Source of the DNA: Leuctra nigra
Taxonomy: Eukaryota; Arthropoda; Insecta; Plecoptera; Leuctridae
Assembly (NCBI GenBank): GCA_934045905.1
Contig: OW203769.1
Span: forward strand, 2,557,202-2,621,201
Direction: 5' to 3'
Length of the DNA stretch: 64,000 nucleotides
Both the position numbers and the translations under genes were made by a program. The notes under the pieces were generated by a model. The model was not told the DNA's origin. It did not search any database and saw nothing but the letters and a program-made list of their open reading frames with translations. Of this stretch, positions 1-64,000 are shown piece by piece. Every line of letters starts with the position of its first letter. Position 1 is the first letter of the stretch.

Positions 1-3000
1 CACGCTCCCGCAGCCACGCAGTTAGCCAAGTGAGTGGGTTCATGCCCCGCTCACGGCTATGCTCATTACGTCCAGCCATGCATGTGCCATGTAATCCACG
101 TGCCATCCTGCGGCTAACTCCTTCGCATCCTTCGCATCCTTCCCATCTTTCCCAGCAGCAGTGGCATTGTCTCGGGCAGTGTCAGTGTTGGAATCGATAC
201 GTTTAGCATGTTCATTACGCTGCATCAGTTGCAGATGGAGTGAGAGATGACGTGCCATCCTGCGGCTAACTCCTTCGCATCCTTCGCATCCTTCCCATCA
301 TTCCCAGCAGCAGTGGCATTGTCTCGGGCAGTGTCAGTGTTGGAATCGATACGTTTAAACATATTCATTGCGCTGCATCAGTTGCAGATGGAGTGAGAGA
401 TGACGTGCCATCCTGCGGCTAACTCCTTCGCATCCTTCGCATCCTTCCCATCATTCCCAGCAGCTGTGGCATTGTCTCGGGCAGTGTCAGTGTTGGAATC
501 GATACGTTTAGCATGTTCATTGCGCTGCATCAGTTGCAGATGGAGTGAGAGATGACGTGCCATCCTGCGGCTAACTCCTTCGCATCCTTCGCATCCTTCC
601 CATCATTCCCAGCAGCTGTGGCATTGTCTCGGGCAGTGTCAGTGTTGGAATCGATACGTTTAAACATGTTCATTACGCTGCATCAGTTGCAGATGGAGTG
701 AGAGATGACGTGCCATCCTGCGGCTAACTCCTTCGCATCCTTCGCATCCTTCCCATCATTCCCAGCAGCTGTGGCATTGTCTCGGGCAGTGTCAGTGTTG
801 GAATCGATACGTTAAGCATGTTCATTGCGCTGCATCAGTTGCAGATGGAGTGAGAGATGACGTGCCATCCTGCGGCTTACTCCTTCGCATCCTTCGCATC
901 CTTCCCATCATTCCCAGCAGCTGTGGCATTGTCTCGGGCAGTGTCAGTGTTGGAATCGATACGTTTAGCATGTTCATTGCGCTGCATCAGTTGCAGATGG
1001 AGTGAGAGATGACGTGCCATCCTGCGGCTAACTCCTTCGCATCCTTCGCATCATTCCCAGCAGCTGTGGCATTGTCTCGGGCAGTGTCAGTGTTGGAATC
1101 GATACGTTAAGCATGTTCATTGCGCTGCATCAGTTGCAGATGGAGTGAGAGATGACGTGCCATCCTGCGGCTAACTCCTTCGCATCCTTCGCATCCTTCC
1201 CATCATTCCCAGCAGCTGTGGCATTGTCTCGGGCAGTGTCAGTGTTGGAATCGATACGTTTAGCATGTTCATTGCGCTGCATCAGTTGCAGATGGAGTGA
1301 GAGATGACGTGCCATCCTGCGGCTAACTCCTTCGCATCCTTCGCATCATTCCCAGCAGCTGTGGCATTGTCTCGGGCAGTGTCAGTGTTGGAATCGATAC
1401 GTTTAGCATGTTCATTGCGCTGCATCAGTTGCAGATGGAGTGAGAGATGACGTGCCATCCTGCGGCTTACTCCTTCGCATCCTTCGCATCCTTCCCATCA
1501 TTCCCAGCAGCTGTGGCATTGTCTCGGGCAGTGTCAGTGTTGGAATCGATACGTTTAGCATGTTCATTGCGCTGCATCAGTTGCAGATGGAGTGAGAGAT
1601 GACGTGCCATCCTGCGGCTTACTCCTTCGCATCCTTCGCATCCTTCCCATCATTCCCAGCAGCTGTGGCATTGTCTCGGGCAGTGTCAGTGTTGGAATCG
1701 ATACGTTTAGCATGTTCATTGCGCTGCATCAGTTGCAGATGGAGTGAGAGATGACGTGCCATCCTGCGGCTAACTCCTTCGCATCCTTCGCATCATTCCC
1801 AGCAGCTGTGGCATTGTCTCGGGCAGTGTCAGTGTTGGAATCGATACGTTTAGCATGTTCATTGCGCTGCATCAGTTGCAGATGGAGTGAGAGATGACGT
1901 GCCATCCTGCGGCTAACTCCTTCGCATCCTTCGCATCATTCCCAGCAGCTGTGGCATTGTCTCGGGCAGTGTCAGTGTTGGAATCGATACGTTAAGCATG
2001 TTCATTGCGCTGCATCAGTTGCAGATGGAGTGAGAGATGACGTGCCATCCTGCGGCTAACTCCTTCGCATCCTTCGCATCCTTCCCATCATTCCCAGCAG
2101 CTGTGGCATTGTCTCGGGCAGTGTCAGTGTTGGAATCGATACGTTTAAACATGTTCATTACGCTGCATCAGTTGCAGATGGAGTGAGAGATGACGTGCCA
2201 TCCTGCGGCTAACTCCTTCGCATCCTTCGCATCCTTCCCATCATTCCCAGCAGCTGTGGCATTGTCTCGGGCAGTGTCAGTGTGTGTCAGTGTTGGAATC
2301 GATACGTTTAGCATGTTCATTGCGCTGCATCAGTTGCAGATGGAGTGAGAGATGACGTGCCATCCTGCGGCTTACTCCTTCGCATCCTTCGCATCCTTCC
2401 CATCATTCCCAGCAGCTGTGGCATTGTCTCGGGCAGTGTCAGTGTTGGAATCGATACGTTTAGCATGTTCATTGCGCTGCATCAGTTGCAGATGGAGTGA
2501 GAGATGACGTGCCATCCTGCGGCTTACTCCTTCGCATCCTTCGCATCCTTCCCATCATTCCCAGCAGCTGTGGCATTGTCTCGGGCAGTGTCAGTGTTGG
2601 AATCGATACGTTTAGCATGTTCATTGCGCTGCATCAGTTGCAGATGGAGTGAGAGATGACGTGCCATCCTGCGGCTAACTCCTTCGCATCCTTCGCATCA
2701 TTCCCAGCAGCTGTGGCATTGTCTCGGGCAGTGTCAGTGTTGGAATCGATACGTTTAGCATGTTCATTGCGCTGCATCAGTTGCAGATGGAGTGAGAGAT
2801 GACGTGCCATCCTGCGGCTAACTCCTTCGCATCCTTCGCATCATTCCCAGCAGCTGTGGCATTGTCTCGGGCAGTGTCAGTGTTGGAATCGATACGTTAA
2901 GCATGTTCATTGCGCTGCATCAGTTGCAGATGGAGTGAGAGATGACGTGCCATCCTGCGGCTAACTCCTTCGCATCCTTCGCATCCTTCCCATCATTCCC

Positions 3001-4453
3001 AGCAGCTGTGGCATTGTCTCGGGCAGTGCCAGTGTTGGAATCGATACGTTTAAACATGTTCATTACGCTGCATCAGTTGCAGATGGAGTGAGAGATGACG
3101 TGCCATCCTGCGGCTAACTCCTTCGCATCCTTCGCATCCTTCCCATCATTCCCAGCAGCTGTGGCATTGTCTCGGGCAGTGTCAGTGTTGGAATCGATAC
3201 GTTAAGCATGTTCATTGCGCTGCATCAGTTGCAGATGGAGTGAGAGATGACGTGCCATCCTGCGGCTTACTCCTTCGCATCCTTCGCATCCTTCCCATCA
3301 TTCCCAGCAGCTGTGGCATTGTCTCGGGCTGTGTCAGTGTTGGAATCGATACGTTTAGCATGTTCATTGCGCTGCATCAGTTGCAGATGGAGTGAGAGAT
3401 GACGTGCCATCCTGCGGCTAACTCCTTCGCATCCTTCGCATCATTCCCAGCAGCTGTGGCATTGTCTCGGGCAGTGTCAGTGTTGGAATCGATACGTTAA
3501 GCATGTTCATTGCGCTGCATCAGTTGCAGATGGAGTGAGAGATGACGTGCCATCCTGCGGCTAACTCCTTCGCATCCTTCGCATCCTTCCCATCATTCCC
3601 AGCAGCTGTGGCATTGTCTCGGGCAGTGTCAGTGTTGGAATCGATACGTTTAGCATGTTCATTGCGCTGCATCAGTTGCAGATGGAGTGAGAGATGACGT
3701 GCCATCCTGCGGCTAACTCCTTCGCATCCTTCGCATCATTCCCAGCAGCTGTGGCATTGTCTCGGGCAGTGTCAGTGTTGGAATCGATACGTTTAGCATG
3801 TTCATTGCGCTGCATCAGTTGCAGATGGAGTGAGAGATGACGTGCCATCCTGCGGCTAACTCCTTCGCATCCTTCGCATCCTTCCCATCATTCCCAGCAG
3901 CTGTGGCATTGTCTCGGGCAGTGTCAGTGTTGGAATCGATACGTTTAGCATGTTCATTGCGCTGCATCAGTTGCAGATGGAGTGAGAGATGACGTGCCAT
4001 CCTGCGGCTTACTCCTTCGCATCCTTCGCATCCTTCCCATCATTCCCAGCAGCTGTGGCATTGTCTCGGGCAGTGTCAGTGTTGGAATCGATACGTTTAG
4101 CATGTTCATTGCGCTGCATCAGTTGAAGATGGAGTGAGAGATGACGTGCCATCCTGCGGCTTACTCCTTCGCATCCTTCGCATCCTTCCCATCATTCCCA
4201 GCAGCTGTGGCATTGTCTCGGGCAGTGTCAGTGTTGGAATCGATACGTTTAGCATGTTCATTGCGCTGCATCAGTTGCAGATGGAGTGAGAGATGACGTG
4301 CCATCCTGCGGCTTACTCCTTCGCATCCTTCGCATCCTTCCCATCATTCCCAGCAGCTGTGGCATTGTCTCGGGCAGTGTCAGTGTTGGAATCGATACGT
4401 TTAGCATGTTCATTGCGCTGCATCAGTTGCAGATGGAGTGAGAGATTGACGTG
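1..4453. repeat. Satellite array, 152-bp and 143-bp units
   Basis: About 29 head-to-tail units, each beginning GACGTGCCATCCTGCGGC. Most are 152-153 bp; a second class is 143 bp, lacking 9 bp in the short GCATCCTTC repeats. Bases 1-98 look like a degenerate or flanking portion, and clean units run from about 99. Diagnostic variants (GGCTAACTCC or GGCTTACTCC; GTTTAGC, GTTAAGC or GTTTAAAC) give each unit an identity. The minus strand gives 61-72-codon frames starting MARHLSLHLQL in several units, but 152 is not a multiple of 3, so the frame breaks at each junction; I treat these as chance frames. The array stops at about 4453, against a MITE end at 4465. Confidence 0.95.
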
Positions 4454-4464
4454 TCAGGTTTAGC

Positions 4465-4981
4465 TTAAGGTGGTGCAAGCGCGCGCGATTTTGCCGCTTT
4501 TGCAGGCACTTTTTTTTGGATACGATTGGAGACAAAGTGGGTTGACGAAATTAGTTGAAATTTTAACCATGATTCGTTAAAAGACAAACTTAGAGTTAAC
4601 ACAAGCTACATTTGTAATTTTTTGCTTTGTTATTTAGTAATAATTAGTTGAGTTTTGGTGTAAATTTGTATTTTTTCTTGTCTCGCTATGGTTCCTTTAT
4701 GTAATTAAATTTAAAAAAATTTGCTAAGTGATAACCCTAAGCTTGAATTTTATCTAGTCATGATTAAAATTTGAGATGTCCAATCTTATCGGAAATTTCA
4801 TAGTTTTGCGCGATTTTGTTTTGATTAACCGGCGCCTAATTAACAAGGCAAGAAAGAAAAATTAAGTGCTACTAATATACAATCAGACTGATCATGTGGA
4901 CATCCTATCAAAGATACCTGACTTATGAATCAATTTTTCTCTCTCAATTTTCTAAAACGCCAAGCGCTTGCATCACTTTAA
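4465..4981. mobile_element. Non-autonomous DNA element (MITE A), copy 1
   Basis: A 517-bp element with terminal inverted repeats TTAAGGTGGTGCAAGCGC on the left and GCGCTTGCATCACTTTA on the right. Two other copies lie at 12246-12779 and 27107-27715, sharing internal stretches such as CGATTGGAGACAAAG. It has no coding capacity. It sits directly against the end of the satellite array. Confidence 0.75.
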
Positions 4982-5135
4982 TATATTTTATGATTCAAAG
5001 ATTTCAATAATCTTTTTGTTTTTCATCCCACAATGATAATAATGTCAAAATCCTTGACATGTATACTTTCCATGTTCCACGATTTTAATCCATTCTCAAT
5101 GTATAAATTTATATTTCCATTTATCCATGAATGAA

Positions 5136-5190
5136 TAATCATTCATCCGTCGCCATTAGCCTGGTTGCACAACAGTGCGCCGTTAACAAT
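5136..5190 (+). repeat. SINE 3' fragment
   Basis: Matches the 3' conserved end of the SINE found complete at 49990-50261: CATCCGTCGCCATTAGCCT, then a cAGTGCGcCGTTAA stretch. Only about 55 bp of the 3' tail remains. Confidence 0.6.
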
Positions 5191-5319
5191 AATAAACACA
5201 AACACATAACAATTAGCCTCACACTTCTGAGTAATGTTACTTCATAAAAGTGTAATCGTGCCACAGTAATTGAGTTTCCACCAGCTACACATTTTTCCAA
5301 CACTCTGGACGTAACATAA

Positions 5320-5470
5320 TTCCTCGTCGCTCGTTCTTCCCCGCTCTCGCGCGGACCCTGATCGTTGCTCGCGACAATAACACGTATAATTCGCTGTGAC
5401 CATGTCGCGTGACGTCACTTGTTTATGCGCAGGCGCCGTGTTGCGATGGGAAACATGGGGACTCGAGGAC
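5320..5470. promoter_or_regulatory. CpG-rich promoter-like patch with CRE and NRF1-like sites
   Basis: A GC/CpG-rich island in AT-rich surroundings. It holds a perfect CRE palindrome TGACGTCA (5410-5417) and an NRF1-like GCGCAGGCGC (5427-5436) 10 bp further on. No gene can be tied to it; the sequence downstream is the degenerate minisatellite at 5520. The call rests on motifs only. Confidence 0.35.
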
Positions 5471-5519
5471 TTTTGCATAATGTGAAAAACAAGTCGAGGA
5501 ATATCACCATAATGGCGAA

Positions 5520-5960
5520 CATATGAGTGTACAGCAGCGGCGATTTAATATTCAACATCGGGTACAGTGGTGGCAATGAAATGTGCGGCATATGGTGTGT
5601 ACAGTCTGGGCGAGGATATGTGCAGCACAGAGTGTGCAGTCGCGACAATGAAATATGGAACATAATTTGTACAGGAGCGACAATGCAATTTGCAGCACGT
5701 AAGTGTACAGTAGTGCAATAAAATATGCAAAACGAAATTGTACAAATTTACAATAAAATGTGCTGCACATAAGTGTCAGAAGTGATAAACATGTGCAACA
5801 TGAATTCACGATCAATAAAATGTGAAACAGTTTAATGTACAGTTTGTACATGTTTGTACATGTTTACAAACTTTGTTTACTTGTTTGTACATGTTTATTT
5901 GTAAGTTTGTAGTTAATGTGTAGTTTAATTGTACAGTTGCAATAATGCAATGTGCAACAA
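5520..5960. repeat. Degenerate minisatellite, about 33-bp unit
   Basis: Around twelve diverged units with the pattern GTGTACAG, a short GNGRCAATGAAAT stretch, then TGCARCACA. Because the unit is near 33 bp (11 codons), stop-free frames run on both strands (for example a minus frame repeating YCTLTCC-like segments); these reflect the repeat rather than a gene. The end near 5840-5900 decays into TTTGTACATG repeats. Confidence 0.7.
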
Positions 5961-6123
5961 GCAAAGATACCAACTGTTTAGGGTGTGATAATTTCATCTA
6001 AAACAAACAATTTAGAACTTTATCCCTAATAAATATTTTTAGTTTCAATAAAACATATTTTCGAACACCTTTATACGGATCCATCCTAGTATAATTCATT
6101 CCTTAAAGAAGGAGGTAGATACA

Positions 6124-6325
6124 CCAACAAATGATAAAACGGTATTTGAAAGGAATTGATTGGATACAAAAATATGGTGGCATCATTCGATGAAGTCTAT
6201 GCTAACTCGTCATCTACCTCTTGTAGATGAGCTCTGGTTTCATTGATAATAACAAGGATTGGTTGTCAAGGAACCTGATCAGCAGCCAATCCGTTTCGTT
6301 CATATACCGTTTTATGATTTGTTGA
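6124..6325. mobile_element. MITE with 24-bp inverted ends, copy 1
   Basis: A 202-bp element. Left end CAACAAATGATAAAACGGTA is matched by right end TACCGTTTTATGATTTGTTG. The internal part (GGCATCAT.., TTCATTGATAATAACAAGGA) recurs at 10835-10985. It has no coding capacity. Confidence 0.75.
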
Positions 6326-7001
6326 GTGTACCTACGTTGTTTTTATACACTTATTCATTCCAAGCGTTCAGGATTGAATATCAACCATTTGAATAATTCA
6401 CAGCGAGGTTAAAGCTGTGTTTCCTCATTCCTGTGATATTGTAACCATCCCCGCACTGTGAAATCATGTCGACACCACGATCAGTACAGCCAGCTAACGA
6501 CTACATAACTAAAGTCGTTTCAACTCCCCACAAAAACAAAACAATCAGGTTTATTAACATTATATAGTTTCATTCTATTATGCAAATTGCATTGTTCAAT
6601 GTTCATTTGCCAACAATTTTTAACTGAATTCTTTATTGAAAAATAGAAAATAAAAACTTTCCCTTTGTCATTACGAATTCGCGGGCGTTCTGCACATTCA
6701 TTTACCAGTGATAAGGTAAATTTGATTTGCATAATAAATCCTGGTGTTTCTGTGTTTCCAGCCGGCCGTGTTTCTCTCCGGGGCAAGAAGCGTCGAGTTC
6801 ACACGTCCCCTCGCCGGGGCTCGAACTGGCGATCATCCCGCGATCTGATTGGTCGTCACCATGACAACTCCACTGTTGTTGATTTTATCATGAATTAGTG
6901 ACAGACAATTGAGGGCTGATGTTTGCACAAAAAGCTGCGTCATCGGTTTTGGGATGAGAATATATTTGGGTCATTGAGCCGGAGCCAAAAGTCAGTAAAC
7001 T

Positions 7002-7032
7002 ACGCTCTGTGTAACGAGTTGATAAGCGAGCC
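7002..7032 (-). mobile_element. Family 1 (Helitron-like) terminal hairpin, isolated
   Basis: A copy of the recurrent hairpin with one change in the core (GTGTAACGAGTTGAT), followed by CCTTCGTACTGCATGCGAAT as in the copy at 19771. The rest of this element is not clear. Confidence 0.5.
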
Positions 7033-8222
7033 TTCGTACTGCATGCGAATTATATAACACAATACGTGTGAAATTGAGTAGCATTCCAACTAACTGGTTT
7101 GGCTAACTGAGATATTTGATGACACACTTTCCTATTAACAACCATTAGCTGATTTATCCGCGCGGTCCCTCAATTGCTGCTCTATAACACCTTGGAAAAG
7201 CTTAACCCTTTCCCGGGCACTACATTTGCAGCAATATTTGAAACCATGTTTTAATATAATTGTAAGACCAACTAGAACCATTTTGGATTTTTGTGATATC
7301 GAAACCACCCCTAAATTGAACAGACATACCGTAATATTTGAACATCGCGCCCTCCGCCTTCTTGGTGTAAAATCACCTGTACTGCCAGTTGATCTAGTCG
7401 GCCACACATCGATGTAGGCGCCGTCTGGTGATGCAAGAGCCTATTAGATTCACGCAATTAGACTAATTGGAGCAGTAATTGGGAGGATCAAACGCAAAGC
7501 GCAAGCATTCATCCCTAGATACGTCAATCCCCTACTAATTAATTACTAATATCACTCGAAATTATTCGAGCATAGATTAGGTGCCTTCAGTTCTATTCGA
7601 ATCAACAAATAAACATAATTGTTTGTATAATTGGTGAATTTGCAATCTCAATACCCATTTCAATATCACCTAGATAAAACTGAATATTTGATTAAAATGC
7701 CATCAATTTTAGCACACAAATGGCCATCTAATTGGATCAGACTTCTTATAGGCAATTTCAGCAAAAAAATGTATACATCTTTCAGCACAAATTGAGCTTT
7801 TGAAGCCGAAACTATAATCTCTGCAATGATCAATTAGCTACCATGGAGCCAATTAGGCTACATCTGTTATTGGAAAAGACAGATCAGCTTATTGTGCTAA
7901 CTGAATCCGAAAGTGATTCATTAAGAGATTCCCACCAAACTGTGTTGCAGAGTCGCAGAAAAACAGAAGTTTTAATCAACATTCCAGGCCATTCTGACTC
8001 ACTGGTGTAATTTGTCAAATCGCGTTAACTCTGCAGGTAGCGAATCTTGTTAAACATGGAGGCGTGTAAATAGATAAAGCATTGTTTTGTATACATACTT
8101 TACGTGCGTATAGAACGTACTGGCGCGTGCAAATAGACTGCAATGCGGGACAAAATAAAGAAATAGTCCGTGCTTTGTTTTAAATCGGACAGAGCAAACT
8201 TTCTATTTGTTTTCCATGAAAA
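7033..8222. other. No recognisable feature
   Basis: AT-rich sequence with only short frames on both strands, none with recognisable protein motifs or good splice contexts. I see no RNA gene or tandem repeat here. Confidence 0.5.
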
Positions 8223-8515
8223 CCTATGACGTGATCGATTCGTTCTAATTGGTTCACGATGACGTCACCAATGACGTCACCTATGACGTGATTGATTCGT
8301 TCTAATTGGTTCACAATGACGTCACTCACCTATGACATCATCGTCTCCTCGTCCAGGAGACTGATTGGTTACCTCGCCTCCGAGGGGCAATGCATTACGA
8401 GCGGCTGTCGTCGGATAAATCCCTGCTCTCTCATTGGCTGAGATATGGAGATGAATGGGTGGTGGGGATTATCTGTGGTGACGTCACTGGTGCACTGCGC
8501 AAGCGCATTGGCTAA
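8223..8515. promoter_or_regulatory. Clustered CRE, CCAAT and NRF1 motifs with a 58-bp tandem duplication
   Basis: A block of about 58 bp (CCTATGACGTGATCGATTCG onward) is duplicated in tandem at 8223-8340. CRE palindromes TGACGTCA lie at 8260, 8272, 8317 and 8479. ATTGG (reverse CCAAT) boxes lie at 8248, 8305, 8364, 8433 and 8507. An NRF1-type GCGCAAGCGC is at 8497-8506. CRE plus CCAAT plus NRF1 is the usual content of housekeeping promoters. I find no coding exon next to it, so it may serve an untranslated first exon, an RNA, or be a repeat-borne promoter. Confidence 0.45.
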
Positions 8516-9024
8516 CCTGGAGCACCTGCCGGAGAGAGCGGCATTTTTCAAATATGTCAATATTCCATTAAAATGTCCGGGACTTACATGATACCTACAT
8601 CTATTTTATTGGCATCTTTCTAATACAGCATCAATGTTGTTTATGTCCTTTTTGGTTACAGCCATGATAACTATTAATTAATTCTCATGGTACTTTTATC
8701 GGGTACCTCCGTAAACGTTAAATCTTTATATGAAAATATGCTATTTCTATCACCATATAAAGCAATCTTTATCTTCAAAGATGCCCTCCTTATTGAAAAC
8801 CGTGTCATTTCATTATCGTAAATATGCTATTTCCATCTTCAAATTTGCAATCTCTATCAGCAAATATGCAAATTCAGCACAAATAATGAAATCTATATAA
8901 TGATGACCTCTTTCATTGACAATATGCCTGCTCTTAGCTGTTTCTTATCTTAGAAGTTGAAATGCATTTTCATACAAATCTTCATCCGTAGATTACGAAA
9001 GCTCATCCGTTATGACACTTCTCT

Positions 9025-9151
9025 GGGGGGTTATTCTAAATTCCCGTGTCGTCTCGTTTCACGTGATACGGGCTCACTGCTATCTATTTAACATGGTAGT
9101 GACGCCGTTTCAATTGATACGAGACGACAAGGGAATTTAGAATAACCCCCC
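9025..9151. mobile_element. Short foldback MITE, 33-bp arms
   Basis: Left arm GGGGGGTTATTCTAAATTCC and right arm GGAATTTAGAATAACCCCCC are near-perfect inverted copies, extended inward by GTGTCGTCTCGT and ACGAGACGACA. The total is 127 bp with no coding capacity. Confidence 0.8.
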
Positions 9152-9165
9152 TGCTTGTCATTTGT

Positions 9166-9884
9166 AGGTGATGCCCAGGTCAAACCGCTCAACCAAACGA
9201 TCTGAAAATTTGCACACACACTAATGTAATATGAACAGCCACGTGTATAGTTGTTGAAGAAGATCCTGTGCAGATTGGTAGAAAATTTAAAAAGGAACTG
9301 TTTAATTGATCAACTTCAAAATATAAGCATGGTCATTGGGCAACATTTTATGTGCTTTTGACAATTTAAGCCAAATTTAAAGAGCAATGAATTCATAGCT
9401 TGCACGAACTTAATTTGATTTATATCGCAATGCTAAGAATTGAAGTATTCCCCTGAAAACGGACATTATATTGGCGTGTTGACGGGTCATATTTAACTTA
9501 AAATGGAGGTACTGGTAAATCAATACATTTTTGTAATGCGAGTCCTTTTCGTACCTACTAATGATTTCTCCGGAGTCTACAATTGCCCAGGTTACTATTG
9601 ACTATGAAAACTATCGCCAAAAAGCACAGAATCACAACTATTCTGAATCGTGCCATCAAGATGGTCGCCAGCAATGAGTTGATGTCAGTGCAAACTATGA
9701 AGTGACATATTACTAACAACTTTGTTTTGAAATATTTGAAAACTCATTTCAAATACATTACAAATGTCGTTTACGCTCCACTGCTCCTTTGACGAAAGTT
9801 TTCCAACACATTTCATTCCATGTCATTTATATTAACTTGCAATACGAAGGCTCGCTTATCAACGCGTTACACAGCGCGTTTTCC
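9166..9884 (+). mobile_element. Family 1 Helitron-like element
   Basis: Starts with the internal motif GCCCAGGTCAAACCGCTCAA near the 5' side and ends with the family hairpin GCTCGCTTATCAACGCGTTA (9850 onward) and a GCGTTTTCC tail. The CTAG terminus seen in better copies is not kept here. It is about 720 bp with no transposase or Rep frame. Confidence 0.5.
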
Positions 9885-10021
9885 AAATGACACAGATCGA
9901 AACATCAATGTTTACACTTGTCCACGGCCACTCGGACTCAGCCCCATCGAGACCGTCATTTGTTTCATCCCTGACGCGACTGAATCCCAGTCAAGAGCCA
10001 AATCACATCTGAATGTGTGAT

Positions 10022-10140
10022 CGGGTCTCGAACCAACACCCTTCAGACCCGGAGCTTTCAAAGCTCGCGCCCAAGTGGCATCGGGAAATGACGTCATTAG
10101 AGCGGAAGTGACGTCATATATTCACTCGCTCGTGTTGGGA
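10022..10140. promoter_or_regulatory. CRE and composite ETS/CRE sites next to a B-box-like stretch
   Basis: Contains TGACGTCA at 10089-10096 and GCGGAAGTGACGTCA at 10102-10116. The second is the same ETS-core plus CRE composite that recurs five times at 60788-61387. Just upstream, GGTCTCGAACC (minus strand GGTTCGAGACC) resembles a pol III B box and may be a tRNA-derived relic. Confidence 0.35.
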
Positions 10141-10754
10141 AAATAATCGGTGAGAAATTCTCGACTCGTTCATAATCTATTTTCATGTGGAGCGGAGTAA
10201 AAAGAAGGAGAGTTTCTAAATCATTTGCATGCTATCGTGACCGGGGTTTTCTTCGTCGATTTTGCTACAATCCTTTACTCTGGGGCTAACTGATTGACAT
10301 CGAAGCGGAATGTTGCTACGGAAAGTATCTGATTCGTTAAATAACAAGTTTCTCGAGAGAATGTTCATGTATTAAATTAAAACTCGTTGTGACACTTAAA
10401 ATGGATCAGTCGTTTTAATGCACTAGAAATACTGATGTAACGAAATTCATTATTGTCTAGCTTCATCTTTTATTTTCGTCCTACTGGATCTCGAAAGAAG
10501 AAACATGAGAAGGTTGTATTGATGTCCAACTGACCACTCAACTAAGAAAAGTCCAGAAGAACAAGAGTCAGGGAATCTAACCCGCGACCTTAGGATAGTA
10601 CAATCATGTCTGCCCTTGAAACAGGGCTGTTTATTGACATTTTACAAATGAAAAACTAATTGGAAGCCTTTTATTGGCAACTTATTAGGTTGAATCATGG
10701 TTATGAGACCAGACTGGCAAAAATTTATCTACTCGATCATTTCTTGATGTACAT

Positions 10755-10799
10755 TTGGTTAAACCACAGACTAGTGGTTAAAAGTCTGTGGTTTAACTA
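10755..10799. repeat. Perfect-type short hairpin
   Basis: 18-bp arms TTGGTTAAACCACAGACT and AGTCTGTGGTTTAACTAA with a 9-base loop and one mismatch. It lies just before the MITE relic at 10835. Confidence 0.7.
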
Positions 10800-10834
10800 A
10801 AAGCAGTATTCGAAAGCAACAGATTGTCTGATAA

Positions 10835-10985
10835 AGATTTGATGGCATCATCTCATGAAGTCTGTGCTTACTCGTCATCTACATCTAGTAGGTGAGCTCT
10901 GATTTCATTGATAATAACAAGGATTGATTGTCAAGGAATCTGCTCAGCAGCCAATCCGTTTCGATCAAATAACGTTTAGTTGTGC
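10835..10985. mobile_element. MITE copy 2 (same family as 6124-6325)
   Basis: About 140 bp in the same orientation as the 6124-6325 copy, sharing TTCATTGATAATAACAAGGA and CAGCCAATCCGTTTCG. The inverted ends are degraded. Confidence 0.6.
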
Positions 10986-11027
10986 CAAGTCTACGATAAT
11001 ATACACATTGTGTAAAATTCAATGAGA

Positions 11028-11445
11028 ATAGGGAAGTCTCTTGAAATTTTATTCCAGTAAATTAGTAAATATCAACACAAAAGATGACAAACACATTTAT
11101 CATCAACGAAATTTAAAATTTCAATTCATAAAAATCAAATTCAAATGTCATCGGATATTTTGGCCGGAAAAACGGCGGCAAAGAGAATCAGGATTGTAAT
11201 TTCCAAGCCTCCAATTCAACAATGTGTTACCATGGTGATTCCTTTGTTGCCATGGCAATATAGCGGATGGTGATTAATTCCTTGAAAACTATTCACCTCA
11301 CAACAAAAATAATACCAAATCTGTGTTCAGCAATAACTTTCATAACTATTATTCTGAAATGTAATTTATAGAGAAAGGCTTTCACAACATTAATGATAAA
11401 TAATAAAAACTTCCGGATAAAGTTGTGGACAATTTAAATAAGATT
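11028..11445. mobile_element. MITE with ATAGGGAAGTCTC ends, copy 1
   Basis: The left end ATAGGGAAGTCTC and the interior (GTGTTACCATGGTGATT, GCCATGGCAATATAGCGGAT) match the better-preserved copy at 44972-45392. The right end is degraded. Confidence 0.65.
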
Positions 11446-11479
11446 ATATAACTTTATAAGATGATGTATTCCAAAGGGA

Positions 11480-11960
11480 GCTTTGCCTTCCCCATTGCCA
11501 GTGCCGTGTAAACTCAACCACCAAATTAAACAATCTCTTCATGTTGTTGTTTCGACTTTCCGTTCCATTCCTCCGCATCTGAATCTCCCGCCAGAACATC
11601 CTGTCCTCCCCGTAACCATGTTTTCGCCGCCTATAAACATGTCCTCCATGTTTGTCCGCCTCGTAAAACACCGTCGAGTTAGCGGTATTTCGCGCGCGAC
11701 GGTTGGCCGCCCTGCTGATTGATGGCACGCGTCACTGCTGCCAACTGTGTAGCGATGGAACACGCTAACTCCGCCCCGGCTGTTTCGCGTGAAATATTCC
11801 GCCGATAAAATTCCCTTTCTCTCTCGGATCATTCGCCGGGTCTCGACCCGGAGTCGTTGTTTTTTACGCGGGGGGTTAAAAAGATTGTATAATTTTATTG
11901 CGAATGTTGGTAAACATGACAGGGTGTATCGTAAATACTGTGTAAACTGCCCCATGTTAC
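11480..11960 (-). other. GC-richer patch with a 138-codon minus frame, no recognised product
   Basis: The longest minus frame (11539-11955) is 138 codons and a plus frame overlaps it. The composition is CpG-rich (CGCGCGCGACGG, GGGTCTCGACCCGG). The protein is Arg/Thr-rich without domain, signal peptide or membrane segment that I can recognise. It is more likely a CpG-rich non-coding patch in which stops are rare by composition. Confidence 0.2.
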
Positions 11961-12150
11961 GATTACAAGTTGAACTTTCTTATGTTCTGTATTGCGTCTT
12001 CAATGCGGCTATCAAATGAACTTGATGGCGCGTTTGCTGGAGGAGGATCTCGAGACTTTGGGCAAAGTGTTATGGAGACGACCCTAGTAGTTGGGTTCAA
12101 TGACACGTGACATCTGCTTCTATAAACATGACCGAACTAATTACAGGCAG

Positions 12151-12182
12151 CGCTCTGTGTAACGTTTTGGAAAGCGAGAATT
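12151..12182 (-). mobile_element. Family 1 terminal hairpin, degenerate
   Basis: CGCTCTGTGTAACGTTTTGG followed by AAAGCGAGAATTCGTA resembles the family 1 hairpin start with several substitutions. It lies just upstream of MITE A copy 2. Confidence 0.35.
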
Positions 12183-12245
12183 CGTATCACTGTCGTTGCG
12201 TAAACCGATCAGAGATAGGGCTCGGTTAGATATAGGTAAGCATAA

Positions 12246-12779
12246 TTTAAGGTGGTGCAAGCGCTCGGCCGTTTTAGAAAATTGAGAGAGAAAAATTGTT
12301 TCATAAGTGGTGTGACTTTTGATAGGATGTTCACATGATCAGTCTGATTGTATATTAGAAGCACTTTTTCATTTTTGCTTCTTGCATTGTTAATTAGGCG
12401 CCGGGTATTCAACAAAACCGCGCAAAACTATGAAATTTCCTATACTATTGGGGACCAAACCCGTGAACCAATTGATATTAAATTTTAATCATATTTGGAT
12501 AAAAAGACAAACTTTGGATTATAACTAGGCACTTTTTAAATTTAAATTTTATACGGGACTCATTGAGACAAGAAAATATACAATTTTTCACTAAAATCAA
12601 TAAATTGTTACTAATTAACGAAGCGAGAATGAAAAATGTACCAAGGGATAACCCTAAGTTTGTCTTTTATCTAATCAGGGTTGAAATTTCAAATCATTTC
12701 GTCAACCTACTTTGTCTCCAATCGTATCCTAAAAGTGCCTGCAAAACGAGGTAAAATCTCGCGCTTGCAGCAATTTAAA
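12246..12779. mobile_element. MITE A, copy 2
   Basis: A 534-bp element with left end TTTAAGGTGGTGCAAGCGC and right end GCGCTTGCAGCAATTTAAA. The interior is homologous to the copy at 4465-4981 but in the opposite orientation. There is no coding frame of note. Confidence 0.75.
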
Positions 12780-13174
12780 GTACTAACAAATTGACAATGG
12801 CAAGCGGACGTCGGTCAGTTCTAATCCCCCATATTGTTTCTAATTCACTTGAATAGAAGATGTAAATCGCCTGTAGATTATTCCGCTCCGCTGCTGAAAC
12901 TGAGTTGGCAACTCACATGTTTATGGCTGCTGCACAATGTGGCGAGAACGCGGCGCAGACGATTCAATATGATAATGCGCATCAGTTTCCAGTTACAATC
13001 CAACGTCACAGCGGCTTCGGAGTTAATCTCAACTCTCAGTGAAATTATACAGCAATTGAAACGATGCTCAGTACATGATGTGGAACTTCAGAACTTTAGC
13101 AGTGTATAAAAATATTGTACTCATGATTCTTTTGTCCATGAAACATTCAATGGGTTAATGAATTTGTATTTTCT

Positions 13175-13335
13175 TGTCGCACTGTTCTGCAGCGAGGCTA
13201 ATGGCGACGGATGAATGATTATGATGATGATTGGGAGATGATGGTGAAGAGTAGGTAAGGATGGAAGGTGGGAAGGAGGCAAATGTGCCCTAAAGTATGA
13301 AACCTTCCCATCATTTGTCTCCCTATACTGAGTGA
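13175..13335 (-). repeat. 5'-truncated SINE
   Basis: The minus strand carries the SINE 3' part: the GAACAGTGCGAC end, the CATCCGTCGCCATTAGCCT block and the CCTTCCCACCTTCCATCC block. The tRNA-like head is missing. A stop-poor minus frame here is repeat-derived. Confidence 0.75.
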
Positions 13336-14180
13336 GAGGTCGCAGATTCAAACACAAGATGGCCTCCACCCGATTTGGACTCAATTTTTCCAAAACGTGC
13401 TTACGTTTAGGAGAAACACATATTTTGAAGGTCGAACTAATGTAATTTTTAAATCAAAAAATAATAAATACTGCGTTTTGTTTACCATTTCTACTTACAA
13501 ACTCCAGTTAGATAACAAACACGATGTTCAAAGAATTCCCTCAAAATATACTCGTTCTCCATTTTTTCTAATGAAGAGACAGACAAACTATTCGAGATAA
13601 CAATTGAACATGACTGCACTTTGGTGGCTTATACATGTTTGCTTTAATTGTTTGTTGTGGCTAAAAAATTAAATGTAACTATACATTTCAATGTCAATTG
13701 TTTCTCCTTTCTCACTGCACTTGGGATCACGAACTGTCAAAGCAAATAATTGAATCGTAGACTGACAGTAGCCATCTTGCTAGAAGTGGCTCCATCACGT
13801 ATCGCTTATTTGCGCGAATAGTTTTGAATCGATTCCTCGATGTAGGCGTTCTGATTGTTTATACCAACTGCGTGTAGAGTGAAACGCGAATGATATGTGG
13901 CAATGTCCAGTGGCCGATGTAGCTAACCCAAGGAGGTTATAACCTCCTTGAGCTAACCCGATAGTTCCCAATCGATGCCCAACCCAACTGGAATCAGATC
14001 CGTCAGAGACCGGAAAATCAGCAGCAGAAAAAACATGTCCTCGTAGTAAATCTTGCGCCAAACTATCGTCCATCTTGCAATGGAAGCGAACCAATCAAAT
14101 ACAAGCCCATTTCACTGGAAATAAAATATAAAAAACATCACAGAGAGTGGCTTTGAAAAAAAAGTCCGAGGCTCTTGCGA

Positions 14181-14380
14181 NNNNNNNNNNNNNNNNNNNN
14201 NNNNNNNNNNNNNNNNNNNNNNNNNNNNNNNNNNNNNNNNNNNNNNNNNNNNNNNNNNNNNNNNNNNNNNNNNNNNNNNNNNNNNNNNNNNNNNNNNNNN
14301 NNNNNNNNNNNNNNNNNNNNNNNNNNNNNNNNNNNNNNNNNNNNNNNNNNNNNNNNNNNNNNNNNNNNNNNNNNNNNNNN
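14181..14380. other. Assembly gap, 200 N
   Basis: Exactly 200 undetermined bases. The round number suggests a placeholder rather than a measured size. Apparent frames across it are artefacts. Confidence 0.98.
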
Positions 14381-14571
14381 GACAATATTAAAGTTGAAAA
14401 CTTTTGAAGTGATGGTATCAAGTTATGTCAACTGCCATTTGACTGGTGTCAACAAATACAGTTATATGAAAATATTCTCTTACACAATGACTCATGTCAC
14501 CCATTACAGGGTTTATGAGCACACCTTAAGCAGCATTGAAATGGACTTCTGACATTCTACCTTTGAGGATA
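14381..14571. mobile_element. MITE B, right part, next to the gap
   Basis: Homologous to the right half of 38445-38702 (CATTTGACTGNTGTCAAC, ATTGAAATGGACTTC, then a degenerate TCTACCTTTGAGGATAC end). The left end must lie in the gap, so the gap probably falls inside this repeat. Confidence 0.65.
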
Positions 14572-15640
14572 CACACCTTATTTCCCCACTGATCAATATA
14601 AGCGTATTCCTATTGAGCTTTGTACACTCCGTCATAGAAAGCTTATAAAGTCCTCATTAAACTTATACTCAGGCAATATTTTAGCCGAGTGTTTTCGCCC
14701 ATTTCTCCCAGATCATCCGGAGTGTGGAATGTCTGATCCTGCGGGATGGAAATTCCTGTCAGTTCACCTGGAAGCGATTGACCTGACATTTCTCCTGGGA
14801 GCGACGTGGGGGGGAATTCAACCCAATCACAATCTGTCTCACAGGCCCAGGAGAATGCAATTATAGAGTGCTATTTGACAGCTGATAAAATTATTTGTCA
14901 CTATTGTGAGTTAGGTTGACTGAAAATAGTTTTATGGGGTTTTAAAGATGGTTGGGTAATTCTTCAGTCGTAAGCGTGAGGATCGAGATGTGGTTCAAAG
15001 TGTTGCAATGTCTTTTAGTTCTGTCCTATGAACCATAATTTAGGGCTGGAATGTTTATAGGACATATCATTTTTTAGATTGTATTCAGCCACGTCAAAAA
15101 ATTATATAAATACGTCTCATGTGTTTCTGATTTCAAAAATATGTGCTTCATTTTGCCTGAAAATTACTTTTTCTCAATTTTTATGAATTCAGTCATTTTC
15201 TTGCTCTTTTAAGGTATTTTTTTAATTATTGGGGAAAATAATAAGAAATGTTTGTTGCAAGTTACAACAGTTTTATGAATTTTGATCTAGCCAAAAATTT
15301 ATAAAATTTGCATCAAAAAAAAAATATTGCAATATTGGATGGCCATCAACAAATTGACACTTGATACATAGACACATTCATACAATAATTTGAGTTGATA
15401 TTAATGTACCTATTTCTCAAAGTCCAACACCCGGAAACCGATAAATCGAATAATATGTTGACGAATATTGGATAACATAAAATATCATTGGTCCTTTTTC
15501 GGGATTTGGTGGTCCTTTTTTAATAGTTTTAAGGTACTTTGTACCTGCCTCGTTGGACTTTTCATAGATCCTAAACATCCACTTATCATACATGATGTAT
15601 ATTTACTTATTTGCGAAATGAATGAAAGATATTTTCTAGT
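14572..15640. other. No recognisable feature
   Basis: AT-rich sequence with a slightly GC-richer patch at 14680-14850 that holds imperfect inverted segments (CCTGACATTTCTCC and similar). No gene-like exon was seen. Confidence 0.45.
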
Positions 15641-16047
15641 GAGTCACCACGGTACGCTTGTGGCTCCCTCACACTGGGTTTTGTTCGATTTTTCGTGTTT
15701 TTGCTACAATGCCAAGGTCAAACATGTCTAACAATCTACCTGAAATTTGGCACACACACTAATGTTATAGGATCGGTTATTGAAGAAGATCTTATGATTG
15801 TTTGACAATATTGAACGATCAACTTCAAAATGGTCAATAGGACCAACACACTAAGGCCTTTTTGACAATTTTCATACAAATCAAATTTCTACAAAATAAA
15901 TATTTCTGCTCTTTTGACGCATTTCACCAGAGTTTATTCCTCTATTTCCAAGGTATATTTCAGAGCAGTAAGTTTAATTCGCATATTATTAATTCACTTG
16001 CATAACGAAGGCTCGCTTACCAACGCGTTACACAGAACATTTACCTA
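15641..16047 (+). mobile_element. Family 1 Helitron-like element, short copy
   Basis: The 5' end has the shared GTCACCACGGTAC block and CCAAGGTCAAACATG-type motif. The 3' end has GGCTCGCTTACCAACGCGTT ACACAG. It is about 400 bp with no coding capacity. Confidence 0.5.
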
Positions 16048-16084
16048 CGTACTGTCTTCAAAATGTAAAATTAATAAAATTCCA

Positions 16085-16207
16085 AAATTCTAGCTGCAAT
16101 GTGAACTGCCTCGGTAGCTCAGCTGGTAGAGCATCTGACTGGATATCGGAAGGTCGTGGGTTCGAGTCCCACTCGAGGAAAATCTTTTCACATTGCAGTT
16201 GGTAATT
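16085..16207 (+). mobile_element. tRNA-like sequence flanked by short inverted repeats
   Basis: CTGCAATGTGAA on the left and TTCACATTGCAG on the right enclose the tRNA-like fold at 16108-16180. A related element with tRNA T-arm sequences and TTTTCAATT flanks is at 45558-45700. This suggests a mobile tRNA-derived element rather than a chromosomal tRNA gene. Confidence 0.5.
16108..16180 (+). tRNA. tRNA-like gene or pseudogene, apparent anticodon GGA
   Basis: A 73-base cloverleaf can be drawn. The acceptor stem is GCCTCGG with TCGAGGA (G1-A72 mismatch, G7-U66 wobble), the D arm is GCTC/GAGC and the anticodon stem is TCTGA/TCGGA. The loop is CTGGATA, the variable loop has 5 bases, and the T arm is GTGGG-TTCGAGT-CCCAC. 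The anticodon would read GGA (Ser), but a serine tRNA should have a long variable arm and eukaryotes normally use AGA. Base 37 is T, which is unusual. I judge it a tRNA-derived element with intact A and B boxes. Confidence 0.45.
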
Positions 16208-16800
16208 ATTAACATTCACCTAACTGAGGGAATCAGTAAAAACCATATTTCATAATATCATCATATGTATTGAATATTGAGGAAGTTACCTCAAATATAA
16301 ATATTTGCATACAGAGGGGTGATTTGCATGATTGGTTTTATCAGGACAAACTGAGGCGGTAAAATATGTGTTCCAATTGTTTTAGGTTTTGTAAAGTCCT
16401 TATTCCTGTTATAAGTACCACTTTTCTTAGGAAGGAAACTGTTTACCTGTTCGACTACAGAAAATATTCAAATGATCGATATTGTCAAAATGTCGCCAGA
16501 ATATTGTTATGCGCTGCATGGAATGTTCGATGAGTCCGAAGCGAATTCCCCGCTGACATCGTGTAAATGACACGATGAGGCGGAATGCCCTGGAGTGCAG
16601 TCGTGGGAATGCGTCCAGGACGGAATGCTAACTCTCGCCCCGCAGTGCCATCTGGTGGGAAGACCACACTCAATCATAGGCAGTTATACAACGTAGCCAG
16701 CGGGCTGTTTGGTTTCAATGAGGAATTAAGTCATGTTTTGGGGCATTTTACATTGATTCAAGTTGGTAGAGACTAGGTATTTACAGCGTTTAAAAAAAAT
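16208..16800. other. No recognisable feature
   Basis: Unremarkable sequence; 16500-16680 is GC-richer with short frames on both strands but no recognisable exon. Confidence 0.45.
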
Positions 16801-16801
16801 T

Positions 16802-17062
16802 GGGTTTAACGTCGCACTGTTCTGCAGCGAGGCTAATGGCGACGGATGAATGATTATGATCATGATTGGGAGATGATGGTGATGAGTAGGCGAGGATGGA
16901 AGGTGGGAAGGAGGCTGTCGTGGCCTATTAGTAGGGTACCTTCCCAGCATTTGGCTGTCGACTGAGGGAATACCACGAAAAAAATACCAGTCAGGAAGGA
17001 CGGCCGCGGGAATCGAACCCAAGCCTCCGGAATACAAGTTCAGAGCGTTACCACTGAGCCTA
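16802..17062 (-). repeat. Full-length tRNA-derived SINE
   Basis: On the minus strand a tRNA-like head starts near 17062 (GGCTCAGTGGTAACGCTCTG, A box). The B box GGGTTCGATTCCC is at 17008-17020. The body follows with CTTCCCACCTTCCATCC and CATCCGTCGCCATTAGCCTC, ending CAGTGCGACGTTAAACCCA plus a short A-rich tail at 16792-16801. The best sister copy is 49990-50261. Confidence 0.85.
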
Positions 17063-17134
17063 CGTCACATCGGTTTTGAGGAACTAACCAATTAATATTT
17101 GAGTCACCTTCTAGGCTCCATTATTAGCTACTGT

Positions 17135-17690
17135 GTAACCACCCAGCTAGTTTAATTCCATGTCAATGTTAATTTTGCTGTTTCTTAGTCAGAATATTGG
17201 GTCTGAATTTTATCAATTAGTGTAAATAGATGCCATTAAAACTATTCATATAACACTTTCAACGAAAATAATACAATATCCAAGTTCAAGCCCATCTCAA
17301 CTAACATTCTTTTGAAATGAAGGGTACATGAGAAGAACGATATAAGTCACATTCGGATGGAACTGAGATAAACGAAGTTTTACGTTGAAACTTGTATCTA
17401 TCTTCCATACAGATTGATAAATTAAATTGCTTTTTTCAAGACTTTGTTTGCAATATTCTCTAAGAACTGATGGATAATTCTAAAAAGCTCATAACAATCA
17501 TCGCAATATCACATTCTAGGTTGCTACTGTGTAACCACCCAGCTAGTTCAATTCCACGTCAATGTCGACTTTGCTGTATCTAAATCAGATTAATGTGTCT
17601 GAATTCTATCAAATTGTAAATAAATTCCATGAAAAGTATTCATACCACAACAAAAATAACACAATCTCTGATTTAAAGCACACCTTTCAT
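17135..17690. repeat. Two direct repeats of about 160 bp
   Basis: The segments 17141-17300 and 17522-17690 both begin GCTACTGTGTAACCACCCAG and share TGTCTGAATT and AAATAATTCCAT-like stretches. Their 3' halves resemble the AACAAAAATAATACCAAATC tail of the MITE at 11028 and 44972, so they are probably old relatives of it. Confidence 0.55.
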
Positions 17691-17871
17691 AACATAAAAT
17701 CTATTTGACAGTAATCTTTCCTATTGTAGATGATTGAATATTTATCGTTGAATCGTGACTAAGCTTGGGAATGTCAAGAATGTCCCACTAAATAAAGAAT
17801 AATGCAGCCACGTATCTGCATTTCTAAGCTCCTTCTTATTCCCACTTCCAACAGCTTCCTATTCATTCGGA

Positions 17872-18252
17872 ATGAAATTAAACTTGAACAGAGATTTGTC
17901 CCCTCTAATCAAAACAATTCATCTCCTCCCAGCCAATCAGGGAGCAGCACGAGGTGAATGCCAGGAGTGCCAACCTACCAACAACAAACAGATGGTTAAT
18001 TGCTCGATGAATCACATGGCTGGGGAATCTGGTGTGATTTTTTCTTGGCGTCAAGTTTGTCACATTGCATTCCCTATGCTGGGAGCCAACATCTGCCACC
18101 ATGTAGTAATTAGTGCTATTAATCATTGTCTGAGGCTGGTAACGGGCTTCATGCACTTGATGCATTCCCTTGTTGCCAACATTAGCTCCACACTGGGTCT
18201 CAATCGCATTAGCGGAGGAGACATCTTTGTGCAGTCAAACTTTAAACATTAA
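17872..18252 (+). other. 126-codon open frame, product not recognised
   Basis: An ATG-started frame of 126 codons, longer than most frames here and in a slightly GC-richer stretch. The peptide has several Cys and His (for example GECQECQ, NICHHVV) but no domain I recognise, and no signal peptide or coiled coil. No clear splice acceptor or donor flanks it. It contains homeodomain-like TAATTA sites, so a conserved non-coding element is an alternative. I do not claim it as a gene. Confidence 0.2.
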
Positions 18253-18360
18253 AATAATGCGGTGTTGAGAGGACTGGCCTCTAAATGATGTGAAATTAGG
18301 CTCTACTAAGACAAAGTCCACATTTTAATGATGGAAAATTAATTACTACCTAATAAAATA

Positions 18361-18720
18361 CACATAACAATCTTTGGAACTACTCCGGTATCGTCAAAAG
18401 AAATTAAAAATATAAAATCCACACAATATTCGAAGATTTTTCTATATTTTTCCTCAGGTGCACACTGACTTAAAAACCACCTTAAATAACAAAACCCTGT
18501 GTCACATTGTGTTTATTAGCCGGTTAGCTGCTATCTGTGTTGTGATTGAGCTGGCGGTTGGTTTGTTTACATCAGCTGTTTCTATCTGGGGTTTGGCGGT
18601 CGAGGTGGATTTCACGTCAGTGTGCACCTGATGAAGAAGATAGAAACATCTTCGAAATATTGTGTTTTTAATCTTTACATTGTTGACGATACCGTAGTCG
18701 TTCTAAAGATTGTTGTGTGG
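18361..18720. mobile_element. Element with 105-bp imperfect inverted ends
   Basis: The left arm 18361-18470 and right arm 18612-18720 pair along AACAATCTTT, CGGTATCGTCAA, ACACAATATT, TTCGAAGAT and CAGGTGCACACTGAC (with GTCAGTGTGCACCTG on the right). The 140-bp centre is unrelated. This is the structure of a non-autonomous DNA element. Confidence 0.7.
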
Positions 18721-18947
18721 TTTTATTAATCGTTTACCCGGTATAATATCTTATTCACCTTTTATTACTGACTACCTGTAAACTTCGATCAAGTTCACTC
18801 CCACGTTTTCATCCACGCGATCTCAATTACTTCGTCAAGTTTCAAAGTTGTTTAAACTCAATTTGAAGTCACATCAACCATTCGTGATTCTTACTTAACT
18901 GTACTTTTGACTGAGAACGTCGTAAAAACGCATGCGATTATCAAGAA

Positions 18948-18994
18948 ATGGAACCTTTTGTGTGGATTCATTGTCTTGCCCTGTGGAGGTAAGT
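18948..18994 (+). other. Possible short first exon with strong splice donor
   Basis: An ATG at 18948 (AAGAAATGG context) opens 13 codons plus two bases, ending at GAG|GTAAGT (18989), the strongest donor match I noticed in the non-coding part. It could be a 5' exon of a gene, even of the neuroligin, but nothing else supports it. Confidence 0.15.
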
Positions 18995-19580
18995 GATACG
19001 CGGTTAATTTGTTTCGAAACCACTCTCGAATCCAGATTGTGTTTAGATTCGTTTTCAAATATTATAGTCAGATCGTTTTCGGCGAATACAATGTGAAACC
19101 TACCGTAACATATTCTTGCTTATACCCTGTAATTTATGTTCTAATTATATTTGGTAATTAGGCATTTGTAATTAAACAATTTGCTACAGAGTTTAATTGA
19201 AAAGTCATGTTATTTTAAGGGAATCTGCTAAAAATAAAATAATGCAGAGTCCCTATAGTAATTTCTAGTAATAGTATTTACTAAATTCTTACCATTAACC
19301 TTTTAATTATGAAAATAGTCTATCAGTTATTCCTTGAATCAACCTATGAAGTATCGTTTAAAAACTTAAATATAGAATATTCTCCCCCAAACGTGACACG
19401 AAAGTGAACATTATGTAAACTTTACCTTCGATTTTGCGCTCAAACATTGTACTTCGAAGTTCGAGTTGATCTTTCGCAGGTCGCTATAAGAAACAACTAC
19501 CAAAACTATATTCCAAGTTGTAAATAATTTCAGTTCGTATGAGAGCAAAATACTCGCACCTGAATTGACCACAGTGAGCA
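18995..19580. other. No recognisable feature
   Basis: AT-rich sequence without repeats or exon-like segments that I can identify. Confidence 0.45.
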
Positions 19581-19707
19581 GGGACCCTATTCTAGAACTT
19601 TTAAATTCCCAATTCCACTTGAATTCGATTCCATACAATGTTAATCCTTATGGCCGTGACTGAATTCCATCAGAATGGAATTGGAAAATCGTTCTAGAAT
19701 AGACCTC
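19581..19707. mobile_element. MITE C, copy 1
   Basis: A 127-bp foldback element with ends GGGACCCTATTCTAGAAC and GTTCTAGAATAGACCTCC. The interior carries CCTTATGGCCGTGACTG. Copies occur at 25653, 28550 and 41770. Confidence 0.75.
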
Positions 19708-19770
19708 CAGCCGACTATGTTCTAGCAAGGATGTTATGAATGAGTTTTAATAATATCTTTGGTTCTACAT

Positions 19771-20110
19771 TAAGAAAACGCTCTGTGTAACGCGTTGATG
19801 AGCGAGCCTTCGTATTGCATGCGAATTGATGTGCGTTTGCAAGTTTCTGCTCTACAGACCTTGGAAAGAGTCGAAACAAAATGCGCCAAAGTAAAAGTGA
19901 TAAAATATCTGAAATTTCTTTCAAGAAATTTGACTAATATTTCTAAACATGCAAAAAAGTACGTAAAATTTCAAAAACTTTTGAAGACAACCACAGATTA
20001 TAGTCTAAGAATTAACAACAACAAAACTTTTATGTTAGTCCCGATTACTATGCAAAATTTGAGTTGATTAGCAAAACGGTTGCAGTTTCAATTTTAGTAC
20101 AGGCAAAAAC
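19771..20110 (-). mobile_element. Family 1 Helitron-like element
   Basis: The plus strand begins TAAGAAAACGCTCTGTGTAA then CGCGTTGATGAGCGAGC (reverse of the 3' hairpin), followed by CCTTCGTATTGCATGCGAAT. The far end is not well defined. Confidence 0.5.
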
Positions 20111-20933
20111 ATACATAAAACAGACAGAATGGAATACTTGAGAGTAGTTGCCTTACTACACTCGCTTAATTACAAAACCATGTTTCTATTTAAAATTAGA
20201 GTCTTCATACATTATTTTATATCACCTTCTGACCTTTCCTTCATTCTCCTCCACAGTAAAGACTTTCTGTCTTCTTATGATCTAAACTCTTTGACATCTA
20301 GGGAAATGATCTCTTCTCTCTCCGAGTGCTTTGTGCCAGCCTCTTCGGCTCGCTCGGTAAATGTGACCGCGGCAAACTTCGCAATGAGCCCCGAGGGCCG
20401 CGTGCGGGGGGAAAAAAACTGTAAAATCCGCTCCAACCAAAATTCAGGTGAAACTTTTTAATGGAAAAAATCGTCGCCTGGCGTTTTGGGGTTTGTCGTG
20501 TTTGAGTTGGCAGCAGTGAGTGATGGCACGGCGGGTTAGATGTGTTAACATCGTGTAGAGAGACCTTGACTGAGTGTGTAGAAGACCGGCTGTTACAACA
20601 TTGTCACGTTTAACATACAGAGACCTGGAATCGGAGACTGTAGACGATCAGCGATTATTTTTCAAAGCTACAACCATTATCACGATATTAGTGGAATAAA
20701 CCAGTAAATAGCTCAATAGTAGAGCTATGTATACGATTAAGACCCATTCTTTCAATACTCTGCTAAATTTTAAACAGTTGTTTGGACTATATTTCTATAG
20801 CAACGACCAATGATACTGAATTACAGTATTGAAAAAACGTAGAATAATTCAAATTCATGATTATTGCTGCTTACATTATTAAATACCAACTGGAAAAATA
20901 AAAGATTTTCCTCCTCTGGGATTTTGAGCCCAG
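20111..20933. other. No recognisable feature
   Basis: A 110-codon plus frame (20129-20461) lacks any recognisable motif. 20330-20420 is CpG-rich (CCGAGGGCCGCGTGCGGGG). There is no sign of an exon. Confidence 0.4.
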
Positions 20934-21098
20934 GGAGGCAATTCTTGAGATTCACGTTTTGAAACCGTACGTTTTCAATGTTTGAAACGTACAAAAGTTG
21001 AAGGCTACAACCAATAGTTTTTTTTGTATAAAAACAAGTTTTATACAATTCAAACGTACAATTCGGTTTAAAAACGTGATTCACGAGAATTGGCCTCC
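20934..21098. mobile_element. MITE D, copy 1
   Basis: A 165-bp element with ends GGAGGCAATTCTTGAGATTC and GATTCACGAGAATTGGCCTCC-type right end, arms of about 34 bp extended inward by ACGTTTTGAAACCG and CGGTTTAAAAACGT. A related, interrupted copy is at 39162-39520. Confidence 0.8.
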
Positions 21099-21587
21099 TG
21101 CATTTCCTGTCCAGCGCTCTACCAATTTAATAACATGTATTACTTAGTCACGGAAAGCACAGTGCTGACTTGAAAAATAGTTTTCTGAGTCGCTTGAACC
21201 CCAAGTTGGAAAAGTTTCTATACATTGTGATATCACCCACATTCCCGTCGCTCCTCACACGCCATTCTATAGACCTTGCATCCATCTTGCTGCGTTGTGA
21301 CGTCAGCTGCAGGTATTCCAGGGTGTGAAGAATGTGTGGGCATATTTCACACCTTGCTTGCAGGTGACACATTGCCAACTGGATTGTCATACGAAAGACG
21401 ACGTCAAGTAGAAATGTGTTACAGTAATGATCCATTCGTATTTTATTTGCGTAAAGAGATACATTTCACAGAGATAAATCTTCTAGTGATTCGACACTAA
21501 AAGTTGCTGTCACGCCAACAGACCAATTTTAAAAACTATCTTGGTGGCTCTGATTTCTAATAAATTATCGCATGCAGTTTGCTATCT

Positions 21588-21785
21588 AGGTACCCTAGTC
21601 CCTGTTTCAACAATAAATAGGACAGGGTCTTGGGTACCTGGGGCCAGATTCACAAACAGTATTATCTCCTAATACACATTTTCACAGTAATACACAGTAT
21701 TATTTTCATTTAACATGATGTTTTTGGTATTCAATCAAAAGATAAAACGTATTAGCAGATAATACTTTTCGTGAATCCAGCCCCA
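21588..21785. mobile_element. Two abutting foldbacks
   Basis: First, 21588-21638: GGTACCCTAGTCCCTGT pairs with ACAGGGTCTTGGGTACC around a short loop. Second, 21639-21785: TGGGGCCAGATTCACAAAC and the right end TTCGTGAATCCAGCCCCA, with AGTATTATCT and AGATAATACT inside. Each is a non-coding hairpin element and they touch without spacer. Confidence 0.75.
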
Positions 21786-22699
21786 GAAAATCAAACGCAT
21801 ATGATTATTGTTCTTGAGGTAACAGTGCAACACTAATGCGCCAATCGTAACGTTATTCAGTAAAAGTTATAATTACATCGCGAAATAACAGTAATCGATG
21901 TGTCAACAATCAAATACAATCGGCATATTTCATTACAGCACACATTCATTCAAATTCATGCGAAAACTATGTTTATTAATCAAAAGCATCATATTGACAA
22001 ATGCAATTGTTTTGATCACGGCCTTCTGAACGAGGCGTCAAGAAGACTGTTTCTTCAGCTATCTTATTTTATACAAGTGCATTCAATTCATAGTTTGCAC
22101 GTGACATCATCTCATTGTTGTGCGGCCATCTTGGAGGTAACATGTCAGAACAGCTGTCAATATGATTTTCAGTATTTTTTTGATAGTATTGATGTGCAAT
22201 TGAGGATGCAGAAGAAGTTCTTATAGTTATAAAATCATCTCATTTACAAACTATATTCGATTAATTGATATACTCTGTTAGAATAGTAGTTAATTCTAGG
22301 AATATGTAATTGGTTGTTGCCATGACAACACAGTCCTAATCAACCGGTTAAAAGTTAGCAGAGTATTGAAAGACTGGCACTAAAAGAACTATGGTCTACG
22401 TCAGCGGTCTATATGCGTTAAAGTTGTCAACATATCCACTTTCAAGTCAGGAAACCCGAAAACATGAGCTTTTCGCTTCTAACAAGGATACCGCCTATAA
22501 AGATGTAACGGTCTCCCGAATGATCACTATAACAGACCCGTGTTCGAGACTCGACGATCCCCGCTCCTCTGACAGTCATTCAAGCATATTGTGTGGGCCC
22601 CACAGCAGGTGATGCCATCTCTGATAATAGGTATTAATGCTGTAATCGAGTCGTCGCTCGCTCAGTCGGTATAATCTCTGTCTGTACGCTCGAGCGAGC

Positions 22700-23010
22700 C
22701 ACCGGAGCAGCGCTTTATGCAAATGACGTCAGAACCCCACTCCAAAACGACGAAGAAAAAAACACACGTCGGTTTTTATTTCGCATTTAAATTCTACTTT
22801 CTGTTTGTTGTGCTTGGTTTTTGTGACGTAACAGCTGTTCGACTGAAGGGGTGGGGGGTATTTTATTACTGATCGAAGCGAGTTTATTGCATCCCCCTCT
22901 GTTTTATACCTGCATTCCCCCTTTAATCGCGGCGCAGTTTATTACCTGATCGTTTAGAGAGAGTTTAACGAGTGGTCACGTGATGCGAAACGATTGGACA
23001 CGTGATCGGA
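22700..23010. promoter_or_regulatory. Octamer/CRE overlap and paired CACGTG E-boxes
   Basis: ATGCAAAT (22717-22724) overlaps by one base the CRE palindrome TGACGTCA (22724-22731). Further on, TCACGTGA (22976-22983) and ACACGTGA (22998-23005) are spaced 22 bp apart with ATTGG between them. CCTATTGGGCGGCGGGA (CCAAT plus GC/E2F-like) follows. This is a promoter-like or enhancer-like motif set without an assignable gene. Confidence 0.35.
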
Positions 23011-23311
23011 ATGCACGATTCCTATTGGGCGGCGGGAAGAGTTCATATGTCACAGAATTGGAAGGTTCGAGCGCTTAGTCTATTTCATCTTTTATTGAAT
23101 GGCATTACATTAAACTCGAATCAGGACTTGAGCTCCATCTATGAGTGATACATTAAAGTTCCATATAATCGGAGAACTTTCAAAACCCCCGGAGCTTGTC
23201 TGAGTTTTGGGCTCAGCACTCAAATCGAAACTTGAGAATAAAGCGGTTATACAGTAGTTAGTATTGGCGAGGTTTCATTGTTATTTCTTTGCTTTGTTTC
23301 TCGTTACTAAA

Positions 23312-23349
23312 CTAGGAAAACGCTCGGTGTAACGCGTTGATAAGCGAGC
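23312..23349 (-). mobile_element. Family 1 terminal hairpin with CTAG end
   Basis: The plus strand reads CTAGGAAAACGCTCGGTGTA then ACGCGTTGATAAGCGAGC. Read on the minus strand this is hairpin, TTTTC, CTAG, then T. The body of the element is not recognisable beyond this end. Confidence 0.55.
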
Positions 23350-23665
23350 ACCGATATATGCAGAACAACTAAGCATGATTTAACCGAAATTCCGTAAATA
23401 ATCCCTGAATAATCACTTGTAGGATTATAGAAGAGTTCAGATTTGATTTAGAAACTGGAAAGATTGCCACAAAACCTTACATTCAATACATTCAATGTCA
23501 AAGACGAATTGTCAATGTTCAAATCAAATGTCACTGTCTCCAGGAAGTACTACAGAAATGTGCAGTGATGGTCCAATAGGTATTTTATAAACTTTCGTTA
23601 TTTATATTCAGCAAAACTGCATTTTATAAGGCACAAGTAGATCTATTTAGTTTTGAAATGAATTA

Positions 23666-24190
23666 GGTACTAAAATCAGCCACGTTGTAGTTGCACAGTT
23701 GACGACCTGAGCTTTGATGGATGATCAAGGAAACTGCTTAGGTACTAAAATCAGCCACGTTGTAGTTGCACAGTTGACGACCTGAGCTTTGATGGATGAT
23801 CAAGGAAACTGCTTAGGTACTAAAATCAGCCACGTTGTAGTTGCACAGTTGACGACCTGAGCTTTGATGGATGATCAAGGAAACTGCTTAGGTACTAAAA
23901 TCAGCCACGTTGTAGTTGCACAGTTGACGACCTGAGCTTTGATGGATGATCAAGGAAACTGCTTAGGTACTAAAATCAGCCACGTTGTAGTTGCACAGTT
24001 GACGACCTGAGCTTTGATGGATGATCAAGGAAACTGCTTAGGTACTAAAATCAGCCACGTTGTAGTTGCACAGTTGACGACCTGAGCTTTGATGGATGAT
24101 CAAGGAAACTGCTTAGGTACTAAAATCAGCCACGTTGTAGTTGCACAGTTGACGACCTGAGCTTTGATGGATGATCAAGGAAACTGCTTA
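23666..24190. repeat. Tandem repeat, 75 bp x 7, identical copies
   Basis: Seven head-to-tail units beginning GGTACTAAAATCAGCCACG start at 23666, 23741, 23816, 23891, 23966, 24041 and 24116. I see no difference between copies. All six frames of the unit contain stops, so it is non-coding although the length is a multiple of 3. The final GGTAC at 24191 begins a partial copy. Confidence 0.97.
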
Positions 24191-24195
24191 GGTAC

Positions 24196-25652
24196 AAACT
24201 GGAGATTAAAAGTACAGCGATACTCCATTAATATTCGTTTAGTTTTCATCTCTCATTAATCTTCTCATTTTCCTCCTCAGTTACTTTACCAATAATTGAT
24301 TCTCAATATTCATAAACGGAGGGACAAAAATCTCCTTATTAATTCTGTATTTATCGATTATTCGATGAATATCTTGCAGTGAATTAATGAAGGTGATAAA
24401 TTGAGTTTTTCTACGGAGTTGAAATAATTCAAATAGTATCATCTTAAATAATATTTAAACATTGAGGGAGATATCGGATTAATTCTGAGATATTCGCAGA
24501 TAAAGGACAGCTTTGCATTTAATTTCATATTGGAGGTGTCAAAAAGATGATTATTGATGAAATCAACGATGATTTTTTTTCAACACTACTACAGATTCTC
24601 ACTTTCAATATTACATAGACGGAAATGTCATTAATTTGAAATAAATATTTTTCGTTGCTTTCCCTATTAATATACCACTAGTCATTATCTTGCTATGTGA
24701 CATCACGAATAAAACAGATGACAGAAGGATGTGGGTTGTGACCGTCAAGAAGGCTGTGACAGCACAGTAATCAATAGTAATCAAATAGCAAATGGATTCA
24801 TTCTGAACTTCAACTTTCTTTCCCACACACATTGGATTGGCTCTTTCTCCCACTATATGGACAGTGCTGCTCTATAGTGTGAGTAAAGAGAACTATTATT
24901 CTACATTGACTCCTCCCGTCACCATTGGTCCATTGTGTAGGTAATAGGTATTACATTTGTACCTATAGTTAAGTTTTAATCCACAGAATAGCCGATTGGC
25001 TTTGTGGAAAAATATTGTATATTGTTGTGTTTTTGATAGATGATCATAAAAAAGAGAGCTGACATATTAAATAAATCATCAGCAAAAGCAACTTCAAATT
25101 GGCTAAAACATAAGTCAAATCAAGTGTAATTTAATAGTTTTCTACCAAATACAAAAAAAAATTAAATGAAATGTACAATTAAATCTAAGTCTTACGATAA
25201 AATTGAGAAACAATGCTCTACCCCTCAAACGCAGGAAAGTATTTGATGTCGATACTTTGTTAAAATGAAAGCGAGACTTTAGTTGACAACGACGGTATTA
25301 ACAACTTGATAATGAACATATGACACTCAAACGGGTTTAATGCCTATAAATTCCCTGTCATTTAACAATCAGTTAAACCATGGAGCTATGATGTAATTAT
25401 AACCTCAATCTTCCGCGCCAGGTGCAGATGAAATAGTTCCTCCAAAACATCCTTCCTCGTCTTCCTCTCATACACTTATGACTAAAAACGAAATGCAATT
25501 TAATTTTGCAGATGCTCTTGACACTAGGAAAACTATTCTTTGATTGCATTCAAATTAATATAATGTGTTATAGTTGCTGCTCTAGACGATGGAAACACCT
25601 GTTGAGACAAATCGAATGGTATGCAAGTGATCAAGGTGCGTCCAGGATACAT
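24196..25652. other. No recognisable feature
   Basis: AT-rich sequence. No tandem or inverted repeat, exon-like frame or RNA gene was identified. Confidence 0.45.
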
Positions 25653-25790
25653 AACTAGAACGTTTTCCCAATTCCATTCTGATGGAATCCGGTTGAGGTC
25701 ATAAGGATTAACATGACATGGAATCGAATTTAAGTGGAATTGGGCATGGATTGGAATTTATATTGTTATACAGGACCCCTGTTTTTCTAC
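25653..25790. mobile_element. MITE C, copy 2
   Basis: Shares CCCAATTCCATTCTGATGGA, CATAAGGATTAACAT and GGAATCGAATTTAAGTGG with the other copies. The right end is degraded to ACAGGACCCC. Confidence 0.7.
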
Positions 25791-27106
25791 AATGGGGCTC
25801 CACACTTCAAGCATAGAATAGAGTGACCTAGGTGCAATTATTCCCCGTTGCTATGGCAACAGATCAAATGTTGTTGACATTTGCTAGATTTGTCTGAATT
25901 GAAAACAAATGAAGTTGTTTAACATAAAGTGATCTTAGTATAAAAAGTGAGTAATTGAAACTATTTCTACATTTAAGAAGTATATATTACATTTTAAAAC
26001 AATTACCCTAACTCCGAACACAACAGTTTGGCATTATATTTCAAATACAAGAAGTTTAAAATGAGCTGTCTTCTATCTGTCACTTTGTACAGAAGCATGC
26101 GTGGAAGGAAAAAAATGTAAAATTGAGAGCAAAGTAGTGAGAGCAAATGGCAGCGTGGAAGCCCATCAGTTCAGTATTACCTATTGTTTTCTATTTATTT
26201 TGTCCTTACTGTCTTGTATGATTAATTAAAAAATATGTATTTTTATTAATTACCTTATTCATATTATGTGGGCTTCTCATTATTTTTCCGTAACGTCCGA
26301 AATGAACTAAATTATTTATTTACTAGACAATAATTTGATAATAAAATTGAATTGAATTGTCAAACAACTAACCAATGCCGGTAAAGTGCCACGTGTCCAC
26401 CGTTAAAGACACTTTAACCGCAGTTAAATCGCCTGTCATTTAGCGCTCAACTCCGGCTAAATTATTAAACCGGGTGAAACACCGCCAGTCAGCCAACTCT
26501 AAAACTTTGTTCAAATAACAAAAGAGTCTTTTTCACGAAAAAGCTTTCAAGTGTTTTTTTACTCCCTCTATTTTTCGATTAACGTTTCCAAAAGCAAATA
26601 ATTTAATTAGCTTCATAGCTGGGCGAAAAGTTTGTCCGGCTCCGAAACTTCGGTTGTTTCCGTGCAATCTCGGCTTCATCTTCGGGTGGGGGGTTGAGGT
26701 AGGGTTGGGGGAGCTCATTGCGTTATCATCTCTAATGTAATGAAATATAATAATGAAATCTCCTCTTTCAGAAGTGGAGAAATTGAAATGTAAGAAGGGA
26801 ATAGGAAAAGGAATTGCAGAGAAGATGCCGTGGGATTTTAGACTTGTAATCTGAGCAATACGTAAAGGATTCTGAAGATATTAAGGTGTTCTTCAGAATG
26901 AGTTTCTCTACACACAATAAGTATTGGTAGATTATTTTGTGATGATGTTTAGCAGCGAAATATGTGGAATAACGATGTTTTCTGAAAGATGGCTTGAACA
27001 AGTTTTCACTTTATGAAGATTCTCAAAGCGTTTCAAAGATGGAAGGATAATTCTTTCGCTTGATGCGTGATCGAGAAGGGGCCAAAAGTGTTTTATAGTC
27101 TTTTAC
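25791..27106. other. No recognisable feature
   Basis: AT-rich, with a GC-richer run near 26690-26710 (GGTGGGGGGTTGAGG). Short minus frames at 26533-27001 show no recognisable motif. Confidence 0.4.
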
Positions 27107-27715
27107 TTACTCTCTTTTTTTGTTGCTTGTTGCAAACACTTTTTTTTTTATATGATTGGAGACAAAAAGCGTTGACGAAATGGTTTGAAAATTTATTCGT
27201 GATAAGATAATAGCAAAATAGACCAATTTAAGGTTATAAAGCGATATATATATATTTTGCTTTTTTAATTAGTAATAATTAGTTGTTTTTTGGTAAATTT
27301 ATTTAAATTTCTTGTCTCAATGGGTGCCGTATGAAATTCAATTTTAAAAATGTGCCAAGTGATATCCCTTCTTTTATCTAATCATGATTAAAATTTGAGG
27401 TCAATTGGTTCCCGGGCTTGCCCGGTTGCACCATGTCCCGATAAGTAAGATAAAGTTCACTTTAGCCTAAAGTGAACTTTAGCTGTCTAGATGGCTGTGT
27501 TTCATTGGCTGTTGCCATGGTTTCAGCCGATAAATCCTGTCGCTAACTTTATCAGGACATGGTGCATAGAATTTCCGATACCATTGTCCATTGGAGACGA
27601 CACCCGTTAACTGGTTAAAATTTCAAATCATTTCGTCTTCCCATTTTGTCTCCAATCGTATCATTGTGCGCTGAAGCAAGCAGCAAAATCGCTCGCTTGC
27701 ACCACCTTAATATTC
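27107..27715. mobile_element. MITE A, copy 3, carrying a nested element
   Basis: Shares GATTGGAGACAAAAAGCGTT and the CGCTTGCACCACCTTAA right end with the other MITE A copies; the left end is degraded. It is about 75-90 bp longer than they are because another element is inserted at about 27429-27570. Confidence 0.65.
27429..27570. mobile_element. Nested foldback element
   Basis: The ends GCACCATGTCCCGATAA and TTATCAGGACATGGTGC are inverted copies. Inside lies a 13-bp-arm palindrome AAAGTTCACTTTA-gcc-TAAAGTGAACTTT (27450-27481). It sits inside MITE A copy 3 and so is younger than that copy. Confidence 0.7.
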
Positions 27716-27720
27716 ATTTT

Positions 27721-27960
27721 GTGGTGAGGTCGCTCCACGCCAACCAAGTCGTACGGTGTGCACACCCCCCACGCAACATACGTGTAACTGTCTAACTGCA
27801 ATATAAAACGGCTGAGGAGCTGACAAACACTTTTACTGTAAGCAACAACATGGCATATTCGGCCTACATGGATCCTAAAAATGAAAATCTCACATTGTTA
27901 CGAAATTTCATAATTTTGAGCTATGACCCACCCCACCCCATCAATAGGTTGCGATTTACT
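27721..27960 (+). mobile_element. Family 2 repeat, terminal fragment
   Basis: Homologous to 60353-60590: the degenerate end hairpin GAGGTCGCTCCACGCCAACC, then CAAGTCGTACGG, TTTTACTGTAAGCAACAACA, ATGGCATATTCGGCCTACA and a CCCACCCCA stretch. Only the hairpin-side part is present. Confidence 0.6.
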
Positions 27961-28015
27961 AGCAAGTGGCTGGATGTAGCTAACCACTGCCTATGTGACT
28001 TATAGTGAACATATC

Positions 28016-28257
28016 TGTACCTTAGAGGTAGAAGACCGGAAGTCCATTTCAATTATTCTTGAGGGGAGCTCATCCAGTAGTAATTATGTCTTCTTCCAAT
28101 TATATTTGTAACGGTGACATGAGTTTTTGTGTTAATGAATATTTCAAATGTTGACATCAGTCAAATGGCAATTGGAAGAGCATGATTACATCATTCCAAA
28201 AGCGCGCAACGCAAAATCTCGGCAATGGACTTCCGTCCTTCTACCGCTCCGAGATCT
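28016..28257. mobile_element. MITE B copy
   Basis: A 242-bp element with left end CTGTACCTTAGAGGTAGAAG followed by ACCGGAAGTCCATTTCAAT, and right end AATGGACTTCCGTCCTTCTA then CCGCTCCGAGA. GCTGGATGTAGCTAACCAC lies before it and GCTGGATGTAACTAACCACC after it, so an older direct repeat flanks the insertion. Confidence 0.75.
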
Positions 28258-28549
28258 GGACCAATGAGCGTGCTGGATGTAACTAACCACCGCCTTGTAA
28301 CGTGGTGATCGTGTCACCCACACGGCTGTGGTTTCCACTGCCTTGCGGATCCACTGCACTGCGGTCACGGCCTGCTATGAACAAGCATGATGACGGGATG
28401 TGCATGTGTGTTAGTGCCAACACTGTGTTGATGTGGCTCATGTAGACGATCCGAATTCACCGTGACATTCACAGCAGTCTTCTGAGAGATTCTTCACCCT
28501 TTGATACTTAACTCTAAGGGGGATTTTATAAGAATTATACATTCGACCT

Positions 28550-28679
28550 GGAGGTCTATTCTTAAACGCTTTACCCAATTCCATTCTGACGGAATCCGCT
28601 GACTGCCATAAGGATTAACATTGCATGGAATCAAATTCCATCTGAATTGGGAATTTAAAAGTTATAGAATATGGCCCCT
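28550..28679. mobile_element. MITE C, copy 3
   Basis: A 130-bp foldback with left end GGAGGTCTATTCTTAAACGC and right end AAAGTTATAGAATATGGCCCC. The interior has CCATAAGGATTAACATTGCA. Confidence 0.75.
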
Positions 28680-29236
28680 GATATTGAATCGCAAAAGGGT
28701 AAATAGCACTTGAATTTTACTCAGTTTAAAAACAGCATCCAAGTCTCCTGTAACATAAATATAAGTAAAAACACGCTATGCAGCAGCAGGCAATCTGTGG
28801 ATTAATTTCACTTTTAAAACCAGTATTTTATGAAATCCTTAGTTCTCTCAAACTGGAGTCTGGAACTAATAATAGATGATTCTAACAATGGAAATGGTTC
28901 TGGACTCCATGTTGAGCTAACTCAGGTGTTCGTAAAATAACGGTTCTAAAATATTATCCAATCAACAGTCGTTGAAGAGGAAATAGCGACATCAAATAGA
29001 AAAAAAAATACAAAAAATAGAATACATTTTGTATTTTATTGTCGTGCATAAAAGTAACATGCATAACACAATGAATTGAAAGAAAAGTGTGTTGCTTTAA
29101 GCATTTTTAGTATAATTTAAATGAGCAATAATGTATAATTTAGTACTTTACCGAAGTGTATCTAAAATCTAAATATGTGTCCCAAAAACCATACAGCAAT
29201 ATTTATGTTTGATCCAGATCTGGACCAATCCAAGAA

Positions 29237-29605
29237 CTGCGCGTTTGTGCAAAATTTGAGAGAAAAAAAATTGATTTCCAGACATATTTTAGCTCAAAGT
29301 TCCTGGTATAAAAGTCAATATAAGAATAAACAAAAAGTAAATACAAACAATACAAGTATAATAACAATTTTGGTTTTCTTCATTTAGTTTCGTTTTCTTG
29401 ATTCGTTTTCTCTGCGCGTTTGCGCAATAATTGAGAGAAAATACTTGATTTCCAGACATCTCAAAGTTCCTGATAATAAAGTCAATACAAGGAAATTCAA
29501 ACAGTAAATACAATACAAATATAATAAGAATTAACCATTATTGTCCGTATCATTTCCATTTAATGTTTCGTTTAGGTTTTCTTATTAGTTTCGTTTTCTC
29601 GATTC
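29237..29605. repeat. Tandem duplication, about 176-bp unit
   Basis: Two diverged units begin CTGCGCGTTTGTGCAAAAT (29237) and CTGCGCGTTTGCGCAATAAT (29413). Each continues with GAGAGAAAA, TTGATTTCCAGACAT, CAAAGTTCCTG and ends in TTTCGTTTTC runs. Confidence 0.7.
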
Positions 29606-30990
29606 CGATAAAGAAAGACACACTTTTCCACAAACTTCCGTTCGCAAAAGCAAGTTTTCTTCTGCTAATAACGCGCAGTCTGGAAGCGATGAAAATCAAC
29701 AACTGTGCCTTGAACGAGGACATAAAAAGCGCGCAGACGTATCGACGAGAACATTCAACTGGGAAGCTTCGACAGAGTAACTTCATGCGAGGCGGCATGT
29801 GTAGAGAACCGTTGATTCAGTTTAAGGCAGAACCACCATAACCTCAATGTTTCCGATTTACTTGAAATTTTGGTGACTTATTGATAATCATGCAAAACTC
29901 AATCCCTGAAAAAATTAAACAATTCGCGTGTCCAGTTTCTGAGATAAATTGATTTGTCTCCCCCATGTTATCTTATGGCGGAAAAAGAAAATCGTGTAAT
30001 TTTTAGGCTATAATGAAGATCTGTTTTTTTTGAGTCGATAGATTTGAACGACATTTTTTATTATGGTAGACATATGAACATACTATCAGAAAAAAAATTG
30101 AAAACAATACGAAAGTGAGCTTTTTTAAAAGTTATAAGCCAAATTCGAAATGATTTTCCTATACCTCCCATGTTAAAGTTTTGATCATCCTCTGATGACC
30201 TAAAATTGAAAACTCATTGTTGGACTGGAGTTGCAAACTACAGGACTTTAAATGAGTCTGTTATACTTAAATATAGTTGAAATGTAGGAAAACGTTATTT
30301 GAACATGTAATTTCAAGAAAATATATTTTTGTATATATCGATCGATTGCTCTGTTTTTCTTACAACCAAGAGGTCAATAATGTTCACCTGAACATGAGAG
30401 ATTTTACAACTTCTCGGCTGTCAGTCCATTTTGACGTAATAAAAACCCGATTAGCTGAGCATTTTCTTTTTTACCTCGAAGGGCCAGTTTTTCAACCCGT
30501 CCACTTTACAACTTATTTCTAGATTAATTTACATGTACCTACTTATAATACAGAAATATGAGTCTACAATAATAAACACAATTTTGTTATTATATTTTAT
30601 TCCTTTTTTAGGTAAACACATATTAACGTTTCACTAGGTATATATAAATAAATCTACAAATGCTCCGCAACTAACATCGCTGGAGTGGCCACTATACCCC
30701 ATGTCATATCAAGGAATATTTCAGTCAAACTCCTCCTGATGAATTAGTTGCAACGCCAATAAACTAAGTGTACGTTCTCGGAAAGCGATTGGTTGTTAGC
30801 ATAGTCCTATGTCCTAATGAACTGTTTAAATTTAAAAAAGGCATTGAAACACCGGACCTTTATAGTGGACTGATGACTTAAAATCAGTCAAAACGGAAAG
30901 AGTTCAAGAAATGGATCGTTCTTGTGCAGAATATATTTTCATTATCTATGCGTTCAAATTGTAGAACATATTAATAATCTGTGACACCAA
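29606..30990. other. No recognisable feature
   Basis: AT-rich. Frames of 80-92 codons at 29563-29841 and 30277-30522 show no protein motif I recognise. The stretch near 29930 (TTTCTGAGATAAATTGA) recurs near 59840, hinting at an old dispersed repeat. Confidence 0.4.
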
Positions 30991-31333
30991 TGTGGGAAGG
31001 TTCCATAGCAATAGGCCACGACCGCCTCCTTCCCACCTTCCATCCTTATACATATCAAGTCCGTTTCAATGATTCTTGAGATGAGCTAATAAACCACTAA
31101 TTCTGTCTTGATAAAATCATATTTTTTAATGGTGACAAAAAATAGAAAATAATTCAATATAACTGTATTTGTTGGCATCAGTCTATAACAATTCATAGAA
31201 CTTGATTGAAAATCATTCTAAAAGTGTTCAACGCAAACTCGAGGATATGGACGTCTGGCCTTCTACCTCTGAGGTACATTATCTTCATCATCCGTCGCCA
31301 TTAGCGTAGTTGCAGAGCAGTGCGACGTTAAAC
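30991..31333 (+). repeat. SINE split by a MITE B insertion
   Basis: SINE body at 30991-31048 (GGCCACGACCGCCTCCTTCC, CACCTTCCATCCTTA) resumes at 31278-31333 (CATCCGTCGCCATTAGCGT, GCAGTGCGACGTTAAA-type end). Between them, 31049-31278, lies a MITE B copy with the intact right end TTCTACCTCTGAGGTACA and a degraded left end. Confidence 0.75.
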
Positions 31334-31367
31334 ACCACGCTAATAAAACATCTTATCCGAGTTCAAC

Positions 31368-31442
31368 CTTTGCATTGTTGCCAGACTTAACTTCACCTCC
31401 GAACTCAACCCTTGCATTGTTGCCAGACTTAACTCCGAACAT
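31368..31442. repeat. Short tandem duplication
   Basis: Two copies of a roughly 45-bp unit, each with GCATTGTTGCCAGACTTAAC preceded by a GTTCAACC/CTCAACCC variant. Confidence 0.6.
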
Positions 31443-32152
31443 ATTTTATCCCAGGTTAAAACCCGACACTTTGTGGTCCAGACGTTTTTCATTCAAAGAT
31501 TAAAATAAAACTCGCACAGAACTTTTCATCCGAATTTCCCGAGGAAAATCCCGTCGACGTGGAATCGAACTCGCTTTTCCGAGCGCTTTTCTTCCCTGGC
31601 GCAGATTTCCCCGTCTGAATGACTGCTCGAGTGAGGAGGGGAGAAGTGTTTTTCTTGAGGGCTTTGCTGTTGAAATTGATCTGTAAATGAACATTTTTTT
31701 TCGCCAAATGTCGACCTTTTGAGAATGTCGTCGCGTCTCGAGACTTATCGATTGTTCGTGAGTGCGAGTGAGAGGGAAGATGGTGTGTGCTGGGAGTGTG
31801 AGGGAGATGGAAGATGATCTTGGCTGTGAGTGGAAGGAAGAGGGATGTAGTGTTCAATGTGTGTGAGAGAGAAGTGTATAGACTCTTTTGACTGCATACA
31901 AACGCTAATGATAATATCTGAAAGACTTCATACTGGAATCAGGGTAAGATTCGTCTCCATTTAGGAAAAGGACAGGACATTTTTCACCAAATTACACACC
32001 AAAATCACTCGGTTTGGATGTTACTATTTTAAAAAGCCAGTTCTAAACGAGAATGTATACACACTTTCTTTGAGGGAAGAGTAATTTGTACAGAATTCTA
32101 AATTAATGTAACAAAATGTCTAAAGTGACATTATAGTTCATTGAAACTCTAT
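31443..32152. other. GC-richer patch then plain sequence
   Basis: A 122-codon minus frame (31489-31857) and a second frame overlap in a stretch with GAGTGTGAGGGAGATGG-type purine-rich runs. No recognised product. I regard it as compositional. Confidence 0.3.
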
Positions 32153-32378
32153 TTAGGGGCCAAATTACCATTAGTTTAATCTTCAGTTAAGTTAAGCTCC
32201 ACTTGGGAAATGTGGTGTATTAACATTATGAACTGCAGTCACAGTAACCAGAGGTTAATTTAAACTGAGGAAATATACTTCGGAATAAAATTGCAGTATA
32301 TAATGGTAAAACACCGGGTTTTCTGAAGTGGAGTTTATACTAACTGTAGCTTAAACTGATGGTAATACTGGCCCTTAA
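32153..32378. mobile_element. MITE F
   Basis: A 226-bp element with ends TTAGGGGCCAAATTACCATT and ATGGTAATACTGGCCCTTAA. It is AT-rich inside with internal complementarity (GGAAATATACTTCGG). Confidence 0.75.
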
Positions 32379-32645
32379 AACTAAAATGTAGAAAAACTCG
32401 AAATATTCTGCGGGATGAATAAATAGTTATCACGAAATATTTTTTACAGTCGTCACAAAACTAGTCGAACCGATATTTTTCCCGCCTAAAATGCTAGTTA
32501 ATATTTCAATGCGAGATTTATCAATGAAAAAGTTGGAGTACAAAAGTAAACAGATGTTACTATTGATTATCTGGGGTCTAGTTTTTATCAAACGAAAAAA
32601 ATAGAGAAAGTCGCCAAGAACTATTTTTTTTATAAAGACTACACT

Positions 32646-32901
32646 GCGTCAAATGTTCCCAAAATACCAAAGTCTCCCCAAGGCTCATTATTTACTCCAC
32701 TGTTATGCAACTTTGGAGGGTAGTTTTAATACACGTTTTCTCGTATACAATAAAAAAAATTATTTAAAGGAAAAAAGTGTTATTTTTCATATATTTCATG
32801 AAAAATTAAAACAAACTTTTTATTTCGTCTCCCAAAGTTGCATAACAATGGAGTAAATAATGAGCCTTGGGGAGACTGAGGTATTTTTGGAAAATTTGAC
32901 C
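32646..32901. mobile_element. MITE G, 72-bp inverted ends
   Basis: The left arm 32646-32719 and right arm 32830-32901 are near-perfect inverted copies (GTCAAATGTTCCCAAAATAC; CAAGGCTCATTATTTACTCC; GTTATGCAACTTTGG and their complements). The 110-bp AT-rich centre has no coding capacity. Confidence 0.85.
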
Positions 32902-33364
32902 CAACCGTCAGTTTTCATAGCAGTTTCCAGGACTTTGATAATCGTTTACGTTCTATTACAGTTTTACCGAACTATTTAGACCACTGAACACGATATTCCC
33001 AACCAACAAAGAAGCATTTCATTTCGAACTGCTGCTCAAATGCACAGTACATGCTGCATCTTCAATTCTCCGGAGGTATTTTAATGCAACTGCGTTTAAT
33101 TCCGTGGATTGCACCGAGAACGAGATGCAACGCTTTGAACTGCATGCGAGTCGCAATATTGCATTGCAACTGGCAATGAGATTCCAAGAGAGAAGAAGTC
33201 TGGGGCATCTTCTGCTCTTATCTGACAGAACACATTTATACGCGGAGATGCAAGCGGCATGCGGAGTGACTTTCATTATTCAGACGGAAAGTGTTTACTA
33301 TTTCAAGTAGGACATTAAAAAATGTGGCATTTAAATCATGCAACGGGTCATCAAAGACAGGAAA

Positions 33365-33437
33365 AGGGATGTTTAAGGTGATATATAAAAAAATTGAATA
33401 CCACTTTAGGAAAAGTGATTTTTAAGGAGTTATATTT
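33365..33437. repeat. Left part of a degenerate 45-bp minisatellite
   Basis: Units of AATACCAC-TAGGAAAAGGGA-TTTTTAAGG-TGGTATAT. The same repeat resumes at 35449-35700, so the two Helitron-like elements are inserted in it. Confidence 0.7.
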
Positions 33438-33438
33438 A

Positions 33439-34440
33439 CTAGGAAAACGCTCAGTGTAACGCGTTGATGAGCGAGCACAGAACATGCAACATCCCCATAG
33501 TAACGATGCACGACACGGCACAAGACGATTTTCTCTGCAATTTTTCAATCTCCATAATACTCTGGATGAATAACAGATCCATTGTGTCGTGAAGTCTTAT
33601 ACCTACATAACTTCTTCAGAAATCTCTTGTGACATCCCATACTAAACTCGTAAAATTACAATTAATACTTGACTGATTGGGCTTACAATTTGTAAAATTT
33701 AATATTAAGTTGGTCTTGATCACCATGCAAAATTTGAACTTAATGTGAACATTTTTATTGTCAACCAATCAGAAGACATTATTTAAACTTAAACCAATTA
33801 GAGGATTTGGCCTTCGTACTGCATCCGATTTTATGCGCTAGCTCAAAAATGCTTTCATTTTACTGTACATTGTGGATAGCTTGGCTGCTCTACAGGCCTT
33901 GCCTTGGAACAGAAGCTTAAAGAAGGCAGGGATCACAATTTAGTATACATTTTTCAAGTTTATGGAATAAAATGACCTTAAAATGACAAAACTTTTGAAA
34001 ATAACGACAGATTAGACTGAAAATTGGCAAAAATATCTAAAATGTTGGTACCAATGACCACGCGAAGTTTCAAGTTGATCGGTCAATCTGTTCTAGTTTA
34101 AATTACAAAAATCACCGTAAAAATGGTTTCAAATTTGAACCAATGGGAAGATTTGGCTGAAATTTATTATGATTGGGTAAATTGTTGGTTGAAATGACTT
34201 TGCTAAATTTCAAATTGATCGGAACAACCAATCGAAAGATAATTTTTTTAAATTTGAACCAATCACAGGAGCCCGTTCAAAAACGATCCCAGGGACCTCA
34301 TAGATTACGTTAGTATGTGTACAAAATTTCAGATCGATTGCTTGAGCGGTTTGACCTGGGCTGTGACCACACAAAAAAAACAAAAACACACAGAGAAAGT
34401 GCCATAAGAGTACCGTGGTGACGCTCGCTACGCTCGCTCA
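33439..34440 (-). mobile_element. Family 1 Helitron-like element, tandem copy A
   Basis: The plus strand begins CTAGGAAAACGCTCAGTGTA then ACGCGTTGATGAGCGAGC and ends with the shared GTACCGTGGTGACGCTCGCT block. On the minus strand it therefore starts with a GAGCGAGCG-rich end and finishes with a hairpin and CTAG before T. It is about 1.0 kb with no coding frame. Subterminal GAGCGAGC/GCTCGCT inverted repeats occur at both ends. Confidence 0.65.
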
Positions 34441-34452
34441 ATGACCTTAAAA

Positions 34453-35447
34453 CTAGTAAAACGCTCAGTGTAACGTGTTGATGAGCGAGCACAGAACATG
34501 CAACATCCCCATAGTAACGATGCACGACACGGCACAAGACGATTTTCTCTGCAATTTTTCAATCTCCATAATACTCTGGATGAATAACAGATCCATTGTG
34601 TCGTGAAGTGTTACCTACATACCTTCTCCAGAAATCTCTTGTGACATCCCATACTAAACTCGTAAAATTACAATTAATACTTGACTGATTGGGCTTACAA
34701 TATGTAAAATTTAATATTATGTTGGTCTTGATCACCAAGCAAAATTTGAACTTAATGTGAACATTTTTATTGTCGACCAATCAGAAGAAATTATTTAAAC
34801 TTAAACCAATTAGAGGATTTGGCCTTCGTACTGCATCCGATTTTATGCGCTAGCTCAAAAATGCTTTCATTTTACTGTACATTGTGGATAGCTTGGCTGC
34901 TCTACAGACCTTGCCTTGGAGCAGAAGCTTAAAGAAGGCAGGGATGACAATTTAGTATTCATTTTTCAAGATTATGGAATAAAATTACCTTAAAATGACA
35001 AAACTTTTGAAAATAACGACAGATTAGACTGAAAATTGGCAAAAATACCTAAAATGTTGGTACCAATGACCACGCGAAGTTTTAAGTTGATCGGTCAATC
35101 TGTTCTAGTTTAAATGTCAAAAATCACATGAAAAATGGTTTTAAATTTGAACCAATAGGAGGATTTGGCTGAAATTTTGTATGATTGGGTAAAATGTTAG
35201 TGGTAATGACTTGTAAAAATTTCAAATTGATCAAACAAACCTAATGAAAGATAATTTTTTTTAAATTTGAACCAATCACGGGAGCCCATTCAAAAACGAT
35301 CCCAGGGACCGCATAGAGTACGTTAGTATGTGTACAAAATTTCAGATCGATTGCTTGAGTGGTTTGACCTGGGCTGTGACCACAAAAAAAAAACACACAG
35401 AGAAAGTGCCATAAGAGTACCGTGGTGACGCTCGCTACGCTCGCTCA
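34453..35447 (-). mobile_element. Family 1 Helitron-like element, tandem copy B
   Basis: Nearly the same sequence and length as copy A, starting CTAGTAAAACGCTCAGTGTA and ending GTACCGTGGTGACGCTCGCT. Only 12 bp (ATGACCTTAAAA) separate the copies. Differences are mainly scattered substitutions and small indels. Confidence 0.65.
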
Positions 35448-35448
35448 A

Positions 35449-35700
35449 TAATAGGAAAATGGATTTTAAGGTGATCTATTTTTAATACCACTGGAAAAAA
35501 GGATTATTTTTAAGGTGGTATATTTGTAATACCATTAGGAAAGAGATTTTTTATGTGGTATATTTTTAATACCATCTTGCAAAAGGGATTATTTTTAACC
35601 TTTTTTAATAATGGGACAAGGGATTTTAATGTGGTTTATTTTTTATACCACTAGGAGAAGGGATTTTTAAGGCTGGTATATTTAACATTCCACTGAGCTT
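35449..35700. repeat. Right part of the degenerate 45-bp minisatellite
   Basis: About five units with the pattern AATACCA-CTAGGAAAAGGGATT-TTTAAGG-TGGTATATTTTT, diverged from each other. Confidence 0.7.
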
Positions 35701-36061
35701 CAAAGAAAGAGCAAGAACGAATGCTCTTACAAGAAAATATTTTTTATTGAAATTAATACAATTTATTAATGATTCCTACATATTATGTATAAATATGAAA
35801 GATTTATAAAATATCTGATGTCTTCAGAATATGAGGAGGAGGTAAGAAAATTATTTTGATTTGTGTGTCTACTTTTAAAACAGCACACGATGGCATTTCA
35901 TTCCATTTCTATCCTGGTCCATCTACTAAAAAATAAGTTTTGTGTTACTATTTTATCGATGCAAAAAATTGTGTCTTCAATTTTAGAAGTTAGTGCTGTG
36001 TGCTGTTTGTGTTTTTGTATGCATTCATTTCTTTATTAAGCCTTTATTTGTATCGGACAAA
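35701..36061. other. No recognisable feature
   Basis: AT-rich sequence with no identifiable repeat or exon. Confidence 0.4.
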
Positions 36062-36258
36062 TAATGTCCACAAGTACAAGTACATTCAACCGATCGATCT
36101 GAAATGTAACACACACACTATATCATATGAGCGGTCTCGCGAAAACCTGTGACAATTGATCCTGAGATGGCTGAAAACTGACACTGTTGACCAAACAACT
36201 TCAAACTTTGAAACGTCTTTAGGACCAATGCATTTAAAATGTTTTAGACAGTTGTTTA
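36062..36258 (+). mobile_element. Family 1 or 2 internal fragment
   Basis: Carries the shared CCGATCGATCTGAAATGTAA and ACACACACTA block followed by GCGGTCTCGCGAAAACCTG. No terminal hairpin is present, so it is a fragment. Confidence 0.4.
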
Positions 36259-36532
36259 GGGGCTGTGCATAAAGGTAGTCACGCTAAAAAATTGGTTATT
36301 TTGATACCTCCCCTCCCCCCTATCACGCTGTGTCACATTTTCTGCCCCCCCCCCCCCCTAAAAGGACGTCACAAATCTATCTCCCCCCCCCCCTTAAATA
36401 GAATTTGTTTGACTATGAAATGTGTAAGAATTTATTGTTTTTAGCGAAATTTTAGGTTCCGACATATCAACTGAAATTTAAAATGCTTCAAAATATCTAT
36501 ATCAAAACGTGACGTCCTTTATACACAGCCCC
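36259..36532. mobile_element. MITE H with TTA target duplication
   Basis: A 274-bp element with ends GGGGCTGTGCATAAAGGTAG and GACGTCCTTTATACACAGCCCC. TTA flanks both ends, consistent with a 3-bp target duplication. The inside has long C runs (36345-36357 and 36386-36394). Elements with GGGGCTGT ends and C-rich centres are widespread in arthropods; I recognise the type but not an exact family name. Confidence 0.75.
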
Positions 36533-36568
36533 TTAGACAAATTGGTCGAGAACTTCAAGTAATAGACA

Positions 36569-36970
36569 CCCCATAAAAAAACACTCCGTGTAAAAATACC
36601 AGCCAAGTCTCTTCAACTATATAAAAAATAGAATAAATCTAAAAATTCAGCACTGAAAAGTAGTGATATCAAAAAATGAGCCAAGTCAAAACTTAATTTT
36701 AAAAACCAAAATATACTTGGCGCATCGTGTATATAAATAGTATAGAAGCATATGCCAAAAATCAAATGTACCTACCTAAATATATATAATATACCTATAA
36801 TGCCCTTAAAAACGATGCGCCAAGTATATTTTGGTTTTTAAAATTAAGTTTTGACTTGGCTCATTTTTTGATATCACTACTTTTCAGTGCTGAATTTTTA
36901 GATTTATTCTATTTTTTTATAGTTGAAGAGACTTGGCTGGTATTTTTACACGGAGTGTTTTTTTATGGGG
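36569..36970. mobile_element. Long inverted repeat LIR1
   Basis: The left arm 36569-36728 and right arm 36812-36970 are complementary over about 160 bp with only one or two mismatches. The ends are CCCCATAAAAAAACACTCCG and its complement, and the centre is 83 bp. A related but longer hairpin is at 61568-62692. An RNA from here would be a long double-stranded hairpin. A 62-codon plus frame through the right arm is a by-product. Confidence 0.85.
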
Positions 36971-37906
36971 ATATCACTTATTTTTTTAGTTTATTAATAC
37001 AACTTGTAACACACATCGGAGCAACAATGACTAAATACTTTTAAAAAATACGCCATTTCCGAATTGGTTAATACGAAAAATTGTGTTTGGTGCTCAATAT
37101 ACCTAAGCTTAAAGTGATATTCCATGAAGAATTGCGAAAGCTTCGTTCCAATCAGTCCAGCCGTTTTCGAGATATGGTATCACTTCCGGTTTTCAAAATG
37201 GCGACTGAAATAACTGCCACCTAGAATTTATTTCTATAAATGTTATGTATCATTATAAGCCTTCTGAATATGTAGTTATTGTAGTAAGAGGTCATTAAAA
37301 TCTAGATCTTCATTTTCATGACGTCATTTCCGGTTTCGGTAATAGTACATCTCTACTTTAACTATTGATATTCCATATAGACGACCGTCTGAATCATTTG
37401 GCGCTAGTTTCATTCCGATCGGTTAAGCTGTTTTCGAGATATGACGTCACTTCCGGTTTCAAAATGGCGACTACCGGTTGGTTTTCTAAAAAGGCACCTC
37501 AGACGCCAAAAGTGCACATGTGGTAAAAATTTCAGATCGATCGGCTAAGCCGTTTAGGTTGTGGCGGTGATTGCGGTATTTCCTGACCCTCTGAATCATC
37601 ATCATCATCTAAAGAAGATGAAAGTGATTTAATTTTACTGTTTTCACGGCCCTCTAGCTCGCAAATGGTATAGCCTATTGTTCCCAAATTTGGTATATGT
37701 GGTGGGGTGGGACATAGCTCAAAATTAAGATATTTCACAACAATGTGAGATTTTCCAATTTTATGATCCAGTAGGCCGAAAATGCCATGTTGTTGCTTAC
37801 AGTAAAAGTAGTTGGTCTGCTCCTCATTTTATTAGGCATTTACGGTATGTTGAGTGAGTGTGAGTGTACAGTACGACTTGGCTGGGTGGAGCGACCGCTC
37901 CACTAG
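36971..37906 (+). mobile_element. Family 2 element, copy A
   Basis: Homologous in inverse orientation to 60353-61567. It runs from the LIR1 edge to the terminal hairpin GTGGAGCG-AC-CGCTCCAC followed by CTAG (37903-37906). Composite CRE/ETS sites TGACGTCA-TTTCCGG (37319-37333) and TGACGTCA-CTTCCGG (37442-37456) are present. A minus frame (37532-37738, 68 codons) shares CELEGRENS and an acidic run with a frame in copy B, possibly a coding relic. Confidence 0.6.
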
Positions 37907-38247
37907 ATTTTTACTGGTATTTTATGCTTGTTTTGAATTATTTTACGCATTTATTCAAAAACTATTAAAAACAATTATATTTCTAAAGCTTATTGTAGAG
38001 GATCAACTTTAATATACGCGTATAAATTCACATGTGATACGAAAGCAGAACGTTTTCGTATAGGTAACTTTAGTACTAGTTGTACGATCTATAGTAGGTA
38101 CACCGTAAATTGAATGTTTGAAATTGAATGCATTGATATATGAAATTGTCCATCAGCTTAAAGTCTAATCAAGAATCTAGGTTAACACAGCAGTAGCATT
38201 TTAATATCTTATTTTCAGTACAACATCGTTTCGCTTTGCAACTTGGA

Positions 38248-38352
38248 TAAATGAATGATTATGATGATGATACAGAGATGATGATGATACAGAGATGATG
38301 ATGATGATGATGATGAATGTAAAGGATGGTGGGAAGGAAGCGGTCGTGGCCT
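38248..38352 (-). repeat. SINE fragment with expanded GAT microsatellite
   Basis: The minus strand has the SINE middle (CTTCCCACCATCC-type and GGCCACGACCGCTTCC). The ATC/GAT run normally present is expanded and duplicated (38269-38314). Both SINE ends are missing. Confidence 0.65.
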
Positions 38353-38444
38353 TAGTGACGAAGCTGCACGCCATTTTCATCTGGACTGAAAGAAATCTTA
38401 ATCAGAATGGACCTGGTATTCGGCCCGTTTTGTAAAATTAATTT

Positions 38445-38702
38445 CTGTACCCCAGAGGTAGAAAGTCGGAAGTCCTTTATTTCGATTTCGCGAAGCACAT
38501 TTTTGGAATGTTGTAGACGTAGTCAATTTAATCAGTTGCCATTTGACTGATGTCAACCAATACAGTTATATTGAAGTATTATCTCATACAATGACTTATG
38601 CCACATTACAGATAGGATTGAATAAAGACAGAATTACTGCTTTTGAACTCACTTTTAGATTTTATTGAAATGGACGTCCGGCATCCTACCTCTGAGGTAC
38701 AG
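38445..38702. mobile_element. MITE B, best-preserved copy
   Basis: A 258-bp element with left end CTGTACCCCAGAGGTAGAAA and right end TCCTACCTCTGAGGTACAG, extended inward by GGAAGTCC and GGACGTCCGGC. The interior has CATTTGACTGATGTCAACCA as at 14415 and 28150. Confidence 0.8.
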
Positions 38703-38829
38703 ATTTATGGACAACGTTAAAACGTATTTTGCTCCTACAATCCTAATTTAATTAGGACTGAACTACTTTTGCAACACTGTTAATGACCATACATGAAAAT
38801 GTGCGCAATTTATTGCATGTATCTGGAAT

Positions 38830-39060
38830 GTGATCATTCTTTCCCTGCCCATGGATCACGCGATGCCTCGGACTGTGATCCTTCTTCCCGCGCGCGATGG
38901 TAGCGACCTCTTTGAATGCATGTGGCATTACTTGGTAGTGCTTTGCCGTGTCGCTGGGCCGACCTCGGTGGTACAGTCAGTGTGGCAGCAGCCCGTCCCG
39001 ACCTTCCGTCTTAGCGTCACTTACACAGTCGTGTCGTCGCATAACATCCTTTAGAGAGAG
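38830..39060. other. GC-richer patch, 74-codon plus frame, no recognised product
   Basis: A compact GC-rich stretch (TTCCCGCGCGCGATGG) with a plus frame rich in hydrophobic residues. No splice sites or known motif were seen, so I do not call a gene. Confidence 0.2.
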
Positions 39061-39104
39061 AGTCTCACTCCTTATACTATGCCACTTTATATGCTTTTAG
39101 TTGT

Positions 39105-39806
39105 AGGCAATTCCCGGGTCACACAGTTCGACCAGAAGATATGAAACTTTCAACAAATATCAGGAGGCCGGTTCTTGAGTTTTCACGTTTTGAACCCATT
39201 TACGTTTGCATTGTATATATAAAACTTGAAACAGTTGACGACTATTGCTTAACCTTCAACTTTTTTTAAACGATGAAAACGTATACTCGGCCAAACAAAA
39301 ATTGATCGTTGGTCAAATTTGAATGGCTGCTGGTCATGTCCCATACCAATCAAAGTTTGTTATTATCGTTGAAATGTGGGGTCACCTACTAGAGTGAGAC
39401 AATGAGATCGCTTAGACTGACTTCGGATGGTGCAATCTAACATTTATCAGTCAATCAAATTTGATCAACGATCAATTTATGTTTGGCCGAGTGTACATGG
39501 TTTCAAAATGTGATCATGGTATTGGTTTATTTATACCTAATTAAAAATGGAACAGTTTCACCGATCAACGTCAGATTTTGCATGGCTATTGGTACCAACA
39601 TTTGATTTGGTTTCGACAATTTGCAGAGATATTTGTAAAAAAAAATATGAGTATTTGACTTTTTTCTATATTTTTGAATTTATTACAATAAAACCGCTGC
39701 TTCTTTAACGCATGTTGTCTTCCTAGGTGTGTCCAAACTATTATTGACAGCAACTTTCAAACGATAGTGATTCTCAAGCAATACGGTGCTCGCTTAGGAG
39801 CGTTTT
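39105..39806 (+). mobile_element. Family 1-like element carrying nested MITEs
   Basis: Begins with TTCCCGGGTCACACAGTTCG (a variant of the GCCCAGGTCAAACCG motif) and ends with a shortened hairpin GTGCTCGCTTAGGAGCGTTT (39788-39806) in which the ACGCGTT loop is deleted. MITE D-like ends lie at 39162 and about 39510. Confidence 0.45.
39284..39493. mobile_element. Nested MITE with CACTCGGCCAAACA ends
   Basis: The left end ACTCGGCCAAACAAAAATTG followed by ATCGTTGGTCAAATTTGA pairs with the right end TCAAATTTGATCAACGATC then AATTTATGTTTGGCCGAGT. This 210-bp element is inserted in a MITE D relative, which itself is inside a family 1 element. Confidence 0.8.
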
Positions 39807-39832
39807 CATGTATCAAATCAGTCGTCGACGGG

Positions 39833-39905
39833 CATTAAACCACTGACCTTTGGTTTGCTTTCCCAACGCGTTACCAACTGCGCCACTTCAACTCTACAAC
39901 AACCC
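39833..39905 (-). other. tRNA-like relic
   Basis: The minus strand reads AGTGGCGCAGTTGGTAACGC (good A box) followed by AAAGCAAACCAAAGGTCAG and a degraded T arm GGTTTAATGCC. No intact cloverleaf. It is probably a tRNA pseudogene or SINE head. Confidence 0.45.
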
Positions 39906-40384
39906 GAATACAATTGCTATCTAGCAGTTAATTATAACTTTTAAACATACACACATTGTTATTTAGTTTCGCGAGAACAGTCAGTACTGTAATTTGCTGT
40001 CGTACGAAGTTTCCTGAATTACTGAACTGTACATCCATATTTAAAGTCAAACTTTATAATATTGCAAACGTAATTAATGAAATAAATTTTAAAATTGCTC
40101 TTATTTATGGACAATTGCATGTACTCGGAATTCTTTATTACTTTCTTCTCACTTAAAGAGGATGTTTCACCTGGTTAAACGACTTCTATTAAAACAACTG
40201 AATACTTTAGCTTAAAGCACAGTAAAAGTTGAAAGTTAGCACAGGGTATTGAAAAATAGTGTTTGTTTCAAATGTTCGATGATTTTCAATGAAATTGATC
40301 TGAAAGGACGAGTAATGGGTTGATTTCATGGGTACTTGGTCACAATGAGAATTTGTATAATGTATATGTTTTCTGAGCGTCGTA

Positions 40385-40446
40385 CTGAAATCCTGTTCGA
40401 GAATATGCACGTACCGGTGCTCGCTCATCAACGCGTTATAATCCAT
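40385..40446 (+). mobile_element. Family 1 terminal piece
   Basis: Contains CGAGAATATGCACGTACCGG and GTGCTCGCTCATCAACGCGT. Its complement matches 50740-50830, so these two belong to one subfamily. Confidence 0.5.
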
Positions 40447-40830
40447 TCACAGTAAGAATGATGACCTTGTACAATAAAGCATCCAGCAATCTATTAGAAA
40501 CAATTTTATTATAGGGCGCATAGTCCAGGATTTTATTTTTAATTTCAGAAATTAATTTGTTGCATTTCTACGCGATTTTGACGCTATTTAAGCCTATTTT
40601 TATCTCAACATGGACAAATTCTCTGGGAATGGTATTATTTTGAAGTAAATAGTGCTGTTCGGATGGTGAAGTGGACAGGGGGATCCCATCTCCCCGCATC
40701 CCCCCAAATTCGACTACTGATTATAGATATTTGACTGTCATTAAAATGGTATTAAAAATGAGCTAAATGACCATGGCTTGACAGTAGAATCCAAGTACGT
40801 ATTTTACCCAGCGCGTTATTCCGCTGTTCA
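40447..40830. other. No recognisable feature
   Basis: AT-rich with a C-rich spot (GGGGGATCCCATCTCCCCGC) at about 40679; nothing gene-like. Confidence 0.4.
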
Positions 40831-41300
40831 GCTTGAAGTGCCCCGTGTTTGGCCGCGACTGTACCTCCAGCATTACCTCACGCACACACGCACACGGGCA
40901 ACACAAGAGCAGGGCACAGAGTAAGAAAAATTACCCGCCATTCGTTATCATCTGTCTGTGCGTGGATCCGCGTTGTTCTCCCCCCCCCCCCCCCACCCTT
41001 GCCCCGGGCCGGCCCGGACGCAGCCCCGCGATACACCGCCGGCTTAAAGGAACGCGTGATCTAATTGATTTCGCAGTGATTGTGGAATTTATGTCCGACT
41101 TTTGAACAGCAGTAAATTAGTTGCCCGATGTCTGGGAAGTGAGATTTATGGAGTTCTGATTATTGTCGTGGAGCGGGTTGCGAATAATCGTTTTGTCGGG
41201 ATGAAACGATCAGATGCGTGACGCAGTGCAGAAGCAACATGGCGACGCCGACCTGGACTGTGACGTAGTGCAGAAGCAACATGGCGACGCCGACCCAGGG
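40831..41300. other. CpG/GC-rich patch with poly-C run and tandem duplication
   Basis: A GC-rich stretch with a long C run at 40980-40994 and GGGCCGGCCCGG just after. 41208-41295 holds two copies of a 44-50-bp unit (CAGTGCAGAAGCAACATGGC, GACGCCGACC). It is promoter-like in composition, but no exon is recognised. Confidence 0.4.
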
Positions 41301-41305
41301 TACGA

Positions 41306-41405
41306 TCACATAAAATGATAACTTCCTTGTCACGGTGACAAGTCCCTAGAAGGCCGTGAAAAACATTGAGTGAGAAGCTTGTCACCGTGACAAGGAAGTT
41401 CTCAT
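41306..41405. repeat. Inverted repeat whose arms contain a palindrome
   Basis: The left arm CACATAAAATGATAACTTCC-TTGTCACGGTGACAAG and the right arm CTTGTCACCGTGACAAG-GAAGTTCTCATTTTATG pair across a 36-bp loop. Each arm ends in CTTGTCACGGTGACAAG, itself nearly self-complementary, so one large or two small hairpins can form. Confidence 0.8.
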
Positions 41406-41460
41406 TTTATGTAATCCCACCCCTGGACTGTGACGTAGGCAGAAACAAACAGCACGTAAT

Positions 41461-42216
41461 GGAGCGAGCGTCACCACGGTACTCTTATGGTACTTTCTCT
41501 GCGCGTTTTTTTCCTGTACCTATACTGCCCAGGTCAAACCGCACAACCAATCGATCTGAAATTTTAAACACATACTAACATAACCTAAGCGGTCTCCGGG
41601 ATCGTTTTTGAACGGTATCCTGTGATTGGTTCAAATAAAAAATAAAAAATCGATTGGTTTGTCCGATTAATTTTAAATTTTGCAAAGTCATTGCAACCAA
41701 AATTGTCCCCAATTTTACACAGTTTCAGTCAAATCGTCCCGTTGGTTAAAATTTAATACCATATTTCCTGGAGGCGTATTCTAGAACGTTTCCCAATTAC
41801 ATTCCTGATGGAATCCGGTCACGGCCATAAGGATTAACATTGCATCGAATCAGATTCCATCAGAATTGGGAATTAAAATGTTCTAGAATACGGCCCCTGT
41901 GCATTTTTAAATTTAAACTAGAACCGTCTGACCTGACCGATCAACATGGTGATTACTGATTGGGACCAGCATTTTAGGTGTTTTTGCGAATTGGAAGACT
42001 AATCGGTAGTTATATTCAAAAGTCTTGTCATTTCAGGGACATTTTATTCTATAATCTTGGCATATTTGAAAAATGTCTACTTAATGTTCATCCCTGCCTT
42101 CTTGATGCTTCAGTTCCAAGGTTTGTAGAGCAGCTGATACTTGCAAACGCATATCAAATCGGATGCAGTGTCTAAAAGGCTCGCTTATCAACGCGTTACA
42201 CTGAGCGTTTTCCTAG
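41461..42216 (+). mobile_element. Family 1 Helitron-like element, plus orientation, CTAG end intact
   Basis: Starts GGAGCGAGCGTCACCACGGT and continues CCCAGGTCAAACCGCACAAC, CCAATCGATCTGAAATTTT. It ends GGCTCGCTTATCAACGCGTT-ACACTGAGCG-TTTTC-CTAG with T following. MITE C copy 4 (41770-41898) is inserted inside. There is no coding frame. Confidence 0.65.
41770..41898. mobile_element. MITE C, copy 4, nested
   Basis: A 129-bp foldback with left end GGAGGCGTATTCTAGAACG and right end TGTTCTAGAATACGGCCCC. It lies inside the family 1 element at 41461-42216 and is therefore younger than it. Confidence 0.8.
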
Positions 42217-42258
42217 TGTAAAAAGGGTGTGGAGTGACTACACACTTTTACACTAAGC
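42215..42258. repeat. Hairpin next to the Helitron-like end
   Basis: AGTGTAAAAAGGGTGTG and CTACACACTTTTACACT form a 16-bp stem around a 6-8-base loop, directly after the CTAG end of the family 1 element. Confidence 0.65.
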
Positions 42259-42639
42259 ATCCAAATGGAATCTCAGGTCAACTAAAGCTCAATAATGGAG
42301 AATCTCACTTCGTTGACGAATGTCTTTAATTTGAACTTGAAATTTTTACCAAATGTGCACTTTTGGTGTTTATGTCATTTTCATAATCGAACCGGATGCT
42401 GCAATTTTGAGTTAGATTGTGACGTCATACATGTTTCGTTAATTGAGGTATCGTATTTGATGTCAAACTTTATTATTAAAATGCAACCAAGTGGGACAAC
42501 TTGACTATCATTTTTGAAGGAATAGCACAGGCTCCATCTGTCAGGACTTGTGGTAAACACACTTGCAACCATACATTTTTTAACCCATTGTTTTGTAACT
42601 CATCAATCAGAACCTCAAACACTAATTGGCACTCCTCCA

Positions 42640-42850
42640 TTTTGTGTTTCAGATCCCCACAAGATGGCGTCCACCGAGTCACGACCTACTGCTGCCACGT
42701 CATCGGCTGCAGTGACCAGAAGAACAACAACAATGGCGTCTGCGAGAGTGTCGCGATCTAGCGGCATGTAATGCCGAGACGACGCTAGGTCGATAATGTA
42801 GCCACCTGCTTCATCGACTAAATCGACGCTTTCCAATAAACACACAACAA
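42640..42850 (+). other. Possible 5' exon or small gene, unassigned
   Basis: A good 3' splice site (TTTGTGTTTCAG, ending 42652) precedes an ATG at 42664 with a short frame MASTESRPTAATSSAA.. of 36 codons and then a stop. AATAAA occurs at 42836. The stretch is GC-richer than its flanks. It could be a 5' untranslated exon of the neuroligin with an upstream frame, or the last exon of another transcript. No homology is recognised. Confidence 0.25.
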
Positions 42851-43078
42851 AAAACTAAACCAAGAAGGCTGTGAACAATAAATCGAAAAATCAAGATATC
42901 AGTGATTTATTTCGCTTGTAGAACTTTGTTTTGCGAATTAAAACAATTTAAACTCTAAATAATTAACCGATTAATATCGAAACTAAACATTTTGTTTCCA
43001 GTGTTCTAAACTCAACAATTCTAAAGACTTGATTCTAAATGCGTCCGCCATTGTGTGTGGTGTGGAGCTAGTTGTGCG

Positions 43079-43281
43079 ATGTGTCGAGGGATGGCGCTAG
43101 TGGTGTGGTTATGCGGCCTGGTGTGCATGGCCAGGGCTGCCACCTTGAGCACGAGGATTGTGAACACGCGGTACGGCAAGCTGCAGGGGCTGCTGTTGCC
43201 CATGGAGCAACATCGCTTCCTCAAGCCAGTGGAGGTGTTCCTCGGAGTGCCGTACGCAACGCCACCGGTCGGATCGAACAG
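43079..43281 (+). CDS. Neuroligin, coding exon 1 (signal peptide and N-terminal esterase-like fold)
   Basis: Neuroligins are postsynaptic type I membrane proteins whose extracellular domain has the cholinesterase fold without catalysis and binds neurexin. This exon encodes 67 residues plus two bases. Residues 1-20 form a signal peptide with a hydrophobic core (ALVVWLCGLV) and likely cleavage after ARA. Then come the first strands, RIVNTRYGKLQG (26-37), and the family hallmark VEVFLGVPYATPP (51-63). In-frame ATGs are at 43079 and 43091; I chose the first, below the stop at 43022, and either leaves a signal peptide. A possible acceptor TTTGTTTCCAG ends at 43001, so a 5' untranslated exon may precede. 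The donor CAG|GTAACT ends the exon in phase 2. Identification rests on exon 1 plus exon 2 reading smoothly as arthropod neuroligin. Confidence 0.9.
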
Positions 43282-43383
43282 GTAACTACTCGTTCATGCA
43301 TCATCTTGATGTGTTAGTTTCCCAGTAGTGGTGTTTCAGGCGCATCGACAGCGAGGTCATTTTGCGCACAATTGTTTTTTTTT

Positions 43384-43640
43384 CTAAGGGATGTCGTGGG
43401 GTGGGGTTGACCAAAGAGGCCCGGTCCGGGGGAGTCCCGAACTGGTGTGTAGGCGAGGCCAGAATGGGGACGGATCGGGGGGGGGGGGGGCGGGCCAATG
43501 GGACCCGATTTGTGGGGAAGACTGTATCGAGGGAAAAGCACGGCCAGAGAGAACCGTATATTCAAGGGAAAGTATGGGTAGGTCGACCCTGGCTGCTCTT
43601 TGTCTGGGCCTCACCACTGGCCTGACCGGCATGGGTATCA
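43384..43640. repeat. GC-rich dispersed repeat, copy 1
   Basis: Contains GGCCCGGTCCGGGGGAGTCC, a G run (43470-43481) and GGTCGACCCTGGCTGCTCTT. Similar segments recur at 51275-51410. Several frames are open because of composition; none is a recognisable protein. Confidence 0.55.
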
Positions 43641-44971
43641 CGTACATCTGAGCATATGATCACCGGCATATCCGCAGAAGTTACCCAGAAACATGGTAAA
43701 CTTGTAGTCATCTATGACACCGTCTTTTCAATGTTATCACACTGCTGTCAGTCAAAAAAGGCTTGAAAAGATTGTGCCAATTTGAAGATAGCGTATTCTG
43801 ATTAAGACTGAAATTTGTGTTGATAGTTAGCAATATTTTAGATATTTATGCTTTATGTAGGGTAAGGTAGCCGATGTTGGAAATGTACACGAAAAATCAT
43901 TCGAGAAATAAGAAAACAGGTATATTAAACATGCCGGTCATATTCGGTAACATGACACTATGTAGACCATGAATATCAATGCATTATTTACGAAAAGTTC
44001 AGTTCTAAAATCGAAATACAGCACTTATCGTGACTAATCGGATGAATCATTGAAGTCAGTTGTCAATTTTAGGTACAGGTCCCATATCGGAAACCTTACC
44101 CTATGCACATTACACTTCTCCGGTAGTTGAAAAGGTCACCTCCTTTGAGACAAAACAGAACATATATCGTAATAAAACTATACAAAGTAAGCGATAATTT
44201 CCGAATTGTTCATGAATAATCTTACGTGTTACGAACTTTCGCATTTTTTTACAAGGTTACTTTATGTCATAGATATAACTAAATTCTATACAGATATCAA
44301 AAAATCAATTACACAAAGTGTAACTACGACGTTTTGTAATTTCACTGACGATATTCATTTTAACTGTGGTGGTTAGCGACATAAGAGTTAAATCATGTTA
44401 TCGATATTTGGGTCAAACACTTGATTTAGTTGATCCGTGATCTCATTGCCTAACACTCCAGGACATTTTTAGACTTGTCTATATTTCCTTGGAAAAGTGG
44501 TTTACATGATAATATCCCGAAGAAAATGGAACACATGCATAGGTTATGATGTTATTCAAAGCAACTTGTCGTAGCTGTCAATTCCTCATGAATATTATGT
44601 TGCCATCTTACACAAGTTTCAAACCCTCACGGCCATATGGAAGTAATCGAGTCAAGAGAAATAACTCCAAGTGGATTGCTCGTCGAGAAAAATAGAGATG
44701 AGCTGTGAATGGAATGTTATTATAAATTGCAAATATGTTCTCACTGGAATAGGGAAGTTTGTTAGAATAAAAATGAATCAAATTGAATCAAAATCATAAA
44801 ATATTGATTGAATAACATTAGGTATATGTTCTGATCTCGAGGAACAAAATCTAATATGGGTTAAAAAAATTAAGATATTATGGAATAGTGTTTGGAATAT
44901 TCAAATAAATTTTCTTTACATTTTTCAAAGTTTGGAATTCGATTCATTTTCACCTTATTACAATTCACAGC
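43641..44971. other. Intron sequence, nothing recognised
   Basis: AT-rich intron 1 sequence without repeats or RNA genes that I can identify. Confidence 0.45.
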
Positions 44972-45392
44972 AATAGGGAAGTCTCGTGACATTTTATTAC
45001 AGTTAGTTTGAACATAAATAACAATGATAAACACGCTTATCATCAGCGAAAGATCAAATTTTCATTCATAAAAAACAAATTCAAATGTCATTGGATATTT
45101 TTTCGGGAAAAACGGCAGGCAATGAGAATCAGGATTGTGATGTCATTTCCAAGTCTCCAACAATGTGTTACCATGGTGATTTCTTTGTCGCCATGGCAAT
45201 ATAGCGGATTCCGATGTCATGTCGATTTTCCTGTTTTAAAATTGTAAGAAATATATCAGTCTTTGTAAATTAATTCCTTCAAACTATTTATCTCAGAACA
45301 AAAATAATACCAAATCTGTATTCAGCAACATCTAAACTTTCATAAAATACCTATTATTCTGAAATCTTATTTTAAGGAGACTTCCCTATTTC
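44972..45392. mobile_element. MITE with ATAGGGAAGTCTC ends, copy 2
   Basis: A 421-bp element with left end AATAGGGAAGTCTCGTG and right end GGAGACTTCCCTATTT. The interior matches 11028-11445. It lies inside neuroligin intron 1. Confidence 0.8.
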
Positions 45393-45557
45393 GAGTGCAA
45401 AGTCGTGCGATTCTATTTCGAATGTGATTTTAATTACTTTTATGCTCTAGTTACTAACAAAAACGAAAGAGACATGCTGAGACCTCCCGCTTGTAAAGTG
45501 ACAAGAACAAGTAATATTTTTTTTCTCATTACCTCAGATAAAATGATGTTATTAACA

Positions 45558-45700
45558 TCGAATTGAAAAGATTTACCACCAGTGGGATTCGAACCCTTGT
45601 CCCCTGATTTCCGGTCAAACTACATAGAGCACTGGAGCGGCAATTCATGTGGCCTTGGATTCGAATCCCATTGGATGTAAAATGTTTTCAATTTCCAGAT
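45558..45700. mobile_element. Inverted pair of tRNA-like fragments
   Basis: The minus strand has GGGTTCGAATCCCACTGG and the plus strand GGATTCGAATCCCATTGG: two B-box/T-arm segments facing away from each other. They are bounded by GAATTGAAAAGATTTAC and GTAAAATGTTTTCAATT. Structure and flanks resemble the tRNA-like element at 16085-16207. Confidence 0.55.
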
Positions 45701-46530
45701 GGTATTTGATTCTTATTCAAATGAATAATCTAAATTCTGATTTTGATGACGTATTTTTATTGACATCCCGTGCATATTGAACAAGTTACCTAACAACATT
45801 GCATCGCTTGAAAACTATGGCTTCGTCAAGATGTTAAAAAATGCATCTTGCCAAAATTGTAAACCAAATTTGATGTAGGAAATTGTGTTAGTAATATTTG
45901 CGACACTAGAAAAACATAAAAAGACATTCACGCAGTTTTGTGTGTGGTTCATTGTTAATTGTGACTTTAAAGCTAAACACTCATTTGTTCGTACCTTTTC
46001 ATACCTCATGTCTTTTCTTTCTGGTTCTACTTATAGGTAATTGTGTACAAAATGGGTAATGTTAGCGACGGTGTAAATATGTTGTTTTTTAATAAAGTGA
46101 TCCACAGATGAGCCCTCTTGGCTTTGTGGTGCTTTCCTGTATAGGAATCCTGCTCGTGACGTCAGAGTGGTAGAAAAATTGAGGCTGAGAGGGTAGGGGA
46201 AATGTGTCAAAGCTATAATATAAATATAATATAATGTAAAGCTATAAAGCTATAATAGCTATAAATCATATTTCTCAGATGAATATTATTTAACTTGAAA
46301 ATGTGTATGGATAAATTTTGCGTATTATTATTAGCTTGTACTTACTTAAATGTCTTTCTTTCTAAAGTAATCACTCTAAAAATGAGTTTTAGATTGCCGC
46401 TGTCAGATTTGTTATTCCCTATACTTTTGTATAGGTTGCTATGGCAACCTTTTCTCACGCAGGATGCCTATATGTGCACTTTGCTTTTGTGTAAAAATAA
46501 TAATACAATTTTTTTTTAATGTAGAATCAA
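45701..46530. other. Intron sequence with simple AT repeats
   Basis: AT-rich; 46205-46270 is a CTATAAAG/TATAATAT simple-repeat stretch. A 74-codon frame at 46295 has no recognised motif. Confidence 0.4.
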
Positions 46531-47330
46531 TACCTCCTATAACGTGTCATGACTTGTCCGCCAGGTTCAGTCCCTCCTATAACGTGTCATGACTTGTCCG
46601 CCAGGTTCAGTCCCTCCTATAACGTGTCATGACTTGTCCGCCAGGTTCAGTCCCTCCTATAACGTGTCATGACTTGTCCGCCAGGTTCAGTTCCTCCTAT
46701 AACGTGTCATGACTTGTCCACCAGGTTCAGTCCCTCCTATAACGTGTCATGACTTGTCCGCCAGGTTCAGTTCCTCCTATAACGTGTCATGACTTGCCCG
46801 CCAGGTTCAGTCCCTCCTATAACGTGTCATGACTTGTCCGCCAGGTTCAGTCCCTCCTATAACGTGTCATGACTTGCCCGCCAGGTTCAGTCCCTCCTAT
46901 AACGTGTCATGACTTGCCCGCCAGGTTCAGTCCCTCCTATAACGTGGCATGACTTGTCCGCCAGGTTCAGTCCCTCCTATAACGTGGCATGACTTGTCCG
47001 CCAGGTTCAGTCCCTCCTATAACGTGTCATGACTTGTCCGCCAGGTTCAGTCCCTCCTATAACGTGTCATGACTTGTCCGCCAGGTTCAGTCCCTCCTAT
47101 AACGTGTCATGACTTGTCCGTCAGGTTCAGTCCCTCCTAAAACGTGTCATGACTTGTCCGCCAGGTTCAGTCCCTCCTATAACGTGTCATGACTTGTCCG
47201 CCAGGTTCAGACCCTCCTATAACGTGTTGTGACTTGCCCGCCAGGTTCAGTCCCTCCTATAACGTGTCATGACTTGCCCGCCAGGTTCAGTCCCTCCTAT
47301 AACGTGTCATGACTTGTCCGCCAGGTTCAG
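46531..47330 (+). repeat. 40-bp minisatellite carrying the neuroligin exon 2 splice acceptor, 20 copies
   Basis: Exactly 40-bp units without indels; CCAGGTTCAG starts at 46561 and every 40 bp to 47321, giving 20 copies. Each unit contains CCTCCTATAACGTG, a branch-point-like GTCATGAC, TTGTCCGCCAG (acceptor) and GTTCAGTCCC. The last ten bases are the start of coding exon 2. Copies differ by single bases (for example CCCG for TCCG, GTGGCATG for GTGTCATG, CCGTCAGG at about 47120). Confidence 0.97.
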
Positions 47331-47542
47331 TCCCACACGCACGCCGGGCCCGTGGGACGGGGTACGCGTGAGCGACCGCATGGGCCCCGTGTGTCCGCAA
47401 CGGCTGCCGGACATCAGCAACGAGACGGCTGCTCTAGAGCGCATGCCCAAGGGACGGCTGGAGTACCTCAAGCGACTTCTGCCACTCCTCATCAACCAGA
47501 GCGAAGACTGTCTCTATCTCAACCTCTACGCGCCTGCGCAAG
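47325..47542 (+). CDS. Neuroligin, coding exon 2
   Basis: The first base completes Arg68 (AG|G) split with exon 1. The exon then encodes 72 residues (69-140) and one base of the next codon. Segments typical of neuroligin are FSPTRTPGPWDGVRVSD (69-85), GPVCPQRLP (88-96), NETAALERMPKGRLEYLKR (100-118) and NQSEDCLYLNLYAP (125-138). Cys91 and Cys130 correspond to the conserved first disulfide of the cholinesterase-like domain. NET (100-102) and NQS (125-127) are N-glycosylation sequons. The donor is AAG|GTAGGA at 47543, phase 1. The next exon, with the nucleophile-elbow region, is not in this window. The reading-frame join to exon 1 is exact, with no frameshift. Confidence 0.93.
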
Positions 47543-48480
47543 GTAGGACATGTTCGAACTTGTTCACACCAGATGCGCAGTAGTCTATATGCGTTCTATT
47601 CGGTCATCTGGTAGACCGTGAAACCTGACATCCAAATTAGTGACTGATATAGCCGCAGCACTAATGCTTTCGTCGATGTTGGAGGCCGTAATTTTACACC
47701 AAATTCTGGCTTTATAAAGCCATATTATTACTACTGTCTGCAATCAGGTATACCTACACATTTAATATTCATAGTTTGCACGAGCGTCTTTTGTTTTGCA
47801 GCAACAATGTAAAAAGGTATATTTTCGGCAATTTTGGTGATAGTTGTCAAGTCGATTTAAACCAATTATTATCGGTTATAGTCGAAGATAGTTTGTAAAT
47901 GAGTGGTTTTATACCTATAAGAACTTCTTCTGCTGCCTACAATTGCACAGGTAAACCATAAATAATATCAAAAAATACTGAAAAAACGGATTGACAGCCG
48001 TTCTGACAAGTATCACCAAGATGGCCGCGCAACAATAAGATGACGTCACGTGCAAACTATGAATACGACTAGATCAAAAGCATATTGTTTTACTGTGTCA
48101 GGTTTCCCTGCAATCTGGTGAAATGTAAGACGATCTCAGCCGGACGCGTGAATGACCTTGGACTCGACGTAAGAACGAGGCGGCATGGTTTGTCAGCATA
48201 CATCGACGACAGTCTTGCGCATCACTAACAAAGAATTATGAATTTAACTTACAGACTCTAACTGAATTTAAAAAAATAATAAAGTAGCGATACATAACAG
48301 CGTATAATATACTAAATAATGCCACATACTGGAGTACTTTATGAACCCTGTTGACCACTACGATATTTTTGGTAAAATAATCGTATTCATTTTGAGGTTA
48401 CCAAGTGCCAAACAGTTATGCCGTTTGCGGCATTATGTAGTCTATTAGGTTGTTATGAGTCGCTACTATATGATTTTTTT
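47543..48480. other. Neuroligin intron 2, start, nothing recognised
   Basis: Ordinary AT-rich intron sequence. A TGACGTCA CRE (48041-48048) sits near AAGATGGCCGCGC. No exon was found. Confidence 0.45.
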
Positions 48481-48659
48481 TTAATTTGTCAGTGTGAAAA
48501 GAAATGTCAAAAATCGCTTTGACGAACCTTGCTTTTCCCGTTCGCTTGCGCAGGACTTGCGATGCGCACATTCTAAAGTGTTCTTGAACACAATGTTTGT
48601 TTCAAAGCTTTCGCTGCTCTCAGTGTGTATACAGTTGAACTTTTCCTGTCCTTCAGTAC

Positions 48660-48790
48660 AAGCCATGACGCGGCCGCAGTTCAAAGCGGCGTAAACCGCA
48701 TGTTGTGACGTCACATCTATAAATAACTCAGCCTGCGGCGTGCGCATGCGCCGAGCACGGTGTGTTAATAATGCGCCCACCGCAGCAATG
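48660..48790 (+). promoter_or_regulatory. Promoter-like patch inside neuroligin intron 2
   Basis: Within about 50 bp there is a CRE palindrome TGACGTCA (48706-48713), a TATA-like CTATAAATAA (48717-48726) and an NRF1 site TGCGCATGCGCC (48741-48752), in a CpG-rich setting (GACGCGGCCGCAG). It could be an internal promoter for a shorter neuroligin transcript or a non-coding RNA. I see no ATG-led exon with a good donor after it. Confidence 0.4.
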
Positions 48791-49282
48791 ATTCAGACTA
48801 ACAGAGGTTTAACGAGGCGTCAAGGTTAAACGCGGCGTTAAGCCCGGCGGATACGAGACGAGCGGTGGTTCCGAGTAGGCGAGCGTGATGCGTATTAGGG
48901 TTTGTAATCTACAGTCAAGATTTTGTCTACCCCTTCTTTCATTTGTATTCTGGAATTTTTAACCTAATTAAATTAAAAATAGTAAAATATATAAATGATA
49001 ATTTGAAACGTCGATTCAGATGAAGTATTCCCTAACAAAAATAATTATTTTAGACAGTTTTATGGAAGTTTCTTGTAAAAACTAAACTTTTCAAAGTTCA
49101 ATTCATGCATAGATATGAAAGACATTTTTGAATTTATTGGAACTTTTTTTGTGTAAACATTGGAAGAAAGTTCAGTAAAAAGCTTTTACATGAATAACCC
49201 CTCATAGTCATAAATGAGTTCAATGGGTATAAGTATAGTTCGAATTGAATAAGAGAAAAAAACTGATTGAAACCGCAATGCG

Positions 49283-49968
49283 CTAAGAAAACGCTCTGTG
49301 TAACGCGTTGATAAGCGAGCATTTATCGTGCATGTCATGCTGTGCTTGAGTTGCTGCTCCATACACTCTGTAGTGTTAACCAATCACAATCATTGGCAAG
49401 CGATCTAGCTGTCAAGGTTAACTCTATCGAACAATGAATTTTGACTACTCTTTGAATATTACTTGGTGGCAGATGTAGGTAGTTGCATCAGGTTAGTATG
49501 TGTATGGTTCTAATGTAGTTCGTAATGAAATTTTAACATGATTAGACAAAAGTTTTTTTTTCTCTATCAGCCAATCGAAAGATGTTTCTCAAAATATATA
49601 ATAATCTTTATTGAATATCGGATAAAGCTAGTTGTGAAAAATGTTATGTATTTATTGAATACTAAAATTCTGGCTCATAAACAAGTTTATATAGTATTTA
49701 TAATGGAGAAATAAAACAATTTTATAATTACGTTATCTTACTCAAATATGATTTTTTGGAGATTGCATGTTTTTGCACCATGATAACGGTAAAAGTGATT
49801 AGGAATTGTTCATATACAATCATTCAAAACTAACATTACGTGATGTAACACCTTACTTGTATATGCAGTCCTTATGGTATTTGTGTAGGTATATTAGGTT
49901 AATTGTTGTGACCTGGGCAGCACATGCAAAACTCACAGAGAAAGTATTGTAACAGTAACACAGTAATT
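49283..49968 (-). mobile_element. Family 1 Helitron-like element
   Basis: The plus strand begins CTAAGAAAACGCTCTGTGTA then ACGCGTTGATAAGCGAGC and ends with the degraded 5' block (TGACCTGGGCAGCACATGC, CTCACAGAGAAAGTATTG). It is about 690 bp. The end is CTTAG on the minus strand rather than CTAG. It is followed 22 bp later by a SINE. Confidence 0.55.
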
Positions 49969-49989
49969 CTCAAAATGTAATTCTTATAG

Positions 49990-50261
49990 TAAGGCTGAGT
50001 GGTAACGCTCTGAACTTGTATTCCGGAGGCCCGGGTTCGATTCCCGCGGCCGTCCTTCCAGACTGAGGTTTTTTCGTGGTATTCCCTCAGTCGACATGCA
50101 AATGCTGGGAAGGTACCCTACTAATAGGCCACGACCGCCTCCTTCCCACCTTCCATCCTTACCTACTCTTCACCATCATCTCCCAATCATCATTATAATC
50201 ATTCATCCGTCGCCATTAGCCTCGCTGCAGAACAGTGCGACGTTAAGCCCCAGGAAAAAAG
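49990..50261 (+). repeat. Full-length tRNA-derived SINE
   Basis: Head with A box GGCTGAGTGGTAACGCTCTG (49993) and B box GGGTTCGATTCCC (50033-50045). Body CTGGGAAGGTACCCTACTA, GGCCACGACCGCCTCCTTCC and CATCCGTCGCCATTAGCCTC, ending CAGTGCGACGTTAAGCCCC with a short A tail. It is the reference copy for the fragments at 5136, 13175, 16802, 30991 and 38248. Confidence 0.88.
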
Positions 50262-50409
50262 TAATCCCTTTGAACTGAGCCAATGAGAGCAGAAGCAAAC
50301 AACATACGATCTTCTCCATTAGCTTTTCGATTCCCGTCACTGCACAAACCCACGGGTAGGTTCTACATCGATCTGGCGGTGGAGGTGCCGGGTCTATTGT
50401 AATATGTAT

Positions 50410-50690
50410 TCAATGGGCCCTGGAATCGAATGTTATTCTTCGATATATCTCGAAGTCGAGCGCGTGCGAGAGTCGATCGAGTGCGACGTCGCTTGAATCA
50501 ACATGGCTATGATTTGAATTGCTGATTCCGACGCCGACGCCGACGCCGAGTGTCGTCGCGGCGCCAGGTGACAGCGCCGCGTGTGCGATGATCGGGAGAT
50601 GATGAAGAAGAAGTTGGAGGGAAAGTCTGGATATAGGATTAAAGCGTTTCCATGTTAGGTTATTCTCGAAGCGAAACCGCATGCGAAACA
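50410..50690. other. CpG-rich patch, no recognised gene
   Basis: GCCGACGCCGACGCCGAG repeats and GTCGTCGCGGCGCC give a 93-codon minus frame without recognised motif. Composition suggests a regulatory island in the intron. Confidence 0.25.
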
Positions 50691-50739
50691 TTTCCTATTC
50701 GTAACCATGTAATACCTTTTTCTTTTTCAATTGTGTAAA

Positions 50740-50830
50740 CTAAGAAAACGCTCAGTGTAACGCGTTGATGAGCGAGCACGGGTACGTGCAAATTCTCGAA
50801 CCGGAAATGCGTACACAACGCACAGAAAAT
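50740..50830 (-). mobile_element. Family 1 terminal hairpin and subterminal stretch
   Basis: The plus strand begins CTAAGAAAACGCTCAGTGTA then ACGCGTTGATGAGCGAGC and continues CGGGTACGTGCAAATTCTCG, homologous to the complement of 40385-40430. The other end is not visible. Confidence 0.5.
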
Positions 50831-51274
50831 ATATACATCCATATTGAATTGAAATATGATCCACTCAACCAACAGTCAATCACTCAGTCCGTGTCAAAAG
50901 AGTCCAAAGGAGTCGCTCGCTCTAAAATGTGTAAATATCACTACAAATATTAATAACAAATACACATTTCACCCGAGAAAATTTACATTTTCATTCTTTC
51001 TGTATCTTTGTATCTTTATGTAAAAGAAAAATCTCTGTATCTCTGTAATCTGTAATCATTCTGTATCCATTACTCGAAAACTATTCATCTAACAACAATA
51101 TAATGTTTTGTTTGTCTACATTATAGACATGTATAGACATTTCAATATTTCACTTTTTCAATCCATTCTGTAACTAGAGAGAGTTCCCTATTAGCTGAAT
51201 CTATTGTTTGTAGCGTAATTCCGCATGCTGAACATTTTCAACAAACTCAAGAATAGAACAGCAGAACAGATATT

Positions 51275-51410
51275 ATTGCGGAGGCACCGGTCCGTGGGAG
51301 TCCGGTACTGGTGAGAAGGTCAGTCCGGAATGTAGGGAGGGCAAAGCTCGGAGACTTAGATATCGGTTGGGGGCATGGGAAGGTCGACCCTGGCTGCTCT
51401 CTTCTCGTCA
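51275..51410. repeat. GC-rich dispersed repeat, copy 2
   Basis: Shares CCGGTCCGTGGGAGTCC, GGTACTGGTG and GGTCGACCCTGGCTGCTCT with 43384-43640. Both copies are in neuroligin introns and in the same orientation. Confidence 0.55.
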
Positions 51411-54108
51411 TATGATGCCCTTAAACATGAGCATGATATTTTAATTCAGAATATTTTCAATATTTTGTCATTTATCTTGCAGTTTAAAGAGCAATTCAAG
51501 TCCAATAGCAATAGATCATCATGTGTGCCTGTGTTATCAAATGGGTTAAAGTAAAACTTCAATCAAATTATATAATTGTACCATACGCTAAGGGTAAATA
51601 TGTTCGGCTATATGAATATAATATGGTTTTATTGATAGTGGTATGAATTATACCTAATTATTCTATGACGAAAACTTAGAACCCCATTAATACCTTCGTA
51701 TCAATTTGTTCGCGGACTTTGAAAAGATTTCACTCTAGAAATCCTGTCCGCTTCAATAATATTGAAACTTTGTAAAACGATCTAACTTTCTTTCGCGTAC
51801 GTAATTGAAAATGCATCTTCAATTACATTTGCATTAAGAGCTTTGTCGAGACTCCACATAGAATGGAATGTGATGATATCGAATTGCATTTTCAAACAAA
51901 GTTGAGACAATTTTCAAGCAACGTTCATTTTATTCTTATCGTTTTTGTTCGAACGACGTGTTATAACGGGTAGAGCAAAGAAACCATCATTTTCAATGAA
52001 TATGTTACTCGATCCACTTCTGTGTCTTGTAGTTGTTAATCGATATAAGAAAATAAACATTTATAACATGTTTTAGAAAGCGATTTATAATTCTCTTTCT
52101 TATTCCACTGAGTGTTAGAAAATGGATCCCATGTTAAATACCAAGACCACGATTACGACTCCAGCTTAGACTCAAACATAAAACATGTTGAGATGTTTTC
52201 ACTCACATGTGATGGGCTAGATCTTCAAACTCTGCGTGAATGTTCTCATGTCCTGACTATAAATTATAATTAAACTTGGAGGATTTTGTGCAAAACCATC
52301 TAAGAGAAAGAAACACACAGAGAGTAACTTTCTCTATTTATAACGGTAATTTATTTTGGTGAGCGGAGATAGCCTCCCATTTTACTATTTTCAGTCTCGA
52401 AACTGGCGTATGGTTGTTTTGTCCTACTGTTACGCTTTGTAATTGATACCGTTTCTCCGATCAAGCTAAAACTGCTGCTTCAGTGAAGGTACATATTATC
52501 AAAATCACTATCTCAATAGAAAATGCTTTGTCATTTGAATATCACAATTTCAAATCACGATGTCGATAAGCATCCAGTCGAGAAATACCATGATCAAATA
52601 ATGTTTTATAAAGAACGTACGCACGTCAACATTTCACTGACTACAGACAATGCGTAAATCTGTGTTCCCATGGTCGAAAATGTTCGACTTTTTTGAAGGG
52701 GTGAAAAATGAGCCTTAAATGAATCCAGTTTGATCCTCTGAAGAAGGGTAAGATCATTTGATCGTGGATTTTTAGAATCATGGAGACACATATTTATCCG
52801 TTATCGTTAACTAGTACAATTTTGAAGACAATCGGACAAGCCGTTTTAAAACAGGAATTCCATCTTTTGATGGTTTTTTATGCTCTTCAATATGTTAATT
52901 AAAATAGCTTACTTAGCAGCAGAAGGTATGCAACATGCAAAACACGATTATATGTCACAAATGCACATAACTGTTAATATTAGCAAGGAAGTGATACAGA
53001 AACCTGTGTTTATATAATTAATTACAGCTGGGTTCATAATCATTTAGAGTATCAGGTTGGATAAACAACGTAGCTATTCATGATTTTCACCTCTAGCAAA
53101 ACAATGCTGGATTAATATTGCGGCTGAAACTGCTCCTCATTTGTAATAACATTTTTAATAATTTCGCAAGTTTCGTTTCATTTTTACGAAACTCGGCATT
53201 AAGGTCGGTGCACGATTTTTGCTCGTATCCCGTTTCTATTTTATTTGTGTTCATATTTTCCCGAACGGCTCTAAGTGGTATGACCTAAAAGTGCTAAAAG
53301 GAAAACATAAAGACCGCAGCGAACTCATCGGTGCATGAATAAATGATTTGAAATAAAATTCCCAGAACAGAAACATGAATTGCATTGAATATCGAGTGTA
53401 GTACAAAAGTTCAAGTATGAACATAAAAACTGTTTGGAATCGGCTATGTGTTGTTCCAAATCAGATATCTGCGCTAGCATAGTGCAGGGAGGAAGAAGGT
53501 TTGCATGTGTTTTGTTATTTGCTTCATTGCATCAATAAATAAAATATCAATTGTGCAGTTGACAGAAAACACGTCATTCCAAGATAAACAGCACTCGAAG
53601 ACAAACTTTGGAGATACTATTTCTCATTTATCTTCGTCATTTTGAATCATTCGAAATCAATTTAATTTGAACAATTTTTAAAACTATTAAAATAAGTTGA
53701 CTAAACCTAAGCCATAAGGAAATTTGTTACAACTCTAATTAAAGCCAAAAAGTCACAAACTTTTATCTTTTATATGATTGGGCACAAAATTATATTTATA
53801 AGTCGTTGTTCCTATTGCTTATTGATCTACTCCAAAAATAGTTTGTTGAAATATTCAAACTGTTTTATTATTAAAATGCTTAAAAACACATGACGATAGT
53901 TAGAAAATATTATCTAGAGTTCAGCTACTCTTTAGTAGCAAACTTACACTGTGTAACCTCCAATCTTATCTCTTGTGAAATCCAATACTGTTATACTGTT
54001 ATTTATTTTATATTTTGAATTATTCCCTACTTATTGCGTAAGTACTTTTGAATGCTCAAATGGAAAAAAATAACTGTCAATTATGGAAAATGGAATAAAC
54101 GCCGAATG
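51411..54108. other. Intron sequence, nothing recognised
   Basis: A 2.7-kb AT-rich stretch without tandem repeats, strong inverted repeats or exon-like frames that I can see. Confidence 0.5.
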
Positions 54109-56605
54109 GTGTAGTTTGAATCTGCCGCGCTGCTACACGCACCAAAGGGCCGTGACCTAGCTCTCAAACTGTGTGCGCCAAGACATCTGCCTGAATGGAA
54201 TGTCCTGCAGTTTGAATCTCCCGCGCTGCTTCACACACCAAGGGGCCGTGACTTAGCTCTCAAACTGTGTGCGCCAAGACATCTGCCTGAATGGAATGTC
54301 CTGTAGTTTGAATCTCCCGCGCTGCTACACGCACCAAGGGGCCGTGACTTAGCTCTCAAACTGTGTGCGCCAAGACATCTGCCTGAATGGAATGTCCTGC
54401 AGTTTGAATCTCCCGCGCTGCTTCACACACCAAGGGGCCGTGACTTAGCTCTCAAACTGTGTGCGCCAAGACATCTGCCTGAATGGAATGTCCTGCAGTT
54501 TGAATCTCCCTCGCTGCTTCACACACCAAGGGGCCGTGACTTAGCTCTCAAACTGTGTGCGCCAAGACATCTGCCTGAATGGAATGTCTTGTAGTTTGAA
54601 TCTCCGCGCTGCTTCACACACCAAGGGGCCGTGACTTAGCTCTCAAACTGTGTGCGCCAAGACATCTGCCTGAATGGAATGTCCTGCAGTTTGAATCTCC
54701 CGCGCTGCTACACGCACCAAGGGGCCGTGACTTAGCTCTCAAACTGTGTGCGCCAAGACATCTGCCTGAATGGAATGTCCTGCAGTTTGAATCAGCCGCG
54801 CTGCTACAAGCACCAAGGGGCCGTGACTTAGCTCTCAAACTGTGTGCGCCAAGACATCTGCCTGAATGGAATGTCCTGCAGTTTGAATCTCCCGCGCTGC
54901 TACACGCACCAAGGAGCCGTGACTTAGCTCTCAAACTGTGTGCGCCAAGACATCTGCCTGAATGGAATGTCTTGTAGTTTGAATCTCCCGCGCTGCTACA
55001 CGCACCAAGGAGCCGTGACCTAGCTCTCAAACTGTGTGCGCCAAGAAATCTGCCTGAATGGAATGTCCTGCAGTTTGAATCTCCCGCGCTGCTTCACACA
55101 CCAAGGGGCCGTGACGTAGCTCTCAAACTGTGTGCGCCAAGACATCTGCCTGAATGGAATGTCCTGCAGTTTGAATCTCCCGCGCTGCTGCACGCACCAA
55201 GGAGCCGTGACTTAGCTCTCAAACTGTGTGCGCCAAGACATCTGCCTGAATGGAATGTCCTGTAGTTTGAATCTCCCGCGCTGCTACACACAGCAAGGGG
55301 CCGTGACTTAGCTCTCAAACTGTGTGCGCCAAGACATCTGCCTGAATGGAATGTCCTGCAGTTTGAATCTCCCGCGCTGCTACACACACCAAGGGGCCGT
55401 GACTTAGCTCTCAAACTGTGTGCGCCAAGACATCTGCCTGAATGGAATATCTTGTAGTTTGAATCTTCCGCGCTGCTTCACACACCAAGGGGCCGTGACT
55501 TAGCTCTCAAACTGTGTGCGCCAAGACATCTGCCTGAATGGAATGTCCTGTAGTTTGAATCTCCCGCGCTGCTTCACACACCAAGGGGCCGTGACTTAGC
55601 TCTCAAACTGTGTGCGCCAAGACATCTGCCTGAATGGAATGTCCTGCAGTTTGAATCACCCGCGCTGCTTCACACACCAAGGGGCCGTGACTTAGCTCTC
55701 AAACTGTGTGCGCCAAGACATCTGCCTGAATGGAATGTCTTGTAGTTTGAATCTCCGCGCTGCTACACGCACCAAGGGGGCCGTGACTTAGCTCTCAAAC
55801 TGTGTGCGCCAAGACATCTGCCTGAATGGAATGTCCTGCAGTTTGAATCTCCCGCGCTGCTACACACACCAAAGGGCCGTGACTTAGCTCTCAAACTGTG
55901 TGCGCCAAGACATCTGCCTGAATGGAATGTCCTGTAGTTTGAATCTCCCGCGCTGCTTCACACACCAAGGGGCCGTGACTTAGCTCTCAAACTCTGTGCG
56001 CCAAGACATCTGCCTGAATGGAATGTCCTGCAGTTTGAATCTCCCGCGCTGCTACACACACCAAAGGGCCGTGACTTAGCTCTCAAACTGTGTGCGCCAA
56101 GACATCTGCCTGAATGGAATGTCTTGTAGTTTGAATCTCCGCGCTGCTACACGCACCAAGGGGGCCGTGACTTAGCTCTCAAACTGTGTGCGCCAAGACA
56201 TCTGCCTGAATGGAATGTCCTGCAGTTTGAATCTCCCGCGCTGCTTCACACACCAAGGGGCCGTGACTTAGCTCTCAAACTGTGTGCGCCAAGACATCTG
56301 CCTGAATGGAATGTCCTGTAGTTTGAATCTTCCGCGCTGCTTCACACACCAAGGGGTCGTGACTTAGCTCTCAAACTGTGTGCGCCAAGACATCTGCCTG
56401 AATGGAATGTCCTGCAGTTTGAATCTCCCGCGCTGCTTCACACACCAAGGGGCCGTGACTTAGCTCTCAAACTGTGTGCGCCAAGACATCTGCCTGAATG
56501 GAATGTCCTGCAGTTTGAATCTCCCTCGCTGCTACACACACCAAGGGGGCCGTGAACTCGACTTCTTAGCTCTCAAACTGTGTGCGCGAAGACATCTGCC
56601 TAATC
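54109..56605 (-). repeat. Satellite array, 96-bp unit, about 26 copies
   Basis: Units of 96 bp contain CCGTGACTTAGCTCTCAAAC, TGTGTGCGCCAAGACATC and TGCCTGAATGGAATGTCC. Copies differ by a few bases (CTACACGC, CTTCACAC, CTACACAC classes) and occasional 1-bp indels. The unit is 32 codons, so the minus strand keeps long frames (138 codons at 54614-55030 and 106 at 55094-55414) repeating AKSRPLGACSSAGDSNCRTF. Indels and stops break these, and it is probably not protein-coding. Confidence 0.95.
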
Positions 56606-56924
56606 CTCTGCCAGCGCCTTCTGGATGAGATTAGGATGAAGCACTCAGACTTAAGCTCCAGTAGGCGGTGTTGACGTTGCCAAGGCGACGAGCTGCCATT
56701 GTTTCGACTTGCGCTGGAGAGATTGCGCGGTGTCGCAGAAACTAAAGAATTCTTAAGCTCAACTATTGTGTTTGGGATTAAAGTGAACCGATCTAGAGGC
56801 TCTATTCAACACTTTTTACACTTGAAGAATACAGAAGAGCGATACAAGACCATTTGAGACAATTCCAAGATAAGAGCGTTTGACGTGACAGGCAAAGATG
56901 TTATAAGATATATATTTTTAAAGA

Positions 56925-57268
56925 AATTCGCATTATTGTTAAGAAAAACGCATAAGCTGGGTTCCCATACTTCGCATCGAATTCGCTTCGTTCTCGGTTC
57001 GCTTACGTAAAATGGCTGCCTTTTAACAAAGGAAATCGTCGATGTTTACATTCGCATGTTCACGTGTTTCGGTTTCGTTAAAGTTGAGCCAACTTTAACT
57101 TTGACGAAACAGAAACAAAACCGAAACACGTGAACATGCGAATGTAAACATCGACGATTTCCTTCGTTAAAAGGCAGCCATTTTGCGTAAGCGAACCGAA
57201 AACGAAGCGAATTCGATGCGAAGTATGGGAACCCAGCTTAAGCGTTTTTCTTAACAATAATGCGAATC
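56925..57268. mobile_element. Large foldback element, about 165-bp arms
   Basis: The two arms, 56925-57085 and 57090-57268, are near-perfect inverted copies with almost no loop. Landmarks are ATTCGCATTATTGTTAAGAA outermost, AAGCTGGGTTCCCATACTTC, GCATCGAATTCGCTTCG, ATGTTTACATTCGCATGTTC and GTGTTTCGGTTTCGT inward. Frames through it are artefacts. Confidence 0.9.
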
Positions 57269-57581
57269 TGAAATTTGGCACTCATATGAGTTGTTTCGTG
57301 AAGTAACATTGAAATAAGTAAAATGAAACGAGTGCCAGTGAAAATACTATGCCAGAAGCAATATCCTACTTGTGCCACCAGTTGTAATATCCAACGTTAT
57401 GTTACCAATATTGACTTTTTCTTTACTGTTATTTTACAGTTTTGACGATATTTGACTGCTATTGACGCTTATATTTAATCTACCTCTATCGTTGTCCACG
57501 TAACTCAAGTCTGTGAGTTTGCGTAAGATTTACAAGTCAATTAATTAAACGCTATTTCCAATACAAATCCTCTTAATTACA

Positions 57582-57753
57582 GTTCGTTTTTCCTATGTTT
57601 GAACTCTCACCAGATGGAGCCACAGTCAGTTGTTCTGCTAGGCCGAGAAAGACTTCATTGCGCGCTCACCTTGCAATGTTGTCTTTCTCGGCCTAGCAGA
57701 ACAACTGACGGTGTCTCGGTCTGTAGAGAGTTCAAACATAGGAAAAACGAACT
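57582..57753. mobile_element. Foldback with two perfect stem blocks and an unpaired step
   Basis: The outer arms TTCGTTTTTCCTATGTTTGA and TCAAACATAGGAAAAACGAA, and the inner arms GTTGTTCTGCTAGGCCGAGA and TCTCGGCCTAGCAGAACAAC, are perfect. The 18 bp between blocks on each side do not pair. The element is 172 bp. Confidence 0.85.
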
Positions 57754-57859
57754 GTACCTTCACATGTCGACTGCTAAGTGTCTATCTGTTTCACCAAGAA
57801 GAAAATGATTCCAAAAGGTATACGAAAACAAATAGAGATGTAGGCAGGGGTTGGAAACC

Positions 57860-58330
57860 AAATGAATAACGGTTCAGGTTCCGGTACCGGTTCCAAGTTT
57901 TTAAAAATATCGATTCCGGTTCCGGTTCCTGAAAAAATTAAAATAACGGTTCCGATTCCGGTTCCGGTTCCATTTCGGTTCCATAAGGGTTCCAAACGGT
58001 TCCACCAAATTCAGACAATAGATAATTCTAATAAAAAATTTAAATCTTCTTTTGGAAACTTACATGCTCAGAATGTCTAATATTAGTTTGACTCAATGAT
58101 CATTTATTTGAAAAATTGTTAATGTTAGTAAATTGTATCAGATTTGAAAGGAAATGAAGTAAAAATTCAATGAAATTAATCATTTGAAGAACCCTTATGG
58201 AACCGTTATGGAACCCAAATAATTTTAATATTAATAAGGGTTCCGGTTCCGGTTCCGGTTCCGGTTCCGGTTCCGGTTCCGGTTCCGGTTCCTATAAAAA
58301 TAACGGTTCTTTTCGGTTCCGGTTCCAGTC
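57860..58330. repeat. GGTTCC hexamer repeats in two tracts
   Basis: A degenerate tract at 57873-57995 and a purer one at 58239-58290 (about eight consecutive GGTTCC). They are separated by unique AT-rich sequence and both are edged by GAACCC/GGGTTCC stretches. The hexamer gives GSGSGS or VPVPVP frames that I do not count as genes. Confidence 0.85.
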
Positions 58331-58837
58331 CCTGGATAGGTATAATTTCAGTCTCCAATTCTCATATCAAATCTGTTTCCCTTGTTTTTATGATTGTGAG
58401 AACAAATACACGCTTTTATCAGCTCCATGAGAGTGTTGGTAGAATTTTAGTTTGTCAAAATAACCGCATGTGACTCCATCTGGTGTGACATATATCTACT
58501 CTTCTGCCCTGTGTGAACTTTCTCTGTTTGTGTTGTGTTTTGTTTTTCCTGCGCTTCCTAGTTCACTCCGATCAACAAATTGGAACAGACGCTAATTTCA
58601 TTCCATCGTTTACGTGTATTGATTTTTAATAAAAACCCCTGATTGGTTGAAAATTGATGATGACCCTGTGGGCATATCGACTTGTAATGTGCTGTGGTAA
58701 TTGCCATCGACATTTTATCACGTTTTAAAATATTCAGCTGAATTTGACAAATAACTTTAAAACTTGTTGACATTTGCGAGCGAGCCATTTCGGGACTCGA
58801 ACCCTACTTTCTATGATTGCTTTTATTTGTTTGTTTG

Positions 58838-59253
58838 TCTGTCTGTGTGTGTTTTTTCCAAGGTCACACCAATAGATCATATATTTTGCACACCGACTAA
58901 AGTTATAAAAATGGTCCAGGTATTGGTTTTCAACAAGATCTTGTGATTGGCTAAAAATTAAAAATTAAACCGTTCGATCGATCAACTTTGGGAACAGCAG
59001 TGAAGGCGTTTTTGATAATTTTAAAACAAATCTGTCAAGAATTTAAATAGGTATTGATATATTATGGAAATTGCTTGTTTTGAAATATTTGTCATATTTA
59101 TCTAATTTAAAAAAGCATATGCTCCTTTGACGTATGCTCTCTTGTTTCCAATGTCTATCTATTACTTAGCAAATTTCACACGCATATTAAAACATAATGC
59201 AATACGAGGCCTTGCTTGTCAATGCTTTATTATACTAAAGAGCACTTTTCTAG
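58838..59253 (+). mobile_element. Family 1 Helitron-like element, diverged, CTAG end
   Basis: Begins with the GTGTGTGTTTTTTCCAAGGT block and GTCACACCAATAGATCATA. It ends GGCCTTGCTTGTCAATGCTT..AAAGAGCACTTTT then CTAG followed by T (59250-59253). The hairpin is heavily mutated but the CTAG-T end is kept. Confidence 0.45.
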
Positions 59254-59394
59254 TTAGCATATTTTAACATTCAGTTGTAGCAATTCATCTACCGATGTTT
59301 ATAACCGGACCTTTCTGACTTTCAATTTTTCTTGTCACTACAGAAATCAACTAAGTTGATCAGCAACTTATGCACAGCATGTCACCCACAAGAA

Positions 59395-59426
59395 CCGCTC
59401 TATCAACGCGTTACACACAGCGTTTT
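59395..59426 (+). mobile_element. Family 1 terminal hairpin, isolated
   Basis: CCGCTCTATCAACGCGTTAC then ACACAGCGTTTTCCC. The rest of the element is not recognisable. Confidence 0.45.
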
Positions 59427-59975
59427 CCCTTCCACTCGATCTCTTTAAAGCTAAGTCAATTACTGTTACTTTTCGCATTCACTCTGCAGACCTTGGGAAA
59501 GTGTAAAAGTGATTTTCCTCTGCTTTTCTCGCCGCCAGATTGTGGAAACGCGTTTTCCAATGACTTTCCCATCGGGTATGAAAACACAATAACAGTTCGA
59601 GAGCCGCCGCTTGGAGCGCTTCTGCACAAGGTGGAGAAGAGTGGAGATTACGCAATTATTTAAAACAGGCGATGCTGGCGCTCGCCGTGGCTGGAGGGGA
59701 ATTAAGTTCTTCAAGCAGAGTGCGAACACTCTAAGAGATGTCTAACGTGTTTCTCTCGTTTTGTCTCGAGTAGCCCCAAAGCTGAAAGCTTCAATTCTTG
59801 TGGTCAGTTAGGTTCTTTGATAACACTCATCGCCTCTTGTTTCTGAGATAAATTGAGTTAAATATCAGGCCCCATGAAGACTAGTAATTTTGTATCTAGG
59901 TACAAATTAACAATATCAACGCTGTGCTCTTTTAAAAGTTAAAATCGAAATCGAAATGATTTTCCAATAACTTGT

Positions 59976-60304
59976 GTTTTTCAATCTATTTGTTTTGAGG
60001 TGAAACCTTTTTTAATTTTCATAATGCATTATCAAAGAGCAGTAGGGGCAAACAGCTGGCAAATTGTGAAGTGTTGAACTAGAAATTTTATAAAAATACA
60101 TTGCTTAAAAACAAAAACGATGGTCTTTTTTGCACACAGTTATTTCAAACAATGGTTATTTCAAAAATAATTTTAGGTCTTTGATCGTGAGCAAACATAT
60201 TATTTTAAACATATTATTTATTATATAGATTTAACTAATGTGTCTACATGTTTTGTTTCGTATTTGCAAAGGTTAAGATGATATTTTGATTCCCAAGACA
60301 AGAT
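59976..60304. repeat. Direct repeat flanking the 60.3-62.7 kb block, left copy
   Basis: 329 bp homologous to 62824-63137 in the same orientation: shared ATGCATTATCAAAGAG, AACAGCTGGCAAA, GTCTTTTTTGCACACAGTTA, GGTCTTTGATCGT and ATTATTTATTATATAGATT. Diverged by substitutions and small indels. Confidence 0.75.
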
Positions 60305-60352
60305 GTCCATTCTCTGAAGAAAACAAATTCGTACTTTATTATAAGATAGGAT

Positions 60353-61567
60353 CTAGTGGAGCGGTCGCTCCACCCAGCCAAGTCGTACCGTACACTCACA
60401 CTCACTCAACATACCGTAAATGACTAATAAACTGAGGAGCAGACCAACCACTTTTACTGTAAGCAACAACATGGCATTTTCGGCCTACTGGATCTTAAAA
60501 TTGGAAAATCTCACATTGTTGCGATATATCTTAATTTCGAGCTATGGCCCACCCCACTACATATACCAAATTAGGGAACAATATGTTATGCCGTTTGCGA
60601 GCTAGAGGGCCGAGAAAACAGTGAAATTACACCACTTTCTGATTCTGAAGATGATATCAGGAAACGTTGCTATCACCGCCACAGCCTAAACGGCTAAACC
60701 GATCGACCTGAAACTTTTACCACATGTGCACTTTTGGCGTCTGATGATACCTTGCCTCTTGTGATTTTTTGTGCCGCCATTTTTAAACCGGAAGTGACGT
60801 CATAACTCAAAAACGTCTGGACCGATTAGAACGAAATTAGCGCCATTCGATTTAGATGGTCATCTATATGAAGTATCAATAAAAAAAATATTATTTTCTT
60901 ATTTTCTAAACCGGAAGTGACGTCATAAATACGCAATATTTAACTTATTTCAACAAATTATACTTAAAATACGTACATAATTAACTTACATTGTAACATA
61001 GACAATACAATTTATATATTCAAGGTAGCAGTGTTCTCGGCCGCCATTCCTGAAACCGGAAGTGACGTCATATATCTAAAACGCCTGTACCGATTGCAAC
61101 TGAACTAGCTCCTGCGTATTCATTCTGCTATTTATTTGAAAAATCAATTGTGAAAAATGAATAAATAAATTAATGGTACCGGAAATGGCGGCAGGAACCA
61201 CTAAATGAAACCGGAAGTGACGTCATATATTACAAACGGCATGACCGATTTTACGGAAATATAGGGATTAGGAATTCAGATGGTCGTTCATGAAGGTATC
61301 AACTAGATAAAACTAGATTGTTTTCTTATTACCTATACCGGAATTCGGCCGCTATTTCAAAACCGGAAGTGACGTCATGTATCGAAAACGGCTGGATCGA
61401 TTATAACGAAACTTAAGCTATTCTTCTTGGATAATCATTGTCATCTTATACCAAACGCAACTTTTCATAGTAACCAAATCGGTTGAGGCGTATTTTTTTA
61501 AAGATATTAGTCCCTGCTCGGACATGTGCTACAAGCTGTATGTATAAACTAACAAAAGAAGTGATAT
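60353..61567 (-). mobile_element. Family 2 element, copy B
   Basis: Inverse of copy A (36971-37906). The plus strand begins CTAG-TGGAGCGGTCGCTCCACCC (terminal hairpin), then TTTTACTGTAAGCAACAACA, a stretch with a CELEGRENS-encoding frame, and five composite sites CCGGAAGTGACGTCA at 60788, 60911, 61056, 61211 and 61373. It abuts LIR2 at GTGATATCCC, the same junction as in copy A. No intact protein is encoded. Confidence 0.6.
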
Positions 61568-62692
61568 CCCAGAAAAAACACTCCGTGTAAAAATACCAGC
61601 CAAGTCTCTTTAACTATAAAAAAAAATAGAAGAAATCTAAAAATTCAGCACTGAAAAGGAGTGATATCAAAAAAGGAGCCAAGTCAACGAATTTTCCAAA
61701 TTTTAATCGTACCATTGAAATAAAAATATCAACCCCCGAGAAATACTTAAAAAAAGGACTTGGCGCATCGTTTTTTTAAAGACATTTTTCTATTCTTAAG
61801 CTTAAGCCACTCACATACTACGTAGTTCAGAAATGCCTAGAAAAATTGGGACAAAACTTTCAAATTAAATATTGAACATTCTGTAAAATATTTTAAATTT
61901 AAATATAAGTACGCAAAGAAACATAGCATTGTCTTACAAGCAATAAATACAGAACAGTTGTGTTTGTGATTGGTAGGTATCTATAGTTTTGTGGGTACAT
62001 CAACATACCTACTACAGCATTATACTTGGAACCTTCTCGCCGTGTAATTAATTGCTATTAATTAACATTTTATACCAAAAAAATTCATAAATTACATAAC
62101 ATATTACTTTAGATAAAAATCTAGTCAGTAATTATTTGAGCAGCATGGCTCAGTGCACTAGTCACTTATACAAATCTCATTGACGGCCTTCTTGTAATGA
62201 GCGCTTTCGCTATTTCCCTCAGTCACGATATTGAGAAGTATGATTGATTAATATGACCCTAGAAATAGTGGCAATAACGAATAGACTAGGCCGCTTCCGT
62301 TTATTCGTTATTCGTTTATCCGTTTATTTCCTCTGAATATTGACAAAATACCAAAACTGCCAGTAGGTAAGAGTACTAGTTATATTAAAACGTAGTATGA
62401 TTCGTCGACAATGAATGTGATATACTCAGGAAAATATACTTGTAGAGTTCTTCCTATACTTTTAGGATAGAAAAGTGTCTTTAAAAAAACGATGCGCCAA
62501 GTCCTTTTTTTAAGTATTTCTCGGGGGTTGATATTTTTATTTCAATGGTACGATTAAAATTTGGAAAATTCGTTGACTTGGCTCCTTTTTTGATATCACT
62601 CCTTTTCAGTGCTGAATTTTTAGATTTCTTCTATTTTTTTTTATAGTTAAAGAGACTTGGCTGGTATTTTTACACGGAGTGTTTTTTCTGGG
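61568..62692. mobile_element. Long inverted repeat LIR2
   Basis: The left arm 61568-61797 and right arm 62464-62692 are complementary over about 230 bp with only a few mismatches. The ends are CCCAGAAAAAACACTCCGTG and its complement, and the 666-bp centre is unrelated AT-rich sequence. The outer part is homologous to LIR1 (AATACCAGCCAAGTCTCTT, CTTGGCGCATCGT). Confidence 0.85.
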
Positions 62693-62823
62693 TTAAAGTT
62701 ACAGGAACGTTTTGATATTTTGGAAGAAAGAAGGGTAACGGCGTGGAATATGGCCAATTTGTAGTAAACAGTTAAATAAATGGTCTCAATACCAACACAA
62801 TAAGGCCAATAAGCTGTTGTTAT

Positions 62824-63137
62824 GTTTTTTCAATTTATTTGTTTTGATGTAAAGCCTTTTTTAGTTTTCACAATGCATTATCAAAGAGTAATTAGGGTAA
62901 ACAGCTGGCAAAATTTAGAGCGTCCAAGAAGTTTTATAAAAACAGTTTGTTAAAAAACCAAAACAATTGTCTTTTTTGCACACAGTTACCCCAACGGTAA
63001 TTTCAAAAATATGTTTGGGTCTTTGATCGTTTGAGCCAACTTAATATACCGAAGCGCAAAGATATTATTTATTATATAGATTCTAGTAATGTTTCCACAT
63101 GCAAATGTTATAAGATATTTTGATTCTCAAGACAAGA
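62824..63137. repeat. Direct repeat flanking the 60.3-62.7 kb block, right copy
   Basis: 314-bp partner of 59976-60304. The pair encloses family 2 copy B plus LIR2, so that block was either inserted into, or duplicated with, this sequence. Confidence 0.75.
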
Positions 63138-64000
63138 TAATCTGAAACATACTTGGAATAATGCAAACTAGATTACACTGTCTCCATATCACCAACATGT
63201 GACGCCTATTCAAAAACATACCTCGGGGCTCTCATTTAGACGTTGCCACATTCACTCTGTCTGAATCCTAGCAACGTTGCCAGATGATAGTTTTGTTGTG
63301 TTAATTACACCATGTGCTTGATTTCAATGAGTTCAAATGTATCCAGAGGGCTTTGGATTTAACATTTCAGGTCTAGCCTAAAACATGGCGTTTATATTAC
63401 AACACCCATCAATGAGGTTACAAGGGTTCCAGAACCTCGTCATTGGAATTGGAATTAACTGTAATTCAAACAATGATTGATGAATTTATGTCGTATGAAA
63501 CTAGCAACAAATACTTGCCCCGTATCGTATGATACAAATATACATTATTGTTTGAAGTTGAACTTTTATCCCATAAATAAAAAGGGAGACGGGGCATTCC
63601 AGCTCCAAATCCCCAAGCAAAAAACCTGACCACCTGGGATATTATTAATTTTTTGTGGGAATATTGTATACTAAAAAAGAGTCGACACGTGTAATTTTGT
63701 TTGACCTTGAGGTCATCCACTTCCGAAATGCAAGCTTGCAAATTATCATGATTTTGTATTTTTTAAACATTTCGCTCTCACTCTCATAGCTCATAACTTT
63801 TGATCCAAACATCGTACAAAGATGCCTTTTTTACCAAATTGAAGCTCTTGTTATGCTCTATTTTAATATATTATACACAATATGTTTCTTAAACCACATC
63901 ATTTAAAGAAATGAATGTAAAAAATTCAAAATTTTATTACTCAAAAAGTCATTTTTTAATTTTTTTAAAATTTTTACCATATAATTGCCGATGTGTTACC
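63138..64000. other. No recognisable feature
   Basis: AT-rich sequence, presumably still neuroligin intron. A 91-codon minus frame at 63466-63741 has no recognised motif. Confidence 0.4.

Follow-up and report, generated by a model that had tools for sequence, protein, structure and literature searches.

We have identified a minisatellite of 20 head-to-tail units of 40 bp that lies across the boundary between intron 1 and exon 2 of a neuroligin gene of Leuctra nigra, in a window of 64,000 bases. Every unit repeats the acceptor of intron 1 together with the first bases of exon 2, and joining exon 1 to any unit but the last leads to an early stop. We consider it likely that the minisatellite expanded over this boundary in the layout known as a "mirage", and that the copy nearest to the exon is the one mainly used in splicing.

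The coding part of exon 1 extends from Met1 to the AG of the Arg68 codon (43079-43281, + strand) and ends in AAC AG|gtaact. The Arg68 codon is split AG|G by intron 1, a phase 2 intron that measures 4043 bp when spliced at the last acceptor (43282-47324, + strand). Exon 2 (47325-47542, + strand) starts in unit 20 and comprises 218 nt, from the third base of Arg68 to Gln140 plus one base, with AAG|gtagga as its donor; the boundary between intron 1 and exon 2 was set by reading frame and homology. Exons 1 and 2 joined encode 140 residues that are collinear with insect neuroligins. A protein search with the joined product returned 844 proteins at E <= 0.001, and relatives among the best 120 of these carry PF00135, the named ones often being called neuroligin. 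The 72-residue translation of exon 2 matched 15 distinct solved-structure sequences, 14 of which are neuroligins 1-4 (best E 1.4e-08). The gene belongs with the neuroligins, carboxylesterase-like synaptic proteins, its N-terminal region being collinear with known members. When the window protein was aligned with 29 relatives chosen from the 120 listed, Asn67, Arg68 and Phe69 proved invariant. In a tree of 122 proteins (the window protein and 121 relatives), the window protein falls without resolution into a mixed insect group, and its nearest rows are beetle-like; the orders of named proteins in this and the following comparisons were assigned by their genus names.

Tandem Repeats Finder placed the minisatellite at 46533-47334 (+ strand, 802 bp in total) with a period of 40, 20.0 copies, 96% matches, no indels and a score of 1499. 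Read in register, the consensus of the unit is TCCTATAACGTGTCATGACTTGTCCGCCAG|GTTCAGTCCC. In 20/20 copies, 30 intron bases that end in CAG are followed by 10 exon bases, and these last ten bases of the unit are the first ten of exon 2 (GTTCAGTCCC, then ACACGC). An earlier note, made from the sequence alone, had described 20 units of 40 bp at the intron/exon edge of a neuroligin; both the identity of the gene and the array were borne out by the structure matches, the collinearity with insect neuroligins and the repeat analysis in register, and the limits given there, 46531-47330, are corrected here. Seven of the 20 units (1, 2, 3, 8, 13, 14 and 20) are identical to the consensus. Divergence across the array amounts to 15 differences in 800 bases, confined to nine columns, and none of the 15 falls in the nine columns of CAG|GTTCAG, which is kept in 20/20 units. 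Some of the variants are private and some are common to several units (4 and 6; 7, 9 and 10; 11 and 12; 18 and 19); sharing by neighboring units is the pattern that would be expected from array turnover. Such an array is not a chance match. The unit also contains a perfect palindrome, GTCATGAC, which is altered in units 11, 12 and 18. Neither the unit nor its 30-bp intron part has a blastn match (word size 7) elsewhere in the window.

The only AGs within a unit are the acceptor and a second site six bases downstream in the same frame (GGTTCAG|T). When exon 1 was joined to units 1-19 at both AGs of each, all 38 products ran into a stop at codon 71, 73, 75 or 77, that is, 2-8 residues beyond the split codon. 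The first exon-like bases of these 19 decoy acceptors recur every 40 bp, from 46565 to 47285 (+ strand). With unit 20, both products (2/2) have an open frame. Unit 20 is the true acceptor and the start of exon 2, as indicated by the collinearity of the joined product with insect neuroligins and by related open reading frames (ORFs) that enter exon 2 at the same residue. The last unit had been proposed in the earlier note as the real acceptor and exon start, with Arg68 split AG|G, and frame, homology and related ORFs all agree with this. The true junction (47325-47336) likewise offers two in-frame AGs six bases apart, of which the second would swap Arg-Phe-Ser for Ser. Unit 19 includes an ATG (47269-47271) in frame with exon 2, and a transcript initiated in the array could in principle yield a neuroligin without a signal peptide.

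Related ORFs, most of them called on contigs, were sorted by script, after dropping those in which the match started after the third residue of exon 2 or in which fewer than three upstream residues were present. Exon 2 is entered from an apparent intron (non-homologous sequence) at exactly the Arg68 codon in 52 of 257 related ORFs, with Arg as the split-codon residue in 49 and Ser in 3. Some of the ORFs with this intron are close to sequences of named Lepidoptera, and others are YMPPVTP-type neuroligins at a greater distance. Phe makes up 91 of the 333 residues that precede the junction in the intron-bearing ORFs, and this richness suggests a T-rich tract read through. The window reads TCHDLSA before the junction, with no Phe and a tract poor in T compared with the related ORFs. 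Among 118 unnamed related ORFs, 67 are unbroken through exons 1 and 2 and for at least five residues past exon 2; these lie nearest to beetles, Orthoptera, aphids and a few others, and the intron position is therefore probably lacking in many insects. The peptide encoded by the array was found in 0/257 related ORFs, a result that says little: the closest of 162 compared exon 2 sequences has 92% identity, so that the database searched probably contains no close species.

The acceptor of the unit is weak. From -20 to -5, 10 of the 16 positions are pyrimidines, and 38 of the 157 AGs of intron 1 upstream of the array do at least as well. Matches to YTNAY at four of five positions occur at -36, -23, -16 and -13, the first of which belongs to the exon bases of the unit before, so that the branch-point-like motifs of the unit itself are ATAAC at -23, GTCAT at -16 and ATGAC at -13. 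By the general rule for the distance between branch point and acceptor, ATAAC at -23 would be preferred. The idea of the earlier note that branch point, acceptor and ten exon bases were amplified as one block stands for the acceptor and the exon bases, which were copied together, and is amended for the branch point, for which ATAAC at -23 is by distance a better candidate than ATGAC at -13. From its own branch-point candidates to its CAG a unit is free of AGs, and every unit can therefore act as a separate 3' splice site; as is general for 3' splice site choice, the branch point chosen would settle the acceptor. A T-rich acceptor-like site, TTTTTTTTTAATGTAG, lies just upstream of the array (46509-46524, + strand). 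This "acceptor 0", with its first exon base at 46525, 40 bp before the acceptor of unit 1, could pull splicing into the array, and joining exon 1 to it gives a stop after 76 residues. RNA structure as a means of hiding the upstream acceptors found no support, the fold of 47175-47374 (units 17-20 and the exon start) being less stable than shuffled sequences (z = +1.71; 190 of 200 shuffles were as stable or more so).

At the upstream edge of the array, a similarity was noticed after looking: AG-AATCAATACC, directly before the TCCTATAACG of the first unit, matches AG-GTTCAGTCCC at 8 of 12 positions. A similarity as high is found for 6 of 3231 12-mers in intron 1, or 3 of 157 when the AG is required. 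The 28 bases before AG-AATCAATACC give seven matches to the unit, which is the chance level, and the edge is therefore a short imperfect homology and not a whole worn unit. This homology may have seeded the first duplication. The window is rich in minisatellites, with four arrays of more than 500 bp that take up 8180 of 64,000 bases (12.8%), and in such a setting an array across an exon edge calls for no particular explanation. For four arrays and three known exon edges, simple arithmetic gives a rough expectation of contact of 0.38, and an array touching an exon edge is hence not surprising.

Of the other three arrays, the one at 98-4453 has 29 copies of a 152-bp unit with an inner 9-bp repeat, TCCTTCGCA, and a GC content of about 52%, against 32-45% over most of the window. 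The array at 23663-24195 (75-bp unit, 7.1 copies) has 100% matches and is hence very recent or homogenised. The array at 54113-56601 (96-bp unit, 25.8 copies) follows exon 2 and probably belongs to intron 2; its unit equals 32 codons, which leaves both strands open in stretches (ORFs of 125, 159 and 127 aa). Intron 1 also contains an inverted repeat (45572-45681), the arms of which carry GGATTCGAACCC/GGATTCGAATCCC; these resemble the T-arm of a tRNA, and the repeat is perhaps a tRNA-derived element. The single Rfam match in the window at the gathering level is a tRNA at 16108-16180. A run of exactly 200 N at 14181-14380 is presumably a scaffold gap.

The order of events that we infer would begin with a first duplication, perhaps aided by the imperfect 12-base similarity between AG-AATCAATACC and AG-GTTCAGTCCC, after which slippage or unequal exchange would have raised the number of copies to 20. 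Each unit would then be a self-contained weak acceptor, and the unit whose branch point is picked would set the acceptor used. Unit 20 would be used in most messages, because no other unit keeps the frame open or yields so short an exon (218 nt, with 40 nt added at each upstream step). Splicing to units 1-19 would bring a stop after 2-8 residues, and the resulting messages would probably be removed by nonsense-mediated decay, with little expected effect on the animal. Equal competition is doubted, because by arithmetic 19/20 of the spliced messages would then carry an early stop, which in our judgement is hard to square with a conserved gene.

Mirages were described in amphioxus as minisatellite-like tandem copies of intron-exon boundaries in BflGb6, BflGb9 and Adh3 (PMC3087553). 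The BflGb6 mirage takes in the 3' end of an intron together with the 5' portion of exon 2, many of its repeats carrying splice signals, and has 6 and 3 units of 150-160 bp in two haplotypes, while the units of the Adh3 mirage measure 10-72 bp; the AG/GT signals in many mirage repeats could serve as cryptic sites, and the globin RT-PCR and Adh3 data given there suggest no interference with regular splicing (PMC3087553). Mirages of PGBD5 and troponin C were added in a later report, according to which aberrant mRNAs do not arise from those of Adh and troponin C and, it is suggested, not from that of PGBD5 either (PMC3902484). For amphioxus, a tendency of the whole genome toward such arrays has been suggested. 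The L. nigra array shares with these the tandem unit that spans an intron-exon boundary (in 20/20 copies), the minisatellite-like unit (40 bp in 20 copies, against published units of 10-160 bp) and the genuine junction at the edge of the array that leads into a normal coding exon (unit 20 into the 218-nt exon). It differs from the amphioxus mirages in its host gene, an insect neuroligin, and in its 20 x 40 bp with an acceptor in every copy. Its edge units are identical to the consensus, whereas the edge units of BflGb6 escape homogenisation.

Other systems show a partial likeness. The two close AGs of each unit (CAGGTTCAG, same frame) recall NAGNAG acceptors, but they are six bases apart, not three, and are repeated 20 times. 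In the human interferon-induced gene 6-16/G1P3/IFI6, a minisatellite reportedly gives multiple splice donor sites (Nucleic Acids Res. 1995). There, too, a minisatellite over a splice junction multiplies one splice site, though donors in that gene and acceptors here: the site used in L. nigra is an acceptor, and CAG|GTTCAG, compared by eye, lacks the donor consensus past the GT. In C. elegans, one intronic minisatellite is described as enriched next to the alternate exons of genes that are multiply spliced (PMC4039745), on account of which some role of the L. nigra array in splicing is conceivable. A literature search, judged largely by titles, found no insect case of a minisatellite over a splice acceptor or intron-exon boundary, and a search on neuroligin and minisatellite, which by title led only to work on another subject, agrees with the earlier note, to which no such case in neuroligin was known.

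An alternative to main use of unit 20 is that the 19 upstream acceptors compete with it, such that a fixed share of transcripts decays and the copy number sets the neuroligin dose. We regard this as unlikely, and as slightly less likely again the form in which the 19 decoys and their stops act as a copy-number-tuned brake, with the copy number of an allele setting the productive share of neuroligin and unequal exchange supplying dose variants. All 19 decoys do give an early stop, and near-identical units should be alike in intrinsic strength, but recent turnover of the array yields near-identity anyway, and splicing is reported to be regular in the amphioxus mirages despite their repeats (PMC3087553). 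The exon 1-2 junction of honeybee AmNLG3 is described as one of three alternative splice sites (PMC2570956) and, if it corresponds to the junction at Arg68, speaks in favor of competition. The conservation of CAG|GTTCAG in all 20 acceptors also does so, although weakly: nine unchanged columns out of 40 have, by arithmetic, a chance of about 0.10 with about nine independent changes, and selection on the splice core is not supported, 0/15 differences not being significant. We judge the proposed tuning by competing acceptors to be less probable than a plain predominance of the copy next to the exon.

It is quite improbable that the copy number stems from faulty assembly or from one unusual haplotype while most alleles have few copies. 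Minisatellites are often mis-sized, and the BflGb6 array is stated to appear aberrantly assembled in the amphioxus draft genome (PMC3087553); the present array is only 802 bp long, however, and its scattered variants, private or shared (by units 4 and 6; by 7, 9, 10, 18 and 19; by 11 and 12), would not be given by simple duplication of one unit. We give very little credence to the view that the array is kept for binding of DNA or RNA, through 20 units with ATAACGTG and the palindrome GTCATGAC, with the splice sites as passengers. Adjacent copies of this perfect palindrome can pair in the RNA fold, but the fold is the one that most shuffles equalled or bettered, the palindrome is broken in three units, and the unit is without a blastn counterpart elsewhere in the window. 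Least probable of all is that the intron was created by tandem duplication of AG|GT and that the array is a leftover of this event. In the model of Rogers, introns are gained or shifted when proto-splice sites are duplicated in tandem, and Drosophila cases have been described (PMC2891723); the unit does contain AG|GT, duplicated near an exon edge in an insect as in those cases. Here, however, the intron position is common to other insects and only the 3' side is repeated; only 4 of 10 bases agree between the donor of exon 1 (gtaactactc) and the unit (gttcagtccc). A recent gain, suggested by the 67 read-through ORFs, was rejected in view of the 52 ORFs, distant neuroligins included, that have the same intron at the same codon.

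We therefore return to a minisatellite that probably expanded over the edge between intron 1 and exon 2, the copy next to the exon being the one that splicing would mainly use. The layout is not new in kind, but within its class this array stands out for its insect host, its gene, its 20 copies and its full complement of decoys. It extends the mirage layout from amphioxus, as known from the literature found, to an insect brain gene. Twenty near-identical acceptors in series, with a stop after each of the first 19, amount to a natural experiment on how one 3' splice site is picked among competitors: as the first made, as the nearest to the exon or by the exon itself. If copy number altered the productive share of messages, the array would exert a fast-changing dose control on a synaptic protein.
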